From: a virus
IMG/VR virus record: IMGVR_UViG_3300048588_000091
Location: 1 to 36,783 of that record
DNA: 36,783 nucleotides
Reading direction: 5' to 3' (one strand)
Shown here in pieces: positions 1 to 36,783 of the stretch (the stretch's first letter is position 1; each line of letters starts with the position of its first letter). Under the pieces are notes generated by a model, which saw nothing but the letters and a program-made list of their open reading frames with translations, searched no databases and was not told where the DNA came from. Position numbers and translations under genes: made by a program.

Positions 1-141
1 GTCTAGACAGATATCGCCGCATCGCTCGGTGCTGATGTGCCAGCCGTACGCGCCGTACCAGTCGGCGGCGCTCTCATAGTCGGTATCGGCCTGCTCGACC
101 AGACGTAGGTGAGTAGATCCGGTGCGAATGTGGGTTCTCAT
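1..141 (-). CDS. N-terminal part of a repeat protein (cut by window edge)
   Basis: This is a partial minus-strand gene of 47 codons with no stop before base 1. The ATG at 141-139 has a strong ribosome binding site (AGGAGA at 154-149, seven bases away). It lies downstream of a sigma70-like promoter, so it would be the first gene of the leftward early operon. The residues (start MRTHIRTGSTHLRL, end CGDICLD) match no family I recognise. Base 1 falls exactly at a codon end, and base 36783 begins an in-frame codon of the repeat protein at the other end of the window. I infer that these are the two ends of one gene of about 290 residues, assuming no repeat units were lost at the junction. Alternatively it is an unrelated short early gene. 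Confidence 0.7.
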   Translation of the reverse strand, partial: MRTHIRTGSTHLRLVEQADTDYESAADWYGAYGWHISTERCGDICLD

Positions 142-219
142 GGTCGTATCTCCTAGGCCCCAGGTGGATTCGGCGGGGCGGGCCGGGTTCGGGGCTGGAT
201 GCCCTCGCGGTATGGCTAG

Positions 220-247
220 AGGATACACGATCGCATATCGATGTCAA
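220..247 (-). promoter_or_regulatory. Leftward early promoter, sigma70-like
   Basis: On the minus strand the -35 box is a perfect TTGACA (247-242), followed by a 16-base spacer and the -10 box TATCCT (225-220). The predicted start near 213 leaves a leader of about 70 bases before the ATG at 141. The spacer contains the inverted repeat ATCG-5-CGAT (230-242), and ATGT-2-ACAT (241-250) overlaps the -35 box; either could be an operator. If the genome is circular, this promoter would serve all ten leftward genes. Confidence 0.65.
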
Positions 248-346
248 CATGATCTTTTTTGGGTTTGCTTTTAAGTCGGAAAACATGAAAAAACCACGGT
301 AAAATGGCACTTTTTCGTGTGCAATCGGATAGGTGCGCGATTGCGT

Positions 347-400
347 TTGCACAGGGGCAGGCGGAAATCGCACCAGATCAGCACGCGCTGAGCGTAGGCT
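347..400 (+). promoter_or_regulatory. Putative leaderless late promoter before terS
   Basis: TAGGCT (395-400) ends six bases before the ATG at 407, and there is no Shine-Dalgarno sequence, as expected for a leaderless transcript starting at or next to the ATG. TTGCACAGGGG begins at 347, exactly 48 bases before the TAG. The same 11 bases occur at the same 48-base distance in front of the HTH gene at 30240. No TTGACA-like -35 box lies at the usual spacing. Confidence 0.55.
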
Positions 401-406
401 CTGGTC

Positions 407-889
407 ATGTCCGACCGACCACGCCGGAAAAACGGCCAGCTGGCCAAGAAGCGGGGGCGAAAGCCCAAGTGGGAAGATCGCTTCCCCAGGTTGGCCTACC
501 GTTTGGCGCTGCTGAATGCCACTGACGTGCAAGTAGCCGCTACGTTTGGGGTTACGGTTACGGCGCTGAACAACTGGAAGAAAGCGCACCCTGAATTACT
601 TGCAGCGTTGCGCAAAGGACGCGATGAGGCTGATGCCAATGTGGCCCGCGCTCTGTATCGCCGGGCTGTGGGATACCGACACCGGGCCAAGAAGATCTTT
701 TGCCAGGAGGGCCTGGTAACTGAGGTACCCTACACCGAGCAGTATCCCCCTGATACCGGCGCGGCTGTCTTCTGGCTCAAGAACCGGGCCCAGGACAAGT
801 GGCGCGACAAGCAGGAGGTCGAGCACTCGGGCGAGATCGGGCTGGCGGATCGATTGAGCAAGGCGGTCAAGCGTGCAGACGGCAACTAA
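407..889 (+). CDS. Terminase small subunit
   Basis: A 160-residue protein, the usual size for a phage small terminase, which recognises the packaging site and loads the motor. The basic N-terminus holds an AT-hook-like KKRGRKPK (residues 14-21). A helix-turn-helix-like stretch follows at about residues 37-64 (DVQVAATFGVTVTALNNWKK). The C-terminal third contains AVFWLKNRAQDKWRDK, a signature of a common small-terminase family in tailed phages. It overlaps the large subunit gene by 17 bases, the typical pairing. The start lacks a Shine-Dalgarno sequence and sits six bases after a TAGGCT box, so it may be translated from a leaderless mRNA. Confidence 0.85.
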   Translation: MSDRPRRKNGQLAKKRGRKPKWEDRFPRLAYRLALLNATDVQVAATFGVTVTALNNWKKAHPELLAALRKGRDEADANVARALYRRAVGYRHRAKKIFCQEGLVTEVPYTEQYPPDTGAAVFWLKNRAQDKWRDKQEVEHSGEIGLADRLSKAVKRADGN

Positions 890-2378
890 AGACACCGCTG
901 AGGACCGGCTGATTGCCGAGGTGGCCAAGTGCCATCTGGATCCCCTTCGTTTTGTCCGGCTGGCGTTTCCGTGGGGCGAGGCCGGCACCGAGCTGGAGCA
1001 CCATCTGGGTCCGCGTGGCTGGCAGATCAAGGAACTGGAAGGCATTGGCGAGGCGCTGCGAGCTGGCGCTACGGCCTCGGATGCCGTGCGGCGGGCGGTG
1101 GCATCAGGCCACGGCATCGGCAAGTCGGCCCTGGTGTCCTGGATCATCCTGTGGGCCATGAGCACATCGGCGGGCACCAAGTGCGTGGTCACGGCCAACA
1201 CGGAGGCCCAACTTCGGACCAAGACTTGGCCCGAGGTGGCGAAGTGGCACCGGATGAGCATCTGTAGCCACTGGTTCACCTTCACGGCAACGGCGCTCTA
1301 CAGTGTGGACGAGGCTCATGAGAAGACCTGGCGAGCCGATGCCATCCCTTGGAGCGAGACGAATACCGAGGCGTTCGCGGGCATGCACAACCAGGGCAAG
1401 CGGATCCTCTTGGTGTTCGATGAGGCGTCTGCCATTGCTGATCGTATCTGGGAGGTCGCTGAGGGTGCCCTGACCGATGCTGATACCCAGATCGTCTGGG
1501 CCGCATTCGGTAATCCGACCCGCAACACCGGGCGATTCCGCGAGTGCTTTGGTCGCTTCGCGCATCGCTGGACCCATCGGCAGATCGACAGCCGCACGGT
1601 CGAGGGCACCAACAAGGCGCAGATCGATCAATGGGTGGCCGACTATGGCGAGGATAGCGACTTCGTCCGTGTCCGTGTCAGAGGTCAATTCCCACGGGCA
1701 GGCAGCACGCAGTTCATTGCTGGCGATGTGGTCGAGGCGGCGGCCAAGCGCGAGGCCGTTGCCCATTTGTCTGATGCTCTGGTGCTGGGCGTGGACGTGG
1801 CCCGATTCGGCGACGATGAGAGCGTGATCCAGCCCCGACGTGGTCGGGATGCGAGGACATCCCCTGCACGTCGATTCCGAGGCCTGGATACCATGCAGTT
1901 GGCAGCCAAGGTCCTGGAGTACCGCGACGACCTGGCCCGCATGGGATTCCCGGTGGACGCGATCTTCGTGGATGAGACTGGCGTGGGCGGCGGCGTCATT
2001 GATCGGCTTCGCCAGCTCGGGCAGCGGGTGATCGGCGTCAACAATGGAGCGGCCAGCGACACTGCGGTGGAGGGTGAGCTGGTGGCCAACAAGGGCGCTG
2101 AGTGCTGGGCCAGGATGCGGCAGTGGCTGCCCCAGGGAGCGATTGCGGATGATTCGGACCTACGGCAACAGTTGGAAGGCCGAGAATATGGCTTCAATGC
2201 CCACAATGAGATCGTACTCGAGCGAAAGTCTGACATGAAGAAGCGCGGCCTGTCGTCACCCGACCGAGCTGACGCCCTGGCCCTGACCTTTGCCTACCCC
2301 GTGGTGTCGGCTGCCGCTATCGCCGCATCAGGTCATCAGCCCCAGACGGCGCAGATTGATTTCGATCCATACGCCTAG
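873..2378 (+). CDS. Terminase large subunit (packaging ATPase and nuclease)
   Basis: A 501-residue packaging motor that drives DNA into the prohead by ATP hydrolysis and cuts it. The Walker A motif is GHGIGKS (79-85). The Walker B motif is RILLVFDEAS, with D183 and E184. The C-terminal RNase H-like nuclease has acidic residues in GVDVARFG (D308), FVDETG (D367, E368) and DRADALA (D467). Start: GTG at 873 inside the small-subunit gene, which gives the full ATPase N-terminus. About 68 bases of non-coding DNA with a putative promoter follow the stop. Confidence 0.93.
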   Translation: MQTATKDTAEDRLIAEVAKCHLDPLRFVRLAFPWGEAGTELEHHLGPRGWQIKELEGIGEALRAGATASDAVRRAVASGHGIGKSALVSWIILWAMSTSAGTKCVVTANTEAQLRTKTWPEVAKWHRMSICSHWFTFTATALYSVDEAHEKTWRADAIPWSETNTEAFAGMHNQGKRILLVFDEASAIADRIWEVAEGALTDADTQIVWAAFGNPTRNTGRFRECFGRFAHRWTHRQIDSRTVEGTNKAQIDQWVADYGEDSDFVRVRVRGQFPRAGSTQFIAGDVVEAAAKREAVAHLSDALVLGVDVARFGDDESVIQPRRGRDARTSPARRFRGLDTMQLAAKVLEYRDDLARMGFPVDAIFVDETGVGGGVIDRLRQLGQRVIGVNNGAASDTAVEGELVANKGAECWARMRQWLPQGAIADDSDLRQQLEGREYGFNAHNEIVLERKSDMKKRGLSSPDRADALALTFAYPVVSAAAIAASGHQPQTAQIDFDPYA

Positions 2379-2390
2379 CTCGTTTCGGTT

Positions 2391-2440
2391 TTCGCAACAA
2401 TTACCGAGGAACGACTGAGCCAGCTACCGGCGCGTAGCCT
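2391..2440 (+). promoter_or_regulatory. Putative leaderless promoter before oxygenase/GNAT gene
   Basis: TAGCCT (2435-2440) lies six bases before the ATG at 2447. GCAACAA at 2394-2400 begins 41 bases before the TAG. The same GCAACAA box is found 42 bases before the -10 of the scaffold gene and 41 bases before that of the propeller gene. The preceding bases, CGTTTCGGTTTTC (2381-2393), are also nearly repeated in front of the scaffold gene. No Shine-Dalgarno sequence precedes the start. Confidence 0.55.
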
Positions 2441-2446
2441 GTGACT

Positions 2447-3496
2447 ATGCTGGCGTCGCTTCCCTCTGTCCAGACTCGCGAGGCGTGTCGGCTGGTGCCG
2501 GTCGCTGCGGACATCGATGTGGGTCCCGTGCGCCAGGCGCTGCTTGCCAGCCCAGGCCTGTGGCATCGCCGCACCCTGCGCCAGGACTTTCCCGGCAGTC
2601 CACATGCGGAAACCCAGGCCATCTGGCTGCGGGCACCGGCTGACCTGAGCGATATCGCGGCCAGCTTCCACGATCTGAACCCGGTCGACTATCCCGAATA
2701 CGACGAGATCCCCGGCGTGCGGGCATTGGTCGGTGCCATCGCGGCGGCAGTCGGAGCCCAGCGCGTTGGCCGTGTGCTATTGGTCCGGCTTCCCGCTGGT
2801 GCATTGGTCGAGGAACATTCAGACCAAGGTGCCTACTCGGACCGCTTCGACCGCTTCCACTGCTGCATCCAGGACGGCGATGCCAAGCTGGTGATCGCGG
2901 GCGAGGACTACCACCTGGCCGATGGCGCATTGGCCTGGGTCAACCATAAGCTGCCCCACGCTGCGGCGGGCGGGTCGAGTGACCGCATCCATCTGATCGT
3001 GGACTGTGTCGCCCCTGCCTGGCGCTGCCATCGAGGCGGTCCCTTCCAACGTGAGGCAATTCACGGCATCTGGGAAGAGGTGATGCCGCTGTTGCGGGCG
3101 CACAAGGATGAGATCGCGCACTATAGCGACATTGACCTGGCCCCGGACTTCGCGGCGTATGAACGACTGGAAGAGTCTGGCGCTTTGCGGGTCTACACGG
3201 CTCGCGATGAGAACGGGCGGCTGGTCGGCTACTCGGCCCACTTCGTGCGGCCCAACCTGCACTACTCGCGCAGCCTCCAGGCTCAGCAAGACGTGCTGTT
3301 CCTGCTCAAGGACTATCGGCGCGGAGGCCTCGGCCTGCGCCTGATCCGCTACGCGGACGCGCAACTGCGGGCCGAGGGTGTCCAGGTATCCATGCAGCAC
3401 GTGAAGGCACGGGCTGACCTCGACTTTTCCCCCCTGCTCAAGCGCCTGGGCTATGAGCACGTGGATCAAATCTACTGCCGGAGACTGGACTCATGA
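2447..3496 (+). CDS. 2-oxoglutarate/Fe(II) oxygenase fused to GNAT acetyltransferase
   Basis: A 349-residue two-domain protein. The N-terminal part (about 1-185) resembles aspartyl/asparaginyl beta-hydroxylase-type oxygenases. It has the iron-binding set H124-x-D126 (in EEHSDQGAYSDRF) and H171, plus R180 (SDRIHLIVD) as the likely 2-oxoglutarate anchor. The C-terminal part (about 195-349) resembles GNAT acetyltransferases, with the acetyl-CoA loop YRRGGLGLRLI (290-300) and a final RLGYEHVD. The substrate is unknown; it could be a protein, a base or a small molecule. It sits between terminase and portal and has its own putative promoter. ATG 2447 is chosen over GTG 2441 because it lies six bases after the TAGCCT box; neither has a Shine-Dalgarno sequence. 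It overlaps the next gene by ATGA. Confidence 0.75.
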   Translation: MLASLPSVQTREACRLVPVAADIDVGPVRQALLASPGLWHRRTLRQDFPGSPHAETQAIWLRAPADLSDIAASFHDLNPVDYPEYDEIPGVRALVGAIAAAVGAQRVGRVLLVRLPAGALVEEHSDQGAYSDRFDRFHCCIQDGDAKLVIAGEDYHLADGALAWVNHKLPHAAAGGSSDRIHLIVDCVAPAWRCHRGGPFQREAIHGIWEEVMPLLRAHKDEIAHYSDIDLAPDFAAYERLEESGALRVYTARDENGRLVGYSAHFVRPNLHYSRSLQAQQDVLFLLKDYRRGGLGLRLIRYADAQLRAEGVQVSMQHVKARADLDFSPLLKRLGYEHVDQIYCRRLDS

Positions 3497-3834
3497 CCGA
3501 CAAAGGCCAGATCGTCAACGCCAAGCGCGTGCTGACGATTGATGTCACCATCCCCGTGCTGTCTACACCGGCCACCGTCTGGTCACTGGTTTCGGCCGTG
3601 TTCGGCACACTGGAGATCCACGATGTCCAAGTGCGCTTCTGGCGCATTTTGCCCCAGGTCGCTGATGGCACGGCACGGGGCGCGATCCGCTACGGTCATG
3701 CCGCTGCCGAGGTGAATGGCCACTGCGCGGCAGAGATCGCCCTGGAGCAAAGCACCACGGACCTGTCGGCAACCTGGGTCTGCGGCAACACCGAGGCGAC
3801 CGTTGCGGCTGTCCTGGAAATCTCGGTGGACTGA
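3493..3834 (+). CDS. Unknown small protein between oxygenase and portal
   Basis: A 113-residue protein I do not recognise. It is rich in beta-forming residues (start MTDKGQIVNAKRVLTIDVTI) and ends with a run of small and hydrophobic residues (ATVAAVLEISVD). It has no signal peptide or clear motif. The gene overlaps the oxygenase/GNAT stop by four bases and the next start by one base, so it is likely translated by coupling. The position suggests a virion or head-assembly protein, but that is inference from location only. Confidence 0.6.
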   Translation: MTDKGQIVNAKRVLTIDVTIPVLSTPATVWSLVSAVFGTLEIHDVQVRFWRILPQVADGTARGAIRYGHAAAEVNGHCAAEIALEQSTTDLSATWVCGNTEATVAAVLEISVD

Positions 3835-4127
3835 TGGCCGTCAGCGTGCCCATTGCAGCAGCCGTCATCACCACGGTGGGGACCGGCGTGGCGCAGCATC
3901 ACGCGCAGAAGAAGCAGGCGCGGGCGACGGACCAGGCAAATGCCCAAATCAACCAGGAGCGGCAGAAGCAGGCCGAGGCGCAGACGGTGCGCGATAGCCA
4001 GGCCGAGCAACGGCGGCGTCGCCTGATGCAATTGGCTGGGGCTGACCTCGCTAATCGCTCAACCCTCGGCGGATCTGCTGGTGGCGTGGCCGGTGGTACG
4101 TCCGGCAAGAGTAAGCTGGGCCTCTGA
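3834..4127 (+). CDS. Small protein with hydrophobic N-terminus and coiled coil
   Basis: A 97-residue protein. Residues 1-20 (MAVSVPIAAAVITTVGTGVA) are hydrophobic and may cross or touch a membrane. Residues 24-66 are charged and Gln/Ala/Arg-rich, consistent with a coiled coil, and the tail is Gly/Ser-rich (LGGSAGGVAGGTSGKSK). Small proteins of this layout occur just before portal genes in several podophages; the role is unknown to me. Both junctions are one-base overlaps (TGATG), so it is part of one co-translated unit with the portal. Confidence 0.6.
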   Translation: MAVSVPIAAAVITTVGTGVAQHHAQKKQARATDQANAQINQERQKQAEAQTVRDSQAEQRRRRLMQLAGADLANRSTLGGSAGGVAGGTSGKSKLGL

Positions 4128-5773
4128 TGCAATCGGAACCCGTCAAGCCATTCCAGCAACGACTGGCTGCGCTCAAGCAAGAGCGGCAGTCCTGGGAACC
4201 GCGTTGGCGTGACGTGATTGACAATCTGCTGCCAGCGCGTGGGCGATTCGTGCCCACTGACGCGAACAATGGACGGCGCAAGGATCAGCTGATCGTGGAC
4301 AATACGGGCGTCCTGGCCCTCAACGTCATGGCGTCCTCGATGGCGAGCCATATCACCAGCCCGGCGCGGCCCTGGTTCTTTCTCAAGCCGTCAGATCGGC
4401 GACTGGAAGACCGGCATGATGTGCGTGTGTGGCTGGACGAGGTCCAGCTTGTGATGGCCGACATCCTGATTCGGTCCAATTTCTACCACGTCGTTCCCCT
4501 GCTCTACACCGACATCGGGGCCCTGGGAACCTCGGCAATCTACGCCGAGGGCGATACGCGGGACGTGGTGAGGTTCTCCCACTTTCCGGTCGGCAGCTTC
4601 TACGTGGCTAACGATGCACGGGGTCGCGTCGGCGTCTGCTACCGTGAGATGCGATTCACGGTTGGCCAGCTCGTTGAGAAGTTCGGCTTGGACAAGGTCT
4701 CTGGCAAGGTCCGCGAGCAATTCCAGGCTGGCAAGCTGGACGTGTGGCATGATGTGGTCTGGGCTCTGGAACCTCGCGAGCATCGCAATCCGCAGGCCCT
4801 GGGCACTGCCAGGATGGCCTATCGGTCGGTGTGGTACGAGACAGTCAACCACAACCAGCAACTCCTGCGCGACAGCGGCTATGAGGAACTGCCGGTCATG
4901 GCCCCACGGTGGCAGGTCACGGGGGAGGATGCCTATGGCGTTGGCCCCGGCATGGACGTGCTGGGCGATGTCAAGGAATTGCAGGCCTTGAACAAGGCCC
5001 GATCCAAGGCCGTGGCGCTCAAGAATAACCCGCCGTTGCAGGGACCCGGGGCACTGTCTGGCAGGCCCGTGCAACTGCTGCCCGGTGGGCTCAACTTCTT
5101 GGATGGTCCTGGCACCGATGGATGGCGAGAGGTCTACAAGGCCGACCTCGGCCTGTCGGAGATCCTGGAAAACATCCAAGACGTGCGGCAGCGCGTGCGG
5201 CGCGGGCTCTACGAGGACCTTTTCCTCATGTTCGCGCAGTCGGACCGGCGCGAGATCACGGCGGCTGAGATCCGTGCCCGTGAGCAAGAGAAGGTCCTGG
5301 TGCTGGGCCGCGTCCTGGAATCCCTCAATCAGGAGCTGCTGGACCCGGTCATTGATCGCGTCTTTGGTCTGGCGTGGCGGGCTCAAAAACTGCCGAAGCC
5401 GCCGAGTGGTATCGAGGGCATGGATATCCGCGTCGAGTACACCAGCGTGATGGCTCAGGCCCTGCGTGGTGCGGGCATGGCATCGCTGAATGGCCTGCTC
5501 GAACTCGCTGGCGCAATGGCCAACGTGGATCAGAGCGTCCTGGATGTGGTCGATGCTGAGGCCAGCTTGCGTGAGGCGAGCCTCATGTTGGGCGCACCGG
5601 CCAAGGCTCTGCGTTCCGCCGAGGACGTGGCGGCGATCCGTGAGCAACGAGCCCAAGCCGCCCAGGCCCAGATGCAGGCTGAGCAGGCCGCTGTTGCCGC
5701 CAAGGCAGCCAAGGACCTGAGCGCCGCCGATACCTCTGGCAAGAATGCCCTCACCGATTTGGCAGGAGTCTGA
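4127..5773 (+). CDS. Portal (T7-type head-tail connector)
   Basis: A 548-residue protein of the podovirus head-to-tail connecting family. It would form the 12-fold ring at one capsid vertex through which DNA passes. The N-terminal region has the family pattern of a helical start (FQQRLAALKQERQSWEPRWR). After it come LNVMASSMASHITSPARPWF and a long alpha/beta core with DVLGDVKELQALNKARSKAV. The C-terminal end is helical and Ala/Gln-rich (about 505-535), as in portal tail barrels. Length fits the family (about 500-560). It follows the terminase block and two small genes, the usual place. Confidence 0.88.
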   Translation: MQSEPVKPFQQRLAALKQERQSWEPRWRDVIDNLLPARGRFVPTDANNGRRKDQLIVDNTGVLALNVMASSMASHITSPARPWFFLKPSDRRLEDRHDVRVWLDEVQLVMADILIRSNFYHVVPLLYTDIGALGTSAIYAEGDTRDVVRFSHFPVGSFYVANDARGRVGVCYREMRFTVGQLVEKFGLDKVSGKVREQFQAGKLDVWHDVVWALEPREHRNPQALGTARMAYRSVWYETVNHNQQLLRDSGYEELPVMAPRWQVTGEDAYGVGPGMDVLGDVKELQALNKARSKAVALKNNPPLQGPGALSGRPVQLLPGGLNFLDGPGTDGWREVYKADLGLSEILENIQDVRQRVRRGLYEDLFLMFAQSDRREITAAEIRAREQEKVLVLGRVLESLNQELLDPVIDRVFGLAWRAQKLPKPPSGIEGMDIRVEYTSVMAQALRGAGMASLNGLLELAGAMANVDQSVLDVVDAEASLREASLMLGAPAKALRSAEDVAAIREQRAQAAQAQMQAEQAAVAAKAAKDLSAADTSGKNALTDLAGV

Positions 5774-5775
5774 CT

Positions 5776-6126
5776 ATGGCAATCATCCCCTACACGAAGC
5801 GAGTTATTGCGCCCAGCCATGTGCGCATCACGTGGCCCGGCCTTGGGTCTGGCGACGAGGGTCAGCCCGTCGACCTGGCCGAGTTCCCCGATCGTTCGAT
5901 GTGCGTCACCGGCACCTTCGATGGCGCTGAGGTCGCCATGGTCGGATCCATCGACGAGGACGACACCTATCTGGAAGTCCATGATCCCAGCGGCAATCCG
6001 CTGACGTTCACCGAGGCACGACTTGAGCAGATCCTGGAAACGACCCAGGAAATCAAGCCGACTGTGACCGGTGGTAGCGGCAGCACGAGCATCAAGGTCA
6101 CCCTTTTTCTGAGAGCACCCCGATGA
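5776..6126 (+). CDS. Unknown small virion-region protein
   Basis: A 116-residue protein with a good ribosome binding site (GGCAGGAG, seven bases before the ATG). It is largely beta-type. The segment GAEVAMVGSIDEDDTYLEVH followed by a Pro/Gly turn resembles small proteins often found after podophage portal genes, but I cannot name the family. The middle ends with PTVTGGSGSTSIKVTLFLR. It overlaps the next gene by ATGA. A head or head-tail accessory role is inferred from place only. Confidence 0.65.
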   Translation: MAIIPYTKRVIAPSHVRITWPGLGSGDEGQPVDLAEFPDRSMCVTGTFDGAEVAMVGSIDEDDTYLEVHDPSGNPLTFTEARLEQILETTQEIKPTVTGGSGSTSIKVTLFLRAPR

Positions 6127-6602
6127 GCATCCCCATCAACAAGGCCCTGCGGTCCTTTGTGTCAGATCTTTCCGACCTGGTTGACCAAGTCGACCGCTGC
6201 AACGGTCTGGAGAATCGCGAGCGAGAGCTGTCCGCATCGGTGGAGGCCCTGGCACAGGAACGCGACCGGATCCGGGCAAGCAACGCCCAGGCCGCTGCGG
6301 ACGCCCAGGCCGCTGCTGAGCAGGTCCGGCAATCGCTGGATGCGGAATTGAGCAAGCGACGGAATGAGGCGCTGGCCCAGATCGACGCAGACCTTGCCGC
6401 GCTCCAGGTCGCCTATGAGACCACCAAGGCGGCGAACGATGCGGCCCGCGAGTCACTGGCCGGATGGCAGGCGCAGTGCGATCAGGCCCAGGCTAAGATG
6501 GCCGAGATGGAAGCGCGATGCGCATCGATGGCCAAGCAGGCAGAGGCCGCGCAGGCGGTCATTGCTCGGGCTGAGGCAATCAAGGTGGCCATGGGGACCT
6601 AA
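6123..6602 (+). CDS. Coiled-coil protein
   Basis: A 159-residue protein that is almost entirely helical. From about residue 15 to the end it is a heptad-like run rich in Ala, Glu, Gln and Arg (for example ENRERELSASVEALAQERDR). No catalytic motif is visible. The start overlaps the previous stop (ATGA). Such proteins can act as scaffold or tape-like spacers, but the function is unknown. Two coiled-coil proteins flank the head genes; the other is at 14159. Confidence 0.65.
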   Translation: MSIPINKALRSFVSDLSDLVDQVDRCNGLENRERELSASVEALAQERDRIRASNAQAAADAQAAAEQVRQSLDAELSKRRNEALAQIDADLAALQVAYETTKAANDAARESLAGWQAQCDQAQAKMAEMEARCASMAKQAEAAQAVIARAEAIKVAMGT

Positions 6603-6645
6603 CCACGGACCACCTAGAAGGCCCTCGTGTAAATAGGACCATCCC

Positions 6646-8340
6646 ATGACCATCGCCACCGACTTCGAGATTCAGAATGACAAGGATATCCGCTACATCG
6701 GCGCTGCCCATGCGGCGTCCGGTGCAGGATATTACACCGTGCTGGAATTGCACCGTTGGCTGCAAGACCTGGCTGACGATGCGGGGGCGTCGGGCGATGA
6801 CTTCCTGGATATCACGCGGGACACCCCTTCCGACAAGTCGTTCGACACCATCATCACCCTGATCAATGGGTACAACATTGACGACACGGCGGCGGAGCAT
6901 CTGTATGCCGGTTCGATCCTGCAAGCCGATGGGGATGAGATCTATGACGGTGTGCAGATCGTCGCGAATGCTGGCGTACATGTGGAGATCGTCCAGAACG
7001 GCGCGATCATCAGCAATGACTTCTGGAACAGTATTCCCTTCGGAAGCAGTGATAAGGGTCTGAATCCCGACAGCGCCACCGGTACCGCTGCCCGATTCCT
7101 GGTGAAGGTGCGCACGGGCGGGGCCGATATCGATGGCCGCCGCCTGTTGTTCCAGACCCGTGAGTGGGGATTCTCGTTCTCGGAGTTCCGGATCCCCGGC
7201 ACCGGTCGCGGTATCAACGTGGTTCCCCTGACCTATACGGCAGACCTGAACAACGCCACGGCTTCGGGCACTGTGGCAGGCTGGACGACGATCACCAATC
7301 TTTCCGCTGGCTACAACGGCATCGATGTGACCAATGATGGGTCAGATGAGTACTACTACAGCGAATGGGACCGCGACACCTACACCATCAATCAGCTCTA
7401 TGAGCGGATGAAGTACCTGACCCGACGTGGGTCGGCGGAAACGCTCTACGGCCTGAATGGCGAATTGTTCCGGGGCATCACCCATCAGATCACGGTGGAC
7501 AATCCCAGCGCCACCGACTTCAGCGCGGTGGAAGCGGTGTCCTGGTCCGGCGGCACCGGGCAAATGCTGGCCATCAATGATGTGAATGCGCCGACCACGA
7601 TGTGGATCCAGTTGTTGACCGGCGTGGCACCGACTAACGGACAGACGATCACCGGATCTACCTCTGGTGCCACCTGTGATGTCAACGTCACCGTCACTGA
7701 GCGCAGCTTGTCCTTCCCGTTCTGTGGTGTCTCCACCGGCAGCGCAATCATCGGTGCCTACGGCTTCGGCATCAAGGCCTTGGACCTGAGTGCCAGCGAC
7801 AAAGTCTTCGACCTCACCAATACCCAGCGCACTCCGCCCAACTATGTGACCTTCACGGTCGGCGGCATCGTCAGCGGTGAGGACTACGTCTTGGTTGCCC
7901 CAGCGGACGGCAGCGCCATCGATCTGGACTTCTTCACGCTCGACGGGGCGCTCAGTGGCGGCGCGGTCACGTCGGTGGTGGTCAATGAAGCGATCCCAGC
8001 TGATACCCCGGCAACCGGGACCATCCGCATCCAGCGGGCAAATGGTGCCTACACCCGGCATCCCTACTCAGCCTACAACACCGGCACCAAGACCTTCACC
8101 ATCACCAGCCACGACTTCAGCACGAACAACGCGGCCAATGGTGCCAACTGCTACCCCAGCTACATCGATAAGCTGGCGGCATCGACCAGCGAGGCCTTTA
8201 CCTCGGTGTATGTCTCAGATCGCGCCCTCTATGTCCGCGTGCGCGATGGTGGAGGCACCCCGATCAAGACCTTTGAGTCCACGGGTACCCTGGGCAGTGC
8301 AGGCGGCTCTGCCACGGCGGTCCGGACCTCGGACGCCTGA
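6646..8340 (+). CDS. Large beta-rich structural protein
   Basis: A 564-residue protein with no signal peptide. Its start (MTIATDFEIQNDKDIRYIG) and the patterns YYTVLELHRWLQDLADDA and SEWDRDTYTINQLYERMKY are ones I associate with a conserved virion protein of environmental phages, whose exact place in the particle I cannot state. The rest is Thr/Ser/Gly-rich beta structure. About residues 330-354 (NGQTITGSTSGATCDV) form a short module that recurs in the next gene. AGGA seven bases before the ATG is a plausible ribosome binding site after a 43-base gap. It is likely a decoration or fibre protein. Confidence 0.65.
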   Translation: MTIATDFEIQNDKDIRYIGAAHAASGAGYYTVLELHRWLQDLADDAGASGDDFLDITRDTPSDKSFDTIITLINGYNIDDTAAEHLYAGSILQADGDEIYDGVQIVANAGVHVEIVQNGAIISNDFWNSIPFGSSDKGLNPDSATGTAARFLVKVRTGGADIDGRRLLFQTREWGFSFSEFRIPGTGRGINVVPLTYTADLNNATASGTVAGWTTITNLSAGYNGIDVTNDGSDEYYYSEWDRDTYTINQLYERMKYLTRRGSAETLYGLNGELFRGITHQITVDNPSATDFSAVEAVSWSGGTGQMLAINDVNAPTTMWIQLLTGVAPTNGQTITGSTSGATCDVNVTVTERSLSFPFCGVSTGSAIIGAYGFGIKALDLSASDKVFDLTNTQRTPPNYVTFTVGGIVSGEDYVLVAPADGSAIDLDFFTLDGALSGGAVTSVVVNEAIPADTPATGTIRIQRANGAYTRHPYSAYNTGTKTFTITSHDFSTNNAANGANCYPSYIDKLAASTSEAFTSVYVSDRALYVRVRDGGGTPIKTFESTGTLGSAGGSATAVRTSDA

Positions 8341-8343
8341 TCC

Positions 8344-11007
8344 ATGGCGACGATCACCGCTGATGAGTATCTGGACAGCGGAACCGCTCGGACCGCTGGC
8401 GAGGACTGGACCTGCAACGGCGGTCGGCTGACGGTACGCACGGACACCCGCTGGCACGCGGATGCCCCGGCCTCTATGACCGGTACGCTCGGATCGGTCT
8501 CGATCAGCGCGACGCTCGGCGGCGGCTACACCATCGACGGGCGCAATGTCCGCTGGATGGCCTACGACGCTGGCGCTGGCAACGTCCCAGCTATCGGCTC
8601 GACCATCACCGGGGGAACCTCTGGCGCGACGGGGTACATCCTGGGTATCTGGGCATCCATCACCGCAGCCCCCACGGCAGTCGGCGCAGCGGCTGGCGCT
8701 ACCGGATTCATCAAGTTCCGTGAGGTCACGGGCGCATTCGAGGACAACGAGGCGCTGACCAGCTCGGACGGCAGCGGCTTCACCGGCAATGCCAACGGCG
8801 TGGACGTGGTCGGATGGATCGAGGTGGTCCATGATCAATCCGAGGCCATCACGGTCCCCCGCTTGGGTGACATGACCGTTCGCGGTGACTGGTTTGACCT
8901 AGGCACGACCAGCGGCAGCGCCAATCAACTGGTCCAGCTTCCCACCAATGGCAGCAGCACGACCTATGGGCTGGGGCTCTGGATCGCCAATACGGCATCG
9001 CCGACCACGGACGATGACTACGACTTTTATCCGGCAATCTACATCGCTGGCATGAACACGACCAACTTCGACACCGATGAGCGGTGCAAGTTTGTGTGCA
9101 TGGAGACTGACGGACAGCTTCGCATTGGGCACAACGGCACCGGAGCGGTCTGCTATGTGCCACCGGCAGGACGTGCCATCCGCGTCCCCAATATCTTTCT
9201 GCGCCAGGCCACCACGGCGGCACGGGATACCAATGCGATCCCGCACGCGACCCTGGGCACTCGCCCAGATTTTTCAACCACAGCAGGCGGAAATCTCGAT
9301 TGGGATCATTGTTCCTGTGACTGGTATGTGCTCTTTTCCCAGCCTTATGCGGTCCGGCTTGAGAATTGCGCCTTTGAGCGGACGCTGTCCATCTCGGAAT
9401 GCGCCACTGATTTAGATATCTATGATGTCGGGATCGCCACATCAACAACAGTTGACACCAATGCCCTGGTCCTGACCTCCAACTTCGCTGGCGGGGTCAT
9501 CGAAAAGGGGTCATTCCACCGATACTCGACCGGGTCGAGTGATCACGCGGTGAGCGTCCAATTCTGCATCAACCTGTCATTCATCGACTGCCAGGCTGGC
9601 ATCATGACCTACGCCAGGACGACCAGCGGCGTTGCGTTCTATCTGAGCCAATCCGCTGATTGCGACATCACCAGGCTGACCAATTTCAATGGGCAGCTTA
9701 CCGTCAATTCCTGTTCTGAGGTGACTGTCACCGATCTGGATCACTGTGATCGCTATCTGGGTGAAACAAACTCAACTAGCGGAATCTATGCGATCCTCTT
9801 CCAGAATTGCACTGATTGCATTGCCGATGGCGTGACCTGGGGCCTCAACGACACGCAGCCGAATTGCCATCCTTATCTGGGGGTGTTCAACGAGAACGCC
9901 GGGACGCGGAACATTTTCCGTAATGTTGGGACACGGGCCGCCATCGCTGACGGCGGCAGCGCCCATAGCCCATCTTATATCTATGTGAGCGCCGGGAATT
10001 GCGTCGATACCAAGGTGCAGCGGTGCTATGTGCAGCCGACGCGCACCGGGGCGATCGCCACGCAGAACAACGACACCCGGCAAACGTTTGAACACGTCTA
10101 TGGCGACTTTTCGGACACCATGACGGTCCAGGCGCTGAACAGCATCGTCCGCAATTGTGGCGGTACCAATACCGTCAGCGCAGTTTCCTCAGTCTACGGC
10201 ACTCACTTCTGGGATGCGTTCACCTCTGACACTGAGGGTCGCGTCATCCTGTCGATGAATGAGCCAACGGAGGATACCGATGGATTCGTGACCGTGGTTG
10301 CTGGGACACCCAGGTTCACCTCGGCTGGTGGCTTGACCATGCCAACGCTCAACGATGAAATCATCATTGAGCAAAGCTATTTCGTGAAGGGGTGCACCGG
10401 CCTACCGAACACTGCACCCGTGGTGACCGGGACGAATGTCACCTATGTGAGTGGCCCAGATTGGGGCAATCACGACATCTATTTCCAGATCGATGTGAAT
10501 GATGGCTCGGGCTGGAATGGATCATGGCTGGACCTGACTGGCGCAAACCTGAACAGCTTCACCGGTGACATCGATCCAGACCTGGGGTTCAAGCTCAAGT
10601 ATCGCATCGTCTGCGACACGGCGGCCACCAACAACCTGATCAGCTACATCAGGATCAGCACCGACAGCACCTTGACGGCGCAGACCAATAATCTGTATCC
10701 GCTCGATACCGTTCCCATCACGGTCACGGTGCTAGATGTGCTGACGGGAGACCCTATCCAGAACGCCCGGGTATTCATCGAGGCCGACAGCGGGGGCCCT
10801 GCCAGCGCAGGGGAAGACATCCTGACCGGTCTGACCAATGCCTCAGGTGTCATCACTGGCACCACGGAATACGTCAGCCAGCCAGTGGTGGGGAAGGTCC
10901 GGCGTGCGTCGGCTGGCTACGGCACGTTGTATAAAACCAGCCCTATCTCGGCGACCATCGATACCGACGGTCTCGCCCTCACCATTCTGATGATTCCGGA
11001 CGAGTGA
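8344..11007 (+). CDS. Beta-helix spike- or fibre-like protein
   Basis: An 887-residue protein. The N-terminal 110 residues form a beta domain that contains the ITGGTSGATGYILG module shared with the preceding gene. From about 230 to 690 there is a repetitive Asn/Cys/Ser/Thr-rich pattern of short beta strands (for example LENCAFERTLSISECATDLD, TVNSCSEVTVTDLDH), typical of right-handed parallel beta helices of tail spikes. The C-terminus has an Ig/carboxypeptidase-regulatory-like strand domain (VTVLDVLTGDPIQNARVFIE). It is probably a receptor-binding or capsule-binding spike. The start is three bases after the previous stop with no ribosome binding site, so coupling is likely. Confidence 0.65.
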   Translation: MATITADEYLDSGTARTAGEDWTCNGGRLTVRTDTRWHADAPASMTGTLGSVSISATLGGGYTIDGRNVRWMAYDAGAGNVPAIGSTITGGTSGATGYILGIWASITAAPTAVGAAAGATGFIKFREVTGAFEDNEALTSSDGSGFTGNANGVDVVGWIEVVHDQSEAITVPRLGDMTVRGDWFDLGTTSGSANQLVQLPTNGSSTTYGLGLWIANTASPTTDDDYDFYPAIYIAGMNTTNFDTDERCKFVCMETDGQLRIGHNGTGAVCYVPPAGRAIRVPNIFLRQATTAARDTNAIPHATLGTRPDFSTTAGGNLDWDHCSCDWYVLFSQPYAVRLENCAFERTLSISECATDLDIYDVGIATSTTVDTNALVLTSNFAGGVIEKGSFHRYSTGSSDHAVSVQFCINLSFIDCQAGIMTYARTTSGVAFYLSQSADCDITRLTNFNGQLTVNSCSEVTVTDLDHCDRYLGETNSTSGIYAILFQNCTDCIADGVTWGLNDTQPNCHPYLGVFNENAGTRNIFRNVGTRAAIADGGSAHSPSYIYVSAGNCVDTKVQRCYVQPTRTGAIATQNNDTRQTFEHVYGDFSDTMTVQALNSIVRNCGGTNTVSAVSSVYGTHFWDAFTSDTEGRVILSMNEPTEDTDGFVTVVAGTPRFTSAGGLTMPTLNDEIIIEQSYFVKGCTGLPNTAPVVTGTNVTYVSGPDWGNHDIYFQIDVNDGSGWNGSWLDLTGANLNSFTGDIDPDLGFKLKYRIVCDTAATNNLISYIRISTDSTLTAQTNNLYPLDTVPITVTVLDVLTGDPIQNARVFIEADSGGPASAGEDILTGLTNASGVITGTTEYVSQPVVGKVRRASAGYGTLYKTSPISATIDTDGLALTILMIPDE

Positions 11008-11010
11008 ACC

Positions 11011-11565
11011 ATGCCACCCAGCGTTAACTGGAGCACGCAACGGATCACCATCCCGCAGAGCGACCTGACCCTGGTCAGCGGCGTGCTCTATGAGCTGGAC
11101 GTGGATGAGTTTCGCCTGGACCTCAAGGACATCGAGGACGGCGAAGAGGGCATCGCCTTCCCGGATACCCATCGACACAATACCCAGGTGACGCTGTCGG
11201 GCGTGACCTATGCCCGGACCTTCGAGGTCATCAACGGCTATACGGTGGAGTTCGAGGATACCGGCAGCCCCTACACGGTGCGCTGCATCGGTGCGAACCA
11301 CAACCTGGCTGATGTGTTCGTGGCGGGGACTACCGAGGTTTCCTTGATCATTGGCAATAGCGCGGGCCTGATCACGGTGTCGAGTGGCAGCGGCCTATCC
11401 ACGGCTCAGGACGAGGCCTTGACGTTGATCAAGAATCTGATTGAGGCCGACGAGGTCCACACAGCGACCCAGGTGAAGAAGCTACTCAAGGGCACGGCAA
11501 CGGAACTGCTGGTCAAGGACCACAGTGGCACGCCGCTGACGAGCTTCCAGGCGGTGGAGCCATGA
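11011..11565 (+). CDS. Minor structural protein, spike-associated
   Basis: A 184-residue protein. Residues 1-125 are beta-rich, with a region TYARTFEVINGYTVEFEDTG that resembles N-terminal parts of minor tail proteins of several phages. The C-terminal 50 residues become helical and charged (STAQDEALTLIKNLIEADEV). It starts three bases after the spike gene and overlaps the next small gene by ATGA, so it is in the same translation unit. A structural role beside the spike is inferred. Confidence 0.6.
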   Translation: MPPSVNWSTQRITIPQSDLTLVSGVLYELDVDEFRLDLKDIEDGEEGIAFPDTHRHNTQVTLSGVTYARTFEVINGYTVEFEDTGSPYTVRCIGANHNLADVFVAGTTEVSLIIGNSAGLITVSSGSGLSTAQDEALTLIKNLIEADEVHTATQVKKLLKGTATELLVKDHSGTPLTSFQAVEP

Positions 11566-11681
11566 TCTGGACCCTGGGCACGCCGGGCGTGTGGGCAACC
11601 TTCTGGGGGGTTGGCCTCACGGATGACGTGGAAGACCTCCCTTTTATTAACCTGTATTGCCGACGCAGAGGCAGGCGATGA
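11562..11681 (+). CDS. 39-residue peptide with ATGA junctions on both sides
   Basis: This short frame starts at the ATGA overlap with the previous stop and ends with its own TGA overlapping the ATG of the next gene at 11678. It encodes a hydrophobic, Trp-rich start (MIWTLGTPGVWATFWGVGL) and a very basic end (CRRRGRR). No family is known to me. The two exact 4-base overlaps are strong arguments that it is translated. It could be a small membrane-active or structural peptide, or only a coupling device that carries ribosomes to the next gene. Confidence 0.55.
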   Translation: MIWTLGTPGVWATFWGVGLTDDVEDLPFINLYCRRRGRR

Positions 11682-11989
11682 CCCCCGAGCAGAAGCTGGA
11701 AATCCGCCAGCAAGAGGAGGACCTACGGGCCGTGCTGGCGACGCCCCAGGGTGAGCGCGTCCTGTGGCGGATCCTGTCCAAGACCGCCCCCTTTCAGCCG
11801 ACCTTTGCCCGGTCTGATCGTGAATCAGCCTTCGCTGAGGGTCGCCGAAATCTGGGCCTATGGCTGATCGGCGAGCTTCAACGTGTTGGGCCTGACGTGT
11901 TCCCCGGGATGCTTTTGCGCCACGCAGAAGCCGTTTCGCTTTCCGCAACAAATCAGGCGGAAGCGGACAAGGACAGCGAACACGCCTAG
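11678..11989 (+). CDS. Bbp19-like phage protein
   Basis: A 103-residue protein. The pattern RVLWRILSKTAPFQP followed by FAEGRRNLGLWLIGEL matches the small Bbp19-type family found next to capsid genes of Bordetella phage BPP-1 and relatives; its role in the particle is not clear to me. ATG 11678 is chosen because it overlaps the previous stop (ATGA) and follows a purine-rich AGAGGCAGG; TTG 11657 would add seven unsupported residues. The last codons contain the GCAACAAA box of the promoter for the next gene. Confidence 0.75.
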   Translation: MTPEQKLEIRQQEEDLRAVLATPQGERVLWRILSKTAPFQPTFARSDRESAFAEGRRNLGLWLIGELQRVGPDVFPGMLLRHAEAVSLSATNQAEADKDSEHA

Positions 11990-11992
11990 GGT
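11935..11992 (+). promoter_or_regulatory. Putative leaderless promoter before scaffold gene
   Basis: TAGGGT (11987-11992) ends seven bases before the ATG at 12000. GCAACAAA starts at 11945, 42 bases before the TAG. The stretch CGTTTCGCTTTCCGCAACAA (11935-11951 and adjacent bases) differs at only two positions from the one upstream of 2447. Most of this element lies inside the 3' end of the preceding coding region. No Shine-Dalgarno sequence precedes the start. Confidence 0.55.
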
Positions 11993-11999
11993 TGCGGGC

Positions 12000-12605
12000 A
12001 TGCCTGGTGCCGCTGCCACTGATGCAACTGGAACCGCGACCGAAACCAAGGTCGGCGATGCGGCCACGGCTGCCGGTGACACGAATGCTGGCGATGCTGC
12101 CACGGCAACGCAGACCACTGGCACCGAAACCAAGACCGAAACGAAATCCGAAGACTACACCCTGGCTCCCATCGAGGGCGGCGTGTTGGACGAGGCTGGC
12201 GTTGCCCAGGTGCAGACCTTGGCCAAAGACCTCGGCCTGTCCAAAGAGGCAGCCGAGAAGTTGCTGACCGCCCAGGATGCCGCCTTCAAGGCGAACCAGG
12301 ACGCCCAGCTTTCTGCCTGGGAAGCCCGCAAATCTGAATGGGTCGAGGCCTGCAAGGCTGATCCCGAGATCGGCGGCGCGAAGGCTGAGGTCGCAGACAA
12401 GCACCTGGCCGCCGTGCTCCAGCGCTTCGACAGCACCGGCGAATTCACAAAAGAGCTGGAAGCCACTGGCTTCGACAAGCACCCCATCGTTCGCCGTTTC
12501 ATCGCCCGCATTGGCGCGTCGATGAGTGAAGACGGCGGCGCGGGTGCTGGAGCACCAGCGGCAAAGCCCAAGACGCGGGCTGAAATCCTTTATCCCAACG
12601 GCTGA
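12000..12605 (+). CDS. Capsid scaffold-like protein
   Basis: A 201-residue acidic protein just before the major capsid gene, as in BPP-1-like phages. Residues 1-50 are Ala/Thr/Glu/Lys-rich and low in complexity (GTATETKVGDAATAAGD). Residues 62-180 are helical (VAQVQTLAKDLGLSKEAAEK, LSAWEARKSEWVEACKADPE), with a basic C-terminal tail, all typical of scaffolding proteins that guide shell assembly. ATG 12000 is chosen over the upstream in-frame TTG/CTG-type starts because it follows a TAGGGT box by seven bases and the N-terminal composition changes there. A processed or protease-bearing variant is less likely, because no catalytic motif is seen. Confidence 0.75.
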   Translation: MPGAAATDATGTATETKVGDAATAAGDTNAGDAATATQTTGTETKTETKSEDYTLAPIEGGVLDEAGVAQVQTLAKDLGLSKEAAEKLLTAQDAAFKANQDAQLSAWEARKSEWVEACKADPEIGGAKAEVADKHLAAVLQRFDSTGEFTKELEATGFDKHPIVRRFIARIGASMSEDGGAGAGAPAAKPKTRAEILYPNG

Positions 12606-12625
12606 CCTGACCAAGGAATCCCCAC

Positions 12626-13597
12626 ATGGCCACCCTCTCCGGCGTAAGCCTCATCGATGTCGCCAAGATCACGGACCCGAATGGTTCGCTGGCGGTCGTT
12701 GCTGAACTGCTGACCGAATCGAATCCGATCATCGAAGATGTTCCGATGTACGAATCAAATCAGGCCACCAGTCACCAGATCACCCTCCAGACCAGCCTGC
12801 CCACGGCGGCGTATGTCAGTCACAATGAGGGCTCCCAGCCGAGTAAGGGCACCACTGATCAGGTGACCGAGCCCATCGGCATGCTGGAAAGCTGGGGTCA
12901 GGTGGCCAAGACCATCGCCGACCTCAATGGCAACACTGCCGCCTTCCGAGCGCAGAAGGCTGTGACCCATGTCGAGGCGATGGCCCAGGAGTTTGCTGGC
13001 ACCCTGATCTATGGCGATCACAGCCTTAACTCGAAAGAGTTCACCGGCCTGGCCAAGCGCCGCGCCACCCCCGGCGATCACTGCTTGGATATTGGCGCGA
13101 GCAACGATGACAACACCTCGATCTATCTCGCTGGCTGGGGCCCCGGTGGCATCTATGGCATCTACCCCAAGGGTAGCTCAGGCGGCCTGGAACATGTGAA
13201 TCTCGGGCTGGAAACCGCCACCGATTCGGCTGGTAAGCTGATCCGCGTCTATCGCGACCAATGGATCTGGAAGCATGGTATCGCCCTCGAGGATCCTCGC
13301 TGCCTCATCCGCGCTGGCTCGATCGATGTCTCGTCTGTCATGGCCGATACCGCTGGCAGCAGCATCAAGCTGCTCGAGATCATGCTCAAGATGCTGCACA
13401 AGCTCCCTGAGCGTGCGAGCCTGATGCCGGTATTCTACGTCCCTGCGTGCATCGCCTTTGTGCTCGACGCACAGGCGATGAATAAGGCCAACGTGAATCT
13501 GGTCGCTGGCATGGAAGAGGGCAAGCCCAAGACCCGCTTCCGTGGCATCCCGATCAAGAAGGTCGATCAAATCCTGGAGACTGAGATCAAGGTCTGA
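12626..13597 (+). CDS. Major capsid protein (BPP-1 Bbp17-like)
   Basis: A 323-residue shell protein. The sequence follows the pattern of BPP-1-like major capsid proteins with an HK97-type fold. It starts MATLSGVSLIDVAKITDPNG, has the EVTESN-like LLTESNPIIEDVPMYESN, the long-helix region AFRAQKAVTHVEAMAQEFAG and the C-terminal TRFRGIPIKKVDQILETE. A good ribosome binding site (AAGGAA) lies upstream, as expected for the most abundant virion protein. It sits between the scaffold and the Bbp16-like cement protein. A strong hairpin follows the gene. Confidence 0.88.
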   Translation: MATLSGVSLIDVAKITDPNGSLAVVAELLTESNPIIEDVPMYESNQATSHQITLQTSLPTAAYVSHNEGSQPSKGTTDQVTEPIGMLESWGQVAKTIADLNGNTAAFRAQKAVTHVEAMAQEFAGTLIYGDHSLNSKEFTGLAKRRATPGDHCLDIGASNDDNTSIYLAGWGPGGIYGIYPKGSSGGLEHVNLGLETATDSAGKLIRVYRDQWIWKHGIALEDPRCLIRAGSIDVSSVMADTAGSSIKLLEIMLKMLHKLPERASLMPVFYVPACIAFVLDAQAMNKANVNLVAGMEEGKPKTRFRGIPIKKVDQILETEIKV

Positions 13598-13623
13598 TCC
13601 TGATCGAAGTGAGAGTGTGCTGA

Positions 13624-13650
13624 CCCCCGGCGTCCAGGTGACGGCGGGGG
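13624..13650 (+). terminator. Hairpin between capsid and cement genes
   Basis: CCCCCGGCGTC (13624-13634) pairs with GACGGCGGGGG (13640-13650) across a five-base loop, with one G-G mismatch in an 11-base stem. No T-run follows, so it is not a classic intrinsic terminator. It may partly attenuate transcription or protect the 3' end of the capsid message, giving more capsid than downstream product. Confidence 0.45.
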
Positions 13651-13682
13651 ATCGGCGTCGAAAACCTCCCGGAGAGTACCAG

Positions 13683-14123
13683 ATGAACACCGACGCCAAA
13701 CTCTTGCTGTGCAGCGCCCTCACCTTTGCCACGGGCGGCGGCCAAGGCTCGACCAACGTCATCGACCTGGACGAAACCGGTCGGCGCATCGGTGCCGGTG
13801 AGCCTCTGGCTGTGGAGTTGAATGTCACCACAGCCGCCACTGATACCGGAGACGAAACCTATACCTTCGCGGTACGCACCAGTTCAGCCGAGAACATGGG
13901 TACCCCGACCACTCAGGAGACGGTGACCATTGCCCGCACGGCGCTGACGCTGGGCTCCAAGCACCTGATCCCGCTCAGTGGCGTCAAGGACTACCTGCGT
14001 TACTTGGACCTGTACTTCACGGGCACCAATGATCCCAGCGTCGGCATCACGGCTCACCTGGTGCCCCTGGCCGGTGTGGGCAACACCAAGGAATACGCCA
14101 CCGCTGGCGGCTTCACCAACTGA
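13683..14123 (+). CDS. Capsid cement protein (BPP-1 Bbp16-like)
   Basis: A 146-residue beta-rich protein. Bbp16 in BPP-1 is the jellyroll cement protein that clamps capsid proteins from outside. Matching features are the start MNTDAKLLLCSALTF, the segment STNVIDLDETGRRIGAGEPL and the strands DYLRYLDLYFTGTND. The ATG at 13683 follows the ribosome binding site GGAGAG; the frame is open further upstream, but that part is basic, out of character and lies across the hairpin. The order Bbp19, scaffold, Bbp17, Bbp16 is the same as in BPP-1. Confidence 0.8.
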   Translation: MNTDAKLLLCSALTFATGGGQGSTNVIDLDETGRRIGAGEPLAVELNVTTAATDTGDETYTFAVRTSSAENMGTPTTQETVTIARTALTLGSKHLIPLSGVKDYLRYLDLYFTGTNDPSVGITAHLVPLAGVGNTKEYATAGGFTN

Positions 14124-14158
14124 GCCGCTGACAGCTATTTCTTCAAGGATCCCCAGCT

Positions 14159-14473
14159 ATGCCAACGTATCGAGCAACCCGCGACATCATGGTGGAAGGC
14201 CTTGGACGCATCCGCAAAGGTGCGGTGTTCACGGTCTCGGATAAGACGCCGGTCCACAAGTCTGCTGAGAAAGTGGTTAGCCAGAAGGAACTGGAGCAGG
14301 CCGCGATCTATCTGAACGAGAAGGCAGCCAAGGAGGCCAAGGAGGCTGAGGCTGCTGAGAAGCGTGCCGCCGATGCCAAAGCCAAAGCCGACAGGGAGCG
14401 CGAGGAAGCCGATGCGGCAGCCAAAGCGGCCAAGGACGCAGAGGCCAAAGCGAAGGGCGACAAGAAGGGCTGA
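14159..14473 (+). CDS. Small protein with SH3-like start and charged coiled coil
   Basis: A 104-residue protein. Residues 1-40 (MPTYRATRDIMVEGLGRIRK) look like a small beta domain of the kind seen in head-tail accessory proteins. Residues 45-104 are an uninterrupted Ala/Lys/Glu helix (AAKEAKEAEAAEKRAADAKA) ending in basic residues. The ribosome binding site AAGGAT lies ten bases upstream. It follows the cement protein and comes before a strong hairpin, so it ends the head cluster. The function is unknown. Confidence 0.65.
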   Translation: MPTYRATRDIMVEGLGRIRKGAVFTVSDKTPVHKSAEKVVSQKELEQAAIYLNEKAAKEAKEAEAAEKRAADAKAKADREREEADAAAKAAKDAEAKAKGDKKG

Positions 14474-14501
14474 CCGCCGCCCCATCCCTGGCGCTGCTTT
14501 G

Positions 14502-14533
14502 CAGACCCGGCGGCGTCATGCCTGCCGGGTCTG
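14502..14533 (+). terminator. Strong hairpin ending the head cluster
   Basis: CAGACCCGGC (14502-14511) pairs perfectly with GCCGGGTCTG (14524-14533). The stem continues with GGC/GCC (14512-14514 and 14520-14522) around a GTCAT loop with one bulged T, giving 13 base pairs in all. Only two T residues follow, so it is more likely a partial terminator or processing/stability element than a full stop. The tail adaptor gene starts 17 bases later. Confidence 0.5.
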
Positions 14534-14549
14534 TTCATGAAGGAACCCC

Positions 14550-15152
14550 ATGCCTGCAACCAGCACCACCCAGATCGCCAACTTGGCGCTGTCGCACCTG
14601 GGCATCGGCATGGAGATCAGCGACCTGGGCACCGAGAACAGCACCGAGGCAGCGGCGTGCAGATTGCACTATCAGCCGGTGCTGGACACCTTGCTGGAGC
14701 GGCATCCCTGGGCATGGGCGAATGCCACGGCCACGCTGGCGCTGGTCGACGAGGACCCGACCCAGGAGTGGACCTACAGCTATCGCCTGCCCGTCAATTG
14801 CGCTGCGCCTCGCCGGATCCTGAGCCCTCTGGGTCACATGGATCCCAATCCGATTCCCTTCCTGCGGGTCGATGATGCCAGCGGTGGGCTGATCTACTGC
14901 GATGAGGCCGAGCCCGTCCTGGAATACACCAAGCTGATCACCAACGTGGCGCTGTTCCCGATGGTCTTTGTTCGCGCGCTGGAGTGGGCACTGGCTGAGC
15001 AGATCGCGGAACTCTTGAGTGCGAAGCCGGAGCGGGCCGAACGGGCGCGGCAGATGGCTGAGGACTGGATCCTCAAGGCGATGGCGGCGGACGGCAACCA
15101 GAGCCGCAACCAAGCCATGCCGGATAGTGAATTCATGCGGGCGAGACTCTGA
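14550..15152 (+). CDS. Tail adaptor (T7 gp11-like tail tubular protein A)
   Basis: A 200-residue, mostly helical protein. The start TQIANLALSHLGIG, then EAAACRLHYQPVLDTLLERHPWAWA, are characteristic of gp11/gp4-type adaptor proteins that form the ring between the portal and the nozzle. The length is close to that of the family (about 190-210). A ribosome binding site AAGGAA is six to eight bases upstream. Its stop overlaps the nozzle gene start by one base (TGATG). The C-terminal helix (AKPERAERARQMAEDWILKA) fits the known helical bundle. Confidence 0.85.
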   Translation: MPATSTTQIANLALSHLGIGMEISDLGTENSTEAAACRLHYQPVLDTLLERHPWAWANATATLALVDEDPTQEWTYSYRLPVNCAAPRRILSPLGHMDPNPIPFLRVDDASGGLIYCDEAEPVLEYTKLITNVALFPMVFVRALEWALAEQIAELLSAKPERAERARQMAEDWILKAMAADGNQSRNQAMPDSEFMRARL

Positions 15153-17893
15153 TGCCATCGGTCATCCAACGCGCCTTTAACGGGGGAGAGGTTTCCCCCA
15201 AGCTGGCACCCGCTCGGGTGGACCAGGCGCGGGTGGCCTACGGCGTGCGTGAGATGACCAACATGATTGCCGAGGTGGGTGGCGCGGTGCACAACCGATC
15301 CGGCACCCGGTATCGCGGGGCTACCGAATCCATGGCGCGTGTGATCCCGTTCATGACCGGCGATGATGGCAATTTCCTATTCGAAATGGGGGAGCATTCC
15401 ATCCGCATTTGGCAGGATGGGGAGCGGTTGACCTGGGTCGGCTCTGCCTGGGACGGCGGAACCACCTACAGCATGGGTGATGTGGTCACGGCAGGCGGCA
15501 ACTACTACGTGTCCATGCGTGATGGGAACGTGGCGAACGACCCCACGGCGGCTGCCTACCCATCGAATGGGTATCAGGCCAGCGCGTCAGCCTACTGGTT
15601 CCTGTCCTCGGCACAGGCGATCGATGACATCGCCGAGGCCATCCTGCCCACGGTTCCCCCTGCTGAGCCCGTGGAATGGGGCAGCATCGATCCCGATCTG
15701 TATCCCGACATCCGTTTCGATCAGTCGGACAATCTGATGGTGCTGACCCTGCCGGGCAAGACCCCGCGCAAGATCATACGCGACAAGGCCACGGGCTTCT
15801 GGTCGGTCACGCGCATGGCCTTTGTGCCGGAGATCGACGGACCCACGGGGGTGACGGCAACGGCGGGCGGTGCGGGCGCGAACAGCTACGGCTACCGGGT
15901 GACGGCGTTCAATCGGGAAACCCGCGAGGAATCCCTGGTCGGCACCATGGCAGCGGCTTCCGTGGTGGACATCACGAACTCCACGCCTTACCTGGTGCAG
16001 ACCACGGCAGCCCATGGGATGGCGACCGGCGACGAGGTGTCATTCACGGACTTGGTTGCCTTCGCCTTCTTGATGGAAGGCACATGGACCGTGACCGTGA
16101 CGGGTGCCAGCGCCTTCACCATCGACGGAACCGCTGGCCCTGGGTCCACCACCACACTGGTCGGCAACTACGTCAAGCACCAGGCCAGGATCAGCAGCGC
16201 GGCTGCGGCGACCCCAGCGGCACCCCATATGATCGGCTGGACGGCGGTCGACGGCGCAGATAGCTACGTGATCTATCGCACGGAGAACGGCGTCTATGGC
16301 TTCGTCGGCGTCGCCCGGGGCACGGCATTCAATGACATTGGCTACACCCCGGACACGGCCGATGGTCCCCCGTTGCTGTATCAGCCCTTTGGCATCGACG
16401 ATGACCAGGACGGCGAGTACCCCACGGCGGTAGCGTTCACGAATCAGCGGCTTGCGTTTGCGGCCACCGAGAGCGAGCCCCAGGGCATTTGGATGTCGCG
16501 CATCGGGCGGTTTGAGAACTTCACGGTGTCGAGTCCGATCAAGGATGATGACGCGGTCAATTTTCCCATCGCCAGCGGCCAAACCCGGCGCATCAATGCC
16601 CTGGTCGAGATCGGTCGTCTGTTGGCGCTGAGTGCCGCCGCCGAATGGGCGATCGACGGCGAGGGTGGAGGCGCGATCACGCCGAACACGGTCCGGGCAC
16701 GTCGGCAGACCTATGATGGCGCTGCCAATATCGCACCCCTTCCCGCTGGCGCGGCTGCCCTGTATGTCGGCGACCGATCCAATTCCATTCGGGAGATCAG
16801 CTACAGCGAACTCAACCAGGGCGAGCGATCCCGCGACCTGCTGACCTGGGCTGGCCATCTGCTGGAAGGCTACACCGTGGTGGAGTGGGCACACCAGCGT
16901 GTCCCCGATTCCATCGTCTGGGTGGCCCGTAGTGACGGGATCCTGCTGGGCATGACCTATCAACCCGACCAGGAGGTCGTGGCCTGGCATCGCCATGATG
17001 TCGGCGGTGCAGTGAGGTCCCTGTGTATCGTGCCCGAGGATGACCGCGATGTGCTCTATATGGTCGTGGAGCGCGAGATCAACGGAGGCACGGTCTACTA
17101 CATTGAGACCATGACCCCGCGCCGGACCGGGGTGAATGCTGCGTTCATGGATAGCTCCCTCAACTGGAACGGCAACAACACCACGGCCACCACGGTGACG
17201 CTGACGACGGCGGGCGGCTGGACGGTGGATGATACCTTGACCGCAACGGCCAGCGCGGCGTTCTTCAACTCAGGAATGGTCGGGCAGATGTTCCGGGCGA
17301 CGGTCGGCGGCGTCGAGGTCTGGCTGACGGTCACGGGCTACACCAGCACCACGGTCATTTCAGTGCAGCCGGAGTCAACGGTTCCTGTGTCGCATCGGGC
17401 CGTTGCCATCAACGACTTCGATGAGGCCAGGAACTATATCTACGCCGTCCACCTGGAGGGTGAGACGGTGGCGATTCTGGGCGATGGCTTCGTGATGTCT
17501 GAGGACGTGGTGACGGGTGGTGTGGTCCAGCTCGACACCCACGCCACCAACATCAGCGTTGGCCTGCCCTACGTCAGCCGATTGGAAACCCTGGATCTGG
17601 AGTTCCCGGACGGCGAGACCCTGCTGGATAAGGCGATGCGCGTGCATCGCGTTGGCCTGCTCTTCCATGAGACTCGGCGCGGTTGGGTTGGCCCAGATGC
17701 CGCCAATATGGTGGCGTGGACGCAGAAGTCTGGTGAAGATTGGGACGACACCATCAATACCTTCACGGGCTTGGCGGAAATTAACCTGCGTGGGCGATTC
17801 AATAAGCATGGCCGCGTGACCATTGAGCAGCGCGACCCGCTGCCGATGCGCATCACCGCACTCATTCGCGTCGGCGAAGTCGGGGGGAACTGA
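15152..17893 (+). CDS. Tail nozzle (T7 gp12-like tail tubular protein B)
   Basis: A 913-residue beta-rich protein. The start VIQRAFNGGEVSPKLAPARV and TNMIAEVGGAVHNRSGTRYR are strong markers of gp12-type nozzle proteins, which form the distal tail tube. About residues 230-420 contain fibronectin-type or Ig-like strands (YGYRVTAFNRETREES, ADSYVIYRTENGVYGFVGVA) inserted in the core. The region FTNQRLAFAATESEPQGIWM and the C-terminal VTIEQRDPLPMRITALIR are also family-like. It overlaps the neighbours on both sides by one base (TGATG), forming a tail translation unit with the adaptor and the first internal protein. Confidence 0.87.
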   Translation: MPSVIQRAFNGGEVSPKLAPARVDQARVAYGVREMTNMIAEVGGAVHNRSGTRYRGATESMARVIPFMTGDDGNFLFEMGEHSIRIWQDGERLTWVGSAWDGGTTYSMGDVVTAGGNYYVSMRDGNVANDPTAAAYPSNGYQASASAYWFLSSAQAIDDIAEAILPTVPPAEPVEWGSIDPDLYPDIRFDQSDNLMVLTLPGKTPRKIIRDKATGFWSVTRMAFVPEIDGPTGVTATAGGAGANSYGYRVTAFNRETREESLVGTMAAASVVDITNSTPYLVQTTAAHGMATGDEVSFTDLVAFAFLMEGTWTVTVTGASAFTIDGTAGPGSTTTLVGNYVKHQARISSAAAATPAAPHMIGWTAVDGADSYVIYRTENGVYGFVGVARGTAFNDIGYTPDTADGPPLLYQPFGIDDDQDGEYPTAVAFTNQRLAFAATESEPQGIWMSRIGRFENFTVSSPIKDDDAVNFPIASGQTRRINALVEIGRLLALSAAAEWAIDGEGGGAITPNTVRARRQTYDGAANIAPLPAGAAALYVGDRSNSIREISYSELNQGERSRDLLTWAGHLLEGYTVVEWAHQRVPDSIVWVARSDGILLGMTYQPDQEVVAWHRHDVGGAVRSLCIVPEDDRDVLYMVVEREINGGTVYYIETMTPRRTGVNAAFMDSSLNWNGNNTTATTVTLTTAGGWTVDDTLTATASAAFFNSGMVGQMFRATVGGVEVWLTVTGYTSTTVISVQPESTVPVSHRAVAINDFDEARNYIYAVHLEGETVAILGDGFVMSEDVVTGGVVQLDTHATNISVGLPYVSRLETLDLEFPDGETLLDKAMRVHRVGLLFHETRRGWVGPDAANMVAWTQKSGEDWDDTINTFTGLAEINLRGRFNKHGRVTIEQRDPLPMRITALIRVGEVGGN

Positions 17894-18351
17894 TGGGAGC
17901 TTCCGCAGCCGTAGGCGCATCTGCGCTGATGACCGCACAGAGCCAGTATGCCGCTGGTCGCAGCAATGACCGCATCGCCCGACTGAATGCCCAGCTGTCA
18001 GAGGACCAGGCGCTCACGGCTGAGCGTCGCGGGAAGATCCTGGCCCAGCGCCAGCGCACCGAGGTGCAGCAGGTCATTGGGGCGCAGCGGGCAGCTCTGG
18101 CTGCCAATGGCATCCGCGTGGACAGCGTGCTGGCGAGTCAGTTGGCCATGGACAGCGGGATGGCCGGGGAGCGCGACGCTCTGGAGATCGAGAACGCGGC
18201 GGCGTTGGAGGCCATGGGCTTCCGGACTCAGGGGATCAGCACCCGGCTGAGTGGCGAGCTGGCCCGCATCGAGGGCCGCAGCGATGCGATCAATACTGCC
18301 GTGCGCGGGGTGGCTGACACCTATGCCACCTACAAAGGCATCCGGAGATAA
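17893..18351 (+). CDS. Internal virion protein, T7 gp14-like
   Basis: A 152-residue protein. A small hydrophobic start (MGASAAVGASALMTAQSQYA) is followed by long helices with Gln/Arg/Ala (QRQRTEVQQVIGAQRAALAA) and the SVLASQLAMDSGMAGERD segment, the layout of gp14-type core proteins. These proteins are ejected first and form the outer-membrane part of the DNA channel in T7-like phages. It overlaps the nozzle stop by one base and is followed two bases later by the gp15-like gene. Confidence 0.75.
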   Translation: MGASAAVGASALMTAQSQYAAGRSNDRIARLNAQLSEDQALTAERRGKILAQRQRTEVQQVIGAQRAALAANGIRVDSVLASQLAMDSGMAGERDALEIENAAALEAMGFRTQGISTRLSGELARIEGRSDAINTAVRGVADTYATYKGIRR

Positions 18352-18353
18352 CC

Positions 18354-20108
18354 ATGCCGCGTGTCCCCACTTTGCAGGAGGGCGCTGCCCCGGCACAAGC
18401 ACCAGGTGCCCGGATCCAGGCCACCGTGCGACCGCTGGAAGCCACGGGCCTGCGTGCAGTTGGCCAGGTGATGAGTGAAGAGGCGCGGCACGCTGTCGTC
18501 CAGGTGCGACAGACCCAGCTTGAGGAACTGCGCACGGCTCGCCAGCGGCTGATGAATGAGTTGCAGGCGGATCCCCAGAACGGCTATCAGACCAAGCGCG
18601 GCAAGGATGCATTCAGTGTCCCCGGCAGCTACAGCGAGTCATGGAAGAAGGGATTGGATGACCTTGGCAAGACCATCAAGGACCCCGCTGTCCAGGACAT
18701 GTTCCGGTTGGAAAGTGAGCGGGATGGCGTCGCGTTCGAGCGCGGCATGTGGCAGCACGTCAGCCGGGAGCGGCAGGTCTATGATGATGAGGTGTTCCAG
18801 AATGGTCTGGCGACCGACCGGGAAACGGTGGCGCTGAACTACAACGATGAGCTGGGCGCAGTGCGTGCGATCGATGCGGCCATCGCTCGCGTGGACACCT
18901 ATGCCGAGCGCAACGGCAAGCCCCCCGAGTGGCGCGAAGCGCGGGTGAAGGACCTGCAATCCGCTGGCTATCGGTCGGTGATCGAGCGCCATCTGGATGA
19001 TCAGAATGCACCGGCTGCCAAGCAGTGGATGGAGCGCTATGGCCACGCCCTGACCGAGCAGGACCGGGCGGCGATGACCAAGGGGCTGGAGGCGACGGAG
19101 CGACGCGGGCAGGCGCAGGCGATCACGGATGAGCTGATGGACCGGGGCTTGAGCCAGGAGGCGGGTCTGTCGGAGATCCGGGAACGGTATCACAATGACC
19201 CCGACATGCGCGAGCAGGCAGAGGCCCGCTTCCTGCGCATGAGCACCCTCAAGGAACGGGCCGAGGCGGAAGAGGTCCAGAACCTGGGCCGGGATATCCA
19301 CTCTGCGCTGATCGACCCGCAGAATCCCCAGGGTCTGGACGCCATTCCGTCGTGGAAGCTGGAGTCCCTGCGCGAGCGTGACCCGGCGACCTATGACGCC
19401 TTGCGCAAGGCTGATGCCGCACGGTCACAGGGCCGACCCATCGAAACCGATCTGCCCACCTATCAGATGCTGGAGCTGTCTGCGGCAGATCCTGCCACCC
19501 GTGGCGACTTTCTGAATACGAACCTCTACCAGTTCGCTGACCGGCTGAGCCCTGCCGACTTCAAGCGCTTCATTGGCATCCAGGCCGATCTGATTCGGGA
19601 CGCCACCAATCCCGGCAGCGACTCGGCAACAGCCACGTTGCTGACGGGTATCCAGAGTAAGCGCGAGGTGGTGGATGAGGTGCTGGTCGGCGCGGGCATT
19701 GATCCCACGCTGTCCACCACCAATAAGGACCGGGAGAAGGTGTCCCAATTCCGGTCTGTGCTGGACCGCTATGTGGTGGCGGAACAACAGGCGACGGGCA
19801 AGGCCCTGCCCCCGCAACGCATCCGCGAAATCGCCGAAAGCCTGATGGTCAAGGTGACCATCGAGCAGCAGGCTGGGATTGTCTCCAATATCTGGAATCG
19901 TCGCAAGCCGTTGACCGGGAAGGAATCGGTCGAGGTATTCGCCTTCGAGTCGCCCGGGGTGTCTGGCCGGGCTTTCGCTGTCGATGATGTGCCCGAGGCA
20001 GATCGGCAGCAGATCGTGCAGGCCTTGAACCGGGCCGGTAAACCGGTCACGCCCACAGCCATCGTGTCCACCTACAACATCAAGCTGAGCCAAGCAGATG
20101 CCGACTGA
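18354..20108 (+). CDS. Internal virion protein, T7 gp15-like
   Basis: A 584-residue, almost all-helical protein with a Pro/Ala-rich N-terminus and no signal peptide. The internal stretch FADRLSPADFKRFIGIQADL and the later VSQFRSVLDRYVVAEQQATG are typical of gp15-type core proteins, which build the periplasmic part of the ejection channel with gp16. A ribosome binding site (CGGAGA) precedes the ATG. The end overlaps the giant gene by 11 bases, so the two are probably produced together. No enzyme motif was seen. Confidence 0.75.
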   Translation: MPRVPTLQEGAAPAQAPGARIQATVRPLEATGLRAVGQVMSEEARHAVVQVRQTQLEELRTARQRLMNELQADPQNGYQTKRGKDAFSVPGSYSESWKKGLDDLGKTIKDPAVQDMFRLESERDGVAFERGMWQHVSRERQVYDDEVFQNGLATDRETVALNYNDELGAVRAIDAAIARVDTYAERNGKPPEWREARVKDLQSAGYRSVIERHLDDQNAPAAKQWMERYGHALTEQDRAAMTKGLEATERRGQAQAITDELMDRGLSQEAGLSEIRERYHNDPDMREQAEARFLRMSTLKERAEAEEVQNLGRDIHSALIDPQNPQGLDAIPSWKLESLRERDPATYDALRKADAARSQGRPIETDLPTYQMLELSAADPATRGDFLNTNLYQFADRLSPADFKRFIGIQADLIRDATNPGSDSATATLLTGIQSKREVVDEVLVGAGIDPTLSTTNKDREKVSQFRSVLDRYVVAEQQATGKALPPQRIREIAESLMVKVTIEQQAGIVSNIWNRRKPLTGKESVEVFAFESPGVSGRAFAVDDVPEADRQQIVQALNRAGKPVTPTAIVSTYNIKLSQADAD

Positions 20109-23100
20109 TTACGATGCCATCATTGCCCAGGCTGATGATGCTCCGGCTCCTGTGCCGACTCCCGACGTTGCCAATCCCTATGATGACATCGTTCAGGGCG
20201 AGAATCCACTCTTCCGGGTGTCGACCAGTCGCGGCCTGATCCAGGACGCGGATCGGGCAGCCCGCATCCTTCGCGCCCAAGAGCGGACCCGCCTGCCCGC
20301 TGATCTACTGGACCGCAACCTGGACCTGGTCGAGCAGGAGATGCAGCGGGTGGACTTCCTGCCCGAGACGTTCCGCGACAGCCCGGTGGTGTCGCAGTGG
20401 CTGTCTGAGCAGGCCGAGCATACGGCTATCGCCAAGGATGACCTGCCCCGGCTGGCTGAGATGGAGGCCCTGGTCCGCTCAGATCCCCAGGTGCAATTCC
20501 TGCCAGATGGGCAGATCCTGGAACGGCGCGGCGCGGCTGGGTTCTATTTTGCCAATCAAGCCGAGTACCTGCGCGAATGGAGAAAGCGGCGGGATCGCCA
20601 AGGCCTGGACCTTGACGAGCGCGAGGAAGCCGTGCGCGAATTGTCGGGAGCCTTTGGCCCCCTGGCGAATGTCGCGGCTGGTGGCTTCCAGTCCCTGACC
20701 AGCACGCTGCGTGCGGTGCAGGTCGGGGCCGAAGACTCGACAAAGTTCGCCCCGGCTGACCGCGTGGCCCAGGCCAGCTTCGATATCAATCCTGGTCTGT
20801 GGGGCGACATCCAGCGCGGCGCGGGTGCGCTCCTGGCTGACGTTCCCCTGATGCTCACGGGTGCCCCTTTGGCCAAGGCCACCACCTCGGTGGCGAATCT
20901 GGCACGCATGCAGCGCGTGCTGACGCCGACCATGGCGCGGGTGGCCCAGGGTGCGGCTGGCGCTGCCGCCGCCGTTCAGCCCCTGGCCATCCGCGAGGGT
21001 ATCCTGACTGGCCAGGAACACGGCGTCTGGCATGGGCTGGCGGCATGGGGCATTGAGACCGGGGTGCCTGCGGCCTTCGGTCGGACCGGTATTGAGCGCG
21101 CCCTGATCGGCAATCTGGACGCCGCGGCGACCGACCGACTGCACACGGCGGCGGCATTCCTGATGCGCGAGATGGGCATGGAGGCCGCCGAAGAAGTTAC
21201 GACCGAGCTGGCCCACGCACTCTATGAGGTCGGCAGCGGCATCGATCCGACAGCGCTGGACGCCGAGAACTTACAGCGGCGTCTGATCGTTGCCGGTGTG
21301 CTGGGTGCCGGTGCCAGCGCGGCGTTCAATGCTCCCGAGGCCATTGGGCGGCTGGGGCAGGATGTGAACCGCATCGAGCAGGCCCGCGCGGGCAAGGCGA
21401 CGATTGAGCAACTGATGAGCCTGGCCAAGGATTCCACGACCCGCCAGCGCTACGCCCCCGGCTTCCAGGCCCTGCTGCAGAAGGCGACCGAGGCGGGCGG
21501 CGTCGGCACTGTGTTCTGGGACCTGGCGCAGTGGAACACCTTCTGGCAGGAGAAGGGCCAGGACCCTCGCGCCATGGCCGAGCAGGTCTTGGAAGATGGC
21601 GAGCTGTACGAGGAAGCCGTGGCCACGGGCGCGGCCCTGCCGATCAGCCTGGCCCGCTTCACCACCCAGATGGCCGACATTCCCGAGGCGGCTGGCCTGG
21701 CGGACTTGGCCCGCTTCGAGCCCGATGCCCTCAATGCCCAGGAAGGCGGATTCCTGATTGAGGACTTGACCAACCTGCCCCCCGAGGAAGCGGCGCGGTT
21801 GCAGGCTGAGGCACAGACAGCGGCAACGGCTGGGGCCGAGGCTGATCCCGTGGCGGCAATCCGTGCTGATGTGACGGAGCAGCTGGTTAATTCCGGGGTC
21901 GAGGCCAAGACCGCCGAGACCCAGGCGGCGCTCTGGGCCAATGCCTTCCAGTCCCTGGCTGAGCGATTCAACCGAGATGCGGCGACCCGTGGCGGGACCC
22001 CGGTGGATCCGGCGCAGTTGTTCGAGGCGTACCGGGTGCGAATCCAGCGCGTGCTGCCCGAGATGGCGGCAATGCAGCGCGGCAATGTGGATGTGGTGGA
22101 CACCCTGCTGGACCGCCTGCGCACGGGCCAGCTTCCGACCGAATCCGACATCATGGGCCGCAGCCTGCGCGACTTCCTGATTGAGTCCGGTGGCGTGGTC
22201 GATGAGGGCACCGAGCTGAGCACCATCGGGGTGGACGAACGCCGCCGACCCTTCCAGAAAAAGCTGATCAATGCCAATGGATTCCCGAGCCTGGACCGTG
22301 CTGCCCAGGCTGCGCATCAGGCCGGGTACATCGCTGAGGCAACGCCCAATGCCCTGCTGGAAGCCCTGAGCACTGAGGGCGGCGCGGCAACCTTCGTCGC
22401 TGGCGATGTAGCAGACCCCCAGGCTGAGCAGATCCGCAACGCTCTGTTGGAATTGCAGGATGAGCTGGGGCGCTTGGGCGTGGACTTGAACACGCAGGAC
22501 AATGTGGAGATCAAGCGGCTGTTGCAGGCTCCGCCGGTGGATGTGGGTGAGGAGGAATTGGCACAGGCAATGAGCAGGGAGCGTGCCATCGCCTATGTGG
22601 AATCCGATTCAGTCCCGCGCCAAGGCGAAATTGAGCGCATGCGGAAGGATTATGCCAGGGTAAAACAGAACTGGGTCAAGGCGGTCAGCGAGTCAGAGCA
22701 TAAAATAAATAAGTTAACCGAGGCAGCAATTGGCCTAAAAATCGCCTATGACGAGGCGGTGACTGCGGCTGGAAATATGGACATTGGGAAGGTTCGGGAC
22801 GATGCCTTCCGCAAGGCATTTGCAATAAATGATCAATATGATGACACTCGGATTGAACTTCGTAACGAGAAGGAGTTTTTAGAATCTGCTGCCATTCTTG
22901 CCAAAAGAAAATCACGGCCGCGACCGGGCCATATTTTCTTTCAATCACATCTGACCCCCGACATTTCCCACCTGAGCGACGAGGGCCGCGCCTACATCGA
23001 ATCCCTGCCCGAGGCCGACCGCGCCTTGCTGGCTGGCCCCATTGCGTACCTGCGCAACCACCCGGACCCGATGGGGGACCGGGGCAATCTAATGATGTCG

Positions 23101-26100
23101 CTGGATGCGGCGAAGGCGATGCGGGGGCGGCAGCCGGAGCTGGCGCAATCGGCTTACCACGGCAGCCCACACAAGTTCGACAAGTTTACCACGGATCACA
23201 TGGGCAGTGGTGAGGGTGCGCAGGCGTATGGGTGGGGCCTGTATTTCGCCGGTGAAAAGGCGGTGGCAAAGTATTATCAGGAAGTCCTTGCTCCGGATCC
23301 GGTGATACAGGACCTGAGCATCAGCGGCGTACCCGTGTACCGCCGTGGTGATCCAGTAGACTATTCACCCCGCACCAACGACAGCGCGGCCATCGCCAGG
23401 GCTGGCCTACAAGAGGCGTTACTCCTTGCCGAGCGCGAGATCGGCGCTGCCTACACGGCAAGCGGTGATGTGGGCGTGCGCGAAGTCATTCGCGGTGTCA
23501 TTGATCAGCACATCAAGGCGCAGGACCCTGAGAACGATGCTGGGACGCAGTGGCTCAAGCAGCAGGCATTGCTCGCCCAGAGTGATAGCGCGTTCCGCAT
23601 CAGGATTGACCACGACAAGGGACGCATCTACACGGTGGAGCTTCCCGAGGACGGTGAGTATCTGCTATGGGACAAGCCAATCACCCAGCAGCCACCCAAA
23701 GTGAAGGCGGCGCTCAAGGCAGCCGGGATTGACAAGGCTTACAAGGCCAACCTGTCTGATTTCGGCAGTCCCCAGAACACGCGCGGCTCCAGTAAACTCG
23801 GCTCTAGTGTCTACGAGTTCCTGTCATGGCAGCATGCCCTCAAGGCGAAGGCCGATGGGATTTCTGGCGAGGTCGGCCCCGAGGCAGCCAGCAAGCAGTT
23901 GCTCGCGCTGGGGATCAAAGGGATCAAGTACCTGGACGGCAACAGCCGCACGCAGGGCAAAGGCTCATTCAATTACGTCATCTTCGACGGCGCAGACGTT
24001 GCGATTCGCGAGTATGAGCAGCGCGACGATGATGCCAAGCGCGGCGGCCTGCGCATCGGCGCTGACCGGCAGATGTCCATCGTGCTCTACCGCGATGCGG
24101 ATCTCAGCACCTTCCTTCACGAATCGGGCCATTTCTTCCTGGAAGTCCTGGGCGACCTCGCGGCCCGTCCCGATGCCCCTGCCGACATCGCCGCCGACAT
24201 GGCGACCGCCTTGGAATGGATGGGCTGGACGGGCACCCTGGCCGAGTGGAACGCTGCCGACATCGAGGCACGCCGCCCCCATCACGAGACCTGGGCCCGT
24301 GGCTTTGAGGCCTACCTGATGGAAGGCAAGGCCCCGACCCAGGCCCTGCGTGGGGCCTTCGCACGCTTCAAGGCGTGGCTGGTCAGCATCTATCGCGACA
24401 TGAAGGCCCTGGCCGTCGAGCTGACGCCGGAAGTCCGGGGCGTGTTCGATCGCCTGCTGGCCAGTGAGGCCGAGATCCGTGCCGCCCAGGATCGCCAGGG
24501 CGTGGCCCCCCTGCCGCGTCTGGCCTTCGATTCCGACGAGGACTTTGCGGCCTACCAGGAATCCCTGGCGGCATCGACCGAGCGGGCCGAGACGGAGCTG
24601 CGTGTGCAGCTGATGGCCGAGGAACGCCGTGGGCGCACCCAGGCTTGGCGCGACGTGCGGCGCACAGTGCGGGCCACCATCCAAGAGCAGATCGATCAGC
24701 GACCGGAATACGTCGCCATTGCGGCGTTGCAGAATGGCACCCTGCCCGATGGCCGGACCCTGCCTGATGACCTGCGAGGCTTGAAGCTGAACAAGGCCGA
24801 GATCGTCAACACCTTCGGCGAGCAGGCCCTGACCCAATTGCCGGGCCGCAAGCCTGCTGGCGCGGATGCGCGGGCGAATCCCCGCAACCGGGGGAACAAT
24901 ATCTATGGCGACGAGGGCGGACTGTCCCTGCAAGCGGCTGCGGACCTGTTCGGCTTCCGCGATGCGGCGGCGATCTGGGAGGCCCTGGTCAATGCCCCCG
25001 ACCGGCGGCAGTTGATCGAGGCGGAGACCGATCTGGCGATGCGCGAGCGCTTCCCGGATCCGATGACCGATGGATCGATCGAGCAGCGGGCGACCGAGGC
25101 GGTGCACGGGGATCACCGTGGCGACCTGCTGGTGCGCGAGATGCGTGCCCTGTCGGTGCGGGTCGGACAGACTCCGGCCCCACGTGAGGCCCTGCGCAAT
25201 GCGGCCCGGCAGGCCGTGGGCCGGGCCAAGGTCGCACGGCTGCGCCCCCATCGCTTTGAGGCAGCGGAGCGGGCGGCAGCGCAGAAGGCCCAGGAGGCGG
25301 CAGCCCAGGGCCGGTGGGCGGATGCCCTGGTGGCCAAGCAGCGCGAACTGCTGAATCATGAGATGTACCGGGCGAGCCTGGCGGCCAAGCAGGAGGCGGA
25401 AGTGGCCTTCCGCATGTTCCGCCGACTGAGCCAGAAACCGTCCCGTGAGCGCATCGGCAAGGCCGGCGGCTGGGCCTGGACCGTGACCGGGCCAGATGGC
25501 TCAACGACCGAGGTCGACAGCGAGGATGCTGCCCGCGAGGCGGCGGGGCGTGTGCCCGGTTCCACCTGGGAACGGACATCGAGCTATCTGGACCAGATCG
25601 ACGGCATCCTGGCGCAGTACGAAATTACCAAGGTGTCGGCGAAGGCCCTGGCGCGGCGTGAATCCCTGGCGGCGTGGCTGGCCAGCGTGGATCCCAGCGG
25701 CGATGCCACGGCGGTGCCTGATGAGGTGCTGGGCCGGACTCAGACGAAGAACTGGCGGCAGCTGACGGTCGACGAGTTGCGCGGGGTGCGTGATGCCTTG
25801 GCCAACATCGAGGCCCTGGCGCGGCACAAGAACCAGTTGCTGGCAGCGGCCCGGCAACGTGACTTCACTGAGGCGCGGGACGCGGCGGTGGCCAACCTGG
25901 AAGCCAACGTCCGCAAGCTGCGTCCTGAGCGGATCGCAGCAGAGCGGACTGTGGTCGACCAGGCCGGGGATGCCTTTGGCCGATTCATCGCGGCCCATCG
26001 CAAGGTGTCGTTTATCGCCCGCGAGGCCGACGGCGGCGCGGATGGCGGGGCGTTCTGGGAGGCCATTGTCCGACCGATGAACGAGGCCCAGGACCGTGAG

Positions 26101-27891
26101 GTCACCATGCGCGCCGACTCGGCGCAGGCATTCGCGGCACTGACCAAGGCGTGGCAGGCATCGGGCGCGAATTCCAAGGCCAGGGTCCACATCCCCAGCC
26201 TGGGCACCACGCTGAACCTGGAGACCAGGATCATGGTGGCGCTGAATTGGGGTAACCAGGGCAACCGGGATGCGATCCTGTTGGGTCAGGGCCAGCAAGC
26301 CTGGAACCAGCAGAACGTGGACGAGATCCTGGCGACCCTGACCGATGCAGACTGGAACTATGTCGAAGGCATTTGGCGGTGGGTCGATTCCTTTTGGGCA
26401 GAGATCGCGGCCAAGGAGCAGCGCGTCACCGGCATCGCCCCCGAGAAGGTGCCGGCGGATCCCTTCCGCGTGGGTGATCGCGTGGTGCGCGGTGGGTATT
26501 TCCCCATCCACTACGACCCGGCACTGAGCGCATCGGCGGAAGTCCGGCAGGCGATGGAGGCGGCGAACCGGTACCAATCGGGCGCGGCGATGCGCAAGAC
26601 CACGGCACGCGGCCACACCAAGCAGCGCACCCAGCGGCTTGGCCCGCTGATGCTGTCGCTGGATGTCATCCCCCGCCACGTGACCCAGGTCATTCATGAC
26701 CTGACGCACCACGAGGCGATTATCGACGTGAACAAGTTTCTGGCGGATCCGACCTGGACCACGGCGGTGCGCGAACGACTGGGCCGCAATGCCCACATGC
26801 AGATGTCGAGCTGGGCCGGGGACTTGGCCCGTCCGGCACTGAATGAGGACGGCATTGGCAAGTTCATCCGCATGCTCCGCAACGGTGTCAGCGTGTCGGT
26901 CATGGGCTTTAACGTGGGCACGGCGCTGGTCCAGGTGACCGGTATCGGGCAGTCGATGCAGCGGACTGGCGTGGCGGCATTCGGGCGAGCCTTCGCCCAG
27001 ATGGTCCACGATCCCGACCGGGGTGAATCGGCCTTTGCCTTCGTCAAGGGCAAGTCGGAATTCATGGCGGCACGCGACACCACGCGCATCCGGGACCTGA
27101 ATGAGGCGGTCAATCAGATCCAGGGCACCGGCTGGCATGCCAAGTTGACCACGGCGGCCTATTGGATGATGACCAAGACCCAGACCATGATCGACACCCC
27201 GACCTGGCTGGCGGCCTATGAGACGGCGCTGACCCAGGGCAAGGATGATGCCAGCGCGGTGGCCATCGCTGACCAGGTGGTGCGCGACACCCAGGGCAGC
27301 GGCATGACCGTGGACCAGTCGAACGTGCAGCGTGGCGCGGTGTCGCAGCTTTTCACCGTGTTCTACAGCTACGCGGCCAGCACCTTCAATGCCTCACTCA
27401 ACAGCGTGGCGCAGGCCCGCAACGCCGGATTCACGGCGGCCAGCATGGGCAAGCTGATGCAGGACTTCGTTCTGCTCTACAGCGTGCCAGCGGCCATGTA
27501 TCTGGCGATCAAGTACGCCATGGCGGCGGCGGTCGGTGGCGAGGATGAACTGAAGGACCGTGACTTCCTGAGCGATCTGGCCATGGAACATGTCAGCATG
27601 GGCATGAACAACCTGGTGCTGGTGCGCGAGCTATCGGGCACCGTGACCAATGGCTTCGGCTACCGTGGTCCGGCTGGGACCAGGGCTCTGGAATCCATCA
27701 GCCGGGTTATTCAGCAGGCCCAGCAGGGCGAATTGGATCGCGGCCTGGGCCGTGCGGGGTTGGATGCGGCTGGTGTGTTCTTCCGGCTGCCGGTTCGGCC
27801 CCTGACGCAGATCCTCGATGGCTGGAATTACGCCCAGGAACAAGGTGTAAACCCGGTACTTCCGCTACTACTTGGTAAGCCACGGCAGTAG
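20098..27891 (+). CDS. Giant polyvalent internal virion protein with ART-like and metallopeptidase-like domains
   Basis: A 2597-residue protein taking the position of T7 gp16, much larger than T7's (about 1300). Regions in order: N-terminal acidic linkers with DYDAIIAQ and NPYDDIV (4-32); hydrophobic helices (about 245-340); a long helical part; an AT-rich coded helical insert (about 845-950); and an ADP-ribosyltransferase-like domain (about 1018-1305). That domain has YHGSPHKFDKF, GEGAQAYGWGLYFA and a final KYLDGNSRTQGKGSFNYVIF. A zincin-like domain follows, with HESGH at 1341-1345 and likely glutamate ligand E1404 in ARGFEAYL. Long helices then run to a hydrophobic C-terminal part (about 2262-2285 and 2456-2480). 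Such multi-domain proteins are injected with DNA and may modify host proteins. No lytic transglycosylase motif was seen. Confidence 0.82.
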   Translation: MPTDYDAIIAQADDAPAPVPTPDVANPYDDIVQGENPLFRVSTSRGLIQDADRAARILRAQERTRLPADLLDRNLDLVEQEMQRVDFLPETFRDSPVVSQWLSEQAEHTAIAKDDLPRLAEMEALVRSDPQVQFLPDGQILERRGAAGFYFANQAEYLREWRKRRDRQGLDLDEREEAVRELSGAFGPLANVAAGGFQSLTSTLRAVQVGAEDSTKFAPADRVAQASFDINPGLWGDIQRGAGALLADVPLMLTGAPLAKATTSVANLARMQRVLTPTMARVAQGAAGAAAAVQPLAIREGILTGQEHGVWHGLAAWGIETGVPAAFGRTGIERALIGNLDAAATDRLHTAAAFLMREMGMEAAEEVTTELAHALYEVGSGIDPTALDAENLQRRLIVAGVLGAGASAAFNAPEAIGRLGQDVNRIEQARAGKATIEQLMSLAKDSTTRQRYAPGFQALLQKATEAGGVGTVFWDLAQWNTFWQEKGQDPRAMAEQVLEDGELYEEAVATGAALPISLARFTTQMADIPEAAGLADLARFEPDALNAQEGGFLIEDLTNLPPEEAARLQAEAQTAATAGAEADPVAAIRADVTEQLVNSGVEAKTAETQAALWANAFQSLAERFNRDAATRGGTPVDPAQLFEAYRVRIQRVLPEMAAMQRGNVDVVDTLLDRLRTGQLPTESDIMGRSLRDFLIESGGVVDEGTELSTIGVDERRRPFQKKLINANGFPSLDRAAQAAHQAGYIAEATPNALLEALSTEGGAATFVAGDVADPQAEQIRNALLELQDELGRLGVDLNTQDNVEIKRLLQAPPVDVGEEELAQAMSRERAIAYVESDSVPRQGEIERMRKDYARVKQNWVKAVSESEHKINKLTEAAIGLKIAYDEAVTAAGNMDIGKVRDDAFRKAFAINDQYDDTRIELRNEKEFLESAAILAKRKSRPRPGHIFFQSHLTPDISHLSDEGRAYIESLPEADRALLAGPIAYLRNHPDPMGDRGNLMMSLDAAKAMRGRQPELAQSAYHGSPHKFDKFTTDHMGSGEGAQAYGWGLYFAGEKAVAKYYQEVLAPDPVIQDLSISGVPVYRRGDPVDYSPRTNDSAAIARAGLQEALLLAEREIGAAYTASGDVGVREVIRGVIDQHIKAQDPENDAGTQWLKQQALLAQSDSAFRIRIDHDKGRIYTVELPEDGEYLLWDKPITQQPPKVKAALKAAGIDKAYKANLSDFGSPQNTRGSSKLGSSVYEFLSWQHALKAKADGISGEVGPEAASKQLLALGIKGIKYLDGNSRTQGKGSFNYVIFDGADVAIREYEQRDDDAKRGGLRIGADRQMSIVLYRDADLSTFLHESGHFFLEVLGDLAARPDAPADIAADMATALEWMGWTGTLAEWNAADIEARRPHHETWARGFEAYLMEGKAPTQALRGAFARFKAWLVSIYRDMKALAVELTPEVRGVFDRLLASEAEIRAAQDRQGVAPLPRLAFDSDEDFAAYQESLAASTERAETELRVQLMAEERRGRTQAWRDVRRTVRATIQEQIDQRPEYVAIAALQNGTLPDGRTLPDDLRGLKLNKAEIVNTFGEQALTQLPGRKPAGADARANPRNRGNNIYGDEGGLSLQAAADLFGFRDAAAIWEALVNAPDRRQLIEAETDLAMRERFPDPMTDGSIEQRATEAVHGDHRGDLLVREMRALSVRVGQTPAPREALRNAARQAVGRAKVARLRPHRFEAAERAAAQKAQEAAAQGRWADALVAKQRELLNHEMYRASLAAKQEAEVAFRMFRRLSQKPSRERIGKAGGWAWTVTGPDGSTTEVDSEDAAREAAGRVPGSTWERTSSYLDQIDGILAQYEITKVSAKALARRESLAAWLASVDPSGDATAVPDEVLGRTQTKNWRQLTVDELRGVRDALANIEALARHKNQLLAAARQRDFTEARDAAVANLEANVRKLRPERIAAERTVVDQAGDAFGRFIAAHRKVSFIAREADGGADGGAFWEAIVRPMNEAQDREVTMRADSAQAFAALTKAWQASGANSKARVHIPSLGTTLNLETRIMVALNWGNQGNRDAILLGQGQQAWNQQNVDEILATLTDADWNYVEGIWRWVDSFWAEIAAKEQRVTGIAPEKVPADPFRVGDRVVRGGYFPIHYDPALSASAEVRQAMEAANRYQSGAAMRKTTARGHTKQRTQRLGPLMLSLDVIPRHVTQVIHDLTHHEAIIDVNKFLADPTWTTAVRERLGRNAHMQMSSWAGDLARPALNEDGIGKFIRMLRNGVSVSVMGFNVGTALVQVTGIGQSMQRTGVAAFGRAFAQMVHDPDRGESAFAFVKGKSEFMAARDTTRIRDLNEAVNQIQGTGWHAKLTTAAYWMMTKTQTMIDTPTWLAAYETALTQGKDDASAVAIADQVVRDTQGSGMTVDQSNVQRGAVSQLFTVFYSYAASTFNASLNSVAQARNAGFTAASMGKLMQDFVLLYSVPAAMYLAIKYAMAAAVGGEDELKDRDFLSDLAMEHVSMGMNNLVLVRELSGTVTNGFGYRGPAGTRALESISRVIQQAQQGELDRGLGRAGLDAAGVFFRLPVRPLTQILDGWNYAQEQGVNPVLPLLLGKPRQ

Positions 27892-27910
27892 CCCCTGTGT
27901 ATTCATCTCT

Positions 27911-27957
27911 GCAACAATTCAGTGAGCGGGGGTGCTGGAGCGACATCAAGGTAGGCT
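27911..27957 (+). promoter_or_regulatory. Putative leaderless promoter before propeller gene
   Basis: TAGGCT (27952-27957) ends eight bases before the ATG at 27966. GCAACAAT starts at 27911, 41 bases before the TAG, the same distance as upstream of 2447. The 74-base gap between the giant gene and this start holds no other clear signal. GGAGC and GCTCC flank the -10 and could pair weakly. No Shine-Dalgarno sequence is present. Confidence 0.5.
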
Positions 27958-27965
27958 CCTAGTCA

Positions 27966-29030
27966 ATGCTGAATCGCGTTCATCGGCGTCGATGGGGTCA
28001 TGGGTCAGCGGGATCTACACCCCCCAGCGACTATGCCATGCCGTACCTGGTCGGCGGCATGACCGGGGCTGACTCGGCCCTATTCGCGAGTGCTTCCGGC
28101 TATGAACCTGGGACCCTCCTTCAGTCCTTCAGTGGGGACGTGTATCTCTATTGCGTCCGGGTGCTGAACGGTCGGATCCTGGCGGCATCTGAGGATACCG
28201 TTGCGTATTCTACCGATCCGGGCGACCCCTACACGCTCTCCACGGTGGCGAATCCATCGAGCGGCACCCCGATCGATGCCGCAGTCGGAGCTGACGGCAG
28301 CATCCATATGCTATCCAACCCTGGGGCGGCTGCTGGGGAGATCTGGCGCTCAGCCAATGGCGGGGCGACCTGGGCGGATGTTTCGCCAGCGTCTATGGAT
28401 GACCTGATCTATGACTTGGCAATCGTGGCAGGTGTCGGTGATGAGTTGGTGGTTATGACTGCGGATGGGGGTGCTACTGATTATAACGCTGCCTACTCCG
28501 TCAATGGCATTACCTGGGCACGGGTGACTGGCCTGATCACGGTGTCGGCCAATGGTCCACTTGGCCTAGCCTACGATCCTGATGGGGACCGCTATATTGC
28601 AGCGGTGACGGATGACACGAGTGCGCAGCTCTTTGTCTCTGATGCGGCGACCTCCGTAGCGACAGCTGGCTGGACCGAGAAGACCGCATTTCAGACCGCG
28701 TGGAATGCCGCTGGATTTACGCAACCTCCGTACCGAGCGGCGTGCTCGCCCGCTGGTGCCATCATGGTCGCTTGCAGTGCGGGCACGTGCTACTCATCTG
28801 ATGATGGGGCATCATGGACCACGGTCGCCATCAGTGGGCAGATCATCCCAACACATTCCCTCTTCTGGTCGGCGCGGCTGGGCGCGTTCGTTATGAGCGC
28901 AAACAACGATTCATCGGAAGGCGTCGTCAAGTCCTACAATTCCGGGTCGCATACCTGGAGTGACATCACGACTTCCCCGTCTGCAACCTATATCACTTTC
29001 GGCTCCGCCGCAGAGTTTCCACAACCATGA
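27966..29030 (+). CDS. Asp-box beta-propeller protein, possible receptor-binding tail protein
   Basis: A 354-residue protein. At least three Asp-box-like motifs (SANGGATW near residue 128, SVNGITWA near 177, SSDDGASW near 277) and a looser STDPGDPYTL (near 82) repeat at propeller-blade spacing with hydrophobic strands between. This is the pattern of sialidase- or photosynthesis-factor-type propellers. No catalytic arginine triad was sought with certainty, so enzyme activity is open. Location after the internal proteins and before the putative lysis genes is where podophages often place fibres. The basic N-terminus (NRVHRRRWGHG) could anchor it. Confidence 0.6.
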   Translation: MLNRVHRRRWGHGSAGSTPPSDYAMPYLVGGMTGADSALFASASGYEPGTLLQSFSGDVYLYCVRVLNGRILAASEDTVAYSTDPGDPYTLSTVANPSSGTPIDAAVGADGSIHMLSNPGAAAGEIWRSANGGATWADVSPASMDDLIYDLAIVAGVGDELVVMTADGGATDYNAAYSVNGITWARVTGLITVSANGPLGLAYDPDGDRYIAAVTDDTSAQLFVSDAATSVATAGWTEKTAFQTAWNAAGFTQPPYRAACSPAGAIMVACSAGTCYSSDDGASWTTVAISGQIIPTHSLFWSARLGAFVMSANNDSSEGVVKSYNSGSHTWSDITTSPSATYITFGSAAEFPQP

Positions 29031-29036
29031 GGACCC

Positions 29037-29648
29037 ATGGACCCTACATCCGCTTCCGCCGCCGCAACCGTCGCTACCGAACTCTGGAAAGTCGGCGGCA
29101 TCGCCGCTGTCCTGCTGGCCATCATCGTGGTGGGTGGATACCTGATGTTCCGCTTCCTGATTGGGATGATCAAGGAATTGGGGGAGCGATTAAGCGATGT
29201 GCAGGATTACCAGCGCGACCATCTGGAGAAGGTGGTGCAGGATAATACGGCCAGTAACCATGCGGTTGTTGTCGCCTGTGATAATCTAAGGACCGCACAA
29301 GGCCAGGTCTTCGATGCACTCAGGGTCCGGCCCTGCCTGATTGAGACAGAAAAACTGCCCGCTGTCAGGACGCCCATTCCGACCAGTAAGCCGATGGCAG
29401 CCATGATCCTGTTGGCCCTGGTGTCCATGACTGGCTGCGGTCGATCAGAGGCCGACCTTCGCCGGGATCAGTTCGCTGCCCAAGCCGCTGCCGATATCGA
29501 TGCCCACGCCCAGGCCGCCGCTCTGGGTTCGCCCCTGGTGGATCGGGTGGCCGATATCCGCCGCCTGTGTGCCGCCTTGGCTGGTTCCTTTGGGTATCGC
29601 ATCGATGCGACTGCCGCCCCCGTCTATCCTCTTGTGGAGGCTCCCTGA
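29037..29648 (+). CDS. Membrane protein with internal lipobox, possible spanin
   Basis: A 203-residue protein with a transmembrane helix at about 19-42 (GIAAVLLAIIVVGGYLMF). A charged coiled-coil-like part follows (45-70). A second hydrophobic stretch starts at M120 (AAMILLALVSMTGC) and ends in a lipobox-like cysteine C134, followed by a charged region. This resembles an inner-membrane spanin and an outer-membrane lipoprotein spanin arranged head to tail in one frame, with a possible internal start at 29394. That ATG has only a weak ribosome binding site. Ribosome binding site AGGA precedes the ATG at 29037. It may instead be a two-pass holin-type protein. Confidence 0.5.
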   Translation: MDPTSASAAATVATELWKVGGIAAVLLAIIVVGGYLMFRFLIGMIKELGERLSDVQDYQRDHLEKVVQDNTASNHAVVVACDNLRTAQGQVFDALRVRPCLIETEKLPAVRTPIPTSKPMAAMILLALVSMTGCGRSEADLRRDQFAAQAAADIDAHAQAAALGSPLVDRVADIRRLCAALAGSFGYRIDATAAPVYPLVEAP

Positions 29649-30214
29649 TGTTCCGTGTCCTTCTGATTGCCGCGCTGCTGTGGATCCCCATCACCGGAAG
29701 CCCAGACGAGCCGACGCCTGTGGGCCCGACCGTTACCGCTGAGGCCATCGTCGCAGATTCCGCAGCCGGGACCGCCGCTGCCGAAGGCCTTGCTGCCAAG
29801 GCACCAGAGCCACCTGCGCCCATGTGGCCCTGGCTGGCTGGCGGTGGCCTGGCCATGGCCATTGCTTTCGGTCGGCGGGCTTTACGCCTGGCTGAGATGA
29901 TCCCTGGTGTTCCTGGTCTACTGGCAGGCTTGGCGAATATGGGCTGGGACACCCTCGCCACCAAGGAACAGAGGGCCGCTGAGGCACGCGGCGAGGTTGC
30001 CCTGCGGGAAGCAGTCGCCTTCGGCAAGGCGGCATTCACGTTGTTGCAGGCCAAGGACCCGGATCGCGCTGCGGCCCTTCTGCGGGCCGCCAAGGAGGTG
30101 CAGCGGCGTCTTGGGGTGCGCGAGGATCTGCGTCCCGTGATTGCTGCCGTGGACGCTGGCGATTCCCCCCTGATGGGCATTGCACAGGGGGTAGCGGTTT
30201 TGTCTCCCGGCTGA
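29648..30214 (+). CDS. Small protein with signal peptide and second membrane segment
   Basis: A 188-residue protein starting at the TGATG overlap with the previous gene. Residues 1-17 are hydrophobic (MFRVLLIAALLWIPIT) and look like a signal peptide or anchor. Residues 58-78 (MWPWLAGGGLAMAIAFGRRA) are a second hydrophobic segment. From about 100 on it is helical and charged (RGEVALREAVAFGKAAFTLL). ATG 29648 is preferred to the upstream frame because of the overlap and the signal peptide. It may be part of a lysis cassette or a virion membrane protein. No muramidase or amidase motif was seen. Confidence 0.6.
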   Translation: MFRVLLIAALLWIPITGSPDEPTPVGPTVTAEAIVADSAAGTAAAEGLAAKAPEPPAPMWPWLAGGGLAMAIAFGRRALRLAEMIPGVPGLLAGLANMGWDTLATKEQRAAEARGEVALREAVAFGKAAFTLLQAKDPDRAAALLRAAKEVQRRLGVREDLRPVIAAVDAGDSPLMGIAQGVAVLSPG

Positions 30215-30233
30215 TCTGGCCACGGCGTAGCCT
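30180..30233 (+). promoter_or_regulatory. Putative leaderless promoter before HTH regulator
   Basis: TAGCCT (30228-30233) ends six bases before the ATG at 30240. TTGCACAGGGG starts at 30180, 48 bases before the TAG, matching the terminase promoter exactly in sequence and distance. The stretch GCGTAGCCTGT is also shared with the promoter at 2435. Part of the element lies in the 3' end of the preceding coding region. No Shine-Dalgarno sequence is present. Confidence 0.55.
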
Positions 30234-30239
30234 GTCGCC

Positions 30240-30608
30240 ATGCACAAGGACGCGGTGTATCTATCCCCCGGGGAGTACCTACTGCGGGTCTTTAATGGCC
30301 CCAGCAAGTTTGCCCGTCGCTTCGATTGCGATCGGGGGACCGCCTGCCGCCTAGGCAAGCATACCCGCACCCTACCGGCTGAATTCGCGGTCAGGTTGTT
30401 GGACGCCGCCGAGCAGCTTGGCCTCGATCTGACCAGTGACGACTTGATCTTTGGCCGCTGGCTGATGCCTACTGGCGCAGTTGTGAGCGCTCGACAGCCA
30501 GCTTCCGCGCCTCTTCCAGGCAGGCTTCCCGTTCCTGCCGAGCCGAATCCCGGAGCCAAGCGTCGGGGCCGTCCCGCAAGCAGGCAAGTAGGCGTTGGGT
30601 TAGCGTAG
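30240..30608 (+). CDS. Small HTH DNA-binding regulator, Cro/repressor-like
   Basis: A 122-residue protein. Residues 14-72 have the form of a short phage helix-turn-helix domain: VFNGPSKFARRF, a second helix with RGTACRLGKH, then PAEFAVRLLDAAEQLGLDLT and DDLIFGRW. The C-terminal 45 residues are Pro/Arg-rich and include AT-hook-like KRRGRPASR (107-115). It is the only rightward regulator and has a terminase-type promoter. It lies convergent with the MerR-like gene, and the two overlap by 140 bases at their 3' ends. It may control the divergent region at 142-406. Confidence 0.7.
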   Translation: MHKDAVYLSPGEYLLRVFNGPSKFARRFDCDRGTACRLGKHTRTLPAEFAVRLLDAAEQLGLDLTSDDLIFGRWLMPTGAVVSARQPASAPLPGRLPVPAEPNPGAKRRGRPASRQVGVGLA

Positions 30609-30858
30609 CGTAGCGGTCACAGATGGTTTTGGTGGATCGCTTGGTCTGCTCGTCGATTTCGCCGATGATGTCGAGCAGGGCCTTCCCCTTGCTGTCGATC
30701 AGGGCCTTGCGGATAGAGACGATGTCGGTGATGGAATAGAACCGATTGCCCCGGTCATCCCTCTGCGGGCGCGGGAAGCCGTAGCGGCGCTCCCAGCTGC
30801 GCAGGGTGGTCACGGTCATGCCGCAGGCTTTGGCAACGTCGCCGATGCGGTAGCTCAC
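30469..30858 (-). CDS. MerR-family transcription regulator
   Basis: A 129-residue protein. Residues 2-50 form a MerR-type winged helix (SYRIGDVAKACGMTVTTLR, SWERRYGFPRP, and wing NRFYSITDI). A helical, charged C-terminal part follows, with no cysteine cluster, so it is not a metal sensor of the classic type. GTG 30858 overlaps the previous stop as GTGA and follows a G-rich stretch; GTG 30870 is possible but lies further from the coupling signal. It is the last gene of the early operon and could be an early-to-late switch. It overlaps the opposite HTH gene by 140 bases. Confidence 0.8.
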   Translation of the reverse strand: MSYRIGDVAKACGMTVTTLRSWERRYGFPRPQRDDRGNRFYSITDIVSIRKALIDSKGKALLDIIGEIDEQTKRSTKTICDRYATLTQRLLACLRDGPDAWLRDSARQEREACLEEARKLAVERSQLRQ

Positions 30859-31274
30859 CCCCGCCCCCACGGATCAAACCGCCACCCGATGGCATTAGAC
30901 TTCCCATCTTCCCCATTGTCCCCAAAGGTTAGGAAGACGCGCCCATAGCTGTCCTGGTTGACCTTGAGCATATTGGTCGCGTCGTGGGCTCCCTCCCAGG
31001 ACCGGAGGAAGCCGTAGCGGGGTGGCACGGGTTCCAGATCCATCTCCACCTCGCCGATCCCAGGAACGTGGACGCGGACAACCAGGTCCCCGTCGAACAT
31101 CACCCGCGCTGGGTCGTCCCGATAGGGCCGGAAGCTTCCGTTCGCCAGCAGGATCTCGCTGGCGGTGTACGACCCAGACGGCGGCGCAACGGTCTGGTGC
31201 TGTGGCTCGGCGGGTTTGTGGCAGGCGCTCAGGTAGAGGCAGGCCAGGATCAGTAGGGTTAGGATTGCTCTCAT
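30855..31274 (-). CDS. Putative lipoprotein of the early operon
   Basis: A 139-residue protein with a lipoprotein signal peptide: hydrophobic residues 3-15 and lipobox LSAC (15-18), C18 being the lipid site. The mature part is soluble and beta-rich, without a motif I know. Early lipoproteins of phages sometimes block superinfection or act in lysis; the location with regulators and not next to lysis genes favours exclusion, but this is inference. It starts by ATGA overlap with the upstream gene. Confidence 0.65.
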   Translation of the reverse strand: MRAILTLLILACLYLSACHKPAEPQHQTVAPPSGSYTASEILLANGSFRPYRDDPARVMFDGDLVVRVHVPGIGEVEMDLEPVPPRYGFLRSWEGAHDATNMLKVNQDSYGRVFLTFGDNGEDGKSNAIGWRFDPWGRG

Positions 31275-31789
31275 GTGTCCCCGTCCTGCACAGGGATATC
31301 ACGGATATCTCTGCGCTCGCCGTGTAATACCGTGTTGGGCGGGCGTGGAACTCCAAGCCGCTCAGCGCACCGGTAGTGATACGCGAGACTCGCATCGGGA
31401 GGCCCAAAGGGAAATCCTGTTGGGGCTGCGCCATCAACACGAACGGGGTTTCCGCACGGACAGGTATGCGTCATTTTGGTCGGCATGTTTGGTTCGTCCA
31501 ACCCCGAGCCCAGCCGCAGCGAAGCTGACGGCAGCGGCGACGTGTTGGGCGGCGGTTTGATCGACATGGCATTGGCGCGTCCCTCACGCCGCGCCCGCGT
31601 TATCTGAGATTTCAGGAGAACGTGGTACACGACGCGCCCGTTCTCCGTGATGATGCCGTTCGATCCTGGGAAATGCTTCGAGAATCTTCGGTGCCAAGCG
31701 TTCCACTTGTCCCACCGTTGGAGGTCAGTGTGGTCTGACGTGTCCGGCTCTGGCCCACAGAGGTCAATATACTCTAGGCTATGGTTCAT
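31271..31789 (-). CDS. Unknown protein with a cysteine cluster
   Basis: A 172-residue protein I do not recognise. The N-terminal half has aromatic, charged residues (LQRWDKWNAWHRRFSKHFPG). Residues 78-102 are Pro/Ser-rich. The C-terminal half has C110, C112, H138 and C141 (THTCPCGNPV and YHYRCAERLG), which could bind a zinc ion. The two parts look like separate modules, possibly a fusion of two small proteins. The start and stop are both 4-base ATGA overlaps with the neighbours. Confidence 0.6.
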   Translation of the reverse strand: MNHSLEYIDLCGPEPDTSDHTDLQRWDKWNAWHRRFSKHFPGSNGIITENGRVVYHVLLKSQITRARREGRANAMSIKPPPNTSPLPSASLRLGSGLDEPNMPTKMTHTCPCGNPVRVDGAAPTGFPFGPPDASLAYHYRCAERLGVPRPPNTVLHGERRDIRDIPVQDGDT

Positions 31790-32007
31790 GTGGTTTCCTT
31801 GTTCGTTGATTCACCAAGTTCGTTAGCAATTCGCGCAAATGTCACCATTTGCGGCTTTGAGTAGCCAAGCCGGTTATCATTAAGTGGTCCGCCGATGCAG
31901 TAGATATGGATATTGGCTCTGCGTATTCGCTCCCTTAAGTTAGCAACTTCATCCAATAGCTCTTCAATGCGTTTGGCTTGCCGAGCGATCAATTCTATGT
32001 CGGTCAT
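31786..32007 (-). CDS. Small coiled-coil protein
   Basis: A 73-residue protein whose first 30 residues are a helix with heptad-like pattern (ARQAKRIEELLDEVANLRER). The rest is short and ends in charged residues. The gene is visibly more AT-rich than its neighbours, so it may be a recent addition. It is joined by ATGA overlaps at both ends. The function is unknown. Confidence 0.6.
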   Translation of the reverse strand: MTDIELIARQAKRIEELLDEVANLRERIRRANIHIYCIGGPLNDNRLGYSKPQMVTFARIANELGESTNKETT

Positions 32008-32513
32008 GGCTGGGTTCCAACATCGCCCAACAACTCGCGGCTGCGGTAGCCCCCAGCAATTCCGAGCTTCACCCGGCGCTTGTATTCGCGCCAGTATTTC
32101 GCTCGGGGATGGGTGCTGGTGATACGTCGGCCAATGCAGGCCGTGGCTCTATCCTCTTTGTTAATTGCCACGCTTCCCTTCCCTCGCCGGGTCACCCCAG
32201 ACAACCTGGTTGGCGCGTAGACACCGAAGGCGACCTTGGTCAGAAGCCCACGGCGGCGCAGGTTGAGGATGATTTTATGGGCCTGTTTCTCGCAGCAGGA
32301 CACGACCACAGAGGCCTCACGTGGACGGATCCGGCCCCAATCCCTGGCTGCGGAGAGGACCCTGGCAGCAGATGGATGCAGATCGCTTAGGATGGGATCT
32401 ACCGTCTGCTCCGTTGCCACCTGGCGCAGGACCGAGGCTATGGCCTGATCCCGAGGTTTCCCCTGGTCGATCAGGGCGCAGGCGAGGCGGGTCAGTTCGG
32501 TGATGCGGCTCAT
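32004..32513 (-). CDS. Winged-helix-like small DNA-binding protein
   Basis: A 169-residue protein. Residues 83-115 (REASVVVSCCEKQAHKIILN, then LRRRGLLTKVAFGVYAPT) look like the recognition helix and wing of a winged helix. The C-terminal part is basic (RAKYWREYKRRVKLGIAGG). ATG 32513 is chosen over the longer frame because it has a strong AGGAGG site and overlaps the previous stop (ATGA). Next to a replication-initiator-like gene, it may be a replication accessory or a regulator; no specific family is recognised. Confidence 0.6.
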   Translation of the reverse strand: MSRITELTRLACALIDQGKPRDQAIASVLRQVATEQTVDPILSDLHPSAARVLSAARDWGRIRPREASVVVSCCEKQAHKIILNLRRRGLLTKVAFGVYAPTRLSGVTRRGKGSVAINKEDRATACIGRRITSTHPRAKYWREYKRRVKLGIAGGYRSRELLGDVGTQP

Positions 32514-33388
32514 GGCGTCGCCTCCTGGGCTTGCTGTGGTGCCAGGAAGGCCTTGAGCGCGGCCTTGGCGGGTTCCAGGTTGCCAGCCAGGGCGTTTCGC
32601 ATCGCCCGGAATCCACTGGGCTCCCTGATCGGCTGCTTGCGGCAGTAGGCCAAGTACAGGATTGCGGCCATCTCGTAGAGCGTTAGGCCGTCCACCTCGC
32701 GAGACCATTCCGCACCCCGCTGGCCCTCCTGGTTGCATCGGAATGCTCGGAAGATCAGCGTTGGGTCGTCAGACCTGCCAGCTGTGCGGATCTCGTCTGG
32801 ATCGATTGCTGAGAATCGCCGCCGTGCGCCGGGTGCGGGACTACTCGGCGGCGGCGACGTAGGAGCCGCATTCTCTTTCCCCTTCCCATTCATATTCCCA
32901 TTCCCCTTCACGCGCACCAAGTCCGCACCTTGCTGCGGGATTCCCGCACGTGGCTGCGGACTTTCCGCAGACGTGGAACCATCGGCGTCTTCACCCGATG
33001 CGGACCTATCTGCGTTAGTGCCTGTTTTCTCTGTGGTTACAACATCATCCACGTCAACCTCTTCGACCCACCCGATGGCAATGAGTCGCGGCAAGGCCTC
33101 ATCAAAAGCCTTGGCCGACCCCCTTGTCATGCGGGCGATGTCTTTGGTTGACATCGCTCGTCCAGAATCTGTGACCATGGAACCGCGCTTGGGCATCCGT
33201 GATGCCGCAGCAAGCAGCAGGCACCACGCACCGTAGTGCGACATTCCCGCAGGGTGGTCCATTAGCTCCATGAAGCCGACGCCATCGAACTTATTGGGGA
33301 GCGGCAACCACTCTGGGCGTTTCAACTCGCGGCTGCGGTTGTTCTCGTAGTGATCATCCCAATTGCGGATGCGCAAGGCTTTGGTCAT
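32510..33388 (-). CDS. Replication-initiator-like protein (wHTH, phage)
   Basis: A 292-residue protein. The N-terminus, RIRNWDDHYENNRSRELKR then LPNKFDGVGFMELMDHPAG, is a recurrent start of phage replication initiators or replisome organisers. The region KDIARMTRGSAKAFDEALPR (about 90-115) looks like a winged helix. A disordered Gly/Asn/Pro-rich linker follows (about 130-190), then a helical C-terminal domain (about 200-280). ATG 33388 overlaps the previous stop (ATGA); the longer frame to 33412 is not needed. No helicase, primase or polymerase is visible, so it probably recruits host replication proteins. Confidence 0.65.
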   Translation of the reverse strand: MTKALRIRNWDDHYENNRSRELKRPEWLPLPNKFDGVGFMELMDHPAGMSHYGAWCLLLAAASRMPKRGSMVTDSGRAMSTKDIARMTRGSAKAFDEALPRLIAIGWVEEVDVDDVVTTEKTGTNADRSASGEDADGSTSAESPQPRAGIPQQGADLVRVKGNGNMNGKGKENAAPTSPPPSSPAPGARRRFSAIDPDEIRTAGRSDDPTLIFRAFRCNQEGQRGAEWSREVDGLTLYEMAAILYLAYCRKQPIREPSGFRAMRNALAGNLEPAKAALKAFLAPQQAQEATP

Positions 33389-33897
33389 CTGGTCACCTTC
33401 ACCTGATTCCAAAAATACGGGGTCAGCGCCAGGGCCCTGGCCCGCTCAATCGTCAGCGGCTTCCCATTCATCAGCCCAGGGATCGGCCAGCGCAGGACGG
33501 CAGCGCCACCATCCCAGCACCAGACCACTAGGGATAAGCCACCGGCAGCGACGTAGCGATCGAGGGCGCGGATCTGGTGGTCCTGGCCACTGCCGCGATC
33601 CGTCTTCCGGAAGTCGGCCAAGGACAACGTGGCGTCACCCCTGGTGCCATCGGGGCGCAGGGGTCCGGTGGTTTTTTTAACCTCCACGCGGACCCCGGTG
33701 CCATACCCAGGGATCAGAGCGTAGATGTCCCCGCTGACCTTCTTGGCGTAGAGGGTCTTGCCCCGGATCACACGGGTGGGGGTGGCGATCTCTTCGACCT
33801 CGACCAGGCCGAGGTGGCGCAGGAGGGTCGCGGCGACCAGTTGGCCGGCGCGGCCACGGCGTTGGTTCTGGCGACCACGGAGAGAGGCGGTGGTCAT
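33385..33897 (-). CDS. PD-(D/E)XK-type nuclease, resolvase-like
   Basis: A 170-residue protein. The motif GDIYALIPGYGTGVRVEVKK carries D57, E72 and K74, which match the D...ExK core of PD-(D/E)XK nucleases. An N-terminal helix (RGRAGQLVAATLLRHLG) precedes it, and basic residues are frequent. The size and early-operon place fit a Holliday-junction-resolvase or replication nuclease of phages. ATG 33897 overlaps the previous stop (ATGA); the frame open to 33957 adds 20 unlikely residues. Confidence 0.68.
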   Translation of the reverse strand: MTTASLRGRQNQRRGRAGQLVAATLLRHLGLVEVEEIATPTRVIRGKTLYAKKVSGDIYALIPGYGTGVRVEVKKTTGPLRPDGTRGDATLSLADFRKTDRGSGQDHQIRALDRYVAAGGLSLVVWCWDGGAAVLRWPIPGLMNGKPLTIERARALALTPYFWNQVKVTR

Positions 33898-35399
33898 GCT
33901 GCCACCGCCTTGCGCGGCAAGTTCGCCGCCACGATGGCAGCCGCGACCGGTGGACACACGCTGTTGCCGATCCTGGCGATCTGCTGCGACTTGGTCCCGG
34001 TCAGGATGTAGTCATCCGGAAACCCCTGGGCGCGGGCGAGTTCGCGCGGGCTGAGCATCCGCATGCCGATATCGACCAGGGCGTAATCGGTGCCGTCGAT
34101 GGTGACGGTCACTAGGCCATGCCTGGCACGGGTCACGATGGTCGCCATGGGTTCTGTCAGTGCCTGATCCTGGGAGCCCTGGCTGTAATATTGGACCAGG
34201 AAGGCGGCGACGACAGCGAAGCGTTCAGTGGTCAGCACCGTGGACACCGGCACATCTAAGGCCTGATCGCCACCACCGTGCCGAGCACCGATCTGAATCA
34301 GGCTCCCCGATATCACAGCCTTGGTGTCGGTGCTGGTGATCGTGTGTAGTGGTTCGCTGAGCGGCTGCCCGGTCGCGCCGCCGTTGTGCTTGGCGAGAAA
34401 GGCAGCGACCAGCGCATGATGATTGCCCTGGGCCGTGACCGTAGTCAGCGGTTCGTTGGCGCTATTCCATTGCTTGTCACCATGGCCCATGCGAACGACG
34501 ACGGGCGACACCAGCGCCTGTTCGCCGCGGTGAGCCGTGGTGATCGTCGCCATCGGCTCATCGAGGGACCTGCCCCGGAAATGGTCGGTGCCGTGCGTGA
34601 TCGGCATGATGAACGGCTTGCCCTGGAGCACGTACCGGGCGATGCCGCGAGCGATGCGGCGGCACGTCGCCGGCGCGAGGGGTTTCTTGCGCTCAAATAT
34701 CGACGGGCATGGGATCGACCAATCGATGCACCCGGCCGCCGTGCGCCACGGCTCTGGCTTCCCGAGTTTGGTGTGTGATGGCTCTGGCCAGGTAATCGCT
34801 TCGCCGTCGCAGCGTGCGACCAGGAACAGACGCTTGCGGGTGGTCGGTGCGCCCTGGTCGGCACAGATGATCGTCCGCCACTCGACGGTGTAACCGTACT
34901 TCTTCCATTCCCGAATGAAGGCGCGGAAGTGTTCGCCGGCGCGGGCCTTGATGGGTTTGTTGTCGCGGTCGAGCGGGCCAGCCGTGACGAACTCGGGGAC
35001 GTTTTCCAACACGACGATGCGCGGCTTGGTGAACTTCGCCCAGCGCAGGCCGATCCAGCACAGAGCGCGCAGGCTAGCCGAGACTGGCGCAGCTCCACGC
35101 GCGCGGCTGAAGTGACGGCAGTCTGGGGAAAGCCACAGCAGGCCCACGCGCTGGTCGCCCACGAGAACAGTCGGGTGGACCTCGCGGTGGAAGACGCTCT
35201 GGCAGTAATGCCGGGTCGCCGGGTGGTTCTGCTCGTGCATCTGGATCGCGTGCGGGTCGTGGTTGATCGCGATGTCTGGTGGTCGGCCAGTGGCCATCTC
35301 GATGCCGTGCGATGCGCCGCCGCCGCCGGCGAAGAGGTCAACGATCAGTTCACCGACGAGGATACCGCCGATGCCGGGGATGCAGGTTTGGCGGATCAT
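33894..35399 (-). CDS. C5 cytosine DNA methyltransferase with repeated target domain
   Basis: A 501-residue enzyme that would methylate cytosine at C5 in a specific sequence, probably to protect phage DNA from restriction. Motif I is FAGGGG (23-28). The catalytic motif is SPDCRHFS with C94, a variant of the usual PPC. ENV (132-134) and TTRKRLFL (186-193) follow, and the C-terminal motifs are ARAQGFP and IGNSVCPP. Residues about 278-432 hold five repeats of about 34 residues, each with (D/E)(E/V)P-x-x-T(V/I). ATG 35399 overlaps the previous stop (ATGA); the frame further upstream is the previous gene's shadow. No restriction enzyme was seen. Confidence 0.85.
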   Translation of the reverse strand: MIRQTCIPGIGGILVGELIVDLFAGGGGASHGIEMATGRPPDIAINHDPHAIQMHEQNHPATRHYCQSVFHREVHPTVLVGDQRVGLLWLSPDCRHFSRARGAAPVSASLRALCWIGLRWAKFTKPRIVVLENVPEFVTAGPLDRDNKPIKARAGEHFRAFIREWKKYGYTVEWRTIICADQGAPTTRKRLFLVARCDGEAITWPEPSHTKLGKPEPWRTAAGCIDWSIPCPSIFERKKPLAPATCRRIARGIARYVLQGKPFIMPITHGTDHFRGRSLDEPMATITTAHRGEQALVSPVVVRMGHGDKQWNSANEPLTTVTAQGNHHALVAAFLAKHNGGATGQPLSEPLHTITSTDTKAVISGSLIQIGARHGGGDQALDVPVSTVLTTERFAVVAAFLVQYYSQGSQDQALTEPMATIVTRARHGLVTVTIDGTDYALVDIGMRMLSPRELARAQGFPDDYILTGTKSQQIARIGNSVCPPVAAAIVAANLPRKAVAA

Positions 35400-36055
35400 G
35401 CCTTCCCCTTCCGGTGCTGATCCGCACACGGACACGATGTGAAATGGGACGTGCCATCCAGATTGACCGGCATCCGCTTCCCCGATTGCGTCACAATCCA
35501 CCGAATACCATCGCGACACGATGAGCACGTGGCCATGGGAGTGCCGGGGGGAATCAGGAAGACCTGCGGCGCACGCTGCGGCAGGGCCATGCCGTGCTTG
35601 TCGCAGACCTCTTGGGCGTGGTGCTCGCACAGGAAGCGATGGACCAGGGTTTCCGGCGTGCCGGTGGCTGACACCAGCAGGGCGGTGCCGAGGTGCGTAG
35701 CGGGTTTGCCACATGCGACATCCTGGCCGTGCTTGCAAGTGCGGTCAGCATCGGGCAGTCGGTAGATGGTGCGCTTCCAGGTGCCCTGCGGTTTCGGCGC
35801 GACCATCCACACCGTGGCGGCTCGGCCACTGGATCCCTTGCGCGTGAACTTGGCGTCCACGACCAGGCCGCGCTCCACCAGCTTGATGCGCCGAGGACGG
35901 TAGGTGTTGCCTTCCATCTCCAGCAATTCCTGGCCCTCTTCGTCGGTCAGCCCATCGGGGCAGCGACGGAGGATGTCCAGGACCTCGGCTTCCAGGCGCG
36001 GAAGATCCGGGGTGATGGCGGTGAGGGCATCGCGGCTGGTGGTGGAGGCGGTCAT
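35396..36055 (-). CDS. Winged-helix and zinc-binding-like protein
   Basis: A 219-residue protein. Residues about 20-85 have the pattern of a winged helix (LTDEEGQELLEMEGN, YRPRRIKLVERGLV). Cysteine and histidine clusters follow: C107, H109, C115; C143, H145, H146, C151; and a C-terminal C177-x-x-C180 with H204, C208 and C210. The last resembles a zinc ribbon (MATCSSCRDGIRW, HFTSCPC). The function is unknown; it may bind DNA in early infection. ATG 36055 overlaps the upstream stop (ATGA). Confidence 0.65.
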   Translation of the reverse strand: MTASTTSRDALTAITPDLPRLEAEVLDILRRCPDGLTDEEGQELLEMEGNTYRPRRIKLVERGLVVDAKFTRKGSSGRAATVWMVAPKPQGTWKRTIYRLPDADRTCKHGQDVACGKPATHLGTALLVSATGTPETLVHRFLCEHHAQEVCDKHGMALPQRAPQVFLIPPGTPMATCSSCRDGIRWIVTQSGKRMPVNLDGTSHFTSCPCADQHRKGKA

Positions 36056-36783
36056 TTAGCTACCACCCCAAAGAACGCGGCCAGCCGATCATGCCCATAT
36101 CGGCCCTGCGTCATCTTCACCATGTCGCGCACAGTCACGTCAGCCTTTGCTGCACCGGTCGATTCAACAAAATGACGCACACCTGCGGCGCAAGCGCCCG
36201 TGATTGAGCGATAACAGGCCACTGCATCACCAAAGGATAGTGTGCTATCCAGCGTCAGGCTCTTGTATTGATCGGTGTCGCGGTTGGTGACTTTGTAGAC
36301 CAACGATTCCCGCGCCTCATCAAGCGTTTCACCGTGGGACCAATTCGTCCCATCAGTGACCAAGTATGAGGTCTGGTGCTTGCCGACGATCTGCACGCGA
36401 AACACAGGCCCGTGCTCATTGATCACTTTGGCTAGGATGCCATCGGCCAAGATGTGCTCCTTCCACCGGAAAGAAATCACACCGGGGCGGCGAACATTCG
36501 GGCGGCGCGAACGCTCGACGCTGCGCAGGTAGAGGTAGCCCCCGACCGTGGGATTGAAGCCGTCCGGGATCGCGGTGACGCTGCTCAGGTCGAGGTAGCC
36601 ACCGACCGTGGGATTAAAGCCGTCCGGGATCGCGGTGACGCTACTCAGGTAGAGGTCGCCCCCGACCGTGGGATTGAAGCCGTCCGGGATCGCGGTGACG
36701 CTACTCAGGTAGAGGTAGCCCCCGACCGTGGGATTGAAGCCGTCCGGGATCGCGGTGACGCTGCGCAGGTCGAGGTCGCCAGG
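36052..36783 (-). CDS. LRR-like repeat protein with conserved C-terminal domain (cut at window edge)
   Basis: The minus-strand frame stays open from 36783 to the stop at 36052 (243 residues shown). The first part consists of 20-residue repeats with the core SVTAIPDGFNPTVGG and YLYL or DLDL, which resemble leucine-rich or similar solenoid repeats of phage and bacterial proteins. The C-terminal 140 residues (from about WKEHILADGILAKVI) resemble a domain often found with such repeats, with YLVTDGTNWSHGETLDEA and CYRSITGAC. The GTG at 36480 is within the protein and not the start. The true start is probably ATG 141 across the window join. Confidence 0.8.
   Translation of the reverse strand, partial: PGDLDLRSVTAIPDGFNPTVGGYLYLSSVTAIPDGFNPTVGGDLYLSSVTAIPDGFNPTVGGYLDLSSVTAIPDGFNPTVGGYLYLRSVERSRRPNVRRPGVISFRWKEHILADGILAKVINEHGPVFRVQIVGKHQTSYLVTDGTNWSHGETLDEARESLVYKVTNRDTDQYKSLTLDSTLSFGDAVACYRSITGACAAGVRHFVESTGAAKADVTVRDMVKMTQGRYGHDRLAAFFGVVAK
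36521..36783 (-). repeat. 60-base tandem coding repeat
   Basis: Units of exactly 60 bases run 36521-36580, 36581-36640, 36641-36700 and 36701-36760, with a partial unit to 36783. They differ at a handful of positions only, mostly in the codons for tyrosine or aspartate and arginine or serine. They encode the 20-residue repeats of the gene at 36052. There are no spacers and the period is in frame, so this is a coding repeat. Near-identity suggests recent expansion or gene conversion. Confidence 0.92.

Follow-up and report, generated by a model that had tools for sequence, protein, structure and literature searches.

A giant putative ejection protein of a short-tailed phage carries ART-like and zincin-like domains on a constant chassis with a variable cargo slot

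The window, the whole stretch of DNA analyzed here, is a complete virus record of 36,783 bases (IMGVR_UViG_3300048588_000091), and all features described below lie on its plus strand unless stated otherwise. Genes for the small and large terminase subunits, the portal (Pfam head-tail connector match, 3.8e-152) and the major head protein are followed by tail tubular genes, a gp14-like gene, a gp15-like gene, and a giant gene. The internal virion protein in the gp14-like position (17893..18351) matches PHROG_418 (E=2.6e-24) and is syntenic with bbp12 of phage BPP-1, and the gp15-like ejection protein (18354..20108, 584 aa) matches PHROG_10475 (5e-47). A gp14-, gp15-, gp16-like order after the tail tubular genes is present in the window; it matches bbp12-bbp11-bbp10 of BPP-1 and likewise the order in Carin1, vir555, and Pseudomonas AF. 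The gp15-like protein lacks the SLT (lysozyme) transglycosylase domain that is found in its 700- to 730-aa counterparts in BPP-1 (bbp11), Pseudomonas AF, Xanthomonas CP2, and Cobetia Carin1, and none of the window proteins scanned was recognized as a substitute hydrolase. Elsewhere, on the minus strand, 33894-35738 encodes a 614-aa DNA cytosine methyltransferase-like protein whose profile matches fall in two separate stretches (approximately residues 132-345 and 545-608), the gap between them possibly being an insertion.

The giant gene (20098..27891) is a single uninterrupted frame of 2597 codons. An earlier note had read this frame as a virion protein combining an ADP-ribosyltransferase (ART)-like and a zincin-like domain, and we found the frame intact and every motif that it named in place: YHGSPHKFDKF at residues 1020-1030, GLYFA at 1047-1051, HESGH at 1341-1345, and E1404. 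The intact frame, a PHROG_9880 profile match of 1166 bits, and homology to BPP-1 Bbp10 (35.6% identity over residues 1326-2575) mark the product as a probable giant ejection (internal virion) protein. A whole-protein search recovered other relatives in phages of Caulobacter, Xanthomonas, Pseudomonas, Vibrio, Cobetia, and others. The bacterial-genome relatives of its zincin lie mostly on proteobacterial contigs, many of them from Burkholderiales and Stenotrophomonas, and are presumably prophages. At 1.97 times the length of T7 gp16 (1318 aa), the protein is indeed about twice as long as that protein, as had been claimed. NCBIfam and PADLOC scans gave no match to it, and a sequence search of the PDB returned no relatives of the whole protein, of an ART-zincin profile, or of the C-terminal core, while a PDB search with the ART profile returned ubiquitin variants only, at chance level. 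The domain scan of the giant protein matched neither an SLT or N-terminal transglycosylase nor an RNA polymerase domain, and the literature searched yielded nothing on this protein or its close relatives from virion proteomics, cleavage studies, or enzyme assays.

The zincin-like metallopeptidase domain (residues 1310-1480, 24025..24537) is found with 48 to 61% identity in the best 80 viral loci. Its predicted active site consists of the HESGH motif (24118..24132) and E1404 (24307..24309), the predicted third zinc ligand. An HEXXH motif is present in all 160 relatives scored (profile score >60), as HESGH in 127, HETGH in 14, HELGH in 9, and other variants in 10. The aligned zincins, 81 in all, show no variation at H1341, E1342, H1345, or E1404, a count that is partly circular since the search patterns for these loci included FLHESGHF; HEXXH also appears in BPP-1, Cobetia Carin1, Vibrio 1.021.A (HEFSH), and vir555 (HEIGH), all recovered by the whole-protein search without a motif pattern. 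As in zincins, HEXXH is followed here by a conserved glutamate on a later helix, so that the reading of HESGH plus E1404 as a zincin is supported at the level of motifs; at the level of fold, the 496-residue model matches lethal factor weakly (Z 3.7). Bbp10 was described in 2013 as carrying a zincin of the CLCA_X family (PMC3650047). The HExxHxxxD signature of that family is not matched here, as E1349 stands at the fourth position after H1345 (E in 75 of 81) and is followed by D1353 (77 of 81), and the relation to CLCA_X rests on homology to Bbp10, a CLCA_X seed. Just ahead of the active site, a conserved pair, R1315-G1316 (24040..24045), marks the boundary between cargo and zincin (R in 79 and K in 2, G in 81, of 81), and an R/K-G pair lies no more than 45 residues before HEXXH in 152 of the 160 relatives.

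Invariance of the two zinc histidines, of the general-base glutamate, and of E1404 favors catalysis over a structural role alone, and this counts against the somewhat unlikely alternative that the zincin is either structural or acts only in head assembly, by maturing the protein to fit the core or to be threaded, with no release of cargo in the host. Catalysis during assembly would be compatible with the same invariance, and the alternative gains from P1 DdrB, which is cut before packaging (PMC5512222), and from family members that have a zincin after a short region with no recognized cargo, such as L034, with HEXXH at 609.

The earlier note had also proposed structure prediction of the ART-zincin region, and an AlphaFold2 model of residues 985-1480 (mean pLDDT 81.9, 103-row alignment) indeed contains a predicted ART-like fold. 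We assign residues 1010-1305 (23125..24012) to a long ART-like domain, an assignment supported by conservation in 72 aligned copies, the model, and structural comparison. By structural realignment of candidates proposed by Foldseek, whose own E-values against the PDB were all above 0.3 and not significant for both the ART-zincin and the C-terminal core models, the best match to residues 1012-1312 is 9k3a_B, a protein of the cyanophage A4 pre-ejectosome (168 aligned, Z 10.8, rmsd 5.5). The catalytic domains of diphtheria toxin (Z 7.3) and tankyrase (Z 6.8) come next, and then the NatT toxin (Z 5.6). The A4 protein likewise has an ART-like fold inside a podovirus internal ejection protein and differs in that no sequence similarity to the giant protein was detected. 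In the model, H1021 (codon at 23158) lies in strand 34-39 and Y1049 (23242) in strand 64-67, the first two strands, in agreement with the H-Y-D clade of ARTs defined previously (PMC5512222).

The N-terminal part of the domain is homologous to Pfam ART-PolyVal, with a match over residues 1020-1061 (E=7.7e-4) that covers 36 of 140 profile positions, the first strands only, and scores 20.7 bits against a gathering score of 31.2. Nine of 10 relatives tested were likewise below this cutoff or without a match, and a helical stretch (model residues ~112-176) makes the long ART exceed the 140-position Pfam model. Searching with the ART sequence of the window protein by itself gave no matches; a query built from an alignment was required, and a profile from eight relatives placed the long-ART domain in at least 583 viral contigs.

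Conservation among the 72 copies is high for H1021 (71), E1039 (72), Y1049 (72), R1284 (69), and N1292 (69, codon at 23971), and Y1060 is also nearly invariant. The predicted fold and the first two catalytic residues of the claimed ART stand, while the canonical third residue, a D in strand 5 in the Tox-ART-HYD2/ART-PolyVal group, is not clearly in place: the expected acid was not evident in the alignments tried, the acidic candidates being D1280 (65 of 72, codon at 23935) and D1297 (55 of 72, codon at 23986), and it is N1292 that is nearly invariant. Alignment with the short ART-PolyVal was read from printed rows only, as the iterated profile mixed both kinds and set the last-strand columns out of register. 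The domain appears to be a long variant without a clear canonical third catalytic residue, and ADP-ribosylation by it is putative. The missing acid is what would be expected if the domain were catalytically dead or used NAD+ differently, as a binding or sensing module, but we consider this improbable because H1021, Y1049, Y1060, R1284, and N1292 are nearly invariant and the full HYYDRN set is present in 61 of 72 copies, suggesting a retained active site, and because phiGT1 keeps a separate gene copy among its head genes.

Long ARTs of approximately 280 to 510 aa occur as separate genes in several loci (L127, L139, L143, L154, and others, and L222 4918-6081, which is phiGT1 gp5). The phiGT1 gene sits between the portal and scaffold genes, and its product may be packaged on its own. 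A giant gene with a long ART is also found on the Pseudomonas aeruginosa plasmid p382 (L221 1-11727; record 67300-82302, ~5000 aa, annotated as LPD23 domain-containing), and in vir555, whose host is given as Methanomicrobiales, a long ART directly precedes the zincin and C-terminal core (L085 4573-10497).

Downstream of the zincin, the C-terminal core (residues 1481-2597, 24538..27888) is of near-fixed length in the family and is predicted to be nearly all helix (AlphaFold2, pLDDT 83.8, 40 sequences). A hydrophobic segment at residues 2453-2471 (27454..27510) is a possible membrane helix by Kyte-Doolittle analysis of both the protein and the family average. Structural comparison matched the core to the PhiM1 ejectosome (8vb2_A, Z 5.7, 213 aligned) and to T7 (9jyy_I, Z 5.5, 224 aligned), scores in a range that the comparison tool calls common for helical proteins. 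These are by far the two longest alignments in the candidate list, and both fall on model residues 486-768. We take 9jyy_I to be T7 gp16 from its length (1223) and numbering. The part of the core that resembles T7 core protein residues 516-859 by fold spans residues 1966-2248 (25993..26841). When profiles were compared, 18 gp16 sequences of T7 type matched residues 2079-2204 with E 0.0039, the same region as the fold match, and a profile of 95 family members aligned to gp16 in two collinear pieces (E 0.0035 and 0.0071; other pairings, 0.25 to 0.33). The proposal that the protein is the gp16 equivalent accordingly agrees well with gene position and weakly with fold and profile, and the two weak lines together with gene order support a protein of predicted gp16 type. 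T7 gp16 and the PhiM1 ejection protein share with the giant protein its gene position, a large helical C-terminal part, and the weak ~220-residue fold match. T7 gp16 differs in its own N-terminal transglycosylase, absent from the giant protein, and in the marginal sequence similarity; no zincin or ART is described for T7 gp16, and the transglycosylase is a T7-like trait, absent from P22-like gp16 too (PMC8954989).

The domain contents of the relatives reveal a constant chassis, formed by an N-terminal core with an LPD22 domain, the zincin, and a helical C-terminal core of ~1240 aa, with a variable slot just upstream of the zincin. In the window protein the N-terminal core has no recognized enzyme domain (residues 1-820, 20098..22557, boundary approximate) and carries LPD22 (PF18834, E=1.6e-9) at residues 49-129 (20242..20484). 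We divided the family into a first part (the first 440 residues, or 821 in the window protein), a middle part up to the zincin, and a post-zincin part. LPD22 marks the first part in 44 of 45 members, again with no recognized enzyme, and the post-zincin part of 40 members yielded one LPD3 and one marginal HetE-N match and no enzyme. Enzymes, RNase-like domains and acetyltransferases among them, are found in the middle part, in which Pfam recognized, among 59 members, ART-PolyVal (16), GNAT (up to 9), PBECR1/3/5 (7 in all), LPD3 (5), GGDEF (2), zeta toxin (2), and a single InPase, RadC, and ParB-like nuclease. GGDEF stands between ART and zincin in L036 and L067, and GNAT precedes ART in L044. 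The length statistics, which include a few broken or cut frames, agree with this division: the length after HEXXH is nearly constant (median 1239, quartiles 1219 to 1279, 5-95% range 873 to 1367, n=136), while that before it is variable (median 935, SD 393, 5-95% range 629 to 1845, n=141). Cargo is essentially never found after the zincin. The one exception seen in the family is L096 2712-9494, whose long ART lies downstream of HEXXH and is apparently inserted in the later zincin part. The C-terminal core had 97 matches among predicted viral proteins at E <0.001, including ones named nuclease, restriction enzyme, kinase, acetyltransferase, and ART, and such differently named cargo fits a chassis common to many polyvalent proteins.

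The slot of the window protein (residues 825-1305, 22570..24012) also stands out by its foreign codon composition: its GC3 is 0.688, while the remainder of the gene has 0.806 (p 4e-8), and no value under 0.778 was seen in 1154 equal-length windows outside it. Within the slot, residues 841-960 (22618..22977) reach a GC3 of 0.43 to 0.58 in a gene of ~0.8 and had no homologue in phages or the fetched relatives. A slot GC3 dip of the same sign is present in 46 of 50 nonredundant relatives with a long slot (binomial 4e-10), and the N-terminal core is also slightly deviant. These dips fit repeated import of cargo; relaxed selection on variable parts could contribute, and low GC3 could arise in fast-evolving segments without transfer. 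Divergence of ART and zincin in 24 fused proteins is moderately correlated (Mantel r 0.35, p 0.0005), which establishes neither strict coinheritance of the two domains nor free swapping.

The earlier note had suggested that the order of ART and then protease allows self-release of an effector by cleavage. Self-release by a zincin is prior art, as the presence of ART and zincin domains in injected polyvalent phage proteins, with zincin self-processing, was proposed in 2017 (PMC5512222). HEXXH is kept in every relative scored, including short ones with little or no recognizable cargo, so that release of an ART cannot be the zincin's only job, and the domain order is better described as a family-wide slot rule than as a dedicated ART-release device. 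Retention of HEXXH whatever the cargo would also be expected if the zincin were an effector in its own right, injected to cut proteins of the host, with ART and zincin acting independently on one delivery scaffold; host-directed proteolysis is listed as an option in the 2017 study, which also names N4 vRNAP and the plasmid protein ArdC as counterexamples to processing that are transferred unprocessed (PMC5512222). This alternative is quite unlikely in our judgment, as conservation is much higher in the zincin than in the cargo and the zincin is tied in position to the C-terminal core, unlike an exchangeable effector, and as cargo lies upstream of it in all but the exception noted above.

The giant protein adds a member to a class that is already known, the polyvalent proteins, of which zincins are the commonest domain in phages (Iyer et al. 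2017, PMC5512222). It shares with them a gene among late virion genes, at least two unrelated enzymatic domains in one chain (here predicted to be ART-like and zincin-like), and LPD22, and coinjection with DNA was proposed for them together with zincin self-processing. T4 Alt serves in that study as the model for an injected ART and P1 DdrB as the processed protein, while gp16, BPP-1, and Bordetella are not mentioned in its text; the differences here are an ART that is long and below the Pfam cutoff and a constant chassis laid out with one cargo slot. Bbp10 of BPP-1 (Lenart et al. 2013, PMC3650047) is alike in zincin, C-terminal core, and gene order and differs in having HEXXH at 797 and no long ART, the window protein being ~545 residues longer upstream. 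The layout also recalls N4 vRNAP (gp50), which has a cargo enzyme, an HEXXH domain, and then some 1240 to 1310 residues to its end (1272 in N4, L223; 1240 in RPP1, L224; 1307 in LIT1, L225; family median here, 1239) and reportedly enters the particle without being processed (PMC5512222). The similarity is marginal for the zincin (E 0.004) and nil for the C-terminal profile (E 0.26); we rejected homology of the C-terminal core to that of N4 vRNAP and treat the likeness as analogy only, either convergent or of ancient common origin.

Our results lead us to favor, by a little more than an even chance, an explanation of the whole in which this protein, encoded at the gp16 position of a short-tailed phage of BPP-1 type, is an ejection protein composed of chassis and cargo. 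By analogy with T7, N4, and P1, it would be packed into the head alongside the gp14- and gp15-like proteins and threaded through the tail as infection starts, and its C-terminal core may help carry DNA across the cell envelope. The exchangeable slot before the zincin would bring an enzyme into the host, where the ART-like cargo might modify some host target during the first minutes of infection, putatively by ADP-ribosylation. The zincin, as a constant part of the chassis, would most likely act on its own protein near the cargo/zincin boundary, in the particle or after entry, and so may free or rearrange whatever occupies the slot. A more far-reaching version, which we find doubtful, is that of a general phage delivery chassis in which a gp16-like C-terminal core is joined to a zincin that cuts near R1315-G1316 and frees any slotted enzyme, with a long-ART clade that has a noncanonical active site.

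Four points are fresh in this analysis: a constant chassis with one cargo slot, the foreign composition of that slot, a likely link to gp16, and a widespread long-ART clade whose active site is unclear; for the first three we found no statement in the literature, of which our coverage was incomplete. The long-ART clade, with more than 580 viral contigs and without a clear canonical active site, deserves biochemistry. If the chassis reading is true, it would account for the delivery of many different enzymes by short-tailed phages, despite their small genomes, as soon as infection begins; it would link polyvalent proteins to gp16 ejection proteins, and it would provide a natural swappable slot for protein delivery that is testable in a laboratory phage.
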